Part shown: positions 1 through 64,000 of the stretch, one piece after another
Layout: each line of letters opens with the position of its first letter
How positions within the stretch are numbered: position 1 is the first letter of the stretch
DNA from: Thermomicrobium sp. 4228-Ro
GTDB taxonomy: Bacteria; Chloroflexota; Chloroflexia; Thermomicrobiales; Thermomicrobiaceae
Direction of reading: 5' to 3'
Length of the DNA: 64,000 nucleotides
NCBI RefSeq assembly: GCF_026241205.1
Contig: NZ_JAPFQM010000006.1
Coordinates: 434,001 to 498,000, forward strand
Notes under the pieces: model-generated
Databases searched by the model: none
Seen by the model: only the letters and a program-made list of their open reading frames with translations
Told to the model about the DNA's origin: nothing
Made by a program: the position numbers and the translations under genes

Positions 1-9
1 CTCGCGCAT
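1..9 (-). CDS. Start of next cmr operon gene (probably cmr6), cut by window edge
   Basis: An ATG read on the minus strand at 9-7 follows the cmr5 stop codon (16-14) by four bases, with GGAG of a ribosome binding site inside the end of cmr5. Only three codons are inside the window, so the product cannot be read. In III-B modules containing cmr1 to cmr5 in this order the missing subunit is Cmr6, a RAMP backbone protein; that identity is inference from gene order only. Confidence 0.45.
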
Positions 10-13
10 CGGC

Positions 14-424
14 TCACTCCTTCACCAGCTCGGCTTCGGCGAACCGCTTGAGCCAGGCGAGGAAGGCGAGCGCCTCCAGCGTGGCGCGGCGGTACTCGGC
101 GACGCTGGCCTGGCGGACGATCCACTCGCGGAGGTCGTCGAGTGATTCGCCGAGTATCCGTTGACTCACCCACCTGGAAAGGTCGCGGGCAAGCTGGAGG
201 TGCTCGTTGACCTCGTTCTGTTTCTTCGGCTTCTTCGACATGAGGAACGCCAGCGTCTGGCCCAGGCCGTGCAGCTGCACGAGCGAGGCAGCCTCGCGAG
301 CGAGCTGACCGTATTCTGCAGCATAGCTCGTCCCCTTGACCGCGGCCACATATTCCCAGGCGCGCGCTGCACGCTCTTGCTCCAGTGTGCGCTGCTGCGT
401 CGTACGCTGTGCGGGCTGGCTCAT
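14..424 (-). CDS. cmr5: Cmr5, small helical subunit of type III-B effector
   Basis: 136-residue, all-helical, charged protein with the family's usual length. It starts with a short Gln/Arg-rich arm and continues through helices typical of Cmr5 (segment ERAARAWEYV near residue 17, then an AAEYGQLAREAASLVQ stretch). In the Cmr complex Cmr5 forms the minor filament lining the crRNA-target duplex beside Cmr4. It lies 14 bp downstream of cmr4 and is followed after 4 bp by another start codon, so it is translated as part of the cmr operon. Sequence conservation in Cmr5 is low, so position in the operon supports the call as much as the sequence does. Confidence 0.85.
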   Translation of the reverse strand: MSQPAQRTTQQRTLEQERAARAWEYVAAVKGTSYAAEYGQLAREAASLVQLHGLGQTLAFLMSKKPKKQNEVNEHLQLARDLSRWVSQRILGESLDDLREWIVRQASVAEYRRATLEALAFLAWLKRFAEAELVKE

Positions 425-438
425 CGCTCACTCTCCCT

Positions 439-1362
439 TCATACCCGTGCGACGCGCAGGACGACGGCACCGCGGCCCGTCGTCTCGTCACCGCCGAGGC
501 GGACACGCCGGCCGTCGAGCTTGCTCGTCAACCAGCCGAGCAGCGCGCGGCCGTCCTCGTTCACCTTGTCGTAGCGCGAGCGGGTCGTTGCCAGGAGACC
601 GACCAGCAGCGTTTCGGCCGGCAGGGCTTCGGTCGTCCAGAGGGCTCCCGGTTCGACCGTCTTGGTCTCGTCTTTCAGCCGTACGTGGGCCTCGATCTCG
701 GTGGCATAGAGGACGAAATCACGAAAGTCATCGTCGGGCAGGACGCAGAGATGCTTGGCCAGGTTCTCCCGCCACCAGGCATATTCCGGCGCCTGAGGCA
801 GGGCATGCGCTGCCAACCACTCGGCGAGCGCCGAGACGAGACCGGCCAGTTCGCCGGCCAGCGTGAAGCTGTACTCCTCGAGGACGACACCGACTTGTTG
901 ACCGGCTTGGACGAGGAGCGTACTCTCGTTGGCCACAGCGCACTGACCCGGCTGGAGACCGGCGAAGCGGGTGGGGTCGACCGGCCCCTCGATCCCGGCC
1001 AGCTTGGCCAGGCGGCCGAGCCGGGCCAGGACAGCGGGGCTGGTCGTCCAGGCGAAGACACCAGCCAGCGAGCGCACGGGGAAGAGGACGACCTGGAGGT
1101 CGGTCACCTGGAGCGCGCCAGCGTGCGCCGACGCCTCTTCGGGGCGGTCCGGCCCGAAGAGGGCGCGGTGGCGCTCGGCATCGGCACCGTTGGTCTGGGT
1201 CGCCGCCCGGAGTACGCCCTTGACGCTGGACGCCTGGACGATCGGAAAGCCGGTGATCCGCTCGCGCTGGATGGGCAGGTCGACGGTTCCGACCGAGCGG
1301 CCGGTACCGGCATGGACCGGTGTCTCGCAGTAGGCGAAGAGCAAGGCACTCGCTTCGGCCAT
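439..1362 (-). CDS. cmr4: Cmr4, RAMP backbone and target-RNA cleaving subunit
   Basis: 307-residue RAMP protein. The N-terminus carries the Cmr4 hallmark: a first strand with CETPVHAGTG, then RERITGFPIVQASSVKGVLR, the loop that contacts crRNA and holds the catalytic Asp region. The C-terminus ends in the Gly-rich RAMP loop (GGDETTGRGAV). Cmr4 is present in several copies along the crRNA and cuts target RNA at 6-nt intervals in characterised complexes. The start is ATG at 1362, one base after the cmr3 stop, with GGAGG 8 bases upstream inside cmr3, which implies translational coupling. Confidence 0.95.
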   Translation of the reverse strand: MAEASALLFAYCETPVHAGTGRSVGTVDLPIQRERITGFPIVQASSVKGVLRAATQTNGADAERHRALFGPDRPEEASAHAGALQVTDLQVVLFPVRSLAGVFAWTTSPAVLARLGRLAKLAGIEGPVDPTRFAGLQPGQCAVANESTLLVQAGQQVGVVLEEYSFTLAGELAGLVSALAEWLAAHALPQAPEYAWWRENLAKHLCVLPDDDFRDFVLYATEIEAHVRLKDETKTVEPGALWTTEALPAETLLVGLLATTRSRYDKVNEDGRALLGWLTSKLDGRRVRLGGDETTGRGAVVLRVARV

Positions 1363-1363
1363 C

Positions 1364-2434
1364 TCACCATCCTCCGATCAGCACTGTCCCGAAACCGATC
1401 TCGGCACCCCAGTCGCTCACGGTCGACCAGGGAAGGTCGCTGGTGCGGCGGAGCCGGGCCTCGCCACGGGCGACGAAGTAGTAGACGCTCCCAGCCGGCA
1501 CTGCCCGGCGCGCCGGACGCTCGCGACCGCGCGCGAGATCGAAGCCACCGACCGTCTCGTAGCGGTCGAGCGCCGCCGCGACCAGCACGACGGAACCATC
1601 GAAGAAAGCGCCCCAATCGCGCGGCAGCCAGCCGCGCTCGAAGACGGCGGGGGTGAGGAAGGAGAGGACGAACCGCTCGGGCAACGGCTCGGGAACCGGT
1701 GGTGGCGCGAACGCGGAGACGGCCTCGAACCGTGCCGAGCGTCGCTCCCCGCCGAGCGCCAGGACGCCGGTTTCCTCCGGCCAGTCGAGCCCGGTGAACG
1801 AGACCAGCAGCCCGACGCCAGGCGCTGGCCGGACGTAGCGTGCCTCGTAGTAGAGCCCCTCGCGCGTCGTGCGGCGGGACGAGTCCTGGGCGATCCCGAT
1901 GCGCACCTCCTCCGCCCAGAGTTCCTCCTGCGGGACACCGGGAACCGGCTCGCCGCGGCAGTAGGCAGCGAAATCGGTCAGGCGCAGCCACAGCGGCTGG
2001 CTCGCCTTCTCGGACACTGGCTCGCCTGCGTGCCACAGTGGGAAGAGTGCGGGTGTCGGTGCAGGCACACGGAGCCACTCCGGCGGCTGCTCGGGCACCG
2101 GGAGGCGTCGCAGCTGGCGATCGTGGAACGCTGCATCGGCCGGCGGGGGGAGCAACGCCTCGAGCTGGCCGGATGCGGTCCGGCGTGCGACGAGCGGTCC
2201 GGCCAGGCGCAGCGGCCCCCAGTCGTCCGGTCCACCGACCACCTCGGCGACCGCTGCGGTGTCCCAGGCGGGAACGGTGGAGTGGACCATGAGGTGGTAG
2301 GCGCGCAACGCTCCCTGCACCACCAGCGGACTGGGTGGGAAGCGGCTGGCGGCGCGGAACTGCTCACCCGCCGTGAAGGGGCGGCCGTCGCGGAACAGCC
2401 AGACATCGAGCGGCTCCAGGAACAGCGTCTTCAC
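1364..2434 (-). CDS. cmr3: Cmr3, RAMP subunit binding the crRNA 5' tag
   Basis: 356 residues from the GTG start at 2434. The first residues KTLFLEPLDVWLFRDGRPFT are the Cmr3 signature, and the C-terminal KTGGW-like loop ends the protein (GTVLIGGW). An upstream reading-frame extension lacks these features and is rejected. GGAGG lies 7-10 bases before the GTG, and the GTGA at 2434-2431 overlaps the cmr2 stop, so translation is coupled. Cmr3 sits with Cmr2 at the foot of the complex and binds the repeat-derived 5' handle. Confidence 0.93.
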   Translation of the reverse strand: MKTLFLEPLDVWLFRDGRPFTAGEQFRAASRFPPSPLVVQGALRAYHLMVHSTVPAWDTAAVAEVVGGPDDWGPLRLAGPLVARRTASGQLEALLPPPADAAFHDRQLRRLPVPEQPPEWLRVPAPTPALFPLWHAGEPVSEKASQPLWLRLTDFAAYCRGEPVPGVPQEELWAEEVRIGIAQDSSRRTTREGLYYEARYVRPAPGVGLLVSFTGLDWPEETGVLALGGERRSARFEAVSAFAPPPVPEPLPERFVLSFLTPAVFERGWLPRDWGAFFDGSVVLVAAALDRYETVGGFDLARGRERPARRAVPAGSVYYFVARGEARLRRTSDLPWSTVSDWGAEIGFGTVLIGGW

Positions 2435-4245
2435 TCGCCACCTCCTCTCGCCAGGAACCGCGCCAGCGCGAGCCAGTCGGCCAACTGTGCCGGTCCGGAG
2501 GGCACGCGCTCGAACCGTCGCGAGTCGTCCGCGCCCGGCAGGCTCGCGCGCAGCCGGTCGTAGCTGGTCGCGAAGCCGTACAGCCGCTCGACCAGCCGCT
2601 CGCGCTCGTCCGCGGTACCGCTCGGCCACTCGCCCTGGCGTTTCACCGAACGAGCGAGCACGGCACGGAAGGCCGCATCGGCCTGGGGGAAGGCCAGAGC
2701 GACCTGGCGCAGATCGGTCGGCAGGCGACCGGAGAGGCTCCCCGCGCCGTCGCGGCGGAAACGGTCGACCAGGTCAGCCAGGTCGAGCGCCGTGAGCTGC
2801 TCGGTGCGGGCGACGACGCGCACGATCTCGCCGCCGCGCGGCTGGAGTTCGACGGCGACGGCGTTCTTGCCGGGCAACCGCTTGGCACGCTTTTCCGCCT
2901 CGCGTGCGCTCTGGAGGAGGTCGCCGAGCGGTTCCAGCCAGTGGCCGATCGCGATCCCGGCCGAGGCGGAGCGTCCGTCCGTCTCCCCGGCGAACGCCGC
3001 AGCGAGTGCCAGGGCGAGCGCGACCGCCTGCTCGGCCGGCACCAGCGCCACGACATCGTCCCCTCCCTGGTAGACGAAGACCGCATCGGGCGCCGCTTGC
3101 CGACCAGCCTCCTCGGCTTTGCCCGCGAAACGGGCGAGCTTGCGGCTGACCTCGCGGTGCGCCTCGACGCCGCCCTCGCCGAGCGCACTGGTCAGCCACT
3201 GCCCCATCGAGTCGCCGTCGAGTACCAGCACCGCGACGTAGCGGGACGGGCGCTGGCCGACCGCCTGGTAGAGCTCGGCGAGGCGACGGCGGGCAGTGCG
3301 GAGCGTCGTCTCGACCTGGCTGCGCAGGCGCTCGGCCTGCTGCGGATCGAGGCCGAGCTCTTCCACCAGCGCTGGCCACTCGAGGGTCGACTCGTACAGG
3401 AACGCACCGTCGTAGGGGAACGCCTCGACGGTGTGGCGCGTGCGGCGGTACCGGTCTGGCGGCTCGCCGAACGCCGTCACCAGGAGTTCGAAGGCATCGC
3501 GGTAGGACTCGAGTGCCGGTCGAGCCCGCTCGGCCGCCAGGCGCGCGAAGGGCCGCGCAGCGATGGTCGGCACGGAGGGATACGCTTCCGCGGAGGAGGC
3601 GAAACGCTTCACCGCGCCGACCGCATCCAGCCGCTCGTGCTCGCCGACGAGTCGGGCACCCTGCGGGTGGCGGCGCACTGCGCGCCAGAACGTCCGGGGG
3701 TCTTGCCCAGCGGGAGCGAGCGCTGCGCGGTTGCCGCCGAGCGAGTCCTTGGCACCAGCTTCGGCACGCTGGGTAAAGGTCCGTGTCTTCTTGAGCGCGG
3801 CGACGCCGGCCTGGGCCCGGTGGAAGGCGGTCGCGTAGTCGTCCTGCTCGATGCGGGCAGCAGCCCAGTAGATTTCCCAGACGTCGCCCGTCTGCGCCCG
3901 CCACTGGGCACGCAGGGCATCGTCGAGCCGCGCGCACCGCTCGAGCTCGGCCAGCGCCTCGCTGGCGAACTGTTCCCAGCGAGTGCGCAGGGCTGCTGCT
4001 GCTCGCTCGGCGAGCTGCTCGGCGTCCTCCCAGGGTACGCGGGCGACGATGACGTTGGGCGGGTCGCCGAAGCCGAGGTCGGCCGGGTAGACGAGATCAG
4101 CACCGGCCTCCTGGAGCGAGCGGGCAGCGGCCCGAGCCAGCTCGGCCAGGATATGGCTCCCGGCGTAGAGGTCGGCTGTCCGGCGCGCTTCGGCGATGAA
4201 CGCTTGCACGGGGCCGAAGGTGAAGCGGAGGACCGCGTCAGGCAT
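2431..4245 (-). CDS. cmr2: Cmr2/Cas10, cyclic-oligoadenylate-synthase-type large subunit lacking an HD domain
   Basis: 604 residues from ATG 4245. The protein opens directly with the Cas10 segment FTFGPVQAFIAEARRTADLY. A first palm-domain acidic motif (VLDGDSMGQ) is near residue 344 and the GGDD metal-binding motif (YQGGDDVV) near residue 394, so cyclic oligoadenylate synthesis on target binding is expected. No HD nuclease domain precedes the palm, so target-DNA cutting by this subunit is not expected. The start codon lies inside the end of cmr1 (8-bp overlap). No CARF- or SAVED-type effector that would read the messenger is visible in the window. Confidence 0.95.
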   Translation of the reverse strand: MPDAVLRFTFGPVQAFIAEARRTADLYAGSHILAELARAAARSLQEAGADLVYPADLGFGDPPNVIVARVPWEDAEQLAERAAAALRTRWEQFASEALAELERCARLDDALRAQWRAQTGDVWEIYWAAARIEQDDYATAFHRAQAGVAALKKTRTFTQRAEAGAKDSLGGNRAALAPAGQDPRTFWRAVRRHPQGARLVGEHERLDAVGAVKRFASSAEAYPSVPTIAARPFARLAAERARPALESYRDAFELLVTAFGEPPDRYRRTRHTVEAFPYDGAFLYESTLEWPALVEELGLDPQQAERLRSQVETTLRTARRRLAELYQAVGQRPSRYVAVLVLDGDSMGQWLTSALGEGGVEAHREVSRKLARFAGKAEEAGRQAAPDAVFVYQGGDDVVALVPAEQAVALALALAAAFAGETDGRSASAGIAIGHWLEPLGDLLQSAREAEKRAKRLPGKNAVAVELQPRGGEIVRVVARTEQLTALDLADLVDRFRRDGAGSLSGRLPTDLRQVALAFPQADAAFRAVLARSVKRQGEWPSGTADERERLVERLYGFATSYDRLRASLPGADDSRRFERVPSGPAQLADWLALARFLARGGGE

Positions 4246-5392
4246 AGTGCACCTCCGCGACGTTGGGAAGCTGCGCGACCGCGGCAGCGATCTGCGCGTA
4301 CAACCGCTCGAGCTGCTCCTCGCCACCTCGACGGAGCGGGAGGAAACGGCTCTGGAAGAGCGTGGCCACGCCCAGGAGGTTCCCGTTCTCCGCTCGCGTG
4401 ACGCTCAGCCAGAGCGGTGAGGGACGGCGCTCCTGGCGTTCGTACCCACTGGGCGGATCGATCGTCTTGTGCTGCTGTGGGATGACCAAGGGTGCGCCGA
4501 AGACGAGGCGCTGCTCGGTCGGGAGCGCGCGGCGGGTCTCGCGGAGCCATTCTCCGATCGCATCGGCCACGGTCGGCCAGCCGCGCTCCCCGCTCGTCCA
4601 GCCACGCTCGCCGAAGACCCAGATGCGGCACCAGCGCGGGTCGAGCACCTCCCAGCCGGGCCGCTCGGGATTGGCGTCGGCTCGCGCCTGCGACCGCTGG
4701 CGCAGGAGACGGAGCCCCTCAGCGAGCTGGCGCGCTGCCTGCTGGGGTTCGGGGGACAACGCGAACGGGAGATTCAGGTGGGAGGGCACAGCCTGGGTCG
4801 TTGCGCCGTCGGGCGAGCGCCGCGGTACCGGCCGGTGCGCGAGCGCACCACCGAGCCGGCGGGCCCGGGCACCGAGCCCGCCGAGGTGGACCAGGAGCCA
4901 GAAGGCACGGACAGCGCGGTAGAGCGCCTCGCGGGCCTCCCGCTCGTCGAGGCCCGGCCGAGCGAGAAGGTCGATCGAGAACGGGTACGGAGGGACGAGA
5001 GCCCGCCGCGCGGGAATCTCCTGGCCATGAGCACGCGGGGGTGCCATGGAGAAAAGGAGGTACGCGCGACCGGAGTCCCGCGCCGCCCGCCACTCCTGTG
5101 GCGCGCTCCGCTGTTCCTGCCGTACCCGCACGACGATCTTCGAGGCTCCGGCCTTCCCCTCACCTCCGGCTTCGCCGAAGGTCTCGGCCTCGATGCGGCG
5201 GATCTCGGCGAGTGCCTGGTCGTCCGTCCCGTAGCAGCCGCCGAGGAGCGCGCGCAGCCAGAAGCGGAGCGCGCCGCGCACGGAACTCGCGCGCAACTCC
5301 GGGTCACCGCGCGGGTCGGCACCGCCCAGGAAGAGCGGCGTGAGCGTGACGAGGGGGAGACGAAGCGATGGAACACCGTGGCCGCTACTCAT
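4238..5392 (-). CDS. cmr1: Cmr1, RAMP subunit at the head of the type III-B complex
   Basis: 384 residues from ATG 5392. The N-terminal segment with TLTPLFLGGADP followed by ELRASSVRGALRFWLRALLGG is the Cmr1 signature RAMP strand and helix. A second RAMP fold follows and the protein ends in a short helical tail. A ribosome binding site AAGGG is 9 bases upstream. Only 13 bp separate it from the upstream trypsin-like gene, so there is no room for a full promoter and the cmr genes are probably co-transcribed with the three genes above. Cmr1 helps capture target RNA near the 3' end of the crRNA. Confidence 0.92.
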   Translation of the reverse strand: MSSGHGVPSLRLPLVTLTPLFLGGADPRGDPELRASSVRGALRFWLRALLGGCYGTDDQALAEIRRIEAETFGEAGGEGKAGASKIVVRVRQEQRSAPQEWRAARDSGRAYLLFSMAPPRAHGQEIPARRALVPPYPFSIDLLARPGLDEREAREALYRAVRAFWLLVHLGGLGARARRLGGALAHRPVPRRSPDGATTQAVPSHLNLPFALSPEPQQAARQLAEGLRLLRQRSQARADANPERPGWEVLDPRWCRIWVFGERGWTSGERGWPTVADAIGEWLRETRRALPTEQRLVFGAPLVIPQQHKTIDPPSGYERQERRPSPLWLSVTRAENGNLLGVATLFQSRFLPLRRGGEEQLERLYAQIAAAVAQLPNVAEVHYA

Positions 5393-5405
5393 CCGCCAAT
5401 CCCTT

Positions 5406-6212
5406 CTACGAGCCCGATATGACCTGCTCGATCTCCTCGATCGCGACCGCGAAGTTGACACCCTGCGCGGGAATATCGCCAGCCCAGGGAATCGCCCTAA
5501 CCGCCATCCCGACGACCGCGCCCGTCTCGTCGAGCAGCGGGCCACCACTGACACCGGGATTCAGGGCTGCGTCGGTCTGCAGGAACTCTATGCCATCGAA
5601 GGTACGCCGTCCAGAGAGCACGCCACGCGTGACGGTCGGTTCGCCCAGCAGCTGGTCGCCCAGTGCGTAGCCGAGCGCCGTGAGGGCGCTCCCGAGCGGG
5701 AGCCGGCGCGACTGGCCGCGCGGCAGGGCCTGGACACCGACCAGCACCGGCGCCTCGAGCAGCGCGACGTCGTGGCGCTCGTCACGCTGGCGCACGGTCG
5801 CTGGGTGTGCCGTCCCATCGGGTGCGATCACCTCGACACGTTCCCAGCCGGCAACCACGTGCGCAGCCGTGACGACGAGCGTCCGGTCGCTCTCGCGTGA
5901 CCAGACGAAACCGGTGCCGAGCCCGTCCGCAGTCCGCACCTGGACGACACCGTGGAGCGCGCGGTTGACCATCGTCGCCAGGTCGCCCGGGTCAGCTGGG
6001 CTGCTCGCGACCGGTGTCGGCGCGGGTGCGGTCGGCACCGGGGTGAGCGGCGGGACAGTCGGGATCGGCGTGACCGTGAGCACCACCCGCGTGTCGAGCG
6101 CCGGGACGTCGACCGGCGCCTGCCAGCGGGCGACGGCCAGCCCAGCCAGCGCCAGCGTCAGGAGTCCAGCGAACAACACTGCGACGAGCAGCAGCGAGTT
6201 GGCCCGTCCCAT
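5406..6212 (-). CDS. Membrane-anchored trypsin-like (HtrA/S1C) serine protease
   Basis: 268 residues. An N-terminal hydrophobic segment (about residues 6-28) anchors the protein, followed by a Pro/Thr/Val-rich spacer to about residue 70, then a chymotrypsin-fold domain. The catalytic triad is visible: His in VVTAAHVVAG (about 118), Asp in DERHDVALLE (about 147) and Ser in GVSGGPLL (about 221). There is no PDZ domain, so this is a minimal HtrA-like enzyme with its catalytic domain outside the membrane. It is 9 bp downstream of the zinc-ribbon gene and 13 bp upstream of cmr1. A role linked to CRISPR is possible from position only; periplasmic or surface quality control is the default reading. 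Confidence 0.85.
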   Translation of the reverse strand: MGRANSLLLVAVLFAGLLTLALAGLAVARWQAPVDVPALDTRVVLTVTPIPTVPPLTPVPTAPAPTPVASSPADPGDLATMVNRALHGVVQVRTADGLGTGFVWSRESDRTLVVTAAHVVAGWERVEVIAPDGTAHPATVRQRDERHDVALLEAPVLVGVQALPRGQSRRLPLGSALTALGYALGDQLLGEPTVTRGVLSGRRTFDGIEFLQTDAALNPGVSGGPLLDETGAVVGMAVRAIPWAGDIPAQGVNFAVAIEEIEQVISGS

Positions 6213-6221
6213 GCCCGCCCC

Positions 6222-7100
6222 CTAGTACCCGAGCTGCGCCAGGAGCTGCTCGCGCTGGGCGAAGAGCTGTTCGAGGCGTTGGGCACTCTGGTCAGCACGA
6301 CGCGCCGCACTCTCGAACGCCAGGCTGTTGCGCTGGTAGTAGGCGTCCTGCATCTCGATCACCGCCTCGAAGAAGCGGCCGAACTCGGCGTGGATCTCGT
6401 CGTCGATCGCGACGACCTGGGAGAGAATGACACTCACGCCGGTCGCAGCCTCAGCGAGTTGCTGCTTCCGCGTCGCCTCTTCGCGTGCCTGGCTGAGCTG
6501 GCGGCTCTGTTCCTGCACCTGGCTCGTGAGTTCCTGGATCCGCTTTTCCTGGTCAGCGTTCGTCCTTTCCAACTCGTCGACGCGGGCGAGCAAGCGGTCC
6601 CGCTCGGCCGCGAGCGCATCGCGCTCGCCGGTGAGCGAGTCGACCTGCGCCTGGAAGTCCAGGTTGGCCTGGGTCAGGCTCGCAACTTGCCCCCGGAGCG
6701 TCGCCTCGCGGTCAGCCCGTCGATCGAGTTCCACGTATGCCAGGACACCGCCGGCCAAGAGAGCGAGCGCGAGGATCCCACTGAGCACTCCGAGGAGCCG
6801 AACGGTCCGGCGAGACGGCCGAGTCACGACCGGCCCGGGTACCACGGTCGAGTGCCCGGGAGCGGTGAGGCCGGTGCTCGGCGGACGCGGGTCGGCTGCC
6901 GCAGCGGCCAGCGAGGCGTCACGATCGGCTCGCTCTGTCTCGCTGCTCCGCCCGGCCAGCGACTCCGTCGGCGAACCCTCGAGCCGGACTGCCGGCTGCC
7001 CAGTCTCCGGCGACGACGACCGCTCGACCTGGTGGCCACACGCTGGGCAGAAGCGCGTGCCGGCAGCCAGTTCCTGCCCGCAGGAGAGACAGTGCATCAT
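6222..7100 (-). CDS. Zinc-ribbon, single-TM, coiled-coil protein
   Basis: 292 residues. The N-terminus is a zinc ribbon with two CxxC pairs (CLSCG and CPACG), then a low-complexity stretch to about residue 85, one transmembrane helix (about residues 103-125, LLGVLSGILALALLAGGVLA), and a long coiled coil to about residue 215 with heptad-like Leu/Glu/Arg/Gln. The C-terminal part is helical. Topology predicted: ribbon in the cytoplasm, coiled coil outside. Its start overlaps the stop of the upstream gene (ATGA at 7100-7097). Function is not known; the layout suggests a scaffold or sensor for the extracytoplasmic protease encoded next. Confidence 0.8.
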   Translation of the reverse strand: MMHCLSCGQELAAGTRFCPACGHQVERSSSPETGQPAVRLEGSPTESLAGRSSETERADRDASLAAAAADPRPPSTGLTAPGHSTVVPGPVVTRPSRRTVRLLGVLSGILALALLAGGVLAYVELDRRADREATLRGQVASLTQANLDFQAQVDSLTGERDALAAERDRLLARVDELERTNADQEKRIQELTSQVQEQSRQLSQAREEATRKQQLAEAATGVSVILSQVVAIDDEIHAEFGRFFEAVIEMQDAYYQRNSLAFESAARRADQSAQRLEQLFAQREQLLAQLGY

Positions 7101-8437
7101 GCGACGACCTTCCCTTCCTCGAGCGTGACGGTTCCCTCATGCCGGAGCGGTAACGCATCGAGTGCCGCGCCGATCGCCTCCAGCCCGCGCCCCAGATCCT
7201 CGAGCCCTTGCAGCAGCAGCAACGGGTCGCGCGTATCGAGTCCCCGGCGGATGCGCGCTGCCCCCTGCTCGACCAGGTTCAAGCCAGCCATGAGCTGGGA
7301 ATGGAAACCGGAGAGCGTCGGTGGCGGCGCTGCCTCGCGCATCGCGCGCGCACAGTCTTGGAGGAAGATCAGGCGACGCTCGACGTCGGCGCGCCAGCTC
7401 GGGCTGTCGAGCGCTGGGTACCGGAGCAAGGCGCCGAGCGGTCCGTAGTTGTGAATCAAGCCGACCAGCGTGAGATACATGGCGTCGTAATAGCTCACCT
7501 CCTCGGGACGGGCGAACGGCCAGGTGATCGGCTGCTGCCCGAGTTGCCGGTACCGCCACTGGTAGTAGTGGAGCCCGACGTTGCCCGCCTCGACGCGCCA
7601 GCCGGGCGGGTTATCCGGCGTGTAGGTGAGGACGCGCCGTTCGAAGACCTGCACCAGCACCCGCTTGGGAACGCCCGCGACCAGGACAGTCGTCCAGTAG
7701 GCCTCGGTCAGCGGTAGGCCGGTCGCGTAGAACGGGTTCTCGAACAGCCGGTCGTCGCGGAAAGCACCGTCGGCATACACCGTGCCGCGCGCGTTCATGA
7801 AGTCCCAGAAGACACTGGCCACCGTGTGGTTCGTCTCCGCGACCAGCACAGCGGCAGTCACCCCGAAGCGGGCCAGCGACTGATCGGCTCCGACGGTGCC
7901 GTTGCGGTCGACTGTCTGGATGATCGCCATGCCGACGGGCAACGGCTGGTAGCGCATCAGCGGCGCGAAGGTCGCGTAGGTCGGTGCGTTGGGGTCGTCG
8001 AGGTCACCGGCGACCGGTACCTGCGCCGGCGGTCCTTGCCGGAATCGGTTGTGGCCGACCTGGAGCTGCCCGGTGATCAGCTCCTTGGCCAAGAGACCGT
8101 TGGTGACGTACCACGGATTGACCGGATCGCCAGCGAGATCGGTCACCTCCATCCGCGTCTTGTCGAAGTACTGGACGAAGCGCATCCCGGCGGGGGTGCC
8201 TTCGAGGTCGGTCGCCTCGTCGTACTCCTCGACCAGCACGTTCGTGATCGGCGCCGGTCCCCACATCCAGGTGCGGGCAGCACGTCCTTCGGCGACCGGC
8301 CGATCGGCCCGCGCCCAGGTACGCCAGAAGGCCACATTGAGACCAGGCTGTGGCGCCGCACCGACTGCGAGCGGGGACACCGATCCAGCCACGAGGACAG
8401 CGAGCGTCACCACCAGAACGAACCACCGCCGCATCAT
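7097..8437 (-). CDS. Secreted protein of unknown function
   Basis: 446 residues from the first of two ATGs at 8437, with GGAGG at a good distance. A clear signal peptide spans about residues 1-28 (two Arg, hydrophobic core, cleavage near VGAAPQ). The mature part contains a domain with WRTWARADRPV, WMWGP, an Asn-Pro-Trp-Tyr-Val-Thr-Asn-Gly-Leu-Leu segment and a later YTPDNPPGWRVEAGNVG motif, which I recall as a recurring extracellular module in Chloroflexi proteins without a known activity. A helical tail follows. First gene of the minus-strand group that runs into cmr1. No catalytic residues recognised. Confidence 0.75.
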   Translation of the reverse strand: MMRRWFVLVVTLAVLVAGSVSPLAVGAAPQPGLNVAFWRTWARADRPVAEGRAARTWMWGPAPITNVLVEEYDEATDLEGTPAGMRFVQYFDKTRMEVTDLAGDPVNPWYVTNGLLAKELITGQLQVGHNRFRQGPPAQVPVAGDLDDPNAPTYATFAPLMRYQPLPVGMAIIQTVDRNGTVGADQSLARFGVTAAVLVAETNHTVASVFWDFMNARGTVYADGAFRDDRLFENPFYATGLPLTEAYWTTVLVAGVPKRVLVQVFERRVLTYTPDNPPGWRVEAGNVGLHYYQWRYRQLGQQPITWPFARPEEVSYYDAMYLTLVGLIHNYGPLGALLRYPALDSPSWRADVERRLIFLQDCARAMREAAPPPTLSGFHSQLMAGLNLVEQGAARIRRGLDTRDPLLLLQGLEDLGRGLEAIGAALDALPLRHEGTVTLEEGKVVA

Positions 8438-8488
8438 CGCCCTCTCCCTCCTCGAGTCGAACACCCACCGCACAGTGTCGCGGAACGG

Positions 8489-8507
8489 CGGGAACACTGG
8501 TCTTCCC
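8489..8507. promoter_or_regulatory. 19-bp near-palindrome, candidate operator (copy 1)
   Basis: CGGGAACACTGGTCTTCCC lies in the divergent region between the secreted-protein gene (start 8437, minus) and the M20 peptidase gene (start 8563, plus), about 52-55 bp from each start codon. GGGAA and TTCCC arms bracket a partly symmetrical core. The identical 19 bases recur at 56175-56193 upstream of the DUF1998 helicase gene. A shared regulator-binding site is an inference from identity and position. Confidence 0.4.
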
Positions 8508-8562
8508 GTGCTGCGCGATTCCACCGAGTCTGCGATACTCCGCTCCGGAAAGGGGGCCGACG

Positions 8563-9966
8563 ATGGACGAGCTGGTTCAGCGCTGCGATGCGTATCTGGC
8601 CGAGCACGAAGCGGAGCACCTCGAGGCGCTGCAGGATCTCCTGCGGATTCCCAGCGTGAGCGCACTGCCGCAACATCAGGCGGACGTCCAGCGGGCAGCT
8701 GAATGGGTCGCAGCCCGGCTGCGGGCACTCGGTGTTCCCGACGTGCGCTTGCTCGAAACGGAGCGGAACCCGATCGTCTTCGGACATTGGCCGGTCGATC
8801 CCTCCCTCCCCACCGCACTGGTCTACGGGCACTACGACGTGCAGCCACCCGACCCGCTGGAGCTCTGGCAGACACCGCCCTTCGAGCCGACGTTGCGCGA
8901 CGGTCGCCTCTCTGCCCGCGGCGCTTCGGACGACAAGGGCAACCTGTTCGCGGCACTCTGCGGGATCGAGGCACTCGTCCGTATTATCGGTCATCCGCCG
9001 ATCAACCTGAAGTTCTTCTTCGAGGGAGAAGAGGAAATCGGCTCACCGAGCATGGCTGCGGCGATCCGGCAGTACCGCGAGCTGCTGGCTTGCGACGTGG
9101 TGATCTCGGCCGACGGAGGGATGTACGGGCACGACCAGCCCTCGCTCACGCTCTCCTCCAAGGGGATCTGCGCCTGCCAGGTCGACCTGCGGACCGCCGC
9201 GACCGACATGCACTCCGGTCAGTACGGCGCGGTGATCGCCAACGCGGTGCAGACGCTGGTGCAGCTGGCCGCGACGTTCCACACGCCGGACGGACGCGTG
9301 GCGGTCGCTGGCTTTTACGACAAGGTGCGGGAACTCTCGCCGGAGGAGCGGGCCGAGATCGCCGCCGTCCCGTTCGATCCGGAGGAGATCCTGGCCAACG
9401 TGGGGGCGAAGGCGTTCTGGGGCGAACCGGGGTATACGCCGCTCGAGCGCGCCTGGGCTCGTCCGACGCTCGACCTCAACGGCTTCTGGGGCGGCTTCCA
9501 GGGCGAAGGGATCAAGACGGTGACGCCCTGCGAGGCGCACCTCAAGATCACCTGCCGGCTGGTCCCCGACCAGGATCCCGACGAGATCCTCGACCTGATC
9601 GAACGGCACGTGCAGGCACACTGTCCGCCGTGGGCCGAGGTGCGGGTGACGCGCTTCCCCGGCTCGGCTCGCCCGTTCGCGATCCGGCGCGATCACCCGG
9701 CGCTGGCTGCTGCACGCGCGGTGCTGCGCGAGCTGTACGGCAAGGAGCCGCTGATGATCCGCGTCGGCGGGACGATTCCTGTCGCCGAGGTGTTCCAGCG
9801 CGAACTCGGGGCCGATATGCTCTTCTTCGCCTGGGGGATGCCGGACAACCGCGTGCACGCGCCGAACGAGTCGTATCGGATCGAGGACTTCCGGACGATG
9901 GCCCGCGCGTACGTGCGGCTCCTGCCGCGCCTGGCCGAGACGACCCGAGCGAAAGCGGCCCGGTAG
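8563..9966 (+). CDS. M20 family metallopeptidase (dipeptidase/carboxypeptidase-like)
   Basis: 467 residues from ATG 8563. The di-zinc ligands of the M20 fold are present in order: His in VYGHYDVQP, bridging Asp in GASDDKG, Glu pair in FEGEEEIGS, Asp in ISADGG, and C-terminal His in NRVHAPNE. An internal dimerisation (lid) domain lies between about residues 210 and 360. Enzymes of this subgroup cleave dipeptides or short peptides in the cytoplasm. The gene stands alone; an extended -10 like TGCGATACT lies at 8531-8539. Exact substrate cannot be read from sequence. Confidence 0.92.
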   Translation: MDELVQRCDAYLAEHEAEHLEALQDLLRIPSVSALPQHQADVQRAAEWVAARLRALGVPDVRLLETERNPIVFGHWPVDPSLPTALVYGHYDVQPPDPLELWQTPPFEPTLRDGRLSARGASDDKGNLFAALCGIEALVRIIGHPPINLKFFFEGEEEIGSPSMAAAIRQYRELLACDVVISADGGMYGHDQPSLTLSSKGICACQVDLRTAATDMHSGQYGAVIANAVQTLVQLAATFHTPDGRVAVAGFYDKVRELSPEERAEIAAVPFDPEEILANVGAKAFWGEPGYTPLERAWARPTLDLNGFWGGFQGEGIKTVTPCEAHLKITCRLVPDQDPDEILDLIERHVQAHCPPWAEVRVTRFPGSARPFAIRRDHPALAAARAVLRELYGKEPLMIRVGGTIPVAEVFQRELGADMLFFAWGMPDNRVHAPNESYRIEDFRTMARAYVRLLPRLAETTRAKAAR

Positions 9967-10226
9967 GCGAGGAGCGGCCTCCGACACCCTGGTAGCGAGG
10001 GCGGCACCGTCTCGCGCTCGCTCCCGGCTGACTCGGCGAACCAGGCGCGAGCACGCATCCGGTTACACGGTCCGCCGGAACGTGCTCGCCCTCGCCAGCG
10101 CGGGCTCCGGTGCCGCGCTCGCTGCGAACGTCGCACCACCGACCACACGACGAGCGACGAGACAGTCGCCTTTCCGTTGTCGAGCGTCCATCGTTGTATG
10201 CGCGGTACGCGAGAGGCGACGCGCCG

Positions 10227-11136
10227 ATGACGATCGACCACGCGGTGGAACAGCTCCTCGAGCGGATCCGGCAGGACCCCGAGCTCCGTCGGCGACTCGC
10301 CCAGCTCGTCTTCGGGCCGGAGTCGGTGCGGTTCGCCGACCAGATCGGTCAGCTCGCTGCCCTGCTCGGACGACTGGCCGAGACGGTGCAGGGCAGCTTC
10401 CGGGCGATCGGTGACCGCTTCGCCCTCATCGACGCCCGCCTGGCCGAACCGAGCCGGATCGTCGACGAGCTGGCAGCGCAGCAGAGGGCGACGACGAACC
10501 TGTTGCAGGCGCTCACCGACCGGATGGAGCGGGTCGAGCGGCAGCAGGCCGAGACGACCGTGCAGATCCAGGCCCTGACGAGCCGGATCGAGCGAGTCGA
10601 GCAGCAGATCGCCCAGCTCACCGACCGGATGGAGCGCGTCGAGCAACAGATCGCGGAACTCACCACGGTCGTACGGCGGCATACCGATGACCTGGCACAG
10701 CTGCGGGAGGGTTCTTCGAGGACCGCATGCGCGACCGCGCTCCGGCGATCTTCGGCAGCTGGATGGATGCCACGCGGGTCGTCCCACCGATGGAGAGACG
10801 GAGGCTCGTCCGCGAGAGCCTGACACGGAGCCAGCTGCAGCGGTTGCTGGATGCCGACCTCATCGTGACCGGTGTATTGGACGAGCACCCAGTGACTCCG
10901 AGGTCTGGTTGGTGATCGAAGTCTCGACGACGGTCGGTGCGAGCGACGTGGAGCGGGCGCTGGCCCGTGCGAATTTGCTCCGTCGTGTCGTCCCGAACGT
11001 CCTTCCCGTCGTCGCCGGTGACCAGCCGGTGGACCAGGCACGGAAGATGCCGGAAGAGGAACGGGTCGTTATCGTTCGCGCCGGGACGCTCACTGGTTGG
11101 GACGAAGCGATCGAACAGTGGGTGGTAGCAGCCTGA
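10227..11136 (+). pseudogene. Frameshifted coiled-coil plus nuclease-like (DUF3782-type) gene
   Basis: The protein runs in three frames. Frame one (10227 to about 10710) gives an N-terminal helical part then a regular coiled coil with repeated RMERVEQQIAQLT units. Around 10707-10711 the sequence GAGGGTTC appears to lack one G, after which FFEDRMRDRAPAIFGSW continues in the next frame. Around 10887 one base is missing after GAGCACCC, and SDSEVWLVIEVSTTV continues to the stop at 11136. The C-terminal part resembles the PD-(D/E)XK-like domain found behind such coiled coils in cyanobacteria and Chloroflexi. Either a decayed gene or two base-call deletions. Confidence 0.7.
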
Positions 11137-11176
11137 GCAGGCACACCGCTGCAAGCCCGAACGGCTCGATCGCGGA

Positions 11177-11668
11177 TCAGGACGCGATCGGTCGCAAGTG
11201 GAAGACGATCGCTGTCCGGGGACGATTGTTGCGGTCGGGGACACCAGGGCAGAGTTCGTAGCCAGCGTACTCCATCTGTCCGACGTACCGGTACACGCCA
11301 GGTCGTACCAGCTCGAAGAGATGAAGCTCCCGGCCCTTCTCGCGGTGTTCCAAGATCGCACGGTTGCCTCGCGTGAAGGTCATGTCGCCGTGCTGCCCCT
11401 CACCGCTCTACCGATAGAACCGGCCGTCTTCGCTCCACCCATCCCGGTAGCCATAGTCGCCCCCGCGAGGTGACGAGAAGAGCAAGACGAAGCGGCTCCC
11501 GCGCGGGGTGACGATACCGGATTGACGCTGGCCGCCGACGAGCCGGTGGATATCCTCGCGCCGGTACTCGCGTCCGGGGACGAACATCGCCGCCACCTCG
11601 TCGAACTCACGATGAGAAAACGCCGTCCTGCACTGGATTGTACGCGAAGGCGTCACCGGTAGACACAA
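11177..11668 (-). pseudogene. Amber-interrupted McrA/HNH-associated domain fragment
   Basis: Two pieces read in the same frame, separated by a TAG at 11410-11408. The first piece (down to 11411) contains EYRREDIHRLVGGQRQSGI and a DYGYRDGWSEDGRFYR segment; after the stop, SGEGQHGDMTFTRGNRAI and VGQMEYAGYELCPGVPDRN continue to 11177. I recognise this as the DNA-binding N-terminal module of ScoMcrA-like HNH endonucleases that recognise modified DNA. The HNH domain that usually follows is absent because the frame ends at 11177. The N-terminal boundary is uncertain. Confidence 0.65.
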
Positions 11669-11830
11669 CGGTACCAGGGGCTCTGAACGACCTGCCGTTC
11701 GGCAGTTCCTGGCAGCGTCTGCTGCTGAAGGCTGCGCTCACTGTGCCAAAACGTGCACTGGGTATGCGATCCAGACTTCCGCACGCGAGCCATGCGGCTA
11801 AGATACCAACGGGAGGGCGGGTTGGCACCC

Positions 11831-12571
11831 ATGGCCCGTCGGGTACTCGTCTCGGTACACGATGTCGCACCAGCCTGGGTCGAGGAAGTCCGCTGGCTGC
11901 TCCGCGAACTCGATACGATCGGCGCGCGCCCGCGGAGCCTCCTGGTGATCCCCTGCCACAACGGCCGGGACGATCTGCGCCGCTGCCCCGAGTTGGTCGA
12001 GTTACTGCAGGTGGAGGTCGCGAACGGTTCGGAGGTCGTGCTCCACGGCTACACGCACGCTCGAGCCGGGCGCTGGCGGGGCGACCCGCTCACCGTGGCA
12101 CGCGCGGCGCTCTTCGCGCGCGAGGTGGCCGAGTTCGCCAGCCTGGAGTGGCCGGAGCAACGGGCTCGGCTGATCGCTGGGCGCGAGATCCTGGCCGCGT
12201 GTGGGTTGGAGACGACTGGCTTCTGTCCACCGGGGTGGCTCCATACCGCGGAACTGCCAGGCTTGCTCGCGGAACTCGGCTTCGCCTACCTGGTCGAGAT
12301 GCTCTTCCTCGTCGATGTCCGCGACCAGCGCCGTCTGCCGACCCCCTGGACGGGCTTCATGGGAACCCCCTGGCTGCACGAGGGGCTCGCGCAGCTCGGC
12401 GCCCGGCTTCTCGCTCCCTGGCGGGCACGAGCCCGGACGATCTCCGTCTTCTTCCATCCACAGGGAGCACCCGATTCACCGGTCTGCCGACGAGCCTTAC
12501 GCGAACTGGCACGCGAGCTGGAACGGGGAGGCGAACCGTCGACCTATGGAGCAGCGATCGCACTGCCCTGA
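11831..12571 (+). CDS. DUF2334 polysaccharide deacetylase-like protein
   Basis: 246 residues from ATG 11831, preceded by GGGAGGG. The N-terminus RRVLVSVHDVAP supplies the catalytic-type His-Asp pair of the NodB-like fold, VVLHGYTHAR gives the HxxxH metal site, and the C-terminus has VFFHPQG. Members deacetylate or otherwise act on cell-surface glycans. It overlaps the next glycosyltransferase gene by 26 bp and heads a four-gene envelope operon ending with a YkoP-domain protein, a partner typical of this deacetylase type. Confidence 0.88.
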   Translation: MARRVLVSVHDVAPAWVEEVRWLLRELDTIGARPRSLLVIPCHNGRDDLRRCPELVELLQVEVANGSEVVLHGYTHARAGRWRGDPLTVARAALFAREVAEFASLEWPEQRARLIAGREILAACGLETTGFCPPGWLHTAELPGLLAELGFAYLVEMLFLVDVRDQRRLPTPWTGFMGTPWLHEGLAQLGARLLAPWRARARTISVFFHPQGAPDSPVCRRALRELARELERGGEPSTYGAAIALP

Positions 12572-13259
12572 GTTGAGCATCGTCATCCCGGCTCGCAACG
12601 AGGCGGCGACGATCGAGCGCGCGCTGGTCTCGGTCCTGCACCAGGCCTGGCCGCTCGAACGGCTCGAGGTCATCGTCGTCGATAACGGTTCGACCGATGG
12701 TACTGCTGCCGTCGTGTGTCGCTTCGCGCACGCGCATCCCGAACTGCAGCTCCAGGTCGTGCACGAGCCGCGTCCCGGCGTGAGCCGGGCATGGAACCGC
12801 GGTGCACGGGTCGCGCGCGGGAAAGTCCTCCTGTTTCTCGATGCGGATTCGCGCCTCGCACCGACGATGGTGCCGGCCGTCCTGGCCCACCTGCATCGCG
12901 GCGAGGCCGCGGTGAGCCTCCGCGTGGTCGCAGACTCGAACGACCCGCTCGACCGTGCCTTCTTTTTCCTGGCGACCTGGATGAAGGAGCGGGTGCGCGT
13001 CCCGACGCAGCTCTGTGCAGTGCGCCGCGACGTCTTCTGGGCAGTGGGCGGCTTCGACGAGCGCCTGCGGGTCGCTGAGGACTACGATCTCCTGCGCCGA
13101 ATCAGTGCAGCAGGGTATCGGGTCGGCTTCGTGACCGAGAGCGTCGTCCTGACTTCGACCCGACGCCTCCACCGTTGGCCGCTGCGGATCGGTCTCCTCG
13201 TCACCGCGCTGCACTGGCTGCTCGCACTGGTCGGTATCGGCCGGGACTGGCCGTACTGA
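12546..13259 (+). CDS. GT2 family glycosyltransferase
   Basis: 237 residues from ATG 12546. GT-A fold with the N-terminal nucleotide-binding strand LSIVIPARNEAATIERAL, VVDNGSTDGTA, the DxD motif in LFLDADSRL, and a GGFDERLRVAEDYDL acceptor loop. The C-terminal LRIGLLVTALHWLLALVGIG may associate with the membrane. Transfers a sugar from a nucleotide donor; donor and acceptor unknown. Overlaps the deacetylase gene and sits 13 bp before a second paralogous GT2. Confidence 0.92.
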   Translation: MEQRSHCPELSIVIPARNEAATIERALVSVLHQAWPLERLEVIVVDNGSTDGTAAVVCRFAHAHPELQLQVVHEPRPGVSRAWNRGARVARGKVLLFLDADSRLAPTMVPAVLAHLHRGEAAVSLRVVADSNDPLDRAFFFLATWMKERVRVPTQLCAVRRDVFWAVGGFDERLRVAEDYDLLRRISAAGYRVGFVTESVVLTSTRRLHRWPLRIGLLVTALHWLLALVGIGRDWPY

Positions 13260-13272
13260 AACGAGGCCCGGC

Positions 13273-13977
13273 GTGGACGACCGGATCGACCTTTCCGTGG
13301 TGATTCCGGCGCGGAACGAGGAAGCGTTCATCGGTCGCGCGCTCCGGTCGGTCGCCCGGCAAGCCTGGCCACTCGAGCGCCTCGAGGCGCTCGTGGTCGA
13401 CAACGGCTCGACGGACGGCACGGCCACCATCGTCGAGCACCTCGCCCCGGTACTCGTCCCGCTCCGGGTCGTACTGGTCAGCGAGGCCAAGCCGGGGCGC
13501 AGCCGGGCGAAGAACCGGGGGGCTGCGGTCGCCACCGGTGACATCCTGCTCTTCCTCGATGCTGACTCGGTGATGGCACCGACACTGGCAGCGGAGATCA
13601 TCGCGCACCGGCATACCGGCTATCCAGCGGGGAGCGTGCGGGTCATCGCCGAGACGACCGACTTTTTCGACCGCTGGTTCTTCGAGCTCATGGAGATCGG
13701 CAAGACCTCCTTCCGCATCCGGGCACAGATGCTGTACTGTAGCCGTGAATGGTTCGAACGCAGCGGAGGGTTCGACGAGTCGCTCGAGATCGCGGAAGAT
13801 CGAGAGTTCCTCCAGCGACTCCAGGGAAGGGGCGTGCCGGTTTGCCACCTGACGACGAGCTGGATCGCGACGTCGCCGCGCCGCCTGCACCGCCTCCCGC
13901 TCCGGCTGGGGCTGGTCACGACGTTCCTCCGCTGGCTCCTCGCCGAACTCGGCATCGGTCGGCGCTGGCGCTATTGA
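13273..13977 (+). CDS. GT2 family glycosyltransferase (paralogue of the preceding gene)
   Basis: 234 residues from GTG 13273. Same motif order as its neighbour: LSVVIPARNEEAFIGRAL, VVDNGSTDGTA, DxD in LFLDADSVM, GGFDESLEIAEDREF, and a matching C-terminal hydrophobic helix ending IGRRWRY. The two genes clearly arose by tandem duplication. Its TGA stop overlaps the TTG start of the YkoP gene. Probably works with the deacetylase on one surface glycan. Confidence 0.92.
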   Translation: MDDRIDLSVVIPARNEEAFIGRALRSVARQAWPLERLEALVVDNGSTDGTATIVEHLAPVLVPLRVVLVSEAKPGRSRAKNRGAAVATGDILLFLDADSVMAPTLAAEIIAHRHTGYPAGSVRVIAETTDFFDRWFFELMEIGKTSFRIRAQMLYCSREWFERSGGFDESLEIAEDREFLQRLQGRGVPVCHLTTSWIATSPRRLHRLPLRLGLVTTFLRWLLAELGIGRRWRY

Positions 13978-14573
13978 AAGCGTTTCCCTGGTGGCTGATC
14001 CGGCTCGGCCGCGCAGGCGGCGGCCGGGCGATCGGGCTGCTCGCCGTCTGGCTGGGCTGGGAACGCTTGACGGATCTCCTCTGGCGACCGCGCCCCGTAC
14101 GCCCAGGCGGGTTCTTCCGCTACCGGATCGTCCGCTACCGGGGCCCGGTGGCAGTGCTGGCCGATGGGACTCGGGTGAAGCCAGGTGACCTGGTGGTCGA
14201 ACTCCACTTCGACAATCGCCGGCTCCTGGCGCTCTCGCTCGCGGGCGCGCAGCTCCCCTGGGATCTCCTGCGTCTGGCACGCCTGGATCTGGCTGAACTC
14301 GCCTGCCGTATCGCGCGCGGCGAACTCGGCGAGGTACAGGCACTGGTCGGGATCACGCTCTTCGCACGGGCCGGGAGGCGGCTGGGCTTCGAGGTGCATC
14401 CGCTGCCGCCGACCTGGTACCACCGCTTGCAGCGCTTCTTCTTCGTCGGCTTGATCGCCATTTACCATCCGCTCGGCTGGCAGATGGCCGATCGGTACCG
14501 CGAGCGGGCCTGGCCAGGACGCGCCTGGATGAGTCGGACGGCGTTGCTCGCCCGTTACGGTGCGGGCTGCTGA
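13974..14573 (+). CDS. YkoP-domain protein
   Basis: 199 residues if translation starts at the TTG 13974, which overlaps the previous stop as TTGA; no better start exists near this point. The segment FRYRIVRYRGPVAVLADGTRVKPGDLVVELHFDN matches (in parts) the YkoP domain found at the C-terminus of, or encoded next to, NodB-like deacetylases such as Bacillus YkoP. The rest is helical with a hydrophobic patch near FFFVGLIAIYHPLGW. Its role is unknown; synteny ties it to the DUF2334 deacetylase. The 3' end overlaps the convergent VKOR gene by 19 bp. Confidence 0.75.
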   Translation: MKAFPWWLIRLGRAGGGRAIGLLAVWLGWERLTDLLWRPRPVRPGGFFRYRIVRYRGPVAVLADGTRVKPGDLVVELHFDNRRLLALSLAGAQLPWDLLRLARLDLAELACRIARGELGEVQALVGITLFARAGRRLGFEVHPLPPTWYHRLQRFFFVGLIAIYHPLGWQMADRYRERAWPGRAWMSRTALLARYGAGC

Positions 14574-15048
14574 CGGCGCGAGCGCGCTCCCGGCGTTGCA
14601 TGGATCGTCTCGTGCGCCGCACCACGCAAGAGCCGACGCAGCCCCCAGCCTTCGACGAGGAGGAGTGCAGTGACCAGGCTGGCGCTGGTGACGCACCACT
14701 GGCAGATGGCGTGGATGACGAAGAGTTCCAGGTACGTGAGGTAGGCCGAGTAGAGCGTGCCAGCCAGTGCGATACCCATCGCGACGCTCGTCAGCAGCTC
14801 GCGTTGCTGCCACCAGCGCCAACGGGCGATGCCGAGTGCCAGGAGGACGAGATACATCCCGAGGCCGAGCAGCGCGATCGGGATCCCCCGATCTTGGCGT
14901 ACGGACTGTTCTGCACGGTCGAGCAATCACCGATGCCACAGACGAGGAGGGCATCGTCGAAGGCGACGACAGTGAGATAACCAGCCACGACGACGCCGGC
15001 CGTTGCCAGGACGAGCGAGAGGAGCAGCCAGCGCGGTCGCCGGTTCAC
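14555..15048 (-). pseudogene. VKOR family disulfide-generating membrane protein, frameshifted at a C5/G5 run
   Basis: Reading from ATG 15048, the first part gives TM1 and the active-site segment with CGIGDCSTVQNSPYAKIG, where the two Cys and the Ser are VKOR hallmarks. At 14885-14889 (five C on the plus strand) the frame breaks: with six bases it would continue into GIPIALLGLGMY, the next VKOR motif, and on through ICQWCVTSAS, the CxxC redox pair in TM4, to the stop at 14555. The function would be reoxidation of the DsbA-like protein using quinone. Its start overlaps the dsbA-like stop (ATGA). It may be intact with a sequencing deletion, or rely on slippage, or be dead. Confidence 0.8.
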
Positions 15049-15806
15049 GGGAGCGCCTCCTCGATCCGGCTCGTGAGATCGGCCAGGCTGGAGATCGTGA
15101 AGGGTGCGCTCCCGTTCACGCTGAAGGACGGTGTGGCGCGCACACCGAGCGACTGGGCTTCGCGAACCATCTGCTGGACGTCGTCCTTGTGCGTGCCGTC
15201 ACGGAGACAGCTCCGGAAGGCGTCCACGTCCAGCCCGACGACCCGGGCGATCTCCTCGAGTCGCCGGTCGCTGAACGAGCCGACATTCTCACCCTTCTGG
15301 TTGGCGTAGAGCGCTGCGTGGAACTCCCAGAACTTCCCCTGGTCGAGCGCGCAATAGGCTGCCTCAGCCGCCCGGGTCGATTCCGGTCCGATGAAGGCGA
15401 AGTCGCGGAACTCCCAGCGCACCTTACCGGTCGCGATGTACTGCTCGAGCACGGTCGGGAAGAAGCGCTGCTCGAAGGCTCGGCAGGCTGGGCACTGGTA
15501 GTCACCCCATTCGATCACGTGAACGGGTGCATTGGGGTCACCGAGCATGCGACCGTCACGCGGGACACTCGTGTACTTAGAGACGTCCGGCATCTGGACG
15601 GCCGCGACCTGCTCAGTACTGCGCTGGCTGAGCCAGATCCCGATCCCCGCAGCGACCAAGGCGAGGACGACCGGAACCGTGATGAAGAGGAGGCGACGCC
15701 GGCGAGCCCGCCGGTCGGCTTCCAGCTTGCGCTGCACCCGGCGCGGCATGCCTCCCCGCGCGGACTGCATTCCGGCCTTCGGTGGCAAGCTCTGCGATGT
15801 CGACAT
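15045..15806 (-). CDS. DsbA-like membrane-anchored thioredoxin-fold disulfide oxidoreductase
   Basis: 253 residues from ATG 15806 with GGAAGGG upstream. A basic N-terminal segment precedes one transmembrane helix (about residues 38-60, LLFITVPVVLALVAAGIGIW). The extracytoplasmic thioredoxin domain of the DSBA/BdbD type has the active-site CPAC (in WGDYQCPACRAFEQRF) and the cis-Pro loop (VRATPSFSVNG). It introduces disulfides into secreted proteins. The stop overlaps the VKOR start, giving the usual DsbA-VKOR oxidising pair that replaces DsbB in Chloroflexi, actinobacteria and cyanobacteria. Confidence 0.92.
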   Translation of the reverse strand: MSTSQSLPPKAGMQSARGGMPRRVQRKLEADRRARRRRLLFITVPVVLALVAAGIGIWLSQRSTEQVAAVQMPDVSKYTSVPRDGRMLGDPNAPVHVIEWGDYQCPACRAFEQRFFPTVLEQYIATGKVRWEFRDFAFIGPESTRAAEAAYCALDQGKFWEFHAALYANQKGENVGSFSDRRLEEIARVVGLDVDAFRSCLRDGTHKDDVQQMVREAQSLGVRATPSFSVNGSAPFTISSLADLTSRIEEALP

Positions 15807-16018
15807 CGTCCGACCCTTCCGTCGAGTTACCGTCTTCCGTCGCGCGGAATGGTACCAGAGGCAACAGGACCGGAGCGAAGACCGGACTGTCATACGGAGG
15901 GGACTCCGCGATCCGAAGCGCCGGTGGTACCGAGCCAGCGTTCTCATACCACGCCGCGATGCTGCGGCACACACTCCCCCGTGCCGTAGACTCGATTACA
16001 GGAAGGATGCGGCACCCG

Positions 16019-16957
16019 ATGCACAGCCATTCGCCTCCTCCACACAGCGAGCCGATTCAGCTGAGCGAGGCACTCGCCACCGCAGCAGGACGCCGCTGGC
16101 TCCGGCGTACCGTGCTGCCAGCACTCCCAGCGAGCGAAGCAGCCCTCCTCGCGGCAGCGCTGCTGGCGTACCGCGACGACTTTCTCTCGTGGCGGCGCGA
16201 CCGTTCCACCTGGACCGTGATCGAACGACTGGACCGGGAAGCGCTGCTCGCCAACGTGGACTGGCTGGCTGGGAGCAATGCGGCACTGGCGCTGTGGGCG
16301 CGACTGATGGAGGAAGGGACAGCGACGCTCGTCACAGCCGCGCTGCGTGTCCTACGGCAGGGCACGCGGATCGCGCGGGAAACCGCGCTCACGCTCCTTC
16401 TGGCTGATCCGACCCGGGAGCGGGAACTACCGGCCGGTGCCGAGCGCGCGCTGCTCGCCATTGCCCTCGCTGATCCGGACGATGTGATACGCGGACTAGC
16501 GGTCGAGATCGCCGCGCAACGCGTGCCCGACCTCGTCCTCCCGCACTGGCGACGCTGGGTGCTGGATGCCAGCCGACGCGCCCGCCGTGCGACCTGGCGC
16601 AGCGTCCTGCGGGCCGATCCGCTGGCGCGCGAGCAGGCACTGGCACTCATGTACAACGAGCGACTGCCCGCCGACGTGCGGAGCGACGCCCTGTGGGCAC
16701 TCGCACAGGTGATGACGACTGCCGAGATCGCCCCCCTGCTGGCGGCAGCGGTCGTCGACTCTGCCCGTGAACTCGCCGAAGTGGCGGCAGATCTTCTTTG
16801 GACCCAGCACCGTCATCCGCTGCCAGCCCAGGCAGCGCTGGAGAGTCCGCACCCGGCAGTACGTCGAGTCGGCGAACACTTGCTCGATCCCCGGCGCGGA
16901 TCGCCGGCAGCGGGCGGAGCGCGACCAGGTATGCCGATACCGCTCGTCGCGTGGTGA
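16019..16957 (+). CDS. HEAT-like helical repeat protein
   Basis: 312 residues from ATG 16019; AGGAAGG sits 12 bases upstream, and an ATG at 16007 is too close to that site. The protein is a chain of amphipathic helix pairs (LATAAGRRWLRRTVL, ALLAIALADPDDVIRGLAVEIAAQ, DVRSDALWALAQVM, HPAVRRVGEHLLD) of the type seen in HEAT or PBS lyase-like repeats. No catalytic motif. Probably a cytoplasmic binding scaffold. Its function is unknown. The last about 20 residues look disordered. Confidence 0.7.
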   Translation: MHSHSPPPHSEPIQLSEALATAAGRRWLRRTVLPALPASEAALLAAALLAYRDDFLSWRRDRSTWTVIERLDREALLANVDWLAGSNAALALWARLMEEGTATLVTAALRVLRQGTRIARETALTLLLADPTRERELPAGAERALLAIALADPDDVIRGLAVEIAAQRVPDLVLPHWRRWVLDASRRARRATWRSVLRADPLAREQALALMYNERLPADVRSDALWALAQVMTTAEIAPLLAAAVVDSARELAEVAADLLWTQHRHPLPAQAALESPHPAVRRVGEHLLDPRRGSPAAGGARPGMPIPLVAW

Positions 16958-17142
16958 TGGTATCCGGCCGGGACTCGTCGTCACGCGCCCTCTCTGGTAA
17001 CACCGTGTGCTGCACATAAGCCAGCGGCAGACGGTGTCGCGTGCCGTCACCTGCTCGCAAAGCCACGACGCCCGGCACCGGAAGCCGATCGGACAACTGG
17101 CCGCACGCGACTCGTTGGATGCTCATCCGGTGGCAGCGGTCG

Positions 17143-18807
17143 TCAGGACGGTGACGCATGACTCTCACCCCACTCCGCGAACGTGACGATCCGTACCTGC
17201 ACCGGGCGAGCGAGTAGCGTCGCGAGGACATCCTCGAGCTGCGAGAGCCAGCGACGCTCGAGCGTGCGACGCACCGAGGCATTGGGGACGCCGAGCACGA
17301 CTTCCCCGGAGGAGAGGACCGCGAGCAGACGAGCCGGGCGGATGCACTCCGCGAAGACTGCTGGGGGCAAGCGTTCGCTGAGGTGCTCCTGCGCGAGCGA
17401 CCAGAGCGGCGCCAGCCCCGCCGGTGGTTGGGGAAGCGACGATGCTGTCGGCCCTCCGGTAGACTCGACCTCGACCGGTATCGCCCGGGCGAGGCGTGCA
17501 GCCATCGCTTCTTCGAGCAGTGAGACCAGCCGATCGAGCGTCTCCGGCGCCAACAGCCCCTCGAGCGGTACGCGTGCATCGGCGGATGCCGGCGGGAGGG
17601 GCGGTGCCGCACGAGCGTTCAGCTCGCGGGGCGGTCCACTGCTCGACCGAACGGCATGGCGCGACCAGCGGGCGAGGATCTCGCGGACCCGCTTCGGCGC
17701 GACGTACCGCGAGCCGCTGGCGACCGCCTCGCGGATCGCCGCGACCACCACCTCGGCTGGTCGCTCACCGCGTGCCGCAGCCAGGAGCACGAACTCGCGT
17801 TCCAGTTCGGCCAGCAACGAGCGCTCGAGCGGCGAAGCCGGTCGGGCATTCGCTGCTTCGTAGCAGGCGACCACCTCCGGCGACGGTTCGAGCACCGGAC
17901 CAGCGGCATCGGCCGGGGGTGCTTCTCCGGTGAGGTCAGCAGTCGTCGTAGTCGTTGCAACAACTTGGTCATACGTCGTGTCGAAAGGAGCAACACTGCT
18001 TGCCTCCTCTCTGTTGGACGGGCCAACTGTGGTCAGGTCGCCGAGGGGGAAACCACTGTCGCTCGTTGCAACGACGGTCGGGGAACCATCGTTGCTCAGT
18101 CCGACATCGGTCACCGAACCACTGTCGCTCCCTCCAACACTGGTCGGGTCGGCGGGAGAGCCGTCGACTGCAGCGGCCTTGCGGCGAGCATGACCGGCTC
18201 GGGTGCGAGCCGAGAAACGGGCGTCCTCGGCAGCTGCTCGAGCGGCCAGCTTTTGCCAGAGGGGGTGCCGGCGAACGACCGGCAGGATCTGGTGCCAGAC
18301 GTTCTCGCGGTCGATCGGTGCGAAGCGCGACGAGAAGATGTGGCGGATGTAGCGGTACACCGCCTCGTCGCGTTCGGCCAGCTCGATGACGCGGAGCACC
18401 GCCTCCGGGGTGAGAACGAAGCCTTCGGGCCGATCCTTGACGCGGTAGAAATTGTGCGGGACGCGCCAGCGCCGACCGGCCTCGTCGGTACGGGTCACCA
18501 TCTCCTTGCGGATTTCGATGAGATCGAGCGCCACGAGGATCTTGTTGATCGTGATGAGCTCACCGCGGTCCTCGCCGTAGAAGGCTGCCTCGGCGTGCTG
18601 GGAAGGGAAGGCATAGCCGCGGTAGGGCGAGTTTTCGCGGCGATCCGTCCAGACCGTGTAGGAGTTGAGCAACCCCACCCCCTTGAGGCCGATCAAGGGG
18701 GCGAACTGCGTGATGATGGTGTTCCAGTGCCAGAACCAGCCGCGGCGACGGCTGTCCTCACCGCTGCGTTCCGGCTGGGCGTTCGCTTCAGCCGGTGGGT
18801 CGGCCAT
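17143..18807 (-). CDS. Replication-initiator-like protein: N-terminal DNA-binding-type domain plus DnaA-N-like C-terminus
   Basis: 554 residues from ATG 18807. The N-terminal about 160 residues hold a conserved block with FWHWNTIITQFAPLIGLKG, NSYTVWTDRRENSPYRGYAFPS and an ITINKILVALDLIEIRKEMV helix, which I read as a winged-helix plasmid or phage Rep/primase-type domain. A Ser/Thr/Gly-rich linker (about 215-310) contains 11-residue repeats. The C-terminal about 80 residues (WSLAQEHLSERLPPAVF ... LARPVQVRIVTF) closely resemble the DnaA N-terminal protein-interaction domain. A replication or recruitment role is inferred. Stands alone, with about 970 bp of non-coding DNA upstream. Confidence 0.7.
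   Translation of the reverse strand: MADPPAEANAQPERSGEDSRRRGWFWHWNTIITQFAPLIGLKGVGLLNSYTVWTDRRENSPYRGYAFPSQHAEAAFYGEDRGELITINKILVALDLIEIRKEMVTRTDEAGRRWRVPHNFYRVKDRPEGFVLTPEAVLRVIELAERDEAVYRYIRHIFSSRFAPIDRENVWHQILPVVRRHPLWQKLAARAAAEDARFSARTRAGHARRKAAAVDGSPADPTSVGGSDSGSVTDVGLSNDGSPTVVATSDSGFPLGDLTTVGPSNREEASSVAPFDTTYDQVVATTTTTADLTGEAPPADAAGPVLEPSPEVVACYEAANARPASPLERSLLAELEREFVLLAAARGERPAEVVVAAIREAVASGSRYVAPKRVREILARWSRHAVRSSSGPPRELNARAAPPLPPASADARVPLEGLLAPETLDRLVSLLEEAMAARLARAIPVEVESTGGPTASSLPQPPAGLAPLWSLAQEHLSERLPPAVFAECIRPARLLAVLSSGEVVLGVPNASVRRTLERRWLSQLEDVLATLLARPVQVRIVTFAEWGESHASPS
18047..18145 (-). repeat. Three tandem 33-bp repeats inside the DnaA-N-like gene
   Basis: Units at 18047-18079, 18080-18112 and 18113-18145 each read, on the plus strand, GG(G/G/C-type)..AACCA(C/T)(T/C)GT..CTC, six variable bases, then AC..(C)GGTC. 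In the protein they encode 11-residue units such as SVTDVGLSNDG and PTVVATSDSGF. Degenerate partial units continue to about 17940. They could be only a repetitive linker or could act as iterons for the encoded protein. Confidence 0.6.
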
Positions 18808-19715
18808 GCTCCGGCCCCTTTCCTGCGTCCCCACCGTCGAGCATAGTAGCACGTGCCGCGTGATTCAAGTGTCAGGTCATTTCTTTCCATTGCTTCCGTG
18901 ATATTTCCGCGATCGTTGTGCACGCGTGCCGAGTCTTCGTTCGCGTGAGGGTGTCCAGTCTCTCGGAGGAGCGCACCCGCGGCAGAGGGAGTCGTCGCTG
19001 TGCGATCGGACGTGCAGTAGTTCGCTGCCTGCTGGCGTGACGCTCGTGCCGAGGACGACGGGAGGGAACGCTACCTGGCGGCGGAGACGGCCCCCGATGC
19101 CGGTCATGTGACGAAACAGTGCCGAGGAAGTGGTGTTCTCGTACCGCGCGTCCCGGTCGACCGGGACGGGCGTCCAGCACTCGCTGGGTGGCATGACGCT
19201 CCTAGCTGGTTCGGATGCACTCGCGCAACCCCGGCTCCGGCGCCATGGCGGCAGCAACGCCCACGTCGAGTGAGCGATCGACGCGGTTCGGCCCCCGCTC
19301 CAGAACCGGGACACACTCGCAAGCAGGGAAAAGCGGAGAGCGAGGTCGTCGTCCACCACGCGGCGGAGCTCCTGGACACCGTCACGGCGGACTTCGAGCA
19401 CGCAGCACGACAACGGGCGTCTTGCTGGCACGCGCGTGGGGGTGGACGAGTCGTGCAGGAGTGCGAGAGGGCGACCGAGGCGGTATGCGTGCCGGTTCGT
19501 GGATCCGTGGCTCCCGGCACCGGGGCGGGGTGGGTTCGTTCGAGCAGAAGGCGCGGAGAACAGGGTGCGTGACGTATTTCCACGACACGCGTGCTTGGAG
19601 ATTCGTTCACCGCATTCGCTTCGCGTGACGCGAGCGCACGCTCATACGCATCAGCGGCCGCATCGCTTGCGTGATGGATTGCGTGTAACAATGCGTGCTT
19701 CAGGGTGCCGTTTTG
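18808..19715. other. About 900 bp without a recognisable gene
   Basis: Reading frames here are short or show no family resemblance. The only stretch with protein-like composition is plus-strand ESEVVVHHAAELLDTV near 19345, which has no start signal. The base composition is less GC-rich near 19560-19700 (many CGT/CGC-ACG alternations). No long inverted repeat was seen. It separates the DnaA-N-like gene from a promoter at 19717. Confidence 0.5.
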
Positions 19716-19716
19716 C

Positions 19717-19746
19717 TTGACGAGTAACGTGGGTATGCGCTAGAAT
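19717..19746 (+). promoter_or_regulatory. Sigma-70-type promoter
   Basis: TTGACG at 19717-19722, an 18-bp spacer and TAGAAT at 19741-19746, 33 bp before the ATG at 19780. Good matches to both hexamers; the region is locally A+T rich. Confidence 0.6.
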
Positions 19747-19779
19747 AGTTACGTGAGCGATAGTGCTGGAGGAATGGCG

Positions 19780-20547
19780 ATGGAGATCTTGCTGCCGTAT
19801 CGGACCGATCCGCGCTTACTGTTCCAGGTGCTGGAGTACGCGAAGGGGCGTGGGGTCGACCGCAGTGTGCTGGAGGCACGGCTCGGCGGCGGAGAGCCGC
19901 TCCGCGAGACGCTCAATGCACTCGAGCAGCTCGGCTTGATCGAACGCGACGATGCCGAGATTCGCTTGACGGAAGCGGGGAGGCGTCTCGCGTATGCGAC
20001 GGATGCCGCCGAGCGACGGCGCGAACTGGCCCGCGCGGTGCTCGGCTATCCACCGTACGGTGGGGCGATCGAGCGGGCGTTGCGCGAGGGGCTTGCCGTC
20101 ATCGACGGTCCGTGGGTGGAGCGAGTGTGGCAAGTCGAGATGCGGCTGGGCCAGCCGCGGAACCGCGTCGAGGAGGCGCGGACCTTCTTCTTCAAGCTCG
20201 CGGAGGAGGCTGGGTTGGGAGTGTTCCGGCGCGGTGTGCGGGGGCAGCCCTCGCGGCTCATCCTGGCGTCCGATAGCGAGGAGCAGGTGCGTGCGTTGCG
20301 ACCGCTGCTGGTCGAGGGGCGTAGCGGGACCCCGGAGGGTGAGACGGTCGAGACAGCCGAGCCCGGGAGTGCCGCCTCCGTGCCTGAGCCCGGCCAAGCG
20401 TCGTCAGTACTCGAGCGGAGGCTGGCCGGAGCGAGTGGTGTCGCGGTCGCCGTAACGGTGACGGTGGACCTGACGGCCTGGGATTTGGAAAAGATCGATG
20501 CGTTTTTCCGCTTACTCGGAGTCGTGCCATTGCGCGACGAACGCTGA
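19780..20547 (+). CDS. Winged-helix-like protein of unknown function
   Basis: 255 residues from ATG 19780; GGAGG lies 7 bases upstream, whereas an ATG at 19774 is only 1 base from it and a GTG at 19753 has no site. The N-terminal 65 residues (LLPYRTDPRLLFQVLEYAKG ... LEQLGLIERDDAEIRLTEAGRRLA) form a helix-helix-helix-wing pattern typical of winged-helix transcriptional regulators. A helical middle part follows, then an acidic Pro/Ser-rich linker (about 190-215) and a C-terminal beta-helix unit. Promoter at 19717. A DNA-binding role is inferred. Confidence 0.6.
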   Translation: MEILLPYRTDPRLLFQVLEYAKGRGVDRSVLEARLGGGEPLRETLNALEQLGLIERDDAEIRLTEAGRRLAYATDAAERRRELARAVLGYPPYGGAIERALREGLAVIDGPWVERVWQVEMRLGQPRNRVEEARTFFFKLAEEAGLGVFRRGVRGQPSRLILASDSEEQVRALRPLLVEGRSGTPEGETVETAEPGSAASVPEPGQASSVLERRLAGASGVAVAVTVTVDLTAWDLEKIDAFFRLLGVVPLRDER

Positions 20548-20553
20548 GGAACA

Positions 20554-20598
20554 CCGGTGAGGCGTGATGCCGAGCGGGTTCCAGGCGGGCATCACCGG
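20554..20598 (+). terminator. Hairpin after the winged-helix gene (possible terminator)
   Basis: CCGGTGA (20554) can pair with TCACCGG (20592), and alternatively GTGATGCC (20564) with GGCATCAC (20588). No T-run follows, so termination activity is uncertain. Confidence 0.3.
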
Positions 20599-20801
20599 AG
20601 CGGAGACGCACTGAGCAGTTGGTCTCCCCCTTCGAGCTCGTACCAGATAGGACCGTCTCGTTCCGGGTACGCGGAGGGGGTGCAACGGTGACCGGTACGC
20701 GTCTGCGATGGTACGTCGGAGCCGTCGGGGTGCGTGACTGCGGGTAACGTTGGGTCTGTACCGACCAGCGCTGGCGGGGTCCCCTGAACCGACGCTCGTG
20801 C

Positions 20802-22787
20802 TCACGATCCGACGGGGAGTGGGTACGGACGGCCTGTCGCGAAGCCTTGGACATAGTCGACACGCCAGGACGTCAGGATAGGCAAAAGCCTTGCGTCTTC
20901 GACCCCCTCCACGACCGTCGCCAAACCGAGTTTGCGGCAGGTCTGGACGATCGCTTCGGTGACGATCCGGCCTCGTTCGTGGGGGAGAGTCCGGGTCAGT
21001 GCCCGGTCGATCTTCACGAGATCGACCGGAAGGAGGGTGAGCGGGAGGCAGCCCTGAAAGCCGGCTCCGAAGTCGTCGAGCGCGATCTCGATGCCCTCCT
21101 GCCGGAGGGCTTCGAGCGTCGCGCTGAGTCGAGATACATCTGCGCCGACATGCCCGTCGGTGACCTCCAGGACCAGCCGCCCGCGCAAGGTTCGCGCAGA
21201 AAGCGAGGAGAGTCTTCCTTCCGCAGCGAGTTCGAGGAGGGCTGACGGTTCGGCGTTGACGTGGACGATGGCACCGGTGGCAGCGAGGCGGCTGGCCTGT
21301 TCGAGGGACGCCTGGAGGTGAGCAGGTTGGAGCCGCAGTTCTTGGACGAGCGGGAGGAAGAAGGCTGGCGAGAGCCGGCGATCACCGACGGTGAGGCGGG
21401 CGAGGAGTTCGACACGCGGTGGCTGGCTCGGCTGTAGCGGTGCGATCGGCTGGCCCACGAAGGTGAACCGGCGGTCGAGAAGTGCCTCGACGACAGCGGT
21501 CAGTGGTGGTGGAGCTGGATTGGCCTCGTCCGGGGAAAACACGGCGACAGGGTGATCGAGGCGGGTGACGAGCTGTCGTGTTCGCTCGATCGTGGTGTGG
21601 AGCGTCTCCTCGCTGACCACACAGCGTTCGGTCACCGGGATGACCGCGAAGATCAGCCGGATGAGGAAGGGCCAGGCGGTGAGGGAAGGGAAACGGTCGC
21701 CAGTCGCATCCCGGAGATCGTGCAGCGTCTCGATGAGCTGCTGGCTTGCTGGCTCGTCGGTCACAGCGATGAGGGTACTGGCATCGAGCCGGACGGCGAC
21801 GAGGGGCCGGAGCCTGGACCGGAGCTGATCGAGCAGCATGGACGAGACGGTATCGAGCGTCAGACAGTCGAGTGAGGAAGCGATGGTGGAGGGACAGCTC
21901 AGGTAGCCGACGATGAGGGTCGTCGCCAGGCCTTGGGCTGCTCGGCGCGCGAGGATGCGTGCCGTGTTCGCGAGCGAGAGCTGGGCGGAGCCGGGTGGTC
22001 GCTCGCTCAGGTCGATGGCATCCCATCGCGAGGTCGTCATACTGCGCTGCCTGGGGGTGAACTGGAGGAGGACACCCGCGCCATACTGGTCAGTGACCTG
22101 GCAGGGGATGACTTGAGCGTCGACGCGGAAGGTGGCCACCGTCTCCTGCGTCACCAGCACCACCGCGTACTCGGTCGCCCGGTGGTGCTCCTGGAGGGCG
22201 GCACGCAGGCGGTCCCAGCCAGGCAAGGCCTGCACTAGGTCCTCGAGCTTTCTCCCGGTTGCTGGCTGGCCCGTCAGGGACAAGAAGGCGGGGTTGGCAG
22301 CTAGCACATGCCACTCGGGGTCGACCAGACAGAGGGGGGAGCTACTGAGCGACCAGAGTTCGCCCAGTGTCACGGACGTCATGACACCAGCCAGCGCGGC
22401 TTCCAGCAGGGGCGTGACCGTCCCGAGGAGCGCGGAAAGCGTATCTGGGTCGGTGCCGTCTCGTGGCTGGCACCAGAGCAGGGCGTGAGGAGAACCGTCG
22501 CTGCGGCGGAGCGGCAGGAGGACGCCTGCCTTACGGAAGAGGGCGGGCATGGTGAGTGTCGGGATGGGGGCAGGCAGTCGGAGCAGGTCCGCTTCGGCGG
22601 GTAGGGCATCGAGGACTGCAGCGGGGAGGAGCAGCGGGATCTCGTCGTCGCCTGTCTGGGAACTCGTGACGAGGACGAACGGCTCCTGGCGCGTCATCCG
22701 CAGCCAGAGCGCGCTGGCACTGCACGGCAGGGTACCGAGGAAGGTGTCGAGGGCCTCCAGGGCCTGAGAGGGCTTGTCGGTGAACAT
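20802..22787 (-). CDS. Sensory cyclic-di-GMP phosphodiesterase: GAF/PAS, degenerate GGDEF, EAL
   Basis: 661 residues from ATG 22787. Regions: a GAF-like sensor (about 1-140), a PAS fold (about 145-250, PLCLVDPEWHVLAANPAFLSLTGQP), a degenerate GGDEF region (about 270-420, RLDAS where GGDEF would be) and a C-terminal EAL domain. EAL catalytic positions remain: Glu in VELLARL (ELL for EAL), Asn in VNAEPS, Glu in LEVTDG, Asp pair in ALDDFGAGFQG, Lys in VKIDRAL, Glu in VVEGVED and Gln in QGFATGRP. It should hydrolyse c-di-GMP. There are no transmembrane helices, so the sensor is cytoplasmic. Signal unknown. Confidence 0.87.
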   Translation of the reverse strand: MFTDKPSQALEALDTFLGTLPCSASALWLRMTRQEPFVLVTSSQTGDDEIPLLLPAAVLDALPAEADLLRLPAPIPTLTMPALFRKAGVLLPLRRSDGSPHALLWCQPRDGTDPDTLSALLGTVTPLLEAALAGVMTSVTLGELWSLSSSPLCLVDPEWHVLAANPAFLSLTGQPATGRKLEDLVQALPGWDRLRAALQEHHRATEYAVVLVTQETVATFRVDAQVIPCQVTDQYGAGVLLQFTPRQRSMTTSRWDAIDLSERPPGSAQLSLANTARILARRAAQGLATTLIVGYLSCPSTIASSLDCLTLDTVSSMLLDQLRSRLRPLVAVRLDASTLIAVTDEPASQQLIETLHDLRDATGDRFPSLTAWPFLIRLIFAVIPVTERCVVSEETLHTTIERTRQLVTRLDHPVAVFSPDEANPAPPPLTAVVEALLDRRFTFVGQPIAPLQPSQPPRVELLARLTVGDRRLSPAFFLPLVQELRLQPAHLQASLEQASRLAATGAIVHVNAEPSALLELAAEGRLSSLSARTLRGRLVLEVTDGHVGADVSRLSATLEALRQEGIEIALDDFGAGFQGCLPLTLLPVDLVKIDRALTRTLPHERGRIVTEAIVQTCRKLGLATVVEGVEDARLLPILTSWRVDYVQGFATGRPYPLPVGS

Positions 22788-22930
22788 CCGAGCCGTCCCT
22801 ATCCCCTGTCATCTGATATATCACGACTTTGTATTTTATCACCAGAAACACACTTCAAGCAAGGTACAGCTGTATGCGGGACCGATTTTTCAAATCAATC
22901 AAATCTGTTCAAAATTCATCGATGTGGAGA
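22788..22930 (-). promoter_or_regulatory. A+T-rich upstream region of the EAL gene with possible promoter
   Basis: An unusually A+T-rich 140-bp island for this genome. Reading toward the EAL gene it offers TTGCTT, 18 bp, TAAAAT, and a TATATC closer to the start. The exact hexamers are uncertain. Confidence 0.35.
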
Positions 22931-23008
22931 ATGACTCAGCTCACTGCATGTATCCGCTCATCGGAAGAGGGTGGTCCGTGCGGAGTTCCGACTGGCCGGT
23001 GGGCGGCG

Positions 23009-23042
23009 CACCGGGAGAGCCCGAGAGAGGGCTCTCCCGGTG
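23009..23042 (-). terminator. Strong hairpin after the LPKTG protein gene
   Basis: CACCGGGAGAGCCC pairs perfectly over 14 bp with GGGCTCTCCCGGTG around a GAGAGA loop, 18 bp past the stop codon at 23060. There is no clear U-tract on the minus strand, so it may be a terminator lacking the tail or an mRNA 3' stabiliser. Confidence 0.6.
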
Positions 23043-23059
23043 TCTCGCTGCGCCGTCGG

Positions 23060-26000
23060 TCAGCAACGCCGCTGCAGAGGTGGACGTCGCCGACTGCGGG
23101 CGTGGAGCGCGAAGACGAGACCACTGAGGGTGGGCAGGAGCGCCAGGAGCAGGGCGACCCACCAGGGTGCGTGGAGCCGGCCGTACCCCGTCTTGGGCAG
23201 GAGCTGGACCGTCCCCTGGGCCGACTGGGCCTGCGATGTGTTCCGGTCGCTCGCTGACTGGAGGCTGGCGCTGTCCAGGTCCTGTGCCGGCGGCCGGTTG
23301 GTCACGGTCTCCAGGTACGGATTCTCGGGACCGGCAGGCTGGCCAGCGGGTGCTGGCGGCGAACCGGCGGGCGGGTTCGCCGGTGCCGGTGGATTCCCAC
23401 CGGTCGGTGGCGGGCTCCCACCCGACCGCGGGTTGCCACCGGTCGGGGGGCTACCTCCGGTGGGTGGTGGGCTGCCGCCGGACGGTGGGTTGCCGCCGGT
23501 GGGTGGCGGGTTCCCGCCGCCCGGTGGGGGCGGTGGGACCGGTACGGACTGGTTGGCGAGCGTGACGACGCAGCGCACTTCGCCGGTCTCCTTGTCGAAG
23601 GAGCACGCCTTCGGCATGTCGCACTTGTCCGGATCGCCGTCCGGGCAACCGAGGAGTTCGAGGAAGCCGGGGAAGTCGTAGGAGCCGAAGCCCTGCGTCG
23701 GTATCCAGCCCGGCGGACCGCTGAGCTCGGTGATCGTCAGGACGAAGTCCCGCCAGTCGGAGGAAACCTTCGGCAAGGGAAGGAAGACGCGTGGCGTGCA
23801 GGTCGCTGGGGAGGCCGTGCCCGGGCACGTGAGGGTGACCACCTGGTGGTCGGGGTACCACTCGGGCCAGAGCGTCACCTGCACGGTCGCGTCCTGACCG
23901 GGCGGCTGGGAACCGGCCCAGAGCTTGGTGAACTCGAGCCAGATGCCGTCACGCGGCTCGCCAGTGGGAGAACAGGTCTTGTCGTCTGGGGAGCACCGGC
24001 CCGCCCGGTTGCTGACGGAGATCATGAGGTTGTTGCCGACCAGAATCCACCCGGGACCGACCGAGTACGGTTGCACGGGACCGCCGCCACCCATCGGCGT
24101 CGCAGTCCACCCGTCCCAGGTGCCGAAACCTTGCCAGGGGGACCAGCCGGACGGCATGGTCTCCTCGCGGACCGTGATGGGGCCGCGGTTGTGGGCCCAG
24201 TCCGGCACGGTGACTGGACCCGGCGTGCACGAGTCAGGGTTCGCTGTGCCCGGGCAGGTGAGCGTGACCGGGCCTCCTGGTGTGTCGAGCGTCAGCGTCG
24301 CCGGGCTGCCAGGTGGGCTGGGCGCATTCCAGAGTTTCCAGACCGTGATGACGAGGTCCCGGAGCTGGTTGCGGACGGTGACCGTACACCCCGAAGCGGG
24401 GCAGTCCGCGTTGCTCCAGTCGCCGGTCCCACCGATGACGGTCCAGCCGTCCGGCGGATTCGGCTCTTCCACGATCAGCTGGGACGGGCGGGAGGGGAAG
24501 GTGAGGGTCGCGCAGGTGACCGGCGAGAAACCGGCTGGGCACGGGACCAGGACCTGCTGGCCATCGACCGTCACCAGGAGCGTGGTCGGCGGGCCGACGA
24601 AGTCATTGCCGAGGGCATCGAGCCAGCGCTTGCGGAGCGTCAGCTGCCACGGTGGGCGATACTGATTGACGATCCGGAGCGTACAGGCGAAGTCGTTGCT
24701 CCCCACGCTCCGGCAGGAGAAGTTGGGATCCGAGGACGTCGTGCTCACGAGATGCGGGCCGAGATGCGAGACGGGCTGCCACTGGGCGGGAGGCGTTTCG
24801 CCGGCGGTCAACAGGTCATTGGCCTTGAGGTCGCCGCGGGCGAGCCCGCAGGTGACGACCTGGCCGAGCGGGGCCGGTGGGCAGGTGAAGGTGAAGACCG
24901 CACCGGTGCGGCTGTTCGTGACCTGGACGGTGGCCGGCCCACCCGGTGTCGCCCCGCTCCCGCTCGGATCGGTCCAGACCTTCTCGACGGTCAGGGAGGA
25001 GAGGTAGGGGGTATTTAGGAATCCAACGTGACAGCCAACGCGCTCACCGACGACGACCCAACCACAGTACGCGAGTGGGAAGGACGGTCGATTCGCATAT
25101 GGGTGGGTGAGGCCGAGTTGCCAGTCGGGAAGCGGCGGGTTCTCCACGTAGGACAGCACGGTATGGTCAGGCGGGGAGTAGCCGGTGAAGGTTACCATGC
25201 CACAGCTGATCTGGGCGTTCAGCGGCCGTGCGGGGTCGTTGGGGTCGGCCTTCGGGCAGGTGACCGTCTGCGTCTGACCGGCGAGCGTCAGCTCGATGGT
25301 CGCATCGCTCGCGGGCCAGTAGTCGAAGCTGCGCCACGTCTTCATGACATGAACGTCGAGAGTATAGGTGCGTGGGCGCTCGCGACGGTTCAGGAACCGA
25401 ACATCGCATTCGATGCGACCGAGGTTGTCGCGGCAGGCCAGGAACTGGCCGCTAGCGGGTAAGGGGTTCCAGCTCCAGGTGAAGGTGAAGGTCCCGCCAG
25501 CCGGCTGGACCGGCTGCCAGCTCGGGGTACCGGGCGGCAGGGTCTCGGTGAGGGTGATCTGGTCGCCATCGCTGAGACCCGCGAGGACGAGGACGCCGCA
25601 GCTGACGTTGGTCGGCTCGAATGGTCCTGACCACCCGCCCATCGGGCAGTTGACGGTTGCCTGTTGCGTACCGCCCGTGTTGTCGATGACGCCCGACCCG
25701 CTGAGCTGGACGTCGACGGTCGCGCCGGGGTCCCGCGGGTCGAGTCCGTACGGGTCGTCCCAGGTCTTCCAGACCTGAAGCATGACGATGCGGCGGTAAT
25801 TCTCGACAGCGTACCACACGCAGCCGTTACCGAGGCAGCCATCATAGGACACCCAGTAGAACCAGCGCCACGGTCGACGCCCTACGGTGTGGGGACGCGT
25901 GAACCAGGCGGGTGGCATGGAGACCTCGCGGACCTCGACGGCTGCGGTGTCGTCGGGAAGGTCGAGGTCGGGGGCACACGCGACAGTGCCGCCGACGACG

Positions 26001-26911
26001 CCGGGTACGCCACAGGTGACCGTGTAGGTCCCGAGCACAGTATTGTTGGCGTCATAGGCGGTCACCTCCAGGGTCGCTGGCCCCGGCGGACGGGTGACCG
26101 GGTCGTCCCAAAGCTTGAGTATCTGCAGCCGCTTGGTACGGTGCTCGTTGAGGAGCTTGAGCCCGCAGTAGACCTCCGGGTTGAGGCAGTCCCAGACCGT
26201 CGTCCCACTATATCCTGGGTAGGAGGGAGGGAGGACCGGGTTGGGGTCGATCGGAGTGGAAGTCTGGAACCCCTGGAAGGTATAGGTCCCAGGGCCAGCC
26301 ACGGCGACCCAGTCCGGGTCGTTGACCGTCTCGCTCACCTGGATCGTGTCGCCCGCTGCCAGCTCGACCGTGACGGTGCCGCAGATGTGGGGGTCGTTCG
26401 GTCCCCCACAGGTCAGCGTGGCCACCTGCTCGTCGGGCGATCCCGGGTTGACGGTGATGGTGACGGTCGCGCCGCTCGCGGGAGCGGGGCGGAGCCGGTC
26501 CGGCCACGCCTTCCAGACAGTGATGGTGACGGTTCGCGCACCGTCGCGGGCCGTCAGGCTGGGGTCGATGGGTCCGCTCGATGGCTTGGGGTTCGTCGCC
26601 GGTGTCGGGGTCGCGCAGGGGACCTTGCTGTCCGGGCCACACGCGTCCGGGGCAGCCGGATCCGAGCCGACAGGCTGGGCGGGATCGGCGGGCAACGCCT
26701 CGCGTGTCGCCTGCACGTCGGGAGTGGACTTCCCGAGCGGCTGCTCCTGGGCCGGTTCGTCGGATGGCGTACCCGGCTGGTCGGCCAGCACGGGGACCAT
26801 GGAGAAGGTGCTCGTCGCGACCGTCGTCAAGAGGACGAGAAACACGAGCAACCGGTGACCACGTTGCCTGCGCGATGCCGTGTGTCTACCCCGCTTCCGA
26901 TGCCCGAACAC
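23060..26911 (-). CDS. Giant sortase-type (LPKTG) surface protein with eight Cys-containing beta repeats
   Basis: 1283 residues from GTG 26911. An N-terminal signal peptide (basic start, core LLVFLVLLTTVATSTF) leads to a Pro/Thr/Ser-rich spacer, then eight repeats of about 120 residues. Each begins near V-T-V-x-K-x-W, followed by a PGxATVxV strand, a TxTC segment, a second Cys and a V-x-E-x-x-x-P-x-x-W end (first about residue 105, last about residue 980). They look like Cna-B-type folds with a disulfide in place of an isopeptide bond. A Pro/Gly/Asn/Ser repeat stalk (about 1115-1180) precedes LPKTG, a hydrophobic helix and an Arg-rich tail. No sortase gene is in the window. Confidence 0.85.
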   Translation of the reverse strand: MFGHRKRGRHTASRRQRGHRLLVFLVLLTTVATSTFSMVPVLADQPGTPSDEPAQEQPLGKSTPDVQATREALPADPAQPVGSDPAAPDACGPDSKVPCATPTPATNPKPSSGPIDPSLTARDGARTVTITVWKAWPDRLRPAPASGATVTITVNPGSPDEQVATLTCGGPNDPHICGTVTVELAAGDTIQVSETVNDPDWVAVAGPGTYTFQGFQTSTPIDPNPVLPPSYPGYSGTTVWDCLNPEVYCGLKLLNEHRTKRLQILKLWDDPVTRPPGPATLEVTAYDANNTVLGTYTVTCGVPGVVGGTVACAPDLDLPDDTAAVEVREVSMPPAWFTRPHTVGRRPWRWFYWVSYDGCLGNGCVWYAVENYRRIVMLQVWKTWDDPYGLDPRDPGATVDVQLSGSGVIDNTGGTQQATVNCPMGGWSGPFEPTNVSCGVLVLAGLSDGDQITLTETLPPGTPSWQPVQPAGGTFTFTWSWNPLPASGQFLACRDNLGRIECDVRFLNRRERPRTYTLDVHVMKTWRSFDYWPASDATIELTLAGQTQTVTCPKADPNDPARPLNAQISCGMVTFTGYSPPDHTVLSYVENPPLPDWQLGLTHPYANRPSFPLAYCGWVVVGERVGCHVGFLNTPYLSSLTVEKVWTDPSGSGATPGGPATVQVTNSRTGAVFTFTCPPAPLGQVVTCGLARGDLKANDLLTAGETPPAQWQPVSHLGPHLVSTTSSDPNFSCRSVGSNDFACTLRIVNQYRPPWQLTLRKRWLDALGNDFVGPPTTLLVTVDGQQVLVPCPAGFSPVTCATLTFPSRPSQLIVEEPNPPDGWTVIGGTGDWSNADCPASGCTVTVRNQLRDLVITVWKLWNAPSPPGSPATLTLDTPGGPVTLTCPGTANPDSCTPGPVTVPDWAHNRGPITVREETMPSGWSPWQGFGTWDGWTATPMGGGGPVQPYSVGPGWILVGNNLMISVSNRAGRCSPDDKTCSPTGEPRDGIWLEFTKLWAGSQPPGQDATVQVTLWPEWYPDHQVVTLTCPGTASPATCTPRVFLPLPKVSSDWRDFVLTITELSGPPGWIPTQGFGSYDFPGFLELLGCPDGDPDKCDMPKACSFDKETGEVRCVVTLANQSVPVPPPPPGGGNPPPTGGNPPSGGSPPPTGGSPPTGGNPRSGGSPPPTGGNPPAPANPPAGSPPAPAGQPAGPENPYLETVTNRPPAQDLDSASLQSASDRNTSQAQSAQGTVQLLPKTGYGRLHAPWWVALLLALLPTLSGLVFALHARSRRRPPLQRRC

Positions 26912-27907
26912 TCAGTCGATATCCTACCGCCGAATCGTCAGTCGCCGGAAGGGATGGGGCTGCAGGACGTGATAGAGAATTCTTCCTAGGGCTGAGCGGT
27001 ACGTTCGGTTGGGGTGAGCCCTGCGCGCGGGGTACCGACGGGTGTCGACCGGACGAGGGGGCGAGGCGGCCCATACTGCCGGTGGAGGTGGTGGCCGCTC
27101 ACCCGCCGGTTCACAGTCGCAGTGCTGGCAAGGGCTCGTCCCGGTTACCGGTCGTGCCGCGCGAGGCGCTCGCACGATCGGAGGGCGAGGAACGGGACAC
27201 GCCTGCGCCCGGCGCGACCAGTCGCCGGCCTCGGAGGTGCTCGACCACCGCGCGAGTTTCCCCGTCGGGGCCGGCGGGCCGGCGAGCACCTGGCGGGTGA
27301 GGCTGGTGTCGATGCGGCGACTGTGCTGATCGCGGCGGTCCGCGAGAGGCAGGACGGAGCCCAGCCAGGCGTGCCGGGTCGCTCGCGAAGGCCCGTCCCG
27401 CAGCGGCTCTTCGATCTCCGTGCGGCGTACGCCGTAGAGCTGGAGCAGCCGCCGGTCGGTGCATCGGTCGACGGATGGAATGTCGCGGACCGGTGCGTGC
27501 CTCCGGTCACAGGCCAGAGAATCGGAGAGCGCTCTGGCGGCGCTGTGGTGGAGCCGCTGCCAGCGAGTGGTCAGCTCGCTGGACAGCTTTCCGGGAGCGA
27601 GCCGAGCGATGGGCCGCTTGCCTTTTCCGCGCCGTTGGAACAACGCACCTCGTCGCTGGTCGGCGCTGTGACGACCGACCGCTCCGTCCGCCGGATCACG
27701 AACCGCTCAGTCATCGCGCCGATCGCGTTCCCCTGCGCGGCACGGCAGACGACCGGATGCAGCTCGTCGCCCACACCTTTTCTCCGGTATCGTCCACGGC
27801 GTTGCCCTCGCTCGGCGCGTCGCTCGCCGGTCATGCGCTCGGTCATCCCGTGCTGGCGGCGGGAACGATCGCGGTGGCCGGGTGGACCCTCGACGATGCG
27901 TCCGTTT
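26912..27907. other. About 1 kb without a convincing gene
   Basis: All six frames are Arg/Pro/Ser-rich and look like out-of-frame readings; no family motif was found. The part 26912-27000 is the upstream region of the LPKTG gene. A decayed gene is possible but no contiguous domain can be named. Confidence 0.45.
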
Positions 27908-29584
27908 TCAGGCGCAACAGGAGAGATGGCTGACGTCCTGCGTCACGGCGAGCGCGGCGAGGCGCAGCCCCTCGGCGCTGGTGAGATAGGGGGCGAGATG
28001 CTCGCGGAGATCGCTCAGCGTCAGCCGGCTGGCGACCGCGAGCGTCGCAGCATCGATCAGTTCACCAGCTGCGCTGGCGACAGCCTGGACGCCCAGGAGC
28101 CGGTCCGTCGCGGCATCGGCGACGACCAGCACGCCGCCAGCGTCCTGCAGGTTCACGCGCTCGCGAGCGATCGCAGCAGCCGGTGCGAAGCCGGTGACGA
28201 CCGAGAACCCCTCGGCCTCCGCCTCGGCGACCGAGAGCCCGACTGTCGCGACTTGCGGGTCGGTGAAGACGACAGCCGGGACAGCACGCAGGTCCAATGG
28301 GCGGTCCTCGCCGAGAAGGGCGTTCCGGGCGGCGAGGCGACCGGCTGCTGCCGCGACGGAGACGAACTGCGGGAGAAGCGTCACGTCACCTGCCGCGTAG
28401 ACGCGCGGGTTGGTCGTGCGCAGGGTGGGATCGACGAGGGGCGCGCTGCGCTCGTCGGTCGCGATGCCGGCAGCCGCTAGGTCGAGCGACTCGGTGTTCG
28501 GCGTGCGACCAGTGGCGACCAGGAGCGCTTCCGCTTCGACGACCTCCTCGTGGCCGGCCCGGAGGGCGACGACCCGCACGCCACCCGCTACGCGCTCGAC
28601 GCGCTGGACGGTCATGCCGAGTGCAAGACGCATTCCCTCGGCGGCGAGCCGTTCCTGGAGGCTGGTCGCGAGCCGCTCGTCGAGGTCGGGCAGGAGACGT
28701 GGACGTCGCTGGAGCAACGTCACGGCGGTGCCGAGTCGCAGGAAGGCCTGGCCGAGTTCGAGCGCGACGTACCCAGCGCCCAGGACGATGAGCGAGTCAG
28801 GGAGATGCTCGAGTTCGAGTGCGGTGGTGCTGGTGAGGTAGGGAACATCGGTCAGACCGGGAATCGCTGGAACGGCGGGACGGGCGCCGGTCGCGAGCAG
28901 GACGGCGCGGGGGCGAATGCGCCGCTCTCCGACCGCAACCGTCTCGGGATCGAGGAACCGAGCGGTGCCACGCAGGAGTTCCCAGCCGTAAAAGTCGACG
29001 AGTTCCTCGTACTTCTCGCGGCGGAGCGTGGCGATGAGCGACCGTTGCTGCTCGCGGAGCGCCGGGAGGTCGATTCCCTCGAGACGCGTCCGGATCCCCT
29101 GGTACGGGGCAGTGGCCGCGAGGTGGGCGACCTCGGCAGCGCGCAGGAAGAACTTGCTAGGGACACAGCCGATATTCACGCAGGTGCCGCCGAGGGTACC
29201 CTGTTCGACCATGACGACGCGGGCACCGAGCTGGCGCGCCTCGATGGCGGCAGCGAAGCCAGCGCTCCCACCGCCGATGATCAGGAGGTCGGTGTCGAAG
29301 CGGTCGGATGAACCTGCTGCCTCGCGGGGCAGGGAACCTGGCGAGACCGTGAAATCACCGGGGACGTACCGGTGGCTGGGCGAGCCAGCGGCGCGGACTG
29401 CTGCGCGGAACCGCTCGAGGTCGGCTCCTGGCTCGATGAAGAAGGTGACGAGCCCGCGCTGCCAGTCGGCTTGCGGATCGCGTGCTCCCGCCTGGGCGAG
29501 TGCCTGCTCGACCCGCTGCTCGCAGTCCCGGCACGTCATTCCCGCGACCGTCAGCGTGACGCGTAGGCGGTTCGATTCCGTCAT
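27908..29584 (-). CDS. merA: Mercuric reductase MerA-like flavoprotein with N-terminal HMA domain
   Basis: 558 residues from ATG 29584 (GGAAGGG upstream; a GTG 24 bases earlier is possible). Residues 5-70 are a heavy-metal-associated domain with GMTCRDCE. Then FAD-binding IIGGGSAGFAAA, redox-active GGTCVNIGCVPSK, NAD(P)H-binding GAGYVALELG, a second FAD motif VYAAGDV, and a C-terminal SCCA vicinal cysteine pair. That C-terminal pair and the HMA domain distinguish MerA from lipoamide dehydrogenase. It reduces Hg(II) to Hg(0) with NADPH in the cytoplasm. No merR, merT or merP lies beside it. Confidence 0.9.
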   Translation of the reverse strand: MTESNRLRVTLTVAGMTCRDCEQRVEQALAQAGARDPQADWQRGLVTFFIEPGADLERFRAAVRAAGSPSHRYVPGDFTVSPGSLPREAAGSSDRFDTDLLIIGGGSAGFAAAIEARQLGARVVMVEQGTLGGTCVNIGCVPSKFFLRAAEVAHLAATAPYQGIRTRLEGIDLPALREQQRSLIATLRREKYEELVDFYGWELLRGTARFLDPETVAVGERRIRPRAVLLATGARPAVPAIPGLTDVPYLTSTTALELEHLPDSLIVLGAGYVALELGQAFLRLGTAVTLLQRRPRLLPDLDERLATSLQERLAAEGMRLALGMTVQRVERVAGGVRVVALRAGHEEVVEAEALLVATGRTPNTESLDLAAAGIATDERSAPLVDPTLRTTNPRVYAAGDVTLLPQFVSVAAAAGRLAARNALLGEDRPLDLRAVPAVVFTDPQVATVGLSVAEAEAEGFSVVTGFAPAAAIARERVNLQDAGGVLVVADAATDRLLGVQAVASAAGELIDAATLAVASRLTLSDLREHLAPYLTSAEGLRLAALAVTQDVSHLSCCA

Positions 29585-29849
29585 GGGGTATTTCCCTTCC
29601 GGCGACACACTGCCGCCAGTATATACGCACTATCGCATGCTTTTTCGGCTTCATGATCGTCTATCTGTTCGCTTTAAACGCACCAACGCTCGCCGATGCT
29701 CACTGTAACACATACGGAAATTCGGAAGCAAGGTGTCGTCCCGCTTCGCCGACGAACGGGGTGCTCGGTCAGGAATGGAGGTGTCGCTAGGTGTGGTCTC
29801 GGTTATCCTTCCGGCAGCGTTGTCGAGTCGGCACGGCGGGAGGCGTGCG

Positions 29850-30827
29850 ATGAGACGGGGACAGCGAGCGCGGTGGATCGGCTGGTTGGCCTGGGCGAAC
29901 GCCGTAGCGATGGGACTGGTGCTCTTGCTCGGCACGACCGTCACGGCGACCGGCTCGGGCTTCGGGTGTGGCGAGTCGTGGCCGCTCTGCCACGGGCGGT
30001 TGCTCCCGCCGCTGACCTTGGAAGGGGTCATCGAGTACAGTCACCGGCTCGCGACGCTGGTGAGTGGCCTGGTGCTCGTGGCGCTCCTGCTCCTGGTTGC
30101 GTTGGAACGCCGGCAGGTCTTCGCGCGCTGGGAGACCCGCATCGTCGCCGGTCTTCTCGTCGGGACGCTCCTGATCCAGTCGGCACTCGGCGCCTTGGCG
30201 GTGCTGGCACCGCGCTACCCGCCGGTGATGGCTGTCCACTTCGGGGTCTCGCTGACGGTGTTCGCGAGCGCGCTCCTCTTGGCGCTCATCCTGACGCGCG
30301 GTGAGTCGCTGCGGGAACGGCGGCGCGTGGCGCCCCCCGGGTCGGTCAGCTGGGCGAGCTGGGGGCTCTTGGTCGGTACCTACGCAGTGGTCTATCTCGG
30401 TGCGTACGTCCGGCACGCCAACGCCAGCCTGGCCTGTCTCGACTGGCCGCTCTGCCAGGGGAAGCTGGTGCCGGACCTCGCTGGCCCAACGGGAATCGTC
30501 TTCCTGCACCGGTCGAGCGCGCTGCTCCTGACGCTGGCGCTGACGGGTCTCGTCGTGCGTCTCTGGCGAGACGGTGCACTCCGCCGCGCGCGGCCCGATA
30601 TCGTGCGGAGCGGTACGCTCGCGCTCCTGCTCCTGCTCGCCCAGTCGGCGACCGGTGCCTGGGTCGTGTTCAGTCGGCTGAGTCTCGACAGCATCCTGGC
30701 GCACGCGGCGGTGGTGACGCTGCTGTTCGGGGCGCTTGCGGTCCTCGCGTATCAGGCGTTGCCGGTACGGGTGGGTACGGTGCGCCGCTCGGCAGCGGTC
30801 GCGGAGCCAGTGCAGGTGTCGCGCTGA
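29850..30827 (+). CDS. ctaA: Heme A synthase (CtaA/COX15)
   Basis: 325 residues from ATG 29850 with GGGAGG upstream. Eight hydrophobic segments. Conserved heme-binding and cysteine motifs appear twice, as in the family: GCGESWPLCHG with EYSHRLATL in the first half, and CLDWPLCQGK with LHRSSALLL in the second half. It oxidises the C8 methyl of heme O to a formyl group, making heme A for aa3-type terminal oxidases. No ctaB or cox genes are adjacent. rsgA follows after 27 bp on the same strand. Confidence 0.92.
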   Translation: MRRGQRARWIGWLAWANAVAMGLVLLLGTTVTATGSGFGCGESWPLCHGRLLPPLTLEGVIEYSHRLATLVSGLVLVALLLLVALERRQVFARWETRIVAGLLVGTLLIQSALGALAVLAPRYPPVMAVHFGVSLTVFASALLLALILTRGESLRERRRVAPPGSVSWASWGLLVGTYAVVYLGAYVRHANASLACLDWPLCQGKLVPDLAGPTGIVFLHRSSALLLTLALTGLVVRLWRDGALRRARPDIVRSGTLALLLLLAQSATGAWVVFSRLSLDSILAHAAVVTLLFGALAVLAYQALPVRVGTVRRSAAVAEPVQVSR

Positions 30828-30854
30828 GCGAACGGGTATGCCTCGCGGGAGGGG

Positions 30855-31847
30855 ATGGTGACGGAGGAAGCGGACCACACGAGCGCAGCATGGTCAGACA
30901 ATATCGTGATTCGCGTGCGTGGGCCGTTCTACGACGTCCTGACGCCGCAGGGCGTGATCCGCTGTGTCGTGCGTGGAGCCTTGAAGAAGGAGCGGCGACG
31001 CGAGGACCTCGTTGTCGTCGGCGATCGCGTCGAGGTCCGGGTCGTCGCGCCTGGTGAGGGCGTGATCGAGGCAGTCGCACCGCGTCGGCGGGCGCTGGTC
31101 CGGCGTGCCCGTGACCGCGAGGCTGCGCAGGTGATCGTCGCCAATCCGGACCAGCTGGTGGTCGTCATGGCGGCGTCGCAGCCGGAGCTGAGCCTCGGCA
31201 TGCTCGATCGCTTCCTGGTCGTTGCCGAGTCGCAGGATCTGCCGACGGTGATCTGCTTGAACAAGGTCGACCTGGATCCGGAAGGCTGCGCTCGGGCTGC
31301 GCTGGAGCCGTACCGGGCGATCGGGTATCAGGTGGTGGAAACGAGCGTCGTGACGGGCGAGGGGCTCAGCGCACTGTGGCAGATACTGGAAGGGAAGCTT
31401 TCGGCACTCGCCGGGCCGTCCGGTGTCGGGAAGACGAGTCTGGTCAAAGCGTTCCGGCCGGAACTCGATCTCCGAATCGGGGCGGTGAGCGAGGCGACCG
31501 GTCGGGGGCGTCACACGACGACGGCGAGCGAGCTGATCCAGCTGGACGAGCGAACCTTTCTGGTCGATACGCCGGGTATCGGTGTGCTGCACCTGTGGGC
31601 GATCCTTCCGGAGGAACTGGGGCGCTGTTTCCGGGAATTTCGCCGGTATCTCGGTGCCTGTGCGTACCGCGATTGCCGGCATCTGGACGAACCCGACTGC
31701 GCAGTCCGGGCTGCTGTCGAGGCGGGCGAGATCGACGCGGGGCGCTACGAGCGCTACCGGGCGATCTACCGCGAGCTCGAGGAGGAAGCGGAGCGATACG
31801 GGCGCTGGGAGATCGAGCGGCTACGGCGTGGAAGGGGGGCACGGTGA
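30855..31847 (+). CDS. rsgA: Ribosome small-subunit-dependent GTPase A
   Basis: 330 residues from ATG 30855. N-terminal OB fold (about 18-85), then circularly permuted GTPase motifs: NKVD (G4) before GPSGVGKTSL (G1), G-rich switch GRGRHTTT (G2/G3) and DTPGI. The C-terminal zinc-binding segment has Cys-x-x-Arg-x-Cys-Arg-His (CAYRDCRHLDE) and a later Cys (DCAV). It acts in 30S maturation. Its stop overlaps the next start (GTGA). Confidence 0.95.
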   Translation: MVTEEADHTSAAWSDNIVIRVRGPFYDVLTPQGVIRCVVRGALKKERRREDLVVVGDRVEVRVVAPGEGVIEAVAPRRRALVRRARDREAAQVIVANPDQLVVVMAASQPELSLGMLDRFLVVAESQDLPTVICLNKVDLDPEGCARAALEPYRAIGYQVVETSVVTGEGLSALWQILEGKLSALAGPSGVGKTSLVKAFRPELDLRIGAVSEATGRGRHTTTASELIQLDERTFLVDTPGIGVLHLWAILPEELGRCFREFRRYLGACAYRDCRHLDEPDCAVRAAVEAGEIDAGRYERYRAIYRELEEEAERYGRWEIERLRRGRGAR

Positions 31848-32323
31848 GCGCGGACTTCCTCACAGCGGTGCGGGCAGCGGTCGAGTCGACGCTGCGCGAG
31901 CAGCATGACGTCTTGCGCGATCTCGTGCGTGGCCTCGCGCCAGCTGTCCTGAACTGGTCGCCGGGACCGGAGATGAACTCGATCGCGGTTCTCGTCGGGC
32001 ATCTGCTGGATTCCGAGCGCTATCTCGTGGCGGCGTCGCTCGGCGAGACGGTCGAGCGGGATCGCGAGCGCTGGTTTCGTTACGAGGCACCGAGCGATAC
32101 AGCGCTCCTCGACCTGATCGATCAGGTGGAGAGGGAGACGCTCGAGCGCCTCGAGCGTCTGACGGACGAGACGCTCGTCCAGGAGTTCTCACCACCGAAC
32201 GATCGCCTGGGGCGCCGCTTTACTGGTATCCGCTGGCTACTGCATGCGATCCAGCACAACCGCGAACATATCGGGCAGGCGCTGCTGACGCGCCAGCTGG
32301 CTGAGCTGCGTGGGATCGGCTGA
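31844..32323 (+). CDS. DinB/YfiT-like four-helix-bundle protein
   Basis: 159 residues from GTG 31844, overlapping rsgA by 4 bp. The DinB-superfamily pattern is visible: His in VLVGHLLDSERYLV and the pair in IQHNREHIGQ, which would bind a divalent metal. Members act as thiol transferases (bacillithiol, mycothiol) or of unknown role. Coupled translation with rsgA is probably organisational rather than functional. Confidence 0.82.
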   Translation: MSADFLTAVRAAVESTLREQHDVLRDLVRGLAPAVLNWSPGPEMNSIAVLVGHLLDSERYLVAASLGETVERDRERWFRYEAPSDTALLDLIDQVERETLERLERLTDETLVQEFSPPNDRLGRRFTGIRWLLHAIQHNREHIGQALLTRQLAELRGIG

Positions 32324-32336
32324 GGCGGAGGGCGCG

Positions 32337-32435
32337 ATGTCGCCCTGGCTGTTGCGGCTCCTCGGTGTCGTACTCGCTCTCGCCATCGTCGCCGGGCTCT
32401 TCGCGCTGGCTTTCCTCAAAGCGGGCATGCGCTGA
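32337..32435 (+). CDS. 32-residue single-TM small protein
   Basis: ATG at 32337, 13 bp after the dinB-like stop, with GCGGAGGGCG upstream giving GGAGG. The peptide is nearly all one hydrophobic helix (LLRLLGVVLALAIVAGLFALAF) flanked by short charged ends (KAGMR). Such peptides often modulate membrane complexes. Position, ribosome site and composition support a real gene; the function is unknown. Confidence 0.55.
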   Translation: MSPWLLRLLGVVLALAIVAGLFALAFLKAGMR

Positions 32436-32490
32436 GGACACGCGGGGCTGGACTGCCGGTTGCCTATCCTGGTGTTGGCGCGCAAGAGAG

Positions 32491-32518
32491 CCGGGGCAGG
32501 CGGGTGAGCCTGCCCCGG
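32491..32518. terminator. Bidirectional terminator hairpin
   Basis: CCGGGGCAGGC pairs over 11 bp with GCCTGCCCCGG around GGGTGA, between the plus-strand rsgA group and the convergent GntR gene. TT follows on the plus side and CTCTCTT precedes it. Confidence 0.65.
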
Positions 32519-32540
32519 TTGCCTGTGTGGGGATAGCTGA

Positions 32541-33320
32541 TCACCTAGCCGACTGGTGGCCGTTGCTCCCCACGGTGACGGCCTGGTGGCTCGGTAGCTC
32601 GAGGTCGGCGCGAATGTTGTCCTCGAAGTGCTCGATATGGCGGCGCATCGCTTCGCGGGCGGCGACCGGGTCGCCTGCCGCGATCGCTGCGTAGATCTCC
32701 TCGTGGCCCTCGTGCGTGCGCGCCAGTCGCTCCGCGGAGCGCGTCGTCATGAGCCAGCTGCTGAAGAGCACCTCGCTGAGCGGCCGCCGAGCTTCGCGGA
32801 GCAGGCGGTTACCGGCTGCGTCCATGATCGCCTCGTGGAAGGCGATGTCCAGATTGACGTAGTTGGAGGGATCGGAAAGGGCCGCGCGCATCCGTTCCAG
32901 GATCTCGCTGAGCTGCGCCAGCTGCTCCGGCGTGCGGCGTTGCGCTGCCAGCTCCGCTGCTGCCAGTTCCAGGATCTTGCGCAGCTCCAGGATCTCCTCG
33001 AGCCAGCTCGGATCGCGGTTGGAGCGCAGCCGTTCGAAGAGGATCTGCGGGTCGAGATGATCCCACTGCTCCGGTGGTTGGATCCACATCCCGCTCCCGT
33101 GGCGGACCGCGACCAGCCCTTTCTCAGCGAGGATGCGGATCGCCTCGCGGATGACGATGCGGCTCACCCCGAACTGCCGGGCCAGCTCCGGCTCCGAGGG
33201 CAGCGCCGTGCCCGGCGGAAGCGCCCCGCTGACGATCTGCTTGAGCAGCTCTTCCACCACCCGCTGGTGCAGTCGCGCCTGGGTGATCGGCTTTGCAGTG
33301 ACCGGTGTTGCTCTCATCAT
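32541..33320 (-). CDS. GntR/FadR-family transcriptional regulator (FCD domain)
   Basis: 259 residues from the first ATG at 33320 with GAGGAG 7 bases upstream. Winged helix-turn-helix at about 20-80 (LPSEPELARQFGVSRIVIREAIRILAEKGLV), then an all-helical FCD ligand domain with metal-binding His/Asp residues (DIAFHEAIMDAAGN, THEGHEEIYAAI, RRHIEHFEDN). FadR-subfamily regulators sense carboxylic acids or amino acids. It lies in the same direction and downstream of the racemase genes, but 237 bp from the nearest, so its target is not evident. Confidence 0.9.
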   Translation of the reverse strand: MMRATPVTAKPITQARLHQRVVEELLKQIVSGALPPGTALPSEPELARQFGVSRIVIREAIRILAEKGLVAVRHGSGMWIQPPEQWDHLDPQILFERLRSNRDPSWLEEILELRKILELAAAELAAQRRTPEQLAQLSEILERMRAALSDPSNYVNLDIAFHEAIMDAAGNRLLREARRPLSEVLFSSWLMTTRSAERLARTHEGHEEIYAAIAAGDPVAAREAMRRHIEHFEDNIRADLELPSHQAVTVGSNGHQSAR

Positions 33321-33557
33321 CGCACACTCCTCAATCCTGCTCATCACAGGTCTTTCGTTTCGCTCCTAAAGTGTATCGCGTTCCGCGTGGCGAACGTGAA
33401 CGCATCGTTTCGCCACCCCGAAGAGTTTGCCAATGTTCTGCCGTGCAGTGTGCCAGGGATATCCTGACCTCTTCGGTGCAGCTGGGACAAAGGCTAAAGC
33501 GCGTTTACCGGGGACGAACGACGGGCAGCGGCTTTCCCGGCCGGTGCGGAGTCCGCG

Positions 33558-35903
33558 CTAGCGCCAGGGGCGGCCACCGACGACAGAGACGAGCGCGATG
33601 GCGAGCGCGAGCCAGCTCACGACCAGTGCGGCGTCGGGAATCACGGCAGGGAGGATATAGGCGACGAGGAGCAGAGCTGTGGCGATCGCCGCCCAGCGCC
33701 ACTGCCGGCCGAGCAGACGGCCGATGGCCAGCGCGGCTGCAACGAGGATGCTCGCGGTGACGACCGGTTCGCTCGTCGCGGGGATAGCTGGCTCGAGCGC
33801 GAGGCCGAGGCGCGCGGGCGAGAGCGGTCCGGTCAAGGCGCGCGCGAGCGCGAGCAGTCCGGCAACGGCTGCCGGTAGCCAGAACCAGGGCTGGCCGGCT
33901 GTTCCGGCCCGTGTGCTGCGGAGGCGGGCCAGGCCCAATGCGCCCAGCGCGAGGAGGCTCACCGCTGCGATCTCGCTGTTACCGCTCAGACGCTCGACGA
34001 GGATCGCGCTGAGCGCGATCGTGCCGGTGCTCAACCACGCGAGCGGGTACCACCATGGTCGGTGAACGAGCAGGAAGCCGCCCGCGGTCGAGGCGGTGAG
34101 CGCTGCCAGAAGGATTCCGAAACGGACCGGTGTCGTGGGCTGGTGGAGGGTTACCGCCGCGGCGATACTCGCAGCGACGAGGAGTCCCACCGCGGTCCAG
34201 CGCCAGATGCTCCGGGAGTCGATCGCCAGGAGCGCGACAGCCAGCGCTGACCAAGCGAGCGGCGCCAGAGTCGACTCCGGATGCCGGCCGACGGCCAGTG
34301 CGAAGGCTGCCACTGCGAACCCGCCAACGATCGTGGCCGGCTGGAGACTCGTGCCCCTGTTCTGCGCAGCACACCGAAGCAGCAGCGCGAGGACAGCGCT
34401 CCCCAGAGCGAAGGCAGTCAGGCCGATCGCTTGGGTCGTCGCCGAGGCCGACCGGAGTGACCAGCTGGTCGCACCGAAGACGAGTCCTGCGGTGAGCGCG
34501 ACGAGAGTGGGCAGTCCCCGGCGTCCTTCCCACTGTGCCCGAACGAGAAGCGGTGCGTACGCCAACCACGGCAGTATGGTGCGTGGAAGCACCGCCGGAC
34601 TGCTTGCCAGCGCGAGTAGCGTGGGTACCAGCGGGGCGAGCGGCAGCCATTCCCACGCGACCGAGTGGTCGGAGCGCTGCAGGCCGGACCAGGCGAGTCC
34701 AGCCGCGAGCAGGACGATACCGGTGCCCCACACCGCCAGAAGCAGAACCGGGAAGAACGACCAAACTAAAGGCGTGATTCCGAGGACAGCGAGAGCAAAG
34801 CCGGTGGCGAGTACATCGGCACGTCGCCAGGCGAGCGTTGCCGCTGCGAGTGCGACGAGGCTGGCGCTGACCAAGGCGTTGAGCTGGAGCGGGATCGGCG
34901 CATGCAGGGCAGCGAGTCTGCTCCAGGCGGTAGCCGCGCTCACCGCGATCGCGAGCAGGAGCTGAGCCTCTTGGCGGAGGTGCGGTGTTGCCGCGACGAG
35001 CCCGACGAGTGCGAGGCTCGCGAGGTTCCCGGCGAACAGCGTGACCCATCGATCTCCGCCGGGCAAGGGTACGAAGCCCAGAACGCTTGCTAGGGCGAGA
35101 GCCTCCCCGGTCACGAGCAACCCTATCAGTGCCCATATCCCGACATGTCTCGTATCGAGAGTAGCGAGCGCTCGCGTTGGGAGCGGGGAGCGCCGTCCTC
35201 GCTTCGACGCCAGAGCGATCGGGTGGTCCGCCTGCTTCACGACCGTCGAGGGAGGCTCTGGACGGCGCAGGTCGTGCCGTGGGGTGGCGTGATGCCGAGC
35301 GGCCTCGTCGGGCGTCGCGTGTTCGGAACGGGACTGCGCCGCTTGGCTCGCTTGGCTACTGGTTCGCCCTGCCTGGACGTCGCTCGCCTCTCCTGGATCG
35401 GTAAGTCGGTCCGGTCCGCTCTGGACGGGCCCTCGTTCGAGCTGATTCGACCGTCCTTCCTGTGTTCCGACGTCGCGATCCAGCCTCGCCTGTGCCAGAG
35501 GACGCAACAGGACAGTCACGGTTTTTGCGTTGTTCGCTGCAACACGTATCGCCTGCAAGAGCTCCTCGGCGCGGCTGTTCTTGCTCACATAGGTACACGC
35601 TCCTGCTGCCCGAGCGGCCTCACCGTGTGTCGTCGCGTCGTACATGGTGAGCATGACGATCCGGATGTTGGGGAACCGCTCGTGGAGCGCAGCTGTTGCA
35701 GCGATCCCGTCGAGGTCGGGCATCGCGATGTCCATCAGGACGACATCGGGAGCGAGGGTTCGAGCGAGTTCGAGTGCCTCGTTGCCGGATGCCGCTTCGC
35801 CGACAACGACCAGATCCTCAGTCGTTGCCAGGAGTTGACGCAGCCCTTGCCGGAAGAGCGCGTGATCATCGACGAGCAGAATGCGGATCGGTCGCTCGGC
35901 CAT
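33558..35903 (-). CDS. Response-regulator receiver domain fused to a polytopic membrane domain
   Basis: 781 residues from ATG 35903. Residues 4-125 are a NarL-type receiver: acidic pair D12/D13, phospho-acceptor D58 (VVLMDIAMPD), T86 and K108 (YVSKN). The LuxR-type HTH that normally follows is replaced by a hydrophilic linker (about 130-240), after which about 540 residues are almost continuously hydrophobic, about 16-18 transmembrane helices, with no transporter motif recognised. If read through as encoded, phosphorylation would act directly on a membrane protein. The alternative is two genes, with the membrane part starting internally at an undetected start. Confidence 0.75.
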   Translation of the reverse strand: MAERPIRILLVDDHALFRQGLRQLLATTEDLVVVGEAASGNEALELARTLAPDVVLMDIAMPDLDGIAATAALHERFPNIRIVMLTMYDATTHGEAARAAGACTYVSKNSRAEELLQAIRVAANNAKTVTVLLRPLAQARLDRDVGTQEGRSNQLERGPVQSGPDRLTDPGEASDVQAGRTSSQASQAAQSRSEHATPDEAARHHATPRHDLRRPEPPSTVVKQADHPIALASKRGRRSPLPTRALATLDTRHVGIWALIGLLVTGEALALASVLGFVPLPGGDRWVTLFAGNLASLALVGLVAATPHLRQEAQLLLAIAVSAATAWSRLAALHAPIPLQLNALVSASLVALAAATLAWRRADVLATGFALAVLGITPLVWSFFPVLLLAVWGTGIVLLAAGLAWSGLQRSDHSVAWEWLPLAPLVPTLLALASSPAVLPRTILPWLAYAPLLVRAQWEGRRGLPTLVALTAGLVFGATSWSLRSASATTQAIGLTAFALGSAVLALLLRCAAQNRGTSLQPATIVGGFAVAAFALAVGRHPESTLAPLAWSALAVALLAIDSRSIWRWTAVGLLVAASIAAAVTLHQPTTPVRFGILLAALTASTAGGFLLVHRPWWYPLAWLSTGTIALSAILVERLSGNSEIAAVSLLALGALGLARLRSTRAGTAGQPWFWLPAAVAGLLALARALTGPLSPARLGLALEPAIPATSEPVVTASILVAAALAIGRLLGRQWRWAAIATALLLVAYILPAVIPDAALVVSWLALAIALVSVVGGRPWR

Positions 35904-35991
35904 GCCTGCCGTCCCTGCGGCTGCCGGCAGGTCGCCGTGACTGCGGCAGCGTTCTCTCGGGACAATCTTCCCATGTCCGGGCAGTCCGCTG

Positions 35992-37263
35992 CTACTCGGT
36001 AACGGCGACGTCGCGCTCGAGCAGACCGAAGGAGTCCGCGAGGGCGACCGGCTCGCCACCGCGGACGTAGACGCGGGGAATGCGTGCCGCCAGACTGGTG
36101 AGGATCTCGTACGCGATCGTCCCGCTGAGTTCAGCTGCCTCCCAGGCGGTCATCGCGCCGCTCGCTGGGTCGCCGAGCACGATGACCGGGTCACCGAGCT
36201 GGGCCTGGGGCACATCCTCGAGGGAGATGATCGTCTGGTCCATGCAGACCCGGCCGCGGATGGGACAGCGGATCCCGTGGACGAGGAACCACCCTCGGTT
36301 GGAGAGTGCACGGGGGAGACCGTCGGCGTAGCCGACTGGGACGAGCCCACAACGGGTGGGGCGGTCGGTAACGTAGGTATGGCCGTAGGAGATCCCTTCG
36401 CCGGCATCGACGGTGAAGCAGCGCGTGAGCCGCGCACGGAGCTGCAGAGCTGGCCGGACGCCTGCCGGGAGCGACATGGCCGGGTCGGGCGTCAGTCCGT
36501 AGAAGGCGATTCCGGCCCGGACGACCCGACGACCGGGTAGATCCGGGTCGCCGATCGCGCCGCGGAGCGTCGCCGCGCTGTTGGCCTGGTGGACGACCGG
36601 TGGGTGCAATCCCTCGGCGACCAGCCGTTCGCGGACGGCGCGAAAGCGCGCGAGCTGGAGGCGGAGCGTGCGGCAATCGGGCGCATCAGCCGTAGCGAAA
36701 TGGGTGTAGATCCCCTCGAACTCCAGTGCGGGATCGCTGCGGAGAGCCCGGGCCAGCGCGATCGCTTCCGCTGGGTCGGCGCCGAAGCGGTGCATACCGG
36801 TATCGACCTCGAGGTGGACGCGGGCGCGACGGCCGAGCGCGCTGGCGGCACGACGCACGGCGAGGAGGTCAGCCAGCGAACCGACTGCCAGCGTGATATC
36901 GGCGGCGATCGCCTCGCGGAGCCGACCGGCGTTGGGTGGGCCGAGCACGACGACGGGCGCGGTGATCCCGGCCTGGCGGAGTACCAGCCCCTCCTCGATC
37001 CGGGCGACGCCGAGCCAGCGGGCACCACCGGCGAGGGCAGCGCGTGCTGTCGGTACCAGCCCGTGACCGTACGCGTTCGCCTTGAGGACAGCCAGGAGTT
37101 CGACGTCCGGTGGGAGCGTCCGGAGCAGTGCACGGGCATTCGCCGCGAGCTGGTCGAGGTCGACTGCGGCGTGCAGTGCCGAGTAGGCGGCGCGGAGACG
37201 GTCGCACCAACCGCTCGAGCACGCCGGTGACCTGTCGGGAGCGGTCCGGTCCGCGATCCCCAT
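35992..37263 (-). CDS. alr: Alanine racemase
   Basis: 423 residues if started at ATG 37263; the conserved fold begins at about residue 33 (AAVDLDQLAANARAL), so a later start is possible and would give the usual about 390. The PLP lysine is in AVLKANAYGHG and the catalytic Tyr of the second half is in GISYGHTYV. VHLEVDTGMHRFG and GRVCMDQTII are also conserved. It makes D-Ala for peptidoglycan. Downstream of, and same direction as, the proline-racemase-like gene, and 88 bp upstream of the receiver fusion. Confidence 0.92.
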   Translation of the reverse strand: MGIADRTAPDRSPACSSGWCDRLRAAYSALHAAVDLDQLAANARALLRTLPPDVELLAVLKANAYGHGLVPTARAALAGGARWLGVARIEEGLVLRQAGITAPVVVLGPPNAGRLREAIAADITLAVGSLADLLAVRRAASALGRRARVHLEVDTGMHRFGADPAEAIALARALRSDPALEFEGIYTHFATADAPDCRTLRLQLARFRAVRERLVAEGLHPPVVHQANSAATLRGAIGDPDLPGRRVVRAGIAFYGLTPDPAMSLPAGVRPALQLRARLTRCFTVDAGEGISYGHTYVTDRPTRCGLVPVGYADGLPRALSNRGWFLVHGIRCPIRGRVCMDQTIISLEDVPQAQLGDPVIVLGDPASGAMTAWEAAELSGTIAYEILTSLAARIPRVYVRGGEPVALADSFGLLERDVAVTE

Positions 37264-37426
37264 CCCTTCCCCCGGAGTGTCCCGGGACGAGTATGCCCCA
37301 GCGGCACCGCTGCCGTGCAGGGGGTGAACGGACAGGGACCGTGCTTCCGGTCTGCGTCCCTGGCGAACCGGAAGCGAGCTGGCCATCCCCCAGGACTCCC
37401 ACGCAGCCAGCTCGTCCCGGTGGCGC

Positions 37427-38467
37427 TCAGAGCGTGAAGCCGGCCGGGAACGGGTCGTCGTCGCGTAGGACCAGCGTGGCGATGCCCATGCAGTAGGACA
37501 TCGTACTGATCTCGCTGTGGACCGCCTCGCCATCGCGGCGCAGCGGTCGAGCGGTGAAGCGGAGGCCGACTGGACTTTCGTGGAAGTACGGTGCACCGAG
37601 GGGCAACCGTCCGGCTGCGACCAGCGCAGCCACGCGCGCCGCGGTGCCGGTACCCGACGGCGTTCGACCCATGGTGCGCGGTGCGTAGAAGTTCGCGACG
37701 CGGGCGCCGGCTGGCTGGGTGGTGGAGCCGGGTGGGAGCGGTGTCCCGTCCGCATCGAGTTCCTGGAGGAGCGTGACCAGATCGACCGGACGCGCGGTCG
37801 CGATGCCTGGCACGTCGGCCCGCAGCTGGTTCCGGGCCGCCTGCCAGAGGATCGTTCCGACCTCCAGCACGCGCTCGCGGGCAGCTGCTGACAGGTGCGC
37901 ACCGAGCTCGAGATCGAGGGCCGTGGCATCGGCGAAGGCGTAGAGCAGTCCGCCCCAGGCGAGCGTCACGGGGACTGTGCCGAGTGCGGTCTCCAGCTGG
38001 GCGTCGCCGAGCGCGTAGGTGGGGCCGCTCGCCATGGTGACCGCGACGACGCGTCCGGCGCGGAGCGTGACGCGTACCGGGAGGGGACCGAGGACCGTAT
38101 CGAGGACGAGTTCCTGCTCGCCGTCGTCGGTCGTTCGGGGGACGAGGCCGCTCTCGACGAGGGCGACGGCGACGCTGAAGGTCGAGTCGCCGCAGGCGTC
38201 GAAATAGCCATCGGGATGGACGAAGATGACACCAGCGTGGCTCGTGGGGCGTTCCGGCTCGGTGAGGAAGGCACCGAGCAGATTGCGGTGCCCACGCGGT
38301 TCGCGACAGATGAGCGCGCGGAGGTGGTCGAAGCGGCTGGCGAGGTCGTCCTGCTTTTCGCGGATCGTGCGACCGCGGAGCGGCGGACAACCGCTCACGA
38401 CGATCCGGGTTGCTTGGCCGTGGTGATAGTCCCAGACCTGGAGGACATGTCGAGCATTGCCGAACAT
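37427..38467 (-). CDS. Proline racemase superfamily enzyme, Cys/Ser active site
   Basis: 346 residues from ATG 38467 with GAGGAG upstream. Two-lobed DapF-like fold of the proline racemase / hydroxyproline epimerase / trans-3-hydroxyproline dehydratase superfamily. The first catalytic Cys is present (FDACGDSTF), but the second position is Ser (GRTPSGTGTAA) where racemases and 4-hydroxyproline epimerases have Cys. The change resembles the non-racemising dehydratase branch (Cys/Thr in the human enzyme). Neighbour of alr; the substrate is inferred, not proven. Confidence 0.8.
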   Translation of the reverse strand: MFGNARHVLQVWDYHHGQATRIVVSGCPPLRGRTIREKQDDLASRFDHLRALICREPRGHRNLLGAFLTEPERPTSHAGVIFVHPDGYFDACGDSTFSVAVALVESGLVPRTTDDGEQELVLDTVLGPLPVRVTLRAGRVVAVTMASGPTYALGDAQLETALGTVPVTLAWGGLLYAFADATALDLELGAHLSAAARERVLEVGTILWQAARNQLRADVPGIATARPVDLVTLLQELDADGTPLPPGSTTQPAGARVANFYAPRTMGRTPSGTGTAARVAALVAAGRLPLGAPYFHESPVGLRFTARPLRRDGEAVHSEISTMSYCMGIATLVLRDDDPFPAGFTL

Positions 38468-38588
38468 CGAGCGCACTCCTCGCTCGTTCCGTACGGTACC
38501 GTACGCTAGGAGCTCGGGTAGGGCCGAGCCTGCGTCATGATACGACGGCGGAGCGATGCAGCCACGCGTGAGCTGGAAGGAGCGGACC

Positions 38589-39026
38589 GTGAGCGGACAG
38601 GAGCCGTACGCGCGGGGGATCGTACCGGAGCGACCGTTCGTCGCGGTGCGGCCGCTGCACGGCGAGGTCGTTGCCGTGCTCGGTGTGAGTTTTCCCGACC
38701 GGAACCTGGAGCTCGAGCCGTTCGGCTCGCGGGCATTTCCGGACGGTTCGATCGCCGAGGTCTGCGTGACCGACGACACCGAGGCGAAGCCGGGCCGCCG
38801 GGTTCCCCGGGCGGCGTATCTGGGGTTCGTCCGCTTCGCCGAGGGCGGCGTCGTGACGGTCGGCATGACGTGCCGGGTCGGCGAAGAGATCATCGGGGAA
38901 GTGGTCGGCTTCGACGGGGTGCATGCGCCGAACCACTGGAACATCGTGGTGCGGAGCGACCGGTTCGCCAACGGCGCCGAGCGGGGGTTGAGTCTCGGAC
39001 AGGCGGTCGAATTCGGGTTAGAGTGA
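38589..39026 (+). CDS. Conserved protein of unknown function (145 aa)
   Basis: 145 residues from GTG 38589, chosen because GGAAGGAG precedes it at 7 bases; an ATG at 38556 has no such site. A beta-rich protein with PFVAVRPLHGEVVAVLGVSF, AAYLGFVRFAEGGVVTVGM and FDGVHAPNHWNIV segments. It resembles small conserved proteins (DUF6917-type) of unknown role. Divergent from the proline-racemase-like gene by 121 bp and convergent with the giant helicase gene. Confidence 0.6.
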   Translation: MSGQEPYARGIVPERPFVAVRPLHGEVVAVLGVSFPDRNLELEPFGSRAFPDGSIAEVCVTDDTEAKPGRRVPRAAYLGFVRFAEGGVVTVGMTCRVGEEIIGEVVGFDGVHAPNHWNIVVRSDRFANGAERGLSLGQAVEFGLE

Positions 39027-39083
39027 TCGAGTTCCGTTCACGTGCGATGACTCGCTCGTGAGCCAGCGGATGGCTGGTCGTGC

Positions 39084-42000
39084 TCAGCTGGTACGCGTGC
39101 GCCGGAGTCGTCCTCCGTCATCCTGTTGAAGCGACTTTCGCCTGAGGAGCGAGGTGAGAGCTGCTTCGATCCGTTCGCGGATGCGCGAACCGGTCCGTTG
39201 GAATCCGAGAAGTCTCGCGATTTCGCTGACGAGTTGCTCGCGTGTGACGGTTTCGAGCGTTTCTACCACGACCAGGATCAGGTCACGGAGTTCGCGCTCG
39301 TCGATCTCATTGATACTGCGTTTAGAACGAGGATAGTCCGGGTGCGCGATACGAGGGATTCGTCGAGAGGAATGCGACGAATCACCGTAGACCGCCACGA
39401 CTCCACGCTGGAGCAGGATTTCTCGCAAGTCTTCAGCCGGGTGGAAGCGTTGTGGAGTGATCTCGATCAGTCGTGATTTGGTCGAGGGAAAAGGGGCGAG
39501 AGCGGTCCTTTCGTGCAGCCGGGCGACCGCTTCTTCGAGTTGGCGACGGAGTTCCTCCTGAGCCCGCTGGCGGTGGTACCACCAGTCGGAGGACCAGACA
39601 CGGATGACGGTCCAACCGTTCCGCTCGAGCCATTGTTGCCGCAGCCGATCTCGCTCGCGGACGGTCGGCAGACTATGGTAGGTCGCACCATCGCACTCGA
39701 CTGCGATACAGACACGTTCTGGATTCTCAGGGTCAGGGATGGCGAGATCGATGCGGTACGGTCCGACTCCGTACTGCGGGAGGACGTGGTAGCCCCACGA
39801 ACGGATAACGTCCGCGACGATACGCTCGAACTCCGACTCATAGAGGTTATGACGTTGAGCGGGATCTGGAGCGGGTAGGATGCTGTCACGAGCGAAGCGC
39901 AGGTAATCCCGAACGATGCGGAGGCTGATCTGCCGTTCTTCGTCCTCGAGTCGAAAGTCTTCTGGCCGCAGCGACGTTACGAGAATCAACTGTTCCCGCG
40001 CTCGCGTGACGAGCACGTTGAGTCGGCGTTCGCCACCTGCCTGCGTGAGTGGGCCGAGTTGAAGGGTAAACCGACCCTCCTCGTCGCGACCGTACACTGT
40101 CGATACGATGATGACGTCACGCTCGTCTCCTTGGACTGCTTCGAGGTTTTTGACGAAGAATTCCTCGCCCGCCGGCCACTTCGTGGTGTCCCAAAGGTCT
40201 CGGAGTGCTGGGCGTTCTGCCGTACGCCGCTCGAGTTCGTCGAGCAGCACGTTCATCTGTGGCTCGTTGATGGTAACGACTCCCAGAGAGCGCTTGGTAC
40301 CCCAGCGCTGGAGGTGCTCCTCGACAAGTCGGCAAACCTCGTCGATTTCTTCCTCATTGATGCGGTCACCGTGGAAGCGACGGGCACGTCTTCCGCCGTT
40401 CGGCTTGACGGGACGGGTCCCGCCACGCCGGTACGTTCCGTTGACCAAGCGGTATTCGATGCCTGTCGGACGTTCCGGATCGCGAGGGCTCGGTACAGTG
40501 ATGAGGCTCGACCCATAGAAGACCACATTCGAGAATGCGATCAGGCGCTCGTCCTTGCTGCGGTAATGCCAGAGCAAGCGGATCGTCGGGTAGCGTCCTT
40601 CCAGCGCCTCGAGCACGCTCTCGCCGAGATCGAGTGTCCACTCCTCTTCGTCTTTTTGGTTCCCCTCGACCATGTCGAGCACTGCCGATTCGAAGAAGCG
40701 CGTCGGTGGGAGCTGCTTGGAGTCACCGCAAACGATGGTTTGCCTCGCTCGGTAGAGGGCAGGAATCGCCTCCTCGGGCCGAACTTGCGATGCTTCGTCG
40801 ATGATCACCACATCGAACTCGTGCTCTGACTGCAAGAAATGGCTGACGGAGAGTGGGCTCATCAACCAGCATGGTTTGACGCGCAGGATGAGCGGAAACG
40901 CTTCCTTGAAGATGCTGCGGAGCGAGCGCTGACGACGGCGCTTATTTGCCTCTCGTTTCAGCAACGCGAAGGCCGGGTGCGTCGCAAATACGTCCGTTCG
41001 TCGATCGTTGAGGCTCGCGACGAGCTGCTCCACTCTCCACCGTTCGAGCGATTCATCGAGAGACTGAAACTCGCGGCGCCGCTCCTCGTGGCGGTTCTTA
41101 TCGAAATCGCTGAGGGGGCGCCGTTCCTGCATGACCCAGGTCAACCAGTGTCGCAGAACGATCGACTCGACGATGTCGGGGATACTGCGAGCATCGAGAG
41201 TTTTCTCCGTTACCAATGACTGAACGATTTCCAGAGAGAGCTCTCGGGCGAGTTCGTCGCGAGCGCCACACGCGCGCCGGAATCGTCGGACATCGGGCAG
41301 GCGCTCGCGCAGCTGGCCGAGGAGATCTGTGAGCATCTCGAACGTGACGGGACGCTGGAACTCACGATCGTCACCGGAAGTGAGGAAACAGGCTACTTCT
41401 GCGAGCGACACACGGTGCTTGACGCGCAGCGGATCCTCGGTGAACAGCTCAGCGAGTTGTGCGAGTCGCTGGCCGCATTCCTTCACAGCGCCGTCGAGTT
41501 GGTCTGCGGCTGGCCGTAGGGTTGGATCGAGAGCTGCGGCTCGCAGAGCCTGAGGGATGGTTCGCCGAGGGAGGCGGGCGCAGAGTGCGCGCCAAACGTT
41601 TAACTGTTCACTGAGCGTGTGCCAAGTCGTGACCGAGCGCTCCGGGACGAACGCCCAGGATTGCGACACCTTGTGCTCGATGTCACGCAACTGGTTATAC
41701 AGTTCGTCCATCTCCGCAACTTGGCGCAGGAGTGCGGGGAGCCGATCGAGCGGAAGCGGGTTCGCGACGAATGGCTCTGCCTCCTTCCACCAGTCGGCGA
41801 ATCGTCGTGCTGCCTCGAGGAGATCCTGCAGCGTTTCTGCAGAGGCTTCGTCGATCCGTGCAGAGCTCGGCAAAATCAGCGAGAGTTGCTCAAGGAGGAA
41901 ATGCAAAGGTTCCCACTGCTCGAGAAGTTCTTTGGCGTATTGGATGGCCTCGTCTGGTGCCTGCTGTTGTCGTGAAAGGATGCGCAGCAAGCCAATTTCT

Positions 42001-44504
42001 ACTGTGTTGGAGAGCACAATCTCGGTTGCTGCGAGGAGTCGTGCGAGCGCCTCCGGGTCGTTCCGCACACCAGGTGCGACAAGCTGGAGGAGCGATCCCG
42101 CTTCGTCCGGCGACGACAGGCGCTCGATCTGTCGCCGGAGTTCCAGGAGTTGACCGAGCTGTTCCAACAGCACTGGGGTCGCCTCCTCGAAGCTCTGTGT
42201 GCCGCGATAGTGCTTCTTGAGCAGCTTGCGGCACTGCCAATAGGCTGGGCGGGCCCAACGGAAGCGAGCGGACCAGAGCCGCTGCCACTCGAGAACTGCG
42301 CCATTCATGGCGAGCGGCAGCAAGTCTTCGTTCCATTCGCCCCGAATGGCCTCGCGGAGCCGCTGCTCGTCGCGCAGTGCCCGGGCAAGCTCCCGTACCT
42401 TCGTGAGTATTGGCTGCGCGGCCTTTCGACACCAATCGACCGGAAGAACGAGATCGCCGTCGAGGCATTCCGCAACACGGATCAGGCTCTCGAGGTCTCG
42501 TACAGTCTGCGGCGGACGAAGTTCGAGTGCTCGGGAAAGATCATGAGCAGCTCGCCCGACCTCCTGGACGAGAGATCGAATGACTGAGACGTGCTCAGCG
42601 ATGCGTATCAGGTCATCCCGATTCAGGGAAGGGCCCTGGCGGGACAGGAGTTCGACGAGCTGCTCCGCTTGACTAGCCAGCCTTCGCAGGTTCCACGAAG
42701 GAGCGAAAACGTTCTGCTGCGACAGTATCATGGGGTCGAGTTCGGGCAAGTGTTCTCGCTCGATTTCGTGAAGCCTTTGCAGGCACGCTGTTGCGGTCTT
42801 TGCCCAGTCGGCCCACTGCGTTACCTCAGCTTGTTGTAGCCAACTCTGCGGAAACGGTGGGCAAGCCTCGAATGCCAGAAGCACCTCGAGAAATCTCCGG
42901 AGTTCCACAAAATCGTTCGGAGCGACGAGGCCGAGCTGCGTACTGCTCTCTCGTACACGGTTGACCAGATCATCGAGCGCTGCTGAGGCGTTCAGGACGG
43001 CGGTCTCGAGCATCGCCTCTGGGTAATCCAGTTGGACGCCGTACCACGGGAAGGTGCTCCCTTCACGCAGGAGGTCGATGCCCTCGGCGAAGGCAGCCGC
43101 CTCGTCGCGGAGTTCGACGAGGTCTTGGCGCGTGAGCTGCTGAGGCTTCAGCTTGATCTTCCCGAAGAGCGTCGGTTGTGGAAGCGCTGCCAGTCGAGCG
43201 ATTACCTCGAACGGTGTTTGCCCGAGAGGCTCCTCTGGTGTGTGAAGGGCATGGACATAGTCACGCAGCTGATCACGGCGGTGGCGCACTCGTTGTGGCA
43301 TATCCGAAGAAGTCTGGCCTTGAAGAATCCAGTGCTTGTCGAGCTCGTCGGTAATCGATTGGAGCACAGCACGGCGCTGCGCTTGGTGGCTGTGAAGATT
43401 GAGACAAAACGGAGCGAGACCGACCTGCTCCAAGCGCCGCTCGACGACATCGAGTGCGGCACGCTTCTCGCTGACGAAGAGTACCGTTTTCCCCTGAGCC
43501 AGCTGGTCGGCAATGATGTTGACGATCGTCTGGCTCTTCCCGGTACCGGGTGGCCCTTGAATGACGAACGTGTGGCCTCGACGAGCGGCGAGGACCGCTT
43601 GCAGTTGGCTACTGTCAGCTGGCAACACTGTAGCAACGTCCTCGGGTGAATACTGGGTATCCAGCTGCCTGGGATCCTCGAGCGGGAACGTCTCGGGAGT
43701 CTTCGTGCCAGCCAGTGTCTGGATAACCGGATGCTGGACGATACGGTCAGCATTGCGCTGCAGGTCTCGATAGATGGCAGTCTTCTGAAAGGCGAAGCGT
43801 CCGATCCAGCACCTGTATCGGACGGACCAGCCGCGAATCCGAACGCGTTCCTCGAACTGCGATAAAATGCTCTCGACCGATTCCTCTCCTGAGACTTCGA
43901 GGTCTTCGAGCGGAATCTTCTCGAGTTCAGTGAGATATACAGACAGTGCTTGATTGAGCTGAATATCTTCCTCTTCCGCTATCGACACGAAGAATGGTTG
44001 GCCGGGAGCTTCCCGTTCGACTGCGATCGGCACGAGAACCAGCGGCGAAATCCAGGTCGACTGCGATCGGCTGCCCGATACAGTCACGCTCGGTGACCAC
44101 TCGAGAGCTCCGAAGGCGAGATACAACGTCCAGAAGCCGGCGTCGTCGTACGTCAGCTTGGCCCGCCGTGTCATCTCGGTCAGTCGGCGCTCGAGCTCCT
44201 TTTGAGGCTGCTCGAACACGAGCACTGGTCCTGTTCGACTAGCCATGGTGGGCTGCCTTCCCGCAGCCCACGAATCCTGTGGTCTGCCACCAGCTTCGTC
44301 GTCTTCCTCCTCGCTCGTTGCCATCCCGATCGCGCGGAGCTGCTCCCCGTCCTGCACGAGGAGTTGCCAGATCTCTTGCGGGGTAGGGGCGAGCGGTTCG
44401 AGCCGATGCCGTGCATGGATGAGCGGATTGCGGGACGTCAAATCGAGCAAGCGCTTGGCACGTTCGTCGAGCCATCGACGGAGCGTCGTGTCGCGCTGTT
44501 GCAT
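39084..44504 (-). CDS. Giant DUF4011 / superfamily 1 helicase / Vsr-like nuclease / DUF3320 protein
   Basis: 1806 residues from ATG 44504. Order: DUF4011-type N-terminus (RLLDLTSRNPLIHARHR, about 15-150), split SF1 helicase with Walker A GPPGTGKSQTIV near 317 and DEAS box (VVIIDEASQV) near 1235, then QLPPT and VTRAREQLILV, a Vsr/PD-(D/E)XK-like nuclease near 1555-1660 (YRIDLAIPD ... CIAVECDGATYH) and a DUF3320 tail (about 1720-1790). A long helical insertion (about 450-1180) separates the helicase motifs. Proteins of this architecture occur in defence islands, where they are reported as single-gene anti-phage systems (the hhe type). No partner gene is adjacent. Confidence 0.88.
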   Translation of the reverse strand: MQQRDTTLRRWLDERAKRLLDLTSRNPLIHARHRLEPLAPTPQEIWQLLVQDGEQLRAIGMATSEEEDDEAGGRPQDSWAAGRQPTMASRTGPVLVFEQPQKELERRLTEMTRRAKLTYDDAGFWTLYLAFGALEWSPSVTVSGSRSQSTWISPLVLVPIAVEREAPGQPFFVSIAEEEDIQLNQALSVYLTELEKIPLEDLEVSGEESVESILSQFEERVRIRGWSVRYRCWIGRFAFQKTAIYRDLQRNADRIVQHPVIQTLAGTKTPETFPLEDPRQLDTQYSPEDVATVLPADSSQLQAVLAARRGHTFVIQGPPGTGKSQTIVNIIADQLAQGKTVLFVSEKRAALDVVERRLEQVGLAPFCLNLHSHQAQRRAVLQSITDELDKHWILQGQTSSDMPQRVRHRRDQLRDYVHALHTPEEPLGQTPFEVIARLAALPQPTLFGKIKLKPQQLTRQDLVELRDEAAAFAEGIDLLREGSTFPWYGVQLDYPEAMLETAVLNASAALDDLVNRVRESSTQLGLVAPNDFVELRRFLEVLLAFEACPPFPQSWLQQAEVTQWADWAKTATACLQRLHEIEREHLPELDPMILSQQNVFAPSWNLRRLASQAEQLVELLSRQGPSLNRDDLIRIAEHVSVIRSLVQEVGRAAHDLSRALELRPPQTVRDLESLIRVAECLDGDLVLPVDWCRKAAQPILTKVRELARALRDEQRLREAIRGEWNEDLLPLAMNGAVLEWQRLWSARFRWARPAYWQCRKLLKKHYRGTQSFEEATPVLLEQLGQLLELRRQIERLSSPDEAGSLLQLVAPGVRNDPEALARLLAATEIVLSNTVEIGLLRILSRQQQAPDEAIQYAKELLEQWEPLHFLLEQLSLILPSSARIDEASAETLQDLLEAARRFADWWKEAEPFVANPLPLDRLPALLRQVAEMDELYNQLRDIEHKVSQSWAFVPERSVTTWHTLSEQLNVWRALCARLPRRTIPQALRAAALDPTLRPAADQLDGAVKECGQRLAQLAELFTEDPLRVKHRVSLAEVACFLTSGDDREFQRPVTFEMLTDLLGQLRERLPDVRRFRRACGARDELARELSLEIVQSLVTEKTLDARSIPDIVESIVLRHWLTWVMQERRPLSDFDKNRHEERRREFQSLDESLERWRVEQLVASLNDRRTDVFATHPAFALLKREANKRRRQRSLRSIFKEAFPLILRVKPCWLMSPLSVSHFLQSEHEFDVVIIDEASQVRPEEAIPALYRARQTIVCGDSKQLPPTRFFESAVLDMVEGNQKDEEEWTLDLGESVLEALEGRYPTIRLLWHYRSKDERLIAFSNVVFYGSSLITVPSPRDPERPTGIEYRLVNGTYRRGGTRPVKPNGGRRARRFHGDRINEEEIDEVCRLVEEHLQRWGTKRSLGVVTINEPQMNVLLDELERRTAERPALRDLWDTTKWPAGEEFFVKNLEAVQGDERDVIIVSTVYGRDEEGRFTLQLGPLTQAGGERRLNVLVTRAREQLILVTSLRPEDFRLEDEERQISLRIVRDYLRFARDSILPAPDPAQRHNLYESEFERIVADVIRSWGYHVLPQYGVGPYRIDLAIPDPENPERVCIAVECDGATYHSLPTVRERDRLRQQWLERNGWTVIRVWSSDWWYHRQRAQEELRRQLEEAVARLHERTALAPFPSTKSRLIEITPQRFHPAEDLREILLQRGVVAVYGDSSHSSRRIPRIAHPDYPRSKRSINEIDERELRDLILVVVETLETVTREQLVSEIARLLGFQRTGSRIRERIEAALTSLLRRKSLQQDDGGRLRRTRTS

Positions 44505-44731
44505 ATCGACCCCTCTGTCACCAGGAAATTCAGCAGAGTCGTACTATTTTATCTTATGCTCACTGGATGTTCGTTCTCAAGGGGGCGTAACGTACCGCCT
44601 ATCTCCAGCCGTTGCTGTACCCATGACCCGTGAGAGAGCCGGAGCGATAGGCTTGCTCTGCCCAAGCGATCGGGAGTAGGGTGGACGATAGCGGTAGTGC
44701 ACGTACGCCGCTGAGGCGGAAAGGAGGTCGC

Positions 44732-46750
44732 GTGCGGAGGCTGACGATCCGCTTCCTGATCTGGCTGCGCTCGAGTTCGAGTCTCGCCCGCTGGGGTCTC
44801 CTCGCTCTGATCGTCGGGATCATCGTTGGTTTCGGAGCCATCCTCTTCTACTGGCTTCTCGAACAGAGTACCCACTGGTTGCTCGCTGGCATCGGTGGCT
44901 ATGAACCACCAGCTCCTTATGCCGAAGGGAATCGGTCGCCGAGCGATTCGCTCCCGTCGTGGATCGTGCCGCTCGTCGTGGCAGCCGGCGGTCTCGTGAG
45001 CGGCATCCTCGTCCAGCGGTCCGCTCCGGAGGCGGCTGGACATGGTACCGATGCGGCGATCGAAGCTTTCCACTATCGCGAGGGGCGCGTGCGGCTGCAG
45101 ATTGTTCCGGTCAAGGTTCTCGCCTCGGCGATCACGATCGGCTCGGGAGGGTCGGGTGGCCGTGAGGGGCCGACTGCCCAGATCGCCGCTGGGCTCGGTT
45201 CCTTTCTAGCCGAGATCGTGCGCCTGCGTCCAGCGGATCGGCGGATCCTGCTCGCTGCAGGAATGGGAGCTGGCATCGGGGCAATCTTCCGAGCACCACT
45301 GGGTGGCGCAGTTCTGGCAGCCGAGATCCTCTACGTGCACGACTTCGAGGCGGCGGTGCTCTTCCCAGCGTTCCTCGCTTCCATCGTCGCGTTCGCGATC
45401 TATGGGAGCTGGTTCGGTTGGGAGCCGATCTTCGGCTCGCGACCGGATCTCCGGTTCGCTTCGGCGGTGGAGTTGCCGGCTTATGCCGGCCTCGGTCTTC
45501 TCTGTGGCCTCGTCGGCATCGTCTACGCGAAGACGTTCTACGGCGTCGAGCGCGGCTTCCGTCGCCTACCCTTGCCGGCCTGGCTACGGCCAGCACTCGG
45601 GGGCCTCCTGACGGGGCTCCTGGGTCTCGCGTTTCCACAGGCGCTCGGTACTGGCTACGGTTGGGTACAGTGGCTGATGGATCCGGCGAATGCCGCTGCG
45701 ATCTCGCTCGGCATCTTGCTCCTGCTTCCGTTCGTCAAGATCCTGGCGACGGCATGCAGCATCGGTTCGGGAGGCTCGGGCGGCATCTTCGGCCCAGGCG
45801 TCGTGATCGGGGCGTTCGTCGGTGTGGCGTGGTGGCGCATCCTGACCGATCTCGGAGTACCCGGGACGCCTGGAGTCGCGCCGTTGGTGATCATCGGGAT
45901 GATGGCGCTCTTCGGCAGCATCGCTCATGCTTCGTTGGCGACGATGCTGATGGTCGCCGAGATGACCGGCAATCTTTCGCTCCTCGCTCCGGCGATGCTC
46001 GCCGTGGGTATCGCGAGTCTCGTCGTAGGAAACCAGACGATCTACCGGAATCAGGTCCCGCGCCGTGCGGATTCCCCAGCCTTCCGGCTCCAGTACAGCT
46101 TCCCGTTGCTGCGTGGGCTGCAGGTGCGCGATGCCAAAGAAGCGCCGCCGCTCGTGTTGCGGCTCGGTATGCCGACGGCCGAAGCGCTCCGCCAAGTCGA
46201 GTCGGCCGGACTCTCGGCAGCACCGGTCGTCGATGCCCAGGATCGGCTCGTCGGTATCGTGTTCCGCGAGCGGCTGCGTGAGGGGGTGCGGCTCGACGAG
46301 CGGTCGGTGGAGCGAGGTCCCACAGCCCACGAGACGGAACAGCTGGACGACGTGTTCCAGCGGGTCATCGAACAACCCTCCCAATGGCTTCCCGTCGTAG
46401 GTGAGGACGGTACGCTCCAGGGGATCGTCACGCCACGCGGTATCCTCGCTGCTTACCGCCGGGCGAGTCGCGATGCGGTCCGGCACCTCGAGTGGGTCAC
46501 GACGGAGCAGGTTCTGCTCGATGTTTCGGTTCCCTCGTCGTCACCATCTGTCGGGCGAGCGCTCAAGGATCTTCGGCTGCCGTCCGATGCGCTCGTCATC
46601 GCGATCCGGCGTGGTGGTACAACGTTGGTCCCGCGGGGGGACACGCGGATCGAAGCGGGTGACCGGCTGACCATCCTGGTCAAAGTCGCGAGTGCAGAAC
46701 GGGTTCGCGAGTTCTTCGGTGATCACCAGGTCGTGGACGAGCCCTCGTAA
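44732..46750 (+). CDS. ClC-type chloride channel or antiporter with CBS pair and TrkA_C domain
   Basis: 672 residues from GTG 44732, chosen for the strong AAGGAGG at 44721-44727; a GTG at 44681 is weaker. The ClC core (about 30-435) has GSGGSGGREGP including the gating-glutamate position, GAGIGAIFRAPLGG and GSGGSGGIFGPG. Then two CBS domains (about 450-600) and a TrkA_C/RCK-C domain (about 605-665, with VPSSSPSVGRALKDLRLP). The C-terminal extension suggests nucleotide-sensitive gating. The gate Glu suggests Cl-/H+ exchange, but this cannot be settled by reading. Confidence 0.92.
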   Translation: MRRLTIRFLIWLRSSSSLARWGLLALIVGIIVGFGAILFYWLLEQSTHWLLAGIGGYEPPAPYAEGNRSPSDSLPSWIVPLVVAAGGLVSGILVQRSAPEAAGHGTDAAIEAFHYREGRVRLQIVPVKVLASAITIGSGGSGGREGPTAQIAAGLGSFLAEIVRLRPADRRILLAAGMGAGIGAIFRAPLGGAVLAAEILYVHDFEAAVLFPAFLASIVAFAIYGSWFGWEPIFGSRPDLRFASAVELPAYAGLGLLCGLVGIVYAKTFYGVERGFRRLPLPAWLRPALGGLLTGLLGLAFPQALGTGYGWVQWLMDPANAAAISLGILLLLPFVKILATACSIGSGGSGGIFGPGVVIGAFVGVAWWRILTDLGVPGTPGVAPLVIIGMMALFGSIAHASLATMLMVAEMTGNLSLLAPAMLAVGIASLVVGNQTIYRNQVPRRADSPAFRLQYSFPLLRGLQVRDAKEAPPLVLRLGMPTAEALRQVESAGLSAAPVVDAQDRLVGIVFRERLREGVRLDERSVERGPTAHETEQLDDVFQRVIEQPSQWLPVVGEDGTLQGIVTPRGILAAYRRASRDAVRHLEWVTTEQVLLDVSVPSSSPSVGRALKDLRLPSDALVIAIRRGGTTLVPRGDTRIEAGDRLTILVKVASAERVREFFGDHQVVDEPS

Positions 46751-46853
46751 GACCCTTCCGTTCGCCTTCTGGCGGATGCTGTCTCGGGGCTCGCCAGTGT
46801 CGGGTATGCTGGGCGGGGAACGCACCGGAACAGTGCAGAGAGGAGGGTGACCC

Positions 46854-48470
46854 GTGGCGACGGTGGCGGAGGTGGTGGCGCAAGAGTTGCGCGCCGCGGG
46901 GATCGACCGTGCGTTCGGTCTCCCTGGCGGCGAGGTGCTGCTGCTCATCGATGCACTGCGCCGGGCAGAGATTCCGTTCACGCTCTGTCGGCATGAGGCT
47001 GTCGCTGGCATCGCGGCTGGGGTCTACGGGAAGCTCCGGCGGACTGCCGGCTTGGCAGTGGCAACGTTGGGCCCCGGTGCGGCCAACCTGATGCTGGCGC
47101 TCGCCAATGCCTGTCTCGATCGCGAGCCGCTCCTGGCCATCACGGCTGACCTTCCCGCGAGCTGGCCGCCGAGCCACACGCACCAGCGGTTACCGCTCCA
47201 CGAGGTGTACCGGCCTCTCGTCAAGCACGTCGAAGCGGTGACGCCGCTCGATCCGCACCTGGTCGTCCGGCGGGCACTGGCGGCGGCGACGAGCGAGCCC
47301 GCTGGGCCGGCCTACCTCACGCTCTCGGCCGAGGATGCCGCGCAACCTGCCCGGCTGGTGAGCGACGAGGCACGGTCGGTGCAGCCGATCAGCTCGCCGG
47401 TGGAAGCGCGGGTGGCGGCCGAGGAACTGGCGCGACGCCTGAGCGAGGCGGAGCGTCCGTTGGTCGTCCTCGGTCTCGGCGTTCGCCCGGACCTTGCACC
47501 AGCGCTGCGGCGCTGGCTGGCAGCCTGGCGCGTGCCGGTCGCGGTGACGCCGAAGGCGAAGGGGCTGGTCGACGAGCGCGATCCAGCGACCGATTTCGTC
47601 GGTGTGGTCGGTGGGATGGCGATCGACGACCTCATGGTGGAGGCGGTGCAGCGTGCCGACCTCATCGTCGGCTTCGGCTTCGACCCGGTCGAAGTCGACA
47701 AGACCTGGCATGCGCACCGACCGATCCTCTGGGTCCTGGAGTCGGCGCAGGCGGCCGGCGTGCTCCCGCGACGCGAGGTCCTCCTGGTCGAGCACGGTGC
47801 GCTTCTGGCAGCGCTCGACGAACTCGCACCGCCGCGCAACTGGGAGCGACCGTTCCGGGAGATCCAGGAAGAGCGCGCAGCGATCGCTGCCGGGCGGAGT
47901 CGGGCGCCGGTACGCGGGCTGGCACCGGTCGGGATCGTCGAGGCGCTGGCTCGGGTGCTGCCGCCCGAGACGATCGTGACGACCGATGTCGGATCGCACA
48001 AGTACCTCTTCGGCCAGTTCTGGCCGAGCCGGCATCCGGAGACCTTCTGGGTGTCGAACGGACTTTCCGGTATGGGATACGGGTTGGCGGCGGCGATCGG
48101 GGCGAAGCTGGCGCGGCCGGACGCACCGGTGCTGGCGGTGCTGGGGGACGGTGGGTTCTCGATGGTCTGCCAGGAACTCGAGACAGCGCAGCGGGTGGGT
48201 GCGCCGGTGATGATGCTGGTGATCGCCGACCGCTCGTACTCGCTCATCCGGATCGGGCAGGAGAACCGGGGGCTCCCGCGCTACGGGGTCGACTTCGAGC
48301 CGATCGACAGCGTGCTGGTCGCACGAGCGTGCGGGTGCGCAGGAACGGTAGCCCGGACGATCGAGGAACTGGCTGCGGCAGCCAGGGAGGCGCTGGCAGC
48401 GACCCAGCGAGGGATCCCGTTCGTCATCGAGGTGCCGCTCGACCCGGAGGCTTACCGGCCGATCGTGTGA
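46854..48470 (+). CDS. Thiamine-diphosphate-dependent enzyme, acetolactate-synthase-like
   Basis: 538 residues from GTG 46854 with AGGAGGG upstream. Three-domain POX/ALS fold: catalytic Glu in CRHEAVAGIAAG (about residue 44), FAD/middle domain (about 185-320) and ThDP motif GDGGFSMVCQELETAQ (about 427-443). The FAD-binding signature typical of acetolactate synthases is weak, and the Asn at the end of the ThDP motif is replaced (VIADRSYS), so the product may be a decarboxylase or lyase rather than acetolactate. No ilvN/ilvC neighbours. Confidence 0.8.
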   Translation: MATVAEVVAQELRAAGIDRAFGLPGGEVLLLIDALRRAEIPFTLCRHEAVAGIAAGVYGKLRRTAGLAVATLGPGAANLMLALANACLDREPLLAITADLPASWPPSHTHQRLPLHEVYRPLVKHVEAVTPLDPHLVVRRALAAATSEPAGPAYLTLSAEDAAQPARLVSDEARSVQPISSPVEARVAAEELARRLSEAERPLVVLGLGVRPDLAPALRRWLAAWRVPVAVTPKAKGLVDERDPATDFVGVVGGMAIDDLMVEAVQRADLIVGFGFDPVEVDKTWHAHRPILWVLESAQAAGVLPRREVLLVEHGALLAALDELAPPRNWERPFREIQEERAAIAAGRSRAPVRGLAPVGIVEALARVLPPETIVTTDVGSHKYLFGQFWPSRHPETFWVSNGLSGMGYGLAAAIGAKLARPDAPVLAVLGDGGFSMVCQELETAQRVGAPVMMLVIADRSYSLIRIGQENRGLPRYGVDFEPIDSVLVARACGCAGTVARTIEELAAAAREALAATQRGIPFVIEVPLDPEAYRPIV

Positions 48471-48525
48471 GCCGCGTGCCGGTGGATACGCGCGCCCCTG
48501 GCTCGTGACCACGCGGAACCTCCGC

Positions 48526-48545
48526 CACACCGGCTCGCCGGTGTG
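48526..48545 (+). terminator. Hairpin after the ThDP enzyme gene
   Basis: CACACCGG pairs with CCGGTGTG around CTCG, 56 bp after the stop codon. No T-run; a weak terminator candidate. Confidence 0.35.
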
Positions 48546-48699
48546 CCGTGCCCGGTCGCCCGGGTGCACCTTTCTGTGGTGCAACCGGTATCGGGTCGGC
48601 CGGACCCGAATGGCCGAGGGCCGAGCATGGAGCGCCGCGTGAGCGGATCCGATGTGCGTGGTGGGCCGGGTCGATCCTGCTCGGCAGCTGTTCGGACGC

Positions 48700-48728
48700 T
48701 GGACAGGCGGCGCATCCTCGTGTAGGCT
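48700..48728 (+). promoter_or_regulatory. Promoter for the T-box/lysX transcript
   Basis: TGGACA at 48700-48705, 17-bp spacer, TAGGCT at 48723-48728. Start of transcription is expected near 48735, just where the T-box leader structure begins. Confidence 0.55.
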
Positions 48729-48734
48729 AAAGGG

Positions 48735-49021
48735 GTGAACAAGCGAGCGCCGCAAAGGCGGCGAAGAGGAGAGTACCCAGCGGGATCGGTCCAGCGAGCC
48801 GCGGGTGGTGGGAAGGCGGCCCGTTACCGTTGGGGAAGAAGGCCTCGGAGCTGCGTCCCGATCCGCGCGATGCGCGGGGTAGGCGACGACGGTGGCCCCC
48901 GTTATCGGGCCGCACTCGGTTGCCTGGCCGAGTGGTCGAGGCCGTGTCCCGCGAGGGCACGGCGAAGCGGGGTGGTACCGCGAGACAGCACCGCTCGCCC
49001 CCGCCGGGGCGAGCGGTTTTT
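48735..49021 (+). ncRNA. T-box riboswitch leader, probable tRNA-Lys specificity
   Basis: The conserved T-box sequence AAGCGGGGTGGTACCGCG is at 48965-48982. An intrinsic terminator follows at 48991-49021 (CCGCTCGCCCC pairing with GGGGCGAGCGG, then five T). Upstream elements match Stem I: GAGGAGAGTACC near 48765, a distal bulge/loop block with AGCGAGCC and GGTGGTGGGAAG near 48793-48814, and a CCTCGGAGCTGC block after the specifier. By alignment of that block the specifier codon is AAG (48839-48841), Lys. Binding of uncharged tRNA-Lys would favour the antiterminator and lysX expression. Confidence 0.9.
48991..49021 (+). terminator. T-box regulated intrinsic terminator
   Basis: Eleven-bp GC stem (48991-49001 with 49006-49016), four-base loop, then TTTTT at 49017-49021. 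Mutually exclusive with the antiterminator that uses the T-box sequence just upstream. Confidence 0.85.
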
Positions 49022-49340
49022 GCTTCGTGGAGCGAGCGACTGGTGAAGCAGACGGCACGACGACTGGCGATCGGTGGACGAACGACTGCGGCACGCGCCG
49101 GTGGCGCGGTGGCGCGGTCGGTTGGTGCTGCTCGCTCCCTCTCGCTGTTCCGTTCCTCGAGCCAGCCCGGTATACCCCTCCAGCCTGCCTGGGAGGTGAC
49201 GCGCGAACTCCGGCAGCAGGCGACGCACGGTGCCCAGCCGCACAAACGCGGGACGAAACGCCTGGCCTGAGGGCCAGCGGAATCCGTCAGCCGGTCGGTG
49301 TGCGGTTGGTTCAGGTGTCGTCAGCAGTCGGAGGAACGTC
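49022..49340. other. Stretch between T-box terminator and lysX
   Basis: About 320 bp. I looked for a lysW gene (about 55 residues, two CxxC pairs, acidic EDWGE-type C-terminus) in all frames and found none. A small CTGGCC/GGCCAG hairpin is at about 49262-49277. Otherwise nothing recognised; it would be a long 5' leader if lysX starts at 49341. Confidence 0.4.
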
Positions 49341-50225
49341 GTGGAGCGCGTACGGGTCGGCCTGGTCTACGGTCTCTTGCGAACGGAAGAACGGTTGTTG
49401 ATCGCGGCGCTCGAAGCTCGCGGCGCCGTGGTCGAGCGCCTGCTCGACCGGCAGGTGCGGCTGGAGGCCACTGCGCCGCCGCCGCAGTACGACGTCGTGG
49501 TCGGTCGCTCGGTGAGCCAGCAGCGCGGTCTGCACGTGGCGAGCATCTTCGAGGCCTGGGGGATCCCCGTCGTCAACCCGACGCGGGTCCTCGAGGTCTG
49601 CAACGACAAGCTCCGCACGACCGCGCTCCTGGCCGGAGCCGGTATCCCTCAGCCGCGCGTCATCGTCGCCTTCAGCCCCGAGGAGGCGCTGGTGGCAGCC
49701 GACGAGCTCGGCTATCCGGTCGTCGTCAAGCCGCCGCTGGGGTCCTGGGGGCGACTCCTGGCCCGTGTCAACAGTCGGCGGGCGCTCGAGGAGCTCGTGC
49801 GGCACAAGCGCCTGCTCGGCGGATTCCACCACGGGACGCTCTATATCCAGGAGTGGGTGCCCAAGCCGGGACGCGACATCCGGGCCTTCGTCGTCGGTGA
49901 GGAGACGATCTGCGCCATCTACCGGAGCGCGCAGCATTGGGTGACGAATACCGCGCGTGGCGGCCGTGCCTCGAACTGTCCGGTGACACCGGAACTCGCC
50001 GAACTGTGCAGCCGTGTCGCGCGGGCGGTCGGCGGCGGTGTGCTGGCCGTCGACGTGCTGGAACACCCGGAGCGCGGCTACCTGGTGAACGAGGTCAACG
50101 CGACGATGGAGTTCCGCAACTCGATCGCACCGACCGGCGTGGACATTCCCGGTCGCGTCGCCGATTACGTGCTCGCGGTGGCCCGGGCACAGCGCCCGGC
50201 GACGCTCCTGGCTGCCTCGCACTAG
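49341..50225 (+). CDS. lysX: LysX-type ATP-grasp ligase (lysine biosynthesis, alpha-aminoadipate pathway)
   Basis: 294 residues from GTG 49341 with GGAGG 6 bases upstream. RimK-like ATP-grasp fold: [51 protein letters not shown] (ATP lysine and Gly loop), [14 protein letters not shown], and the metal site [13 protein letters not shown]. LysX joins the carrier LysW to alpha-aminoadipate; the close paralogue ArgX uses glutamate. The upstream T-box with a Lys-type specifier supports LysX. No lysW, lysZ or lysY is adjacent. Confidence 0.88.
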
Positions 50226-50431
50226 TCGTGCCAGCACCGCAGGCGCCCGCTTGTCCGGTTCGGCTGGCCGGTGCGACGCGTCGTACTGGGGGTTCCTCGG
50301 CGCACAGCTGGCTCCCCGTGGCGCAGCGCTGACGCCGAGCAGCTGCGCGTTTTCCGCTCGGTGAATCGGTTGCCTTTTCGGTCAGTCCATGTCATGCTGG
50401 CTCCGACGCGGCACACGAACGGAGGGTGGCC

Positions 50432-50872
50432 ATGGAGGAACCACGAGGTCTGGCCGGGTGGCAACAGCGGGCGCAGGCAGTGGACGTGGAGACGGCCGGG
50501 TGGATCGCGCTGGCGCTGGAGACGGTCTTCGGCTGGTTCTTCATCCTCGGGGTGGGGCATGCCTACGCGGGGCGGCTGTGGCGGGCGATCGGCCTGCTGG
50601 TCGGCTGGTGGCTGGTGCTGGGCTTTCTCGGGTTCGTGAGCACGGTGACGCTCGGTGTGCTCGGCTGCATCGCGGTGCCGGTCTGGATCGTCGTGCCGGT
50701 CGTCTCGGGCCTCCTGGCACGGCGGACGGTACTGACCGAAGGGCGCACCGGGAGCTGGGGCGCGGTGCTCGGCTTGGGTGGTGCGGGGTGTCTCGTTATC
50801 CTCACAGCTGCCTGTCTGCTGGCGTCGGTCTTCGGGGTGCTCGGCGCGCTGCTCAGTGCCGGGAGCGGATGA
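50432..50872 (+). CDS. Small polytopic membrane protein
   Basis: 146 residues from ATG 50432; GGAGGG is 6 bases upstream. Three or four transmembrane helices (about 22-42, 45-75, 76-98 and 110-145) with FFILGVGHAYAGRLWRAIG near the first turn, reminiscent of TM2-type proteins. No known activity. Stands alone between lysX and the defence region. Confidence 0.6.
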   Translation: MEEPRGLAGWQQRAQAVDVETAGWIALALETVFGWFFILGVGHAYAGRLWRAIGLLVGWWLVLGFLGFVSTVTLGVLGCIAVPVWIVVPVVSGLLARRTVLTEGRTGSWGAVLGLGGAGCLVILTAACLLASVFGVLGALLSAGSG

Positions 50873-50879
50873 CGTGGTG

Positions 50880-51034
50880 CCGGCAGCACGCCCGGCGGTC
50901 GATCGCACACCATGGCTATGCAACAGCCGGCTGGTCGTGTCGGGGTCAGGCGTGCCCGATCCAGCCGGGCCGTCAGGCCCGGGAACGAACCACGTACCCG
51001 CCCCTGCGGCGCGGCCGGGCGACGCGCGCCGCGC
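50880..51034. repeat. Palindrome-rich repeat block, inverted copy of the one at 57065
   Basis: On the minus strand it reads TCGGGCACGCCTGACC, then AGCCGGC, then GTGTGCGATCGACCGC, in the same order as the plus-strand repeat at 57065-57190 and 58481-58606, though diverged. GGGCCGTCAGGCCC and CGGCGCGGC palindromes are included. It lies directly after the helicase stop (51037). Confidence 0.6.
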
Positions 51035-51036
51035 CG

Positions 51037-54000
51037 CTACCGAACAGTGTCGGACGAGCCGCTCGCACCGAACACCTCGGGATAGGCCGCGACCTGCTCG
51101 GCCAGCCGCTCGTCGTAGCGCAGCACGATCACCCGGTAGCCCCGCGCGATCAGGTTGCGGCGCGTCCGCTCGTCGAGCCGCTGCTGGTCAGGCCGGTCGT
51201 GGGGCGGCCCGTCGACGAAGACGAGGACGTTCGGGGCATAGAAGAAGTCGGAGCGGCAACGCGGTTCCTCGATCACCTTTTGCGCGTCGTCGGGCAGTCG
51301 CAGGCCGTGGTCGAAGAGGTATTCCAGCACCTCCCGTTCGAGCGACGACTCGCAACGCTGGGAGAGCCAGGCGAACTGCTCGTCGCGCGAGCGGTCTCCC
51401 ACCCGCGGCTCGACGCGGCTGGCAGCGAGCGCCTCGAGCACCGGTCGGACCGCGAAACGGTCGAGGTACCGCACCAGGCGCGCCGAGCTGTAGGTGAGCA
51501 AGCACTCCGAGCAGGCACCGTCACAGTCCGGCCGCTCGGTATCGGGCGCGAAGTGGCACAAGCGGAGCGCTTCCTGCGCGACTTGCGCCAGCGCCTCCGG
51601 TTCCTCGACCAGCCGGCGCAGCACGCCGAGCCCGCCCTCAGCTTCCTCGAGGAACAGGAGCGCGAGGTGCTCACCGCTTCCGACTTCCGTGACACTGATC
51701 TCGGTCTCCTCGAGCTGGAACACCTTCCCGAGCCCGCGGTGGAGCGCCACGCTGAGCGTCGTGCGACGGACCGGATCGTCGCGGACTTCCGGGTCGAGCA
51801 GCTGGACGAGCAGGAGGTTCCGTGTCTCCTGCACGGCGAGCGCGAGCCGGGCGAGTTCGCGCGCCTGTGTCGTGCGGGAGCGTCGTGCACGGCTTCGCTG
51901 CTCCTCGTTGCTCACCACCTCGCCGGTCGCGAGGTCGACGAGGAAATCGGGCGACTGGCTGGCTCGCCAGCCACGGTTCAGGGTGAGGAGCGTCGCAGCT
52001 GGTGCGTAGCGGAGTGCCAGGAGCGGCTGGCCTTCTGGCGTCCGCACGTCGGCAGCGAGCCAGCGGACACCGCTCTCGGCCGGCGCGAAGCGGAAAGCCA
52101 CCTGGCGGGCATAGCCACGCAGCTGGCGCTCTTCTTCGTTGCAGGTAATCCGCTCGCGCCGCTCGAGGTGCACGTTCGGCATCTCGAGGAACTTGACGAT
52201 CTCAGCGTTCGCTCCGGCCAGTTCCACCCCGCAGTTGGGGCAGCGGTCCGCGTGCTGCTCGGTCCAGGCGGCGCAGCGGCGGCAGAGCTTGCGCATCACC
52301 ACCCGTTGCTCGAGCGACCCGGCTCCGATCGGGATGAAGAACCGTGCGAACTGCCATTTCGCCCCTTCGTGGTAGACGATCGTGCCGGGAGCGAACTCGG
52401 TGACCGCGAGGTGGCGTGGACGGGCGATGAACTCGCCCTCGCGCCGCGGTACCCAGGCGCGGACCGGGAGCGACGGGAAGTTGTAGCCGGGCAGGAACTC
52501 CTCGGTCGCCAGGTATCGGTAGGGGTAGAAGTCGCTCTCTTCGCGCTCGACACCGAGCTGGAGGAGAAGGTTCCGTTGCCGCACCGCCTCGTTCTGCCGA
52601 CGGTTCGCTTCGTCCTGTGCGGTCCGGTCACGGGCGGTGCGGAGAAGCTTCTGTGCCGCATCGAGCTGCTCGGTCGCGGCCCGGAAGAGCTCGCGCCAGC
52701 GGTCGAACGCCCGGTCGAACCGCTCGGGCGCCGAGTCGATGAGCTGCTCGAGCCAGCGGTCGGAGAACCAGCCGGTCCGGGCCAGCTCCTGTCGGTCGAG
52801 CGGTGTGAGGACGCGTTCGAGACGCCGCCGCAGCTCCTGCCGCTTGGCGGGCGCCAGCTGGAGCTGCTCGCGGACCGTGTCCCGCAGCGGGTACTCGGGC
52901 TCGCGCTCGATGTCGAGCACCGACTCGACCGAATCGTGCAGGGCGATGCCGGTCTCGTAGAGCCACTCGGCGAGGATGTGGGTGCGGAGCAACGTCTCGT
53001 TCGCCAGGTCCAGGCGGGGGGCGCGGACAGCGCCGGCGACCATCTCCTCGCGGTGGCGGAAGAAGTACTGGTCGTGCCCGTGGAGCGCACCGCAGAAGGT
53101 GAGGATGAGCCCTGGCTGGCCCTGCCGACCGGCCCGGCCGCTCCGCTGGGCGTAGTTGGCGGGCGTCGGCGGGACGTTGCGCAGGTGAACCAGGTCGAGG
53201 TCGGCGATATCGATTCCCAGCTCCATCGTCGGCGAGCAGACGAGGTAGGGGAGTCGGCGGCCGAGCGAGGGGTCGCGCTGGTCCTCCTCCGTCCAACGGA
53301 AGCGCCGCTCGCGGCGGATCCGTTCGCCGGGTGCGACCACCTGGGCCGTGTGCTCGCGTGCTTCCAGGGCGGCGAGTTCGCGCGCCGCTTCCTGGTAGAA
53401 GCGCTGGAAGAAGGCGTTGGCCCGGCGCTCGTCCTCGCTCAACTGCGCCCGCTCGCGCACCAGGTCGACGACCGGCGTACCGTCGCCGCGGCACCAGAGG
53501 AGCGCCGTGTGCCGGAGGCGCACGGCGAGCGAGCCGTCGCTGCGCTCCTCCCGCGTGACGAGTCCGTAGGCGGCCAACCGCTCGAGCAGTGACGGGACCA
53601 CGACCGCGTAGGTCTCGCCGTCCAGTCCGAGCGCTCGGGTCAGGAAGCGCCCGATGGCAGTGCGTTGCGCGAGGCTGCGGGGGTCCTCGTCGCCCTCGCT
53701 CGGTGCTGGCCAGACGAACGCTGGAGCGCGGCGGAGGCTGCCCGCGCTGGGATCGATGCCCCAGAACTCGTCGAGATGCGCTTCGGCTCGCTGGCGCAAG
53801 CGGCGCTGGCGCTCCTCGTCGACCAGGAACGGTGCATCGACCGCCAGCTCCCGGCGGAAGTGGTCGAGCACGGCACGCAGGAGCCACTCGCGGCGGGCCG
53901 GGTCGAGCGCTGAGAAGACGGGAACGTCACGCCAGGAATCCTCGTCGGCGGCGAGTTCGGGCAGTCCCAGGTAGTCGATGCGGAGCAGGCCGACGTCCTC

Positions 54001-56121
54001 CAGGTTGGGCAGCGCGACGCGCCAGCCGCGCTTGAGGTCCTCGTAGAGCCGGTACTCGGTCAGGTCGCGGAAACAGTCCCGCACCTCGCGCGCGATCGGC
54101 GAAGCCTCGCTGAGCTGGCGCTCGCGCGCGTAGTCGGCGAGGGTGAGCCCCATGTGGCGGACCACCGCATCGGCGACCGTGTCGAAGGCGAGGGGCGAGC
54201 GTTCGCGGAGCGCGCTGTAGAGTGCCGAGCGCAGCACCGCTACGTGGACGAAATCGTTGAAATGCCCGGCCTGGAGCGAGGCGTCCTGGCGGCTATCGGT
54301 GAAGGTCAGCAGCTTGTCGCGACCGCCCAGCGCGCGGGCGTGGCGCAGGAGCGAGACTGCCAGCACCGTCGTCGCCGAGCTGCGCCCCTCGCTGGCCAGG
54401 TAGGTCAGCCGCTGGTACTCGCTCTCGCGTGCTTCGTACCAGGTGCCACATGAGAGGCACAGCCAGAACCGTTCGGTCTGCAGCCAGGCGGGCAGCGCGC
54501 CCTCGGCCTCACCTCCCGCGAGCTGCCCGTTGGGGAAGACCCACACGGCCCGCGGCACGCGGTTCCGCCAGGTGGAGCGCAGCCGGCCGCGTGCATCGCG
54601 CCAGTCGTCGGGAAGACGCTCCTCCGACCAGTCCGGAACGGCTTCCGCGAGCATGAGGTATCCCGGGAGGGCCTCGGCATCGTCGAGCGGGAGACCGGGA
54701 GGGTAGGGCTCCAGCCGATCCTCCCGGACGAGGACGCGGTAGTACTCCTGCCCGCAGGCGCGACAGAAGGCGAGCGGCAGGCGTAGCTGCTCGCCGCTGG
54801 CCCGCAGTTCGGTCGCGAAGCGGCGCTCGGCGGCGGGCTCGAGCGTGGCGTAGAGCGCGTGGCTCTGCGAGATGAACTGGTGGAGCTTGAAGGCGAAGAG
54901 CGGCTGACCGTCGGCGCGACGGACGCTGCTCGCCGTCTCGAGGAGCTCCTGCAGGCGGACCTCGCAGCGGTCGTGCGGTTGACCGGTGAGGTCGGCGAGC
55001 TCGCGGGCGACGGTGCTCAGCGGGCGGGGCGTGCGGCGGCGCAGCGAGCCGTCCGGCTGCGGCTCGACCCCGAGCGCGCGCTCCAGCCAGCGGGCCAGCG
55101 GGTGGGCGCGGAGCGCCTCGGCGTCGGTCGGGAGCGCTCCGGCGAGGGCTGCCGCCAGCTCGGCGGGGGTGGGGAGGTCGCCCTGCGTCACAGGCTCCAG
55201 CGTCTCTTCGATCACGTCATCGGGCGCGATCGGGTGGCCGAAGAAGCGGGAGGCGAAATCGGCCACGACCTGGCGCCGTTCGGCTGCGGTCGCGTCGCGG
55301 TGGGCGACCAGCGTCGCACTGGTGCCGACATGGACGACCTGGGGGCGCTCCAAGCGGGCGCGCAGGCGGCGGACGAGGAGCGCGACATCGGCGCCCTGGC
55401 GGCCGCGGTAGGTGTGGAGCTCGTCGAAGACGAGGAAGAAGGGGAGGCGGGCGTCCGGTCGTGGGGCGACGAGCGGTGCGTCCTCGGGCCGGTCGAGCAG
55501 GAGTTCGGCCATCACGTAGTTGGTGAGGAGGAGGTGCGGTGGGTCGCGACGGATCGCCTCGCGCTCTTCGTTCGGTGTCTCGCCGGTGTAACGCGCGAAG
55601 CGGAGGGGGAAGGGTCGGCCGGTCCGTTCCTGGTAGCGGCGCGCGAGTTCGGTGAGGGCGTGGAACTGCGAGTTGACGAGCGCGTTCATCGGGTAGACGA
55701 CGAGGGCGAAGGGCCCAGGCTCGTCAGGGCAGCGGGCGGCGAGGTCGACGATCGGGACGAAGTAGCAGAAGCTCTTCCCGGAACCGGTGCCGGAGGTGAC
55801 CACCACGCTGCGGGCTCGCTGGACGGCGCGGATCGCCTGCACCTGGTGGGTGTAGAGGCGGATCGGCTGGCCGTCGGGTCGCCGGAAGACCTGGGCGGTC
55901 GTCGGGTGGAGCACGCCCTCGGCAGCGAGGTCGTCGACGGTCGCGTCGCGGCGGTAGGCGGGGGAGAGCTGGACGAGCGGTTCCGGCCAGAGGTGCTGCT
56001 CGTCGAGGAGGAGGCGGTGGATCTCGGCCTGGATACGCGGGTCGCGGGCGATGACGAAGGCGCGGATGAAGTCCTGGTAGTCCTGGAGGACGCTGCGGTG
56101 CAGCGCGAAGACGGACGACAT
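51037..56121 (-). CDS. Large DEAD/DEAH helicase with DUF1998 and Vsr-like C-terminus
   Basis: 1694 residues from ATG 56121 (AGGGGAGG upstream). SF2 helicase: Walker A TSGTGSGKSFCY near 110, DELH box (LVFDELHTYRG) near 233, TSATL, and motif VI YAQRSGRAGRQGQ near 994. A CxxC-CxxC zinc site (CRRCAAW ... CPNCG) is near 1287, the DUF1998 cysteine cluster (CDGACSECLLTY) near 1534, and a Vsr/PD-(D/E)XK-like tail near 1625-1680 (FFYAPNVLVFVDGPPH). The combination resembles DruE of Druantia, DrmA/DrmB of DISARM and MrfA repair helicases. No partner subunits are adjacent; a methylase lies 8 kb away. Confidence 0.87.
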   Translation of the reverse strand: MSSVFALHRSVLQDYQDFIRAFVIARDPRIQAEIHRLLLDEQHLWPEPLVQLSPAYRRDATVDDLAAEGVLHPTTAQVFRRPDGQPIRLYTHQVQAIRAVQRARSVVVTSGTGSGKSFCYFVPIVDLAARCPDEPGPFALVVYPMNALVNSQFHALTELARRYQERTGRPFPLRFARYTGETPNEEREAIRRDPPHLLLTNYVMAELLLDRPEDAPLVAPRPDARLPFFLVFDELHTYRGRQGADVALLVRRLRARLERPQVVHVGTSATLVAHRDATAAERRQVVADFASRFFGHPIAPDDVIEETLEPVTQGDLPTPAELAAALAGALPTDAEALRAHPLARWLERALGVEPQPDGSLRRRTPRPLSTVARELADLTGQPHDRCEVRLQELLETASSVRRADGQPLFAFKLHQFISQSHALYATLEPAAERRFATELRASGEQLRLPLAFCRACGQEYYRVLVREDRLEPYPPGLPLDDAEALPGYLMLAEAVPDWSEERLPDDWRDARGRLRSTWRNRVPRAVWVFPNGQLAGGEAEGALPAWLQTERFWLCLSCGTWYEARESEYQRLTYLASEGRSSATTVLAVSLLRHARALGGRDKLLTFTDSRQDASLQAGHFNDFVHVAVLRSALYSALRERSPLAFDTVADAVVRHMGLTLADYARERQLSEASPIAREVRDCFRDLTEYRLYEDLKRGWRVALPNLEDVGLLRIDYLGLPELAADEDSWRDVPVFSALDPARREWLLRAVLDHFRRELAVDAPFLVDEERQRRLRQRAEAHLDEFWGIDPSAGSLRRAPAFVWPAPSEGDEDPRSLAQRTAIGRFLTRALGLDGETYAVVVPSLLERLAAYGLVTREERSDGSLAVRLRHTALLWCRGDGTPVVDLVRERAQLSEDERRANAFFQRFYQEAARELAALEAREHTAQVVAPGERIRRERRFRWTEEDQRDPSLGRRLPYLVCSPTMELGIDIADLDLVHLRNVPPTPANYAQRSGRAGRQGQPGLILTFCGALHGHDQYFFRHREEMVAGAVRAPRLDLANETLLRTHILAEWLYETGIALHDSVESVLDIEREPEYPLRDTVREQLQLAPAKRQELRRRLERVLTPLDRQELARTGWFSDRWLEQLIDSAPERFDRAFDRWRELFRAATEQLDAAQKLLRTARDRTAQDEANRRQNEAVRQRNLLLQLGVEREESDFYPYRYLATEEFLPGYNFPSLPVRAWVPRREGEFIARPRHLAVTEFAPGTIVYHEGAKWQFARFFIPIGAGSLEQRVVMRKLCRRCAAWTEQHADRCPNCGVELAGANAEIVKFLEMPNVHLERRERITCNEEERQLRGYARQVAFRFAPAESGVRWLAADVRTPEGQPLLALRYAPAATLLTLNRGWRASQSPDFLVDLATGEVVSNEEQRSRARRSRTTQARELARLALAVQETRNLLLVQLLDPEVRDDPVRRTTLSVALHRGLGKVFQLEETEISVTEVGSGEHLALLFLEEAEGGLGVLRRLVEEPEALAQVAQEALRLCHFAPDTERPDCDGACSECLLTYSSARLVRYLDRFAVRPVLEALAASRVEPRVGDRSRDEQFAWLSQRCESSLEREVLEYLFDHGLRLPDDAQKVIEEPRCRSDFFYAPNVLVFVDGPPHDRPDQQRLDERTRRNLIARGYRVIVLRYDERLAEQVAAYPEVFGASGSSDTVR

Positions 56122-56174
56122 CGGTTGCCTCCCCTCCGCTGCGTTCCCGTTCCATCGCGAGGATCGTGGAGCGA

Positions 56175-56193
56175 CGGGAACACTGGTCTTCCC
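56175..56193. promoter_or_regulatory. 19-bp near-palindrome, candidate operator (copy 2)
   Basis: Exact copy of CGGGAACACTGGTCTTCCC found at 8489-8507, here 54 bp upstream of the helicase start codon (56121, minus). Flanking bases differ beyond one or two positions, so the identity is not part of a longer duplication. Confidence 0.45.
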
Positions 56194-56426
56194 ACCGGTG
56201 CGGGACGCGCTCGTCGAGCGAGTATACCGGCTGCACTCGGCGGGCACGCAAGAGACGATCCGGGCGAGGTGCGGGCGGCGCTGATCCGTGCGCCGTACGC
56301 TCAGCTCACTCGAAGCGTCGCGGCAGGTGCGAACCTGCCTCGTGACGCGGTGTGTCACAGGAGCAGGATCACGGGCCTGTCACCGGCCCTTCCAGGGCCG
56401 TACGGGTCAGCAACGCCTGACCCGTC

Positions 56427-57191
56427 GGGTCGGGCACGCCCGACCCCTACACGGAACGAGGGTGGTCGATCCGGCACCGGTGGGCGATGGGCAGGCCACC
56501 GTCCCTCACCGGTCACGTCGTGTGGGGGCGCGGCGTGCCTCGCCCGACCGCGCCACCAGGCGGCAATCGGGTTGTGGTTCCTCGGGCCCGACGGGCCGGC
56601 TGGTTCGGGCACGCCTCGCCCCGACAAAGGCGGCGGTCAGTGCGGACTGCTGGGTGATGCCTGGGCGACCCTCGCTGGTCGATCGGTCCGTCGTCGTTGA
56701 CGGGGCGACGCGTGCGTCGCCCGTCCGCGCCGCAAGGCGCGGGAAAGCGGTCGGTTCCCGGCTCAGATGGGCCTGACGGGTCAGGCACGCCTGACCCTTA
56801 CCGGAACGGCGGTGGGCGACGTGACCGCCGTTGGGCGATCGGGACCGACCGTCGCCGAGAGATCACGCCGTCGTTGCTGGAGGGGCGAGGCGTGCCTCGC
56901 CCAGCCGCGCCGCGAGGCGCGGAAATCGGTCGGCCAGGCTCCAGCACCCGGGACGACACCCCTCGCCCCCGACTCGCTGGCGCTCGCTACCCCTTCTCTC
57001 CCTTCTCGCATACCGCGTCGGAGAGAGGGTCGGGGGCTGCGCGGGCTCCGCACGCGAGACCCGTCGGGCCGGGCACGCCCGACCCCGACCGGGGCGGCGG
57101 TGGACCGAGGGTCGACAGCCGGCGGCGTGCGATCGACCGCAGCACCGCGCCGTCCGCCACAGTCCCGTAGGGGTGGGGCGTACTTCGCCCC
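56427..57191. repeat. Array of palindromic repeat elements, block 1
   Basis: About eight cores of 16-22 bp of two related types: GGGTCGGGCACGCCCGACCC (for example 56427-56446, 56777-56796, 57063-57082) and GGGGCGAGGCGTGCCTCGCC (56524, 56702, 56882, 57169). Several are followed by CCGCGCCGCAAGGCGCGG-like second hairpins. Non-coding by eye. The elements lie between the helicase promoter region and the DUF433/DUF5615 pair and resemble REP/MITE-type dispersed palindromes. Confidence 0.7.
57065..57190 (+). repeat. 126-bp direct repeat, copy 1
   Basis: Begins CGGGCCGGGCACGCCCGACC and ends GGGGCGTACTTCGCCC. It matches 58481-58606 at 124 of 126 positions by my reading (two substitutions near 57126 and 57133). 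Both copies carry a palindrome core at each end. Confidence 0.8.
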
Positions 57192-57426
57192 CGGACGGTC
57201 CGCTTCCGGCTGGTCATCGCCTGCCGCTGTACCGGACCCATGTTGTCGCTTGATAACGTACGTACGCGACGTGCTAGGATTCGGTCGGCACAGCTGCACG
57301 AGCTACCGTCCGTCCAGAAAGGAGTGGCGATGGCACCCGATTTCCGCGGCTGGGAGCCGCGCCTTCCGCTCCTCGTGTGCGTTATCATCGTCGTGCTGGA
57401 CAGCCGGGTTGACGAGGAGTCGGGCG

Positions 57427-57675
57427 ATGACCGAAGCAGGCGAAAGCCGGTGGCACGAGCGGATCACGATCGACGAAGCCGTCCTCGCGGGAAAGCCGGT
57501 CATCCGCGGCACCCGGATCGCGGTCGAGCAGGTGCTCGACCTGCTGGCAGCGGGCTGGACGATCGAGCAGCTCCTCGACGAGTTTCCTGTCCTCACCGAA
57601 GCCGATATCCGAGCCTGCTTGTCCTATGCTGCCGAAGTCCTGCGCAGCGAGCGGGGCTACCCGGTACCTCGATGA
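57427..57675 (+). CDS. DUF433 antitoxin-like protein
   Basis: 82 residues from ATG 57427. DUF433 signature: ERITIDEAVLAGKPVIRGTRIAVEQVLDLLAAG then WTIEQLLDEFPVLTEADIRACLSYAAE. These small helix-turn-helix proteins pair with DUF5615 PIN-like proteins as presumed toxin-antitoxin modules. The stop overlaps the next start (ATGA). A possible promoter (TTGATA and TAGGAT, 19-bp spacer) lies near 57249-57279. Palindromic repeat blocks surround the pair. Confidence 0.9.
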   Translation: MTEAGESRWHERITIDEAVLAGKPVIRGTRIAVEQVLDLLAAGWTIEQLLDEFPVLTEADIRACLSYAAEVLRSERGYPVPR

Positions 57676-58019
57676 AACTGCTCGTCGACGAGAACATTCC
57701 CCGGTCGGTCATCCAGATACTGGTCGACGCTGGCCACGACGTGCGCGCCGTCGGCACCGTCGCCCGGGGTGCGACCGATGCCGAGGTCGTGGGGCTTGCC
57801 GTTCGCGAGGGCCGGGTCATCGTCACCGCCGATAAAAACTTCGCGGAACTCGCTGTACGTCTCCCCGGTTGCCCCTCGATCGTGCTCGCACGCTTGACTA
57901 GCGTAGCGAGTCCTCAGCACGTCGCCGAGTGCATACGGAAAGCGCTCGCCTGTGTGGATCGCGAGAGCGGCGTGCTCGTCGTGGTCGAACCGGGTCGCAT
58001 TCGGGTGCGGCGCTGGTAA
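57672..58019 (+). CDS. DUF5615 PIN-like toxin candidate
   Basis: 115 residues from ATG 57672. PIN-fold pattern: KLLVDENIPRSVIQILVDAGHDV with the first acidic residues, ATDAEVVGLAVREGRVIVTADKNFAEL with the Asp pair, and a closing CPSIVLARL strand. It probably is an RNase whose activity the DUF433 partner controls; the direction of toxicity is assumed from the family. It overlaps the DUF433 gene by 4 bp. Confidence 0.9.
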   Translation: MKLLVDENIPRSVIQILVDAGHDVRAVGTVARGATDAEVVGLAVREGRVIVTADKNFAELAVRLPGCPSIVLARLTSVASPQHVAECIRKALACVDRESGVLVVVEPGRIRVRRW

Positions 58020-58201
58020 CGGATGGAGCCTGCGACAAAGGGACGTGCTCGAGGTGGGAGGGGGCTGCAGTCGGTTCTGGCCGCCGGCGTGTGCACGGTT
58101 GCACGGGAGTCGCGCTCAGGGTTACCTGGCAGGGTGCGGCACGCGGTCGTGCTCCCTCCCACGCGGGAGACGCTGGGTCCGTATTCCGGTTCCCGGCCCG
58201 T

Positions 58202-58640
58202 CGGGTCGGGCGTGCCCGACCCCTACCGCAGTCGACCGTGGCCGGTGGGTCGGGGGTCGGCGAGAGGCAGACGACCGTTGACGAGCTGTGGCAGCGACCG
58301 GCCGAGACTCGACGAGGGACACCCCGGTCATCTCTTCTGGTGCTGTCGCACACCTCTCGCCCCCGCCCCGCTCGGGCTCGGCACCCCCTCCACGTCCTCC
58401 TCGTAGGGGCGAGGCGTGCCTCGCCCAGCCGGTACACCTCTCACACCTGCCGCTGGAGCGGGGTTCGGTTCCCGGCCCTTCGGGCCGGGCACGCCCGACC
58501 CCGACCGGGGCGGCGGTGGACCGAGGGTCGACAGCCGGCGGTGTGCGACCGACCGCAGCACCGCGCCGTCCGCCACAGTCCCGTAGGGGTGGGGCGTACT
58601 TCGCCCGCGTTTCCGTTCGAGGGCGACGCGGGCGTCGCTC
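58202..58640. repeat. Array of palindromic repeat elements, block 2
   Basis: Cores at 58202 (TCGGGTCGGGCGTGCCCGAC), 58406, 58481, 58585 and 58619, of the same two types as block 1. It includes copy 2 of the 126-bp direct repeat. Between the DUF5615 gene and the degenerate copy of the pair. Confidence 0.7.
58481..58606 (+). repeat. 126-bp direct repeat, copy 2
   Basis: Near-identical to 57065-57190; see that entry. The two copies bracket the intact DUF433/DUF5615 pair, as would be expected after a duplication or recombination between the repeats. Confidence 0.8.
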
Positions 58641-58659
58641 GGCCGCGCCGGGCTTAGAA

Positions 58660-58883
58660 CGACGGCGTGGAAGGTACGTACATCGTGCCCGGCCGTTACG
58701 AGCGTCTGGATGATGAAGCGCGGGAACGTCTCGTTAGCCAGCAGGTTCAGCGGGATGCCGCATCCACGCGCTCGCTGCGCAGAACTTCGGCGACGGAGAC
58801 CGGACAGGCTCGGCTGTCCGCTTGAGTGAGTCCGGAAACGTGTGGAACAGCTGCTCCATCGACCAGCCTGCCGTCAGCAACGA
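58660..58883 (-). pseudogene. Degenerate DUF433/DUF5615 pair
   Basis: On the minus strand, 58883 downward reads LLTAGWSMEQLFHTFPDSLKR (split here as LLTAGWSMEQ and LFHTFPDSLKR), matching LLAAGWTIEQLLDEFPVLT of the intact DUF433 protein. GAAGTTCTGCGCAGCGAGCG then matches its EVLRSERG end. Next, CTGGCTAACGAGACGTTCCC and TTCATCATCCAGACGCTCGT match the start of DUF5615 (LVDENIPRSVIQILV). Frames are broken throughout and the 5' and 3' ends are missing. Confidence 0.7.
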
Positions 58884-58999
58884 GTCTTTTCGCGCGGGCG
58901 GAGCACGCTCACGGAGGGAAAAACGCTCAAGGAACAGGAGGACCGGTCGAGAGCAAAGCTACGGATACGGACCCTCCGGAAGGTGCGAGCAGCAGCGCG
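58884..58999. other. Short stretch between degenerate pair and MBL gene
   Basis: No gene seen. It is less repeat-rich than the preceding block; the stop of the MBL gene is at 59000. Confidence 0.4.
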
Positions 59000-60181
59000 T
59001 CAACACGAGCAGCGACGCACCGAACGACCGAGCAACCAGGCGCCGTTCGAACCCTGAAAGATGACAGGTTGCTTCGGGAACCGCACTGCGCGGCAGACCG
59101 TACAAGCCTTGGCGGTTGGTGCGGAGCGGTATGCCTGGCACGGTCGTGAACGAAAGCGCCCGTCGCTCCGTACCCACCAGGCAGGAAAAAGTTTCTCGTA
59201 GACGACTTCGTTCGCTTTCGAGCCGTGATGCGGTGCTGTGGCGATCGCGGACTTCACAGCTGGGACGGTCACGCAATCGAGCCTGGAGTCGCCGGTGAAC
59301 AGAACACCGCCGTGTTGACCGTCTGGCGGTACCCAGAAGACGAGTGACTCTCGATTCGCCTGCGTCAATGCTAAAAACTCAAACAGGTGCTGCTTTTTCA
59401 CCGGCCGGAACCGGCTGATCTCGCGTGCTGAGACAGGTTGCAGCCACGGTTCTCCACCCGACGGGTTCTTCGGATCGTACTGGAACCAGCGAATCGGTAT
59501 ACCGCGATCGAAGGCCGCGAGGGCGATGCGGCGGATACGCTCTGCGGCCCGCAGCGCTGTGTACGCCAGTAACCGGTGCACCGGCAAAAGTTGGTGGTAC
59601 CAGAAGGTGGAAAAGAGTTCTCTGAGGAGTAACGTGTACACGGATGGTTCGACAAACTCCGGTAGGTCAGAGCGTTCAGTTATCCAATCCAGGAGCTCGG
59701 GCGGCCAACCGGAGTCTTCAGCTACGATGGATTCGCTGTTTTCGAGTAACTCATCGGGGTTGCGCTGGGCAACGATGGCGCCATATCGCTCGAGGAGTGT
59801 GAAACCATCCGTCTCCTCCGAGGCAAGTTGCTGGAGGTATTCAGGTGATGTCAGCGAGGCCTGTTCGAGCAAACTCAGGACGATGCTCTCCGCGGACTCT
59901 TGCACGAGGTGAGGTAACACCTGAACGAATCGGCCTGGCAGCCAGATTTCGCCGGCCTCGAATTTACTCTCGAGGAAACCGAGAATACCGTTGACGTGAT
60001 CGCTATCGTTGTGGGTGACGATCAAGATGTCGACGTAGGTTCGCCTGACATAGCGACAGAAGAGATCAGGCAGTTGCTGTGCGCTTCGTCCTCCATCGAC
60101 GAGTACCGAACCAGCGTCCGTTTCCAGGTAGAAGGCATCGCCCTGCCCAACCGGAAGCGCGATGAAGCGCGACTTGCTCAT
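59000..60181 (-). CDS. MBL-fold metallohydrolase (ComEC/Rec2-like)
   Basis: 393 residues from ATG 60181. Metallo-beta-lactamase motifs: VDGGRS near 30, the metal loop THNDSDHVNG near 56-65 (variant of HxHxDH), FTGDSRLD near 297 and TAPHHGSKANE near 315. An insertion of about 150 helical residues (about 100-255) is unlike ComEC itself. The C-terminal segment holds Cys-rich CTVCRA and WLLGRS. A possible promoter (TTGGAA, 16 bp, TACTCT) lies in A+T-rich DNA near 60209-60236. It may be a nuclease or phosphodiesterase; a defence role is suggested by context only. Confidence 0.75.
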   Translation of the reverse strand: MSKSRFIALPVGQGDAFYLETDAGSVLVDGGRSAQQLPDLFCRYVRRTYVDILIVTHNDSDHVNGILGFLESKFEAGEIWLPGRFVQVLPHLVQESAESIVLSLLEQASLTSPEYLQQLASEETDGFTLLERYGAIVAQRNPDELLENSESIVAEDSGWPPELLDWITERSDLPEFVEPSVYTLLLRELFSTFWYHQLLPVHRLLAYTALRAAERIRRIALAAFDRGIPIRWFQYDPKNPSGGEPWLQPVSAREISRFRPVKKQHLFEFLALTQANRESLVFWVPPDGQHGGVLFTGDSRLDCVTVPAVKSAIATAPHHGSKANEVVYEKLFPAWWVRSDGRFRSRPCQAYRSAPTAKACTVCRAVRFPKQPVIFQGSNGAWLLGRSVRRCSC

Positions 60182-60451
60182 GTGTCACCGCACCTTGTCG
60201 TTGTGTCTGAGAGTATTGCCGACCATAATAATTCCAAATAATCATGCTTGCGCGCCAGTGGGCCGAAACGCTCATCGGCGATCGCTCTCTCGGAAGCGCA
60301 TGATGGTTCGGCTGCTCGGGCTAATCGCGGTGAGAGCGGATCTCCTCGTCGCACTGCCTCGTTGTGCCCGCAGTCGTCGTGGCCACACTCCGCTGCCCTG
60401 CGCAGCAGGTGGTGAGGGGGCGGCTGTTTCCGACCAACTGGCTGGCGCCGG
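60182..60451. other. Intergenic stretch between MBL gene and 60452 gene
   Basis: 270 bp; A+T-rich near 60215-60245 with the MBL promoter, nothing else recognised. Confidence 0.4.
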
Positions 60452-60760
60452 TCACTCGGTCGCGTTGTAGACGACGTCGTCGATCCGGAGAAACTTCGGA
60501 TCGGGGAGACCGCTCGCCGCGAGCGAGCCGTCGCTCCGGCGGTAGCGGTGGATGACAGCCACTTTCCGGTCACCGTCGAAGAGCCGCACGACCTCGGCGT
60601 GGCTGCAGGAGAATAGGTGCGTCGGGTCAGCGACGTGGCGGCTGCGCTTCACCAGTTCGGTCAGCTCACCGCGCTCGTACCGTTCCTGCAGTCCGCTCTC
60701 CCGGAAGAGGCGGCGCAGTTCGCGTGGCTCGACACGACGTCCGAGAGGAGCGTCTTCCAT
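60452..60760 (-). CDS. Small conserved-type protein, 102 aa
   Basis: 102 residues from ATG 60760, ending PDPKFLRIDDVVYNATE. It has an RLFRESGLQERY helix, a charged middle and a beta-rich C-terminus (HLFSCSHAEVVRLFDGDRK, VAVIHRYRRSDGS). It resembles small toxin or antitoxin-type proteins, but I do not recognise a family. AAAGGA is about 9 bases upstream. The ATG overlaps the oppositely oriented start of the next gene at CCATGG. Confidence 0.55.
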   Translation of the reverse strand: MEDAPLGRRVEPRELRRLFRESGLQERYERGELTELVKRSRHVADPTHLFSCSHAEVVRLFDGDRKVAVIHRYRRSDGSLAASGLPDPKFLRIDDVVYNATE

Positions 60761-61049
60761 GGACGAGCGATCCTTTCTCGAGCAGCTTGCCCGGGCGCTC
60801 GCTGCATTCCTCGCCGGTGAACGCTCCTGGGAGGAGCTGGGAGCGGCAGTCCTGTCGGGCTGGGACGCGCACCGGATCGGCCCGCGGGCGGACGAGGTCG
60901 TCGCGGATCTGGAGGCGGTGCTGGTCTGGCGGAGCGCGGGTGTCCTGGACGAGGAGGCGGTGCGCACCGCGCTGCAGGAGTCCCTGCAACGCATCCGCGC
61001 GTGGCTCGATGCCGGGGCTGCGCTGTCGTCGACCGAGGTCGAAGCGTGA
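60759..61049 (+). CDS. Small helical protein, 96 aa
   Basis: 96 residues from ATG 60759, preceded by GAGAGGAG 8 bases upstream. Strongly helical and acidic (FLEQLARALAAFLAGERSWEELGAAVL, ADEVVADLEAVL, ALQESLQRIRAWLDAG given in parts). No family recognised. Its start codon shares bases with the divergent 60760 start, so each ribosome-binding site lies in the other's coding strand. One of the two may be annotated too long, but both have plausible sites and protein-like composition. Confidence 0.5.
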   Translation: MDERSFLEQLARALAAFLAGERSWEELGAAVLSGWDAHRIGPRADEVVADLEAVLVWRSAGVLDEEAVRTALQESLQRIRAWLDAGAALSSTEVEA

Positions 61050-62155
61050 GCCGGCGACGGTCCGGGGCCGCATGGCATCGCGTGTCCTCTCGCTCCGGTG
61101 TCGCGTTCGCAGTCCGCCGACTGCTGCAGTCACCTGTCCGTCTCCCGCTGCAGGCGGTTCCGTCTCTGCGAAAATGTTCACATACGCGTCCGTACGCGGC
61201 AATGTCTCGCTCGTGGCGAGCTGCCCCGAGAGGCTCGCCATCGGTGCCCAGCGAGCGTCGCGGGCGCCTCGGACGCTGGCTCCGGCGCGTCAGTCCTAAA
61301 GACGCTCGACTGTCCTTCACGAACGGGGACGGATCGCCCGGGAGCGCGATCGGTTGAGCGACGGTACGCTCCGGCTGGGCTGGCTGCTGGTGAGCTGCAT
61401 CGGGCCCCGTCTCTGGCTCCCGTGCTGCGCTCGGGGTGCACGTCGCCAGTGACCTCGGTGATACTGTCCTCCCGCGCGGCCCGGTCTGCCCGGCCGGGCC
61501 CGTGTTCCGGCAGCTCGTGTCCAGTCGCCTCGATCGGTTCCGGTCGAGGCGGTGGTGACCAGCGAGCGCACCGGCGAGGGGCTCCGGCATCGTTCGCGCG
61601 CCGGGGGTGAGCCAGCGGAGCCCGGACCACTCGGGCTGGACGCTTGCCGGTCGGTGGTGCCCTGTTCTCGAGCCTGCGCGTGCGGACGTGCGGTCCCGAC
61701 GGTGAACCCCGGCGGAAAGACGAGGGGTGGCGTATCGCGGATCAGGAGCGGTGCGGCTGGCTACGAGCGCCTCGCCCAGAATGTCGTTCCGCACGTATTC
61801 CTGAACGTCTTCCACGCTCGCGAAGCAGCGGAAGCCGAAGCGGTCGGCGACCCGGAGCGGCTCGTCGAGCAGCAGCGCGACCGGTTCGCCCCGCCCCGTC
61901 GGCAACCTGTCCAGCGGGACGAGGTCGAGGACGCTGAGGAGTGCGGCGCTCGCGGGACGAGCCGGTTCGCGGACGAGTCTTCCGAACAAGCTGCATCTTC
62001 TCCGATAACCCAGTCCACTCTCACCCCGACCTGTACCTGGGTTGGACGCACGTGACCTGAATGTCCGCTGTTCACCATCCGACCTCACCCGGCGCCGGTC
62101 GAGCACGGTCGCGGCCGAGCGGACTCGTGCCAGTTCGATCGTCGTGGTGCAGGGT
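61050..62155. other. About 1.1 kb with no intact gene
   Basis: Frames are short or Arg/Ser/Pro-rich. The best candidate for a decayed gene is a minus-strand segment near 61723-61959 (separate entry). No hairpin array like that of 56.4-58.6 kb was seen. Confidence 0.45.
61723..61959 (-). pseudogene. Possible gene remnant
   Basis: The minus strand reads LLSVLDLVPLDRLPTGRGE and VALLLDEPLRVADRFGFR, then FASVEDVQEYVRNDILGEA with protein-like alternation, in a region where other frames look random. Upstream and downstream the frame decays. No family recognised. Confidence 0.25.
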
Positions 62156-62560
62156 CTACCGTGACTCGGCGAGACAGACGAGGACGCGTACGGCCGATCG
62201 TGCTCGTTCCTCTGCCGGAATCTCGCGTTCGAGGCTTGCGAGGACGTGTTCGGAGATCCCTGCCAGTCGTGCGAGCGGGATCAGCTCCGGTCGCTCGCGC
62301 ACGGCGCGGGAGAGAAAGTCCGTGATGTGAAACCCGACGAGTTCGCTCGTCTCGGGATCGATGCGCACGGCGAGCCAGTCTGGGTCATCGAGGAAGACGC
62401 TCACCGCGAACTCCTGCGGAACACACCAGAGGAGCAAGAGTTCGTCTGCCAGCGGGTTGTACTGAACCGAGACCTCCGACTCGCGGAGGCGTGCTGTCAG
62501 TTCGTCCGGAGGAGGGATGCGGGGCCGGTAGTTGTAGACTGGGAGTTCGCTCAGGGCCAT
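62156..62560 (-). CDS. DUF2283-like antitoxin candidate
   Basis: 134 residues from ATG 62560. The middle part has VQYNPLADELLLLWCVP followed by LAVRIDPETSELVGFHITDFL, the two-strand DUF2283-type pattern (Tyr-Asp...Asp-x-Leu, then ...G-x-x-I). The helical C-terminus is Arg/Glu-rich. It overlaps the upstream partner gene by 10 bp. DUF2283 proteins commonly lie next to DUF4258 proteins as putative toxin-antitoxin pairs. Confidence 0.6.
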   Translation of the reverse strand: MALSELPVYNYRPRIPPPDELTARLRESEVSVQYNPLADELLLLWCVPQEFAVSVFLDDPDWLAVRIDPETSELVGFHITDFLSRAVRERPELIPLARLAGISEHVLASLEREIPAEERARSAVRVLVCLAESR

Positions 62561-62880
62561 AGCGCTGTCTCCTTGGGATGAACCCGATCGGTCAGGTAGG
62601 CGGTCACGATCACCGCCGGGTTGCTGGAATAGTCCACCACCACTTTCAGATAGGCCGCGGTTCGAAACGAGAGTGCACTCGCCATCTGGTAGAAGCAGCG
62701 TCTGGTCGGATGCAGCTTGTCCTGGGTGATCACGAGTGGGTCCTGGACAACAGCGAGAACCGCATCGACGGTGAGCGACCTCCGGCCGCGCTCCGTGACG
62801 ATCTGGTACCACGCTTCCTCGCGCAACTCGACCGTGTTGCCGAGCCGGTCACGCGCCCTGTCGGGAAAACCTGGAGCCAT
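62551..62880 (-). CDS. DUF4258-like toxin candidate
   Basis: 109 residues from ATG 62880. It contains WYQIVTERGRRSLTVDAVLAVVQDPL, RRCFYQMAS, YLKVVVDYSSNPAVIVTAYL and a final KETALWP, in the order typical of small DUF4258 or related barnase-like proteins. A nuclease role is inferred. The initiator assignment is supported by the overlap arrangement with the 62560 gene; the ribosome site is weak. Confidence 0.55.
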   Translation of the reverse strand: MAPGFPDRARDRLGNTVELREEAWYQIVTERGRRSLTVDAVLAVVQDPLVITQDKLHPTRRCFYQMASALSFRTAAYLKVVVDYSSNPAVIVTAYLTDRVHPKETALWP

Positions 62881-62991
62881 GGGCGTCTCTTTCGCTCTAT
62901 CGGCCAACTGTTCCTATGACGCGAGAGGACGCGTGATCCTACGCGGGCAGGTACTGCCTGCGCGCCGCCTTGCTGTCTCGCGCTCTCGCCC

Positions 62992-64000
62992 TCATCCGGT
63001 CGCGTCCTCCTCCCTCCCATGCCGCACCCGCTCGTCCCCCGGCGGTGGGTCGAGCGGGGAGCGGTAGGGCTCGCCGAGCGTCTGGGCGGCGACCAGCGCG
63101 TCGTAGGCGGCCAGCACCAGCCGAGCCGTCCGATAGTCGCCGTACTCCCGCTCCTCGTTCTGCCGCAGCACCGGGAAAGTGCCCAGGACGTACTCGACGT
63201 CGCTCCGCTCCAGCCCGTAGAGCAGGAAGTAGGCCGCGTCCAGTTCGGCCCGCAGCTGCGCCCGCCGCGCCGGATCCCAGCGGAACGGTGGCCCCTGGTC
63301 CCCGAGGTCGCGGGCGAAGGGCGCGAGGTCCCAGGCGGTGTACACCAGCTCGAGCACGCGCGGGCGCAGCCACCCGGCCAACGTCTCGCCGGGCGACCAG
63401 GCGCAGGGGCGCTGGTAGACGCTGGGCGGGAGGATGGGGAGCTGCTGCATCACGTGGAACTTCAGGTGCGTTCCACTCGCCTTGCAACGAGCCACATAGT
63501 CGAGCACGAGGGCGTCGAGGTTGGCGAGGAGCGCCCAGGCGACATCGGCGTGCACCTTGCCAGGAAGAAGTAAAAGGAAAGTATCTCCCACCCCCACGGC
63601 CGGGAGGACGCTGGCGATGACGGTGCGCTCGTCCGTCGAGCGGGCGATATCCCGCCAGCCGAGGAGCCAGCGGTGCGGCCAGCCCCGCCGCGCCAGCCGC
63701 GCTGTGACCTCGCTTTCCGGCACCCAGTAGCGCGGCAGGACGACCAGCGCTGGATCCTGCTTGGCCGCCAGGGTGAGCGCGACCGCCTCGTCCGGCTGGC
63801 GCGGCGGCCGCTCGAGGGAGGGCCCGCCGGCCTCCGGCTCGTCCTCCCAGCGGCCCGGCCCACCGTAGCTCGCCCAGCGGTGGTCGAACTGGTGCAGGAG
63901 CTTGGCCTCGTAGAGCGGCAGGTACCGCTCCTCCCCGCGCGCGAACACGTTCCCGCGCAGGGCGAACCCAGCGTGCTCGAGCGGCTCGCGCGTGCGGAAG
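62992..64000 (-). CDS. C-terminal part of an Eco57I-type DNA adenine methylase, continues beyond the window
   Basis: About 336 residues; the frame is open through the right edge, and translation from the edge reads EHAGFALRGNVFARGEERYLPLYEAK, so the 5' end is outside (the stretch is cited in two parts: EHAGFALRGN and VFARGEERYLPLYEAK). FDHRWASYGG and YFLLYGLERSDVEYVLGTFP match the C-terminal target-recognition end of large Eco57I-like methylases (DISARM drmMI-, PglX- and type IIG-like). The catalytic NPPY motif would lie off the window. It ends near 62992 in a disordered tail. Confidence 0.85.
   Translation of the reverse strand, partial: FRTREPLEHAGFALRGNVFARGEERYLPLYEAKLLHQFDHRWASYGGPGRWEDEPEAGGPSLERPPRQPDEAVALTLAAKQDPALVVLPRYWVPESEVTARLARRGWPHRWLLGWRDIARSTDERTVIASVLPAVGVGDTFLLLLPGKVHADVAWALLANLDALVLDYVARCKASGTHLKFHVMQQLPILPPSVYQRPCAWSPGETLAGWLRPRVLELVYTAWDLAPFARDLGDQGPPFRWDPARRAQLRAELDAAYFLLYGLERSDVEYVLGTFPVLRQNEEREYGDYRTARLVLAAYDALVAAQTLGEPYRSPLDPPPGDERVRHGREEDATG

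Follow-up and report, generated by a model that had tools for sequence, protein, structure and literature searches.

Within a 64,000-nucleotide stretch of the Thermomicrobium sp. 4228-Ro genome (hereafter the window), part of an assembly of 13 contigs and 3,068,448 bases, a single uninterrupted frame of 781 aa joins a response regulator receiver to a large membrane region (Table 1). Alanine racemase (alr) lies 88 bases upstream on the same strand and is a syntenic neighbour, not part of the mechanism considered below. A scan for promoters and terminators returned nothing, and neither HisKA_3 nor HATPase_c has any match inside the window, in agreement with an earlier note on this DNA that had seen no adjacent histidine kinase. 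Elsewhere in the window, a pyridine nucleotide-disulphide oxidoreductase (27908-29608, minus strand) resembles mercuric reductase: its N-terminal part weakly matches a heavy-metal-associated domain (PF00403), and its C-terminal part has a CC pair.

Table 1. Features of the fusion locus, in window positions.
Feature	Position	Strand	Basis
Receiver-DUF2339 fusion gene, 781 aa + stop	33558..35903	(-)	Single open frame; same architecture in 7 other genomes, three genera
NarL-type receiver domain, residues 1-127, with D12, D13, D58, T86, K108	35523..35903	(-)	PF00072; AlphaFold receiver
D58 codon (phospho-acceptor aspartate)	35730..35732	(-)	Sequence position; invariant in 8 fusions
Low-complexity linker, residues 128-250	35154..35522	(-)	DSSP on models; alignment
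Divergent, C-terminally truncated DUF2339 membrane domain (by homology), residues 251-775, ~20 predicted helices	33579..35153	(-)	Profile-profile chain to DUF2339; PF10101 matches in g3 relatives; helices and charge bias
Alanine racemase (alr)	35992..37197	(-)	PF01168 E 1.1e-69, PF00842 E 9.1e-44
GntR/FCD regulator, downstream of fusion	32541..33347	(-)	PF07729 and PF00392; synteny

The N-terminal part of the protein is a complete receiver of the NarL type, as the earlier note had proposed from D58, T86 and K108. The match to PF00072 runs over residues 8-120 (E 5.9e-28), and the five catalytic positions D12, D13, D58, T86 and K108 are all present and invariant in an alignment of eight fusions, so that the window protein carries the receiver fold, the acidic pair, the phospho-acceptor aspartate, the T/S and the lysine that define response regulators. 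Residues 1-127 are likewise modelled as a receiver by AlphaFold2 (pLDDT mostly 70-90), and a fold search, which essentially covered the receiver part only, aligned the model with receivers in the PDB, including those of the NarL-type regulators VraR and LiaR (Z about 20). Together with the strong constraint on this domain described below, the invariance of the catalytic residues argues for active phosphotransfer. Response_reg is the sole Pfam match of the window protein at E<=1, and still at E<=10; no helix-turn-helix family occurs among the Pfam matches of the eight fusions at E<=10, and thus the GerE/LuxR HTH of NarL/FixJ regulators is missing, bearing out the suggestion that the protein has no DNA-binding domain.

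The same fusion, which the earlier note had proposed to seek in other Thermomicrobia, occupies a conserved locus across three genera of the Thermomicrobiaceae (here g1, which includes the window genome, g3 and g4). Full-length, single-frame homologues were found in G001, G002 (Thermomicrobium sp. CFH 73360), G006 (Bacterium HR28), G008, G009, G013 (Thermalbibacter longus) and G016; a further copy, in G018, is cut by a contig end. The GntR/FCD neighbour is common to all relatives examined, and alr adjoins the fusion throughout g1 and also in G009, lying further away in G008. In G009 (L025:3912-7916) alr lies downstream of the fusion, as opposed to upstream in Thermomicrobium. The agreement of eight genomes rules out an assembly or frameshift artefact, and the relatives carry one gene where two separate ones had been envisaged as grounds for doubt; the receiver-membrane fusion without a DNA-binding domain is genuine. 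Long-frame receiver matches elsewhere in the order yielded no other receiver-membrane fusion: the ones that could be resolved proved to be soluble regulators of the ordinary kind, and at two loci no receiver could be read. The pairing of a receiver with the membrane domain identified below as DUF2339 was found only in the Thermomicrobiaceae.

Estimates of dN/dS fall at 0.06-0.29 in the receiver and at 0.22-0.47 in the membrane half, ratios by which both halves are judged to be under purifying selection; the linker, at 0.40-0.69 where estimable, is looser. One Thermomicrobium species, G004, retains only a decayed copy (L024:6700-8981, G004:C94), whose receiver is interrupted by a stop and altered by D13G and which also has frameshifts, amid intact neighbouring genes; the fusion gene is thus dispensable in that species.

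Downstream of the receiver, AlphaFold2 gives residues 128-250 no predicted structure or helix. DUF2339 proteins commonly, though not by strict definition, have a helical stretch resembling a coiled coil ahead of their membrane region. No such helix is modelled in the window protein; in its Thermalbibacter relative, a coiled-coil-like helix is modelled in the linker at residues 197-222. Helices then span residues 251-775, where confidence in the model is low (pLDDT about 45-70). The earlier count of about 18 membrane helices comes close, as 19 are modelled and 20 result when residues 415-434 are included. The 19-helix topology has no positive-inside bias, and the 20-helix topology places 18 K/R inside and 5 outside for an N-in/C-in arrangement; the twentieth helix was added by hand, post hoc, and the charge bias is accordingly support, not proof. 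We predict an N-in/C-in orientation for the membrane half on this model. The last helices and a motif, LSPxRLGLxLxP..PDAxLVxSW, are strongly conserved in the fusions, and the only solved structures to emerge as relatives of the membrane half were insignificant potassium transporter matches (E 0.34 or worse).

Profile comparison allows this region to be placed. Four of the eight fusion proteins match PF10101 (DUF2339) in Pfam, with a best E of 7.1e-18, and the g3 fusions, taken as genome matches, reach E 3.6e-18 and 52.6-64.9 bits against a Pfam cut-off of 33.6. The window protein alone has no PF10101 match with HMMER and falls short of the curated Pfam cut-off; its membrane region is linked to DUF2339 through a chain of profiles. 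The g3/g4 membrane halves match DUF2339 of the phylum at a probability of 100% (E 1.4e-65), g1 including the window matches g3/g4 at 99.4% (E 5e-22), g1 matches DUF2339 directly at 97.9% and the window alone at 95.8%, with a reversed control at 9.5%; the E-values of such pairwise profile-profile comparisons are not database-calibrated. Aligned with 21 Chloroflexota DUF2339 sequences, the fusions end at column 663-664 of 874, leaving the last ~200 residues of DUF2339 missing. This block holds the family's most conserved positions (W784, R804, K817, D822, R831 and G839 in the numbering of the G421 protein). Judged by homology, then, the membrane half is a divergent, derived and C-terminally truncated DUF2339 domain.

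Among non-fusion DUF2339 proteins with a readable N-terminus, none was found to start with a receiver, across 301 sampled genomes of the phylum and 158 of the class; the readable ones in the phylum carry the ~200-residue, highly conserved C-terminal block. Within the family itself, G014 carries a receiver-less DUF2339 whose two contig pieces together cover the whole profile, and the membrane halves of the fusions form one clade in a tree (100/100). Receiver-less, full-length DUF2339 elsewhere, combined with this single fusion clade, shows that one lineage acquired the receiver and shed the C-terminal core. The proposal of a new signalling output is partly supported: the receiver pairing was found in this family only, and phosphorylation may control the membrane part, but the membrane half itself is a derived DUF2339 and not new.

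The receiver, too, has an apparent source. The nearest other receiver in the genome belongs to P0004 (genome C1:726163-726837), a regulator of the NarL type that has a GerE HTH and was found in 20 of 21 genomes of the family, the exception being a 54%-complete genome. The two receivers have the same catalytic residues, and their identity is 55% in the window genome and reaches 79% in G013; across same-genome orthologues identity is 73-79% in g3, where alpha-1 is near-identical, and 55-58% in g1. Fusions and P0004 orthologues group together in a receiver tree (87/72), which is compatible with one origin of the fusion receivers at a support that is not strong (55/79). On these comparisons, the fusion receiver is a duplicate of a P0004-type NarL regulator. 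P0004 adjoins, at genome C1:726-729 kb, a gene for a 753-residue GAF/GAF/HisKA_3 kinase (C1:727-729 kb), and this GAF-domain kinase is our best guess for the partner, since it lies beside the regulator from which the receiver was duplicated. HATPase_c has no match in this kinase (L147:4925-7186), nor in a DegS-like orphan kinase (L146:5164-6234) found in most family genomes. As a dedicated partner the DegS-like kinase is weakened by its occurrence in fusion-less genera and by the failure to find it in the fusion-bearing G001.

Taken together, we give an even chance to the reading that the protein is a non-transcriptional response regulator, in which a cytoplasmic NarL-type receiver is joined covalently to a polytopic, derived DUF2339 membrane domain and is switched by phosphorylation. 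D58 would be phosphorylated by a kinase of the NarL type, for which the GAF-domain kinase next to P0004 is the likeliest candidate; the changed receiver state or dimerisation would be passed on to the membrane domain; and the activity of that domain, probably in envelope or lipid homeostasis, would be switched. Since the protein has no module other than the receiver and the membrane domain, the state of the membrane domain is what phosphorylation would most plausibly alter. Against this reading, no kinase adjoins the fusion and no HATPase_c match was detected in the favoured one, one Thermomicrobium species has let its copy decay, and the membrane model is of low confidence in a protein that, alone, HMMER does not assign to PF10101.

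A link to lipids is suggested by what is known of the family and of the organism. Arc3A, a DUF2339 protein of Pseudomonas aeruginosa, limits how far lysophospholipids build up through the action of the phospholipase effector Tle3, and does so separately from Aas-mediated reacylation (PMC8926400). It also gives protection from lipase effectors (PMC12663445). Membranes of T. roseum are built of 1,2-diols rather than glycerolipids, and its genome is without plsB (PMC2615216). In our comparison, PlsY (PF02660) is weak (72-94 bits) or not found in the fusion genera and scores 159-180 bits, where found, in the fusion-less genera of the family (g2, g5); the PlsY region of the window genome is at G000:C6:786035-786529. 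Divergent or missing PlsY is perhaps tied to diol membrane lipids, and the pattern fits a remodelled, lipid-related role of the fusion; it is not proof, as a single lineage event is possible. Because the fusion has lost the most conserved part of DUF2339, Arc3A-like activity should not be assumed for it. More tentatively still, the output of the two-component system may be a ~20-helix membrane protein, derived from DUF2339 and controlled directly by phosphorylation, that arose once in the Thermomicrobiaceae alongside a change in membrane-lipid chemistry, with one kinase driving both P0004 and the membrane effector.

Other readings of the same architecture have to be weighed. It is conceivable, though we think it unlikely, that the protein is a membrane-tethered phosphate sink or decoy, whose receiver competes with P0004 for the phosphate of a shared kinase and whose truncated DUF2339 is mainly an anchor. 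The derivation of the receiver from P0004, with its near-identical alpha-1 in g3, would suit such competition, as would the loss of the conserved C-terminal core and the faster evolution of the membrane half relative to the receiver; however, some 20 helices under purifying selection make a costly anchor where one would suffice, and the last helices and the LSPxRLGLxLxP..PDAxLVxSW motif show strong conservation. With a somewhat smaller chance, the membrane domain could be an input, sensing the state of the membrane or a ligand and thereby modulating receiver phosphorylation or dimerisation, leaving the receiver to act on a soluble partner. For archaeal regulators, it has been suggested that the domains associated with receivers act as inputs (PMC5847659), and the fusion has no output domain other than its membrane part; yet receivers normally control the output of their own protein, and no partner gene is apparent.

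We consider it improbable that the fusion is decaying or neutral, with little function. The broken copy in G004, the lost C-terminal core and the diverged linker of the window protein, lacking a helix present in a relative, lean that way, but dN/dS well below 1 in both halves for several pairs, intact frames in eight genomes and invariant catalytic residues speak against it. Least probable is the production of two separate proteins from one locus by an internal start or proteolysis, to which the long and poorly conserved linker would lend itself: the gene is single in all relatives, no in-frame start with a ribosome site lies near 35190, where one had been thought to count against the fusion, and the candidates around it (GTG 35240 and TTG 35120 being nearest, then GTG 35114) are without ribosome sites and unmatched in position in the relatives, and on these grounds we reject an internal start that would yield a free membrane protein.

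In bacteria, most response regulators work via DNA binding, enzymes or protein binding. P0004, like other NarL/LiaR-type regulators, shares its receiver and catalytic residues with the fusion and carries a GerE HTH, whereas the fusion has none and ends in the membrane domain. DUF2339 proteins, Arc3A included, have a homologous polytopic membrane domain, and relatives of the window protein keep a coiled-coil-like, proline-rich N-terminal linker; unlike them, the fusion has an added N-terminal receiver and is without the last ~200 residues, the block that bears a W, K-x-F, D and YRV-x-SF-x-GLG. Membrane-anchored receivers are on record in archaea, as in MetOD3-REC-MetOD2 of Methanoregula, which similarly joins a receiver to a membrane part and has a narrow lineage distribution (PMC5847659). 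There, however, MetOD3 has ~180 residues and is N-terminal, in contrast to the C-terminal, ~525-residue, ~20-helix DUF2339-derived domain of the fusion. Open-access full texts yielded no membrane-bound response regulators of relevance, and receiver fusions are not the topic of papers naming DUF2339 as far as titles and abstracts tell, neither of which is proof of absence; a response regulator with a DUF2339-derived membrane output is previously unreported.

Covalent attachment of a receiver to a large, polytopic membrane domain would open a direct route from kinase to membrane. Furthermore, the fusion offers a way into DUF2339, a family that is widespread and has a single known phenotype, the control of lysophospholipids; it shows which part of DUF2339 can be dropped and suggests which face of the domain is cytoplasmic.

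Follow-up and report, generated by a model that had tools for sequence, protein, structure and literature searches.

A lysine-type T-box and a conserved lysine-coded leader upstream of lysX in Thermomicrobium: two proposed tRNA-charge sensors in series

As a rule, T-boxes and leader-peptide attenuators are presented as two alternatives for reading tRNA charging, each in different bacteria. In the heat-loving bacterium Thermomicrobium sp. 4228-Ro, lysX is preceded by a long leader, and the locus raises the questions of which amino acid this leader senses and whether the T-box in it is the only sensor. The window, by which we mean the whole stretch of 64,000 nucleotides that was analysed (contig NZ_JAPFQM010000006.1, positions 434,001 to 498,000), had been described in an earlier note in which a lysine-type T-box was reported upstream of lysX; a second, lysine-coded element that stands before lysX was missed there. 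Taken together, lysX appears to stack both kinds of sensor, so that lysine supply is seemingly checked twice. The features on which the argument depends are collected in Table 1.

Table 1. Features of the lysX leader, in window coordinates.
Feature	Position	Strand	Basis
Likely promoter: TGGACA, 17 nt, TAGGCT	48700..48728	+	by-eye reading
T-box leader, Stem I to antiterminator	48752..49005	+	RF00230, full-length model
Specifier codon AAG (Lys)	48839..48841	+	covariance alignment and comparison of relatives
T-box sequence GGGTGGTACCGCGA, with UGGU bulge at 48973-48976	48970..48983	+	covariance alignment
Intrinsic terminator: 11-bp stem, 4-nt loop, T5	48991..49021	+	folding energy and scan match
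Leader ORF, 75 aa, GTG start, TGA end	49043..49270	+	in-frame conservation; annotated in T. roseum
Anti-Shine-Dalgarno segment CTCCGGC, inside leader ORF	49208..49214	+	pairs with 49327-49333
Inner helix, 5' arm, directly before first AAA codon	49237..49243	+	pairs with 49300-49306
Inner helix, 3' arm	49300..49306	+	helix comparison, 6 sequences
lysX Shine-Dalgarno region GTCGGAGG	49327..49334	+	3' partner of the anti-Shine-Dalgarno segment
lysX, LysW--alpha-aminoadipate ligase	49341..50225	+	TIGR02144

A transcriptional T-box with a lysine specifier

A T-box with a competing terminator had been claimed upstream of lysX, and both are there. A permissive cmscan of 48600-49400 matched RF00230 over the full length of the model (1-219 of 219) with 68 bits and an E-value of 1.6e-14, and the stem at 48991-49016, followed by T5, folds with -25.4 kcal/mol (z -4.7; none of 200 shuffles was as good). 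It is the only terminator-like site that the scan returned in 48600-49400. The antiterminator is predicted at -17.9 against -25.4 kcal/mol for the terminator, whose 5' arm is common to the 3' strand of the antiterminator, making the two folds mutually exclusive. lysX is thus preceded by a transcriptional T-box with a strong terminator. The extent first given to the element, 48735-49343, opens with the GTG of an ORF beginning just upstream of the T-box match and closes with the third base of the start codon of lysX (49341-49343). As for the promoter, TGGACA or TAGACA paired with TGTAGGCT lies 5' of the T-box in six of the six window-genus loci that were printed, and a strict consensus promoter scan gave no match.

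Scanned with Rfam defaults, the window gave no match, because the T-box scores below the 93-bit Rfam gathering score, which is a listing cut-off and not an anatomical feature. Across the whole genome (G000; 3.07 Mb, 13 contigs) there are six matches to the T-box model, that of the window included. The other five precede leuS (CUC), ileS (AUC), a 2-isopropylmalate synthase gene (CUC), trpE (UGG), and thrS (ACC), where the names leuS, ileS, trpE, and thrS come from reading the translated frames. Since two of these five are under the cut-off as well (trpE, 87.5 bits; thrS, 65.4 bits), such a low score is no exception in a genome this GC-rich. A lysine riboswitch or a member of any other Rfam family was also considered for the leader, and none besides the T-box appeared up to an E-value of 5 when 4227 families were searched against 48600-49400.

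The specifier had been placed at AAG by eye, and by eye the specifier loop, GAAGAAGGCCTC, accommodates either GAA (Glu) or AAG (Lys). The window alone reads GAAGAAGG, and in one sequence the frame is ambiguous. Were the specifier GAA, one base earlier, the T-box would read tRNA-Glu, which would suit an ArgX that uses glutamate, the ArgX substrate according to the available text of PMC10433800. Several observations make this reading very improbable. In the RF00230 alignment the model consensus GAA-a-uuc-a-CC stands against GAA-G-AAG-G-CC in the window, and the ileS T-box of this genome, an element of known amino acid, serves as a control for the register, since its loop is likewise 8 bases long and reads GAA-G-AUC-C; both lead to AAG. 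Among the 20 aligned lysX T-boxes (the window and its relatives), AAG is constant in all 20, the preceding base being G in 15, A in three, T in one, and C in one, and the following base G in ten, C in five, and A in five. Read in the Glu frame, the relatives would carry GAA, AAA, CAA, or even the stop UAA (locus L020), and on this comparison across 20 T-boxes a Glu specifier was rejected. The protein encoded in the window also appears to carry LysX-type residues and not those of its paralog, as described below. Because the Rfam register, the ileS control, and the constancy of AAG agree, we regard the assignment to lysine, made from aligned sequences, as secure; a non-Lys codon, which the earlier note had named as an outcome that should count against its proposal, did not appear in the covariance alignment.

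Both tRNA-Lys isoacceptors, CUU and UUU, are encoded in the genome, each gene ending in ACCA, to which the UGGU bulge of the T-box is complementary. The two genes lie at positions 791127 and 815866 of G000:C6, the same contig as the window. In its parts the element resembles other members of RF00230, with a Stem I that bears the specifier, a T-box sequence, a UGGU bulge, and an antiterminator set against a terminator, and it differs in sitting on lysX and in its AAG specifier. In the available text of the TBDB paper (PMC7778990), specifiers for Lys belong to the rarest, and in two-codon families a 3'-A is preferred to a 3'-G, which for lysine means AAA.

The ligase gene and its metabolic setting

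The gene downstream had been called LysX-type, and TIGR02144 agrees, with 336 bits against a cut-off of 275.6. A paralog, clustered elsewhere with other genes of the pathway, also passes (306.9 bits), so TIGR02144 alone cannot separate LysX from ArgX. At NATMEFRNS the window ligase aligns with the solved LysX chains, which read NEVNHTMEFKNS, where the paralog has GGVEFKGLM. The putative signature residues would be N and S in the window, as in solved LysX, and G and L in the paralog, a comparison set against PMC10433800 by description. In the available text of that paper the signature is Asn-Thr in SaLysX and Gly-Phe in SaArgX, and the residues of the paralog resemble the ArgX-type change described there. 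Because the sequence family separates the two enzymes poorly, the T-box and leader themselves may help to tell LysX from ArgX.

Over cut-off, the genome contains one LysW, one ArgB/LysZ-type kinase, and one ArgC/LysY-type reductase, and these are clustered with a [LysW]-lysine hydrolase and the second LysX-like ligase. Since they are single-copy, LysW, LysZ, and LysY are probably shared by arginine and lysine synthesis. The ligases alone are duplicated, which makes LysX a sensible control point, as the ligase is the one enzyme of the set that could respond to lysine only. Next to lysW a third LysX-like ligase, a divergent one, is encoded (L037 13302-14144, minus strand, G000:C1); it scores 88 bits, far below 275.6.

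The proposed link of the T-box to lysine synthesis by the LysW route is supported, with a caution as to the complete route. In its favour are the identity of LysX, the single LysW, and the lack of a match to lysA (diaminopimelate decarboxylase) anywhere in the genome, in a search that was positive in 13 of 14 control genomes. Against a complete aminoadipate route, no homocitrate synthase was found over cut-off with NCBIfam models, the two best matches being 2-isopropylmalate synthase and citramalate synthase. The diaminopimelate route, which lacks lysA, is only partly excluded, as dapA and dapB are present. For these reasons, namely the missing homocitrate synthase and the presence of dapA and dapB, the lysine route and the source of alpha-aminoadipate are not fully shown.

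Elsewhere in the window, two giant helicase proteins are encoded on the minus strand, one with DUF4011, AAA, and MTES_1575 nuclease domains (39087-44504, 1806 aa), and the other a DEAD helicase with an MrfA Zn-binding domain (51040-56358, 1772 aa); both possibly serve in defence or repair. Dispersed direct repeats of 134, 87, and 38 nt, at most 97% alike, lie at 56416-58609 between two gene blocks.

A lysine-coded leader between the terminator and lysX

In the window, 319 bases separate the T-run of the terminator from lysX, and most of this interval is taken up by the leader ORF of Table 1. It has three Lys codons only, of which two are AAA near the stop (49244-49246 and 49256-49258). Its counterpart in Thermomicrobium roseum is annotated as a hypothetical protein (TRD_RS09990), ending THGAQPDKRGTKRSA. 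A search of Pfam gave no match for the ORF. LysW was considered as its product and rejected, since the single LysW of the genome is encoded at G000:C1:872143-872298.

The end of this ORF is conserved as a coding sequence. Over the last 19 codons in six loci of the window's genus, the frame of the ORF keeps 14 of 19 amino acids unchanged, compared to 4 of 18 in each of the other two frames, and the variable columns fall 3, 4, and 14 times at codon positions 1, 2, and 3. The upstream part of the ORF is variable. The choice of lysine codons is also distinctive: 18 leader ORFs use AAA 59 times and AAG seven times, and the adjoining lysX genes use AAA once and AAG 75 times, although the 18 loci are kin and a Fisher test on the pooled counts overstates the contrast. 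When one locus is taken per genus (L007, L013, L016, L017, L023, and L026), the leaders have 21 AAA and 3 AAG and the lysX genes 0 and 25, and six genes of the window have 17 and 63. Part of the AAA bias could come from unpaired loops, if these favour A. On these comparisons we consider the lysine coding of the conserved leader ORF secure.

Among relatives, loci of lysX orthologs were taken from 16 (L008-L023) and 13 (L024-L036) places, of which L036 is a paralog and not an ortholog. RF00230 was matched in 15 of the former and 4 of the latter. Counted by family, a T-box precedes lysX in 17 of 17 same-family loci (the window and 16 others), and in the other families of the order 3 of 12 loci have one. 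A Lys-codon ORF lies between T-box and lysX in 18 of 20 T-box loci, the exceptions being L027 and L034, where a T-box without leader stands 58-81 nt from lysX. Conversely, L021 carries an AAA-coded leader with Shine-Dalgarno pairing and no detectable T-box; its leader, with two AAA codons, was recognised by eye and is below the criterion of our scan, which required three or more Lys codons within 330 nt and found no convincing ORF in L025, L028-L033, and L035. The arrangement is modular, and either T-box or leader can be absent. In Thermomicrobium roseum DSM 5159, T-box (59.9 bits, with a specifier loop identical to that of the window), annotated ORF, and lysX follow in matching order on the 918-kb plasmid record NC_011961.1, where the T-box lies at L068 3014-3268; the window locus matches this record.

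The message of the leader could pair with the Shine-Dalgarno region of lysX. Across six sequences of the window's genus, the anti-Shine-Dalgarno helix is paired in 90% of cells and the inner helix in 97.9%, with one pair changed on both sides. The two helices together have 94.3% of cells paired, compared to 31-46% when slid, with only 2 double changes in this genus and a covariation score that 39 of 500 shuffles reached. In genera g2 and g5 the helix has 87% of cells paired, compared to 23-52% when slid, and three of 11 pairs are changed on both sides. By folding, the window's leader-to-Shine-Dalgarno duplex is predicted at -26.6 kcal/mol (1 of 100 shuffles as good), and 14 of 18 loci have a duplex that at most 5 of 100 dinucleotide shuffles match (mean z over loci -2.2); the duplexes of L009, L013, and L026 are unremarkable, and that of L024 is equalled by 10 of 100 shuffles. 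In L021, TTTGGAAAG, a stretch of nine bases before lysX, is complementary to CTTTCCAAA within the leader, and the last triplet of this leader pairing segment is the first AAA codon. The scan of 48600-49400 found no terminator between leader and lysX. Both the coding of the leader and its potential to sequester the Shine-Dalgarno region are evident from these comparisons.

Whether a stalled ribosome would open the hairpin was modelled by masking the footprint of one ribosome at every codon and scoring Shine-Dalgarno accessibility, in a crude equilibrium model. A stall at some AAA codon raised accessibility by at least 0.15 in 8 of 18 loci (L013, L017-L020, L022, L023, and L026), and in 0 of the 6 loci of the window's genus. 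With one ribosome, the mean rank of AAA codons over the 18 loci was 0.48, which is chance; with two queued ribosomes it was 0.35, the window itself hardly changing. In the window's genus the masking result thus counts against a simple stall model, and for this reason two other readings are kept open.

One of these is that the T-box is the sole regulator, the ORF having arisen by chance or encoding some small protein, with no more than incidental pairing to the Shine-Dalgarno region. The solitary T-boxes of L027 and L034 show that lysX can be preceded by a T-box alone, the leader ORF is without known function or Pfam match, GC-rich RNA folds readily, and masking gave no release in the window's genus. 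Set against this are the in-frame conservation and third-position variation at the lysine-containing end of the leader, the opposite codon choice in leaders and lysX together with compensatory pairs, and the persistence of a leader in L021 where the T-box is gone, so that we find a sole T-box unlikely. Alternatively, the leader may regulate by a signal other than lysine-codon stalling, such as an arrest peptide, translational coupling, or a hairpin that unfolds with temperature. Non-Lys residues, too, are invariant in the window's genus (14 of 19 columns), single AAA stalls leave the Shine-Dalgarno region closed there in the masking model, and in genera g2-g5 the ORF overruns the start of lysX, as in coupling and unlike a textbook leader. 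Yet the peptide varies across genera where AAA codons and Shine-Dalgarno pairing persist, the first switch of lysX already reads tRNA-Lys, and the Leu-type T-box of leuA likewise precedes a Leu-codon leader; we judge such a signal improbable.

A probable pair of sensors in series, and known systems

The reading we prefer, and hold to be fairly probable, is that two sensors of lysine-tRNA charge act in series on lysX, an AAG T-box followed by an AAA-coded translational attenuator. Uncharged tRNA-Lys would pair with both specifier (AAG) and bulge (UGGU) and favour the antiterminator, allowing RNA polymerase to pass the terminator; the anatomy is observed, and tRNA-dependent readthrough is proposed from the known mechanism of T-boxes. 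The read-through RNA would then carry the leader ORF, with its mostly-AAA lysines and a message able to pair with the Shine-Dalgarno region of lysX. Under a shortage of lysyl-tRNA, ribosomes may slow down at the AAA codons or form a queue there, in which case the sequestering hairpin would stay open and lysX would be translated; when lysine is ample, the leader would be read to its end, the hairpin would close, and lysX would be off. That the leader is translated, that ribosomes stall in it, that the Shine-Dalgarno region is then freed, and that the two isoacceptors are read separately is what we infer from this arrangement.

A more tentative extension, to which we give somewhat less than even weight, is that the two layers form an AND gate and read partly different isoacceptors, and that the same tandem on leuA, with leucine, makes the design general in Thermomicrobia. 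The AAG of the T-box would best match tRNA-Lys CUU, and the AAA codons of the leader would be readable by tRNA-Lys UUU. The leucine counterpart would be a CUC T-box and a Leu-codon leader on leuA. Upstream of leuA (2-isopropylmalate synthase; L003/L046, G000:C1 ~1222000, minus strand), a Leu T-box is followed by a Leu-codon ORF, MFYRVSSLLRLSLSRPRGGATSDAGRA, and, before leuA, by a conserved CTTAGC-CGGCCCC...GGGGCC element. Of 20 leuA loci, 14 have the T-box core and four have none, one runs off the end of its contig, and one went unevaluated. leuA thus looks like a gene on which a T-box and a LEU-type element stand in series, and its leucine leader by itself is of a known kind, resembling the actinobacterial LEU element in the available text of PMC1262725.

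If the series on lysX is confirmed, it would provide a natural case for why one tRNA pool is measured both free in solution and via the ribosome, and would let one ask whether the two layers read different isoacceptors. In the open-access literature, as far as its available text goes, we found neither a T-box followed by a leader-peptide attenuator nor a lysine leader on lysX.

In the classical attenuators of trp, his, and leu, a short ORF codes for the regulated amino acid and is coupled to competing RNA structure. The lysX leader shares both traits and differs in that no terminator lies between leader and gene, the sequestered target being the Shine-Dalgarno region. Tandem riboswitches, including pairs of T-boxes, also place two RNA regulators in series on one gene, as described in the available text of PMC12452182; on lysX, in contrast, the second regulator would be a translated leader and not a riboswitch. 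The LEU element of actinobacterial leuA is similar in design, having, in the available text of PMC1262725, an ORF with codons for the end product, a message that pairs with the Shine-Dalgarno box, and no terminator of its own, all as in the lysX leader. Mutations of its leucine codons are reported not to act as in classical attenuation (Seliverstov et al. 2005, PMC1262725, from the same text). The LEU element is recognised by a conserved pseudoknot and by a run of leucine codons upstream of leuA, where the lysX leader has lysine codons; the latter differs from it, as described there, in coding for lysine and not leucine, in standing on lysX and not leuA, and in having a T-box upstream.
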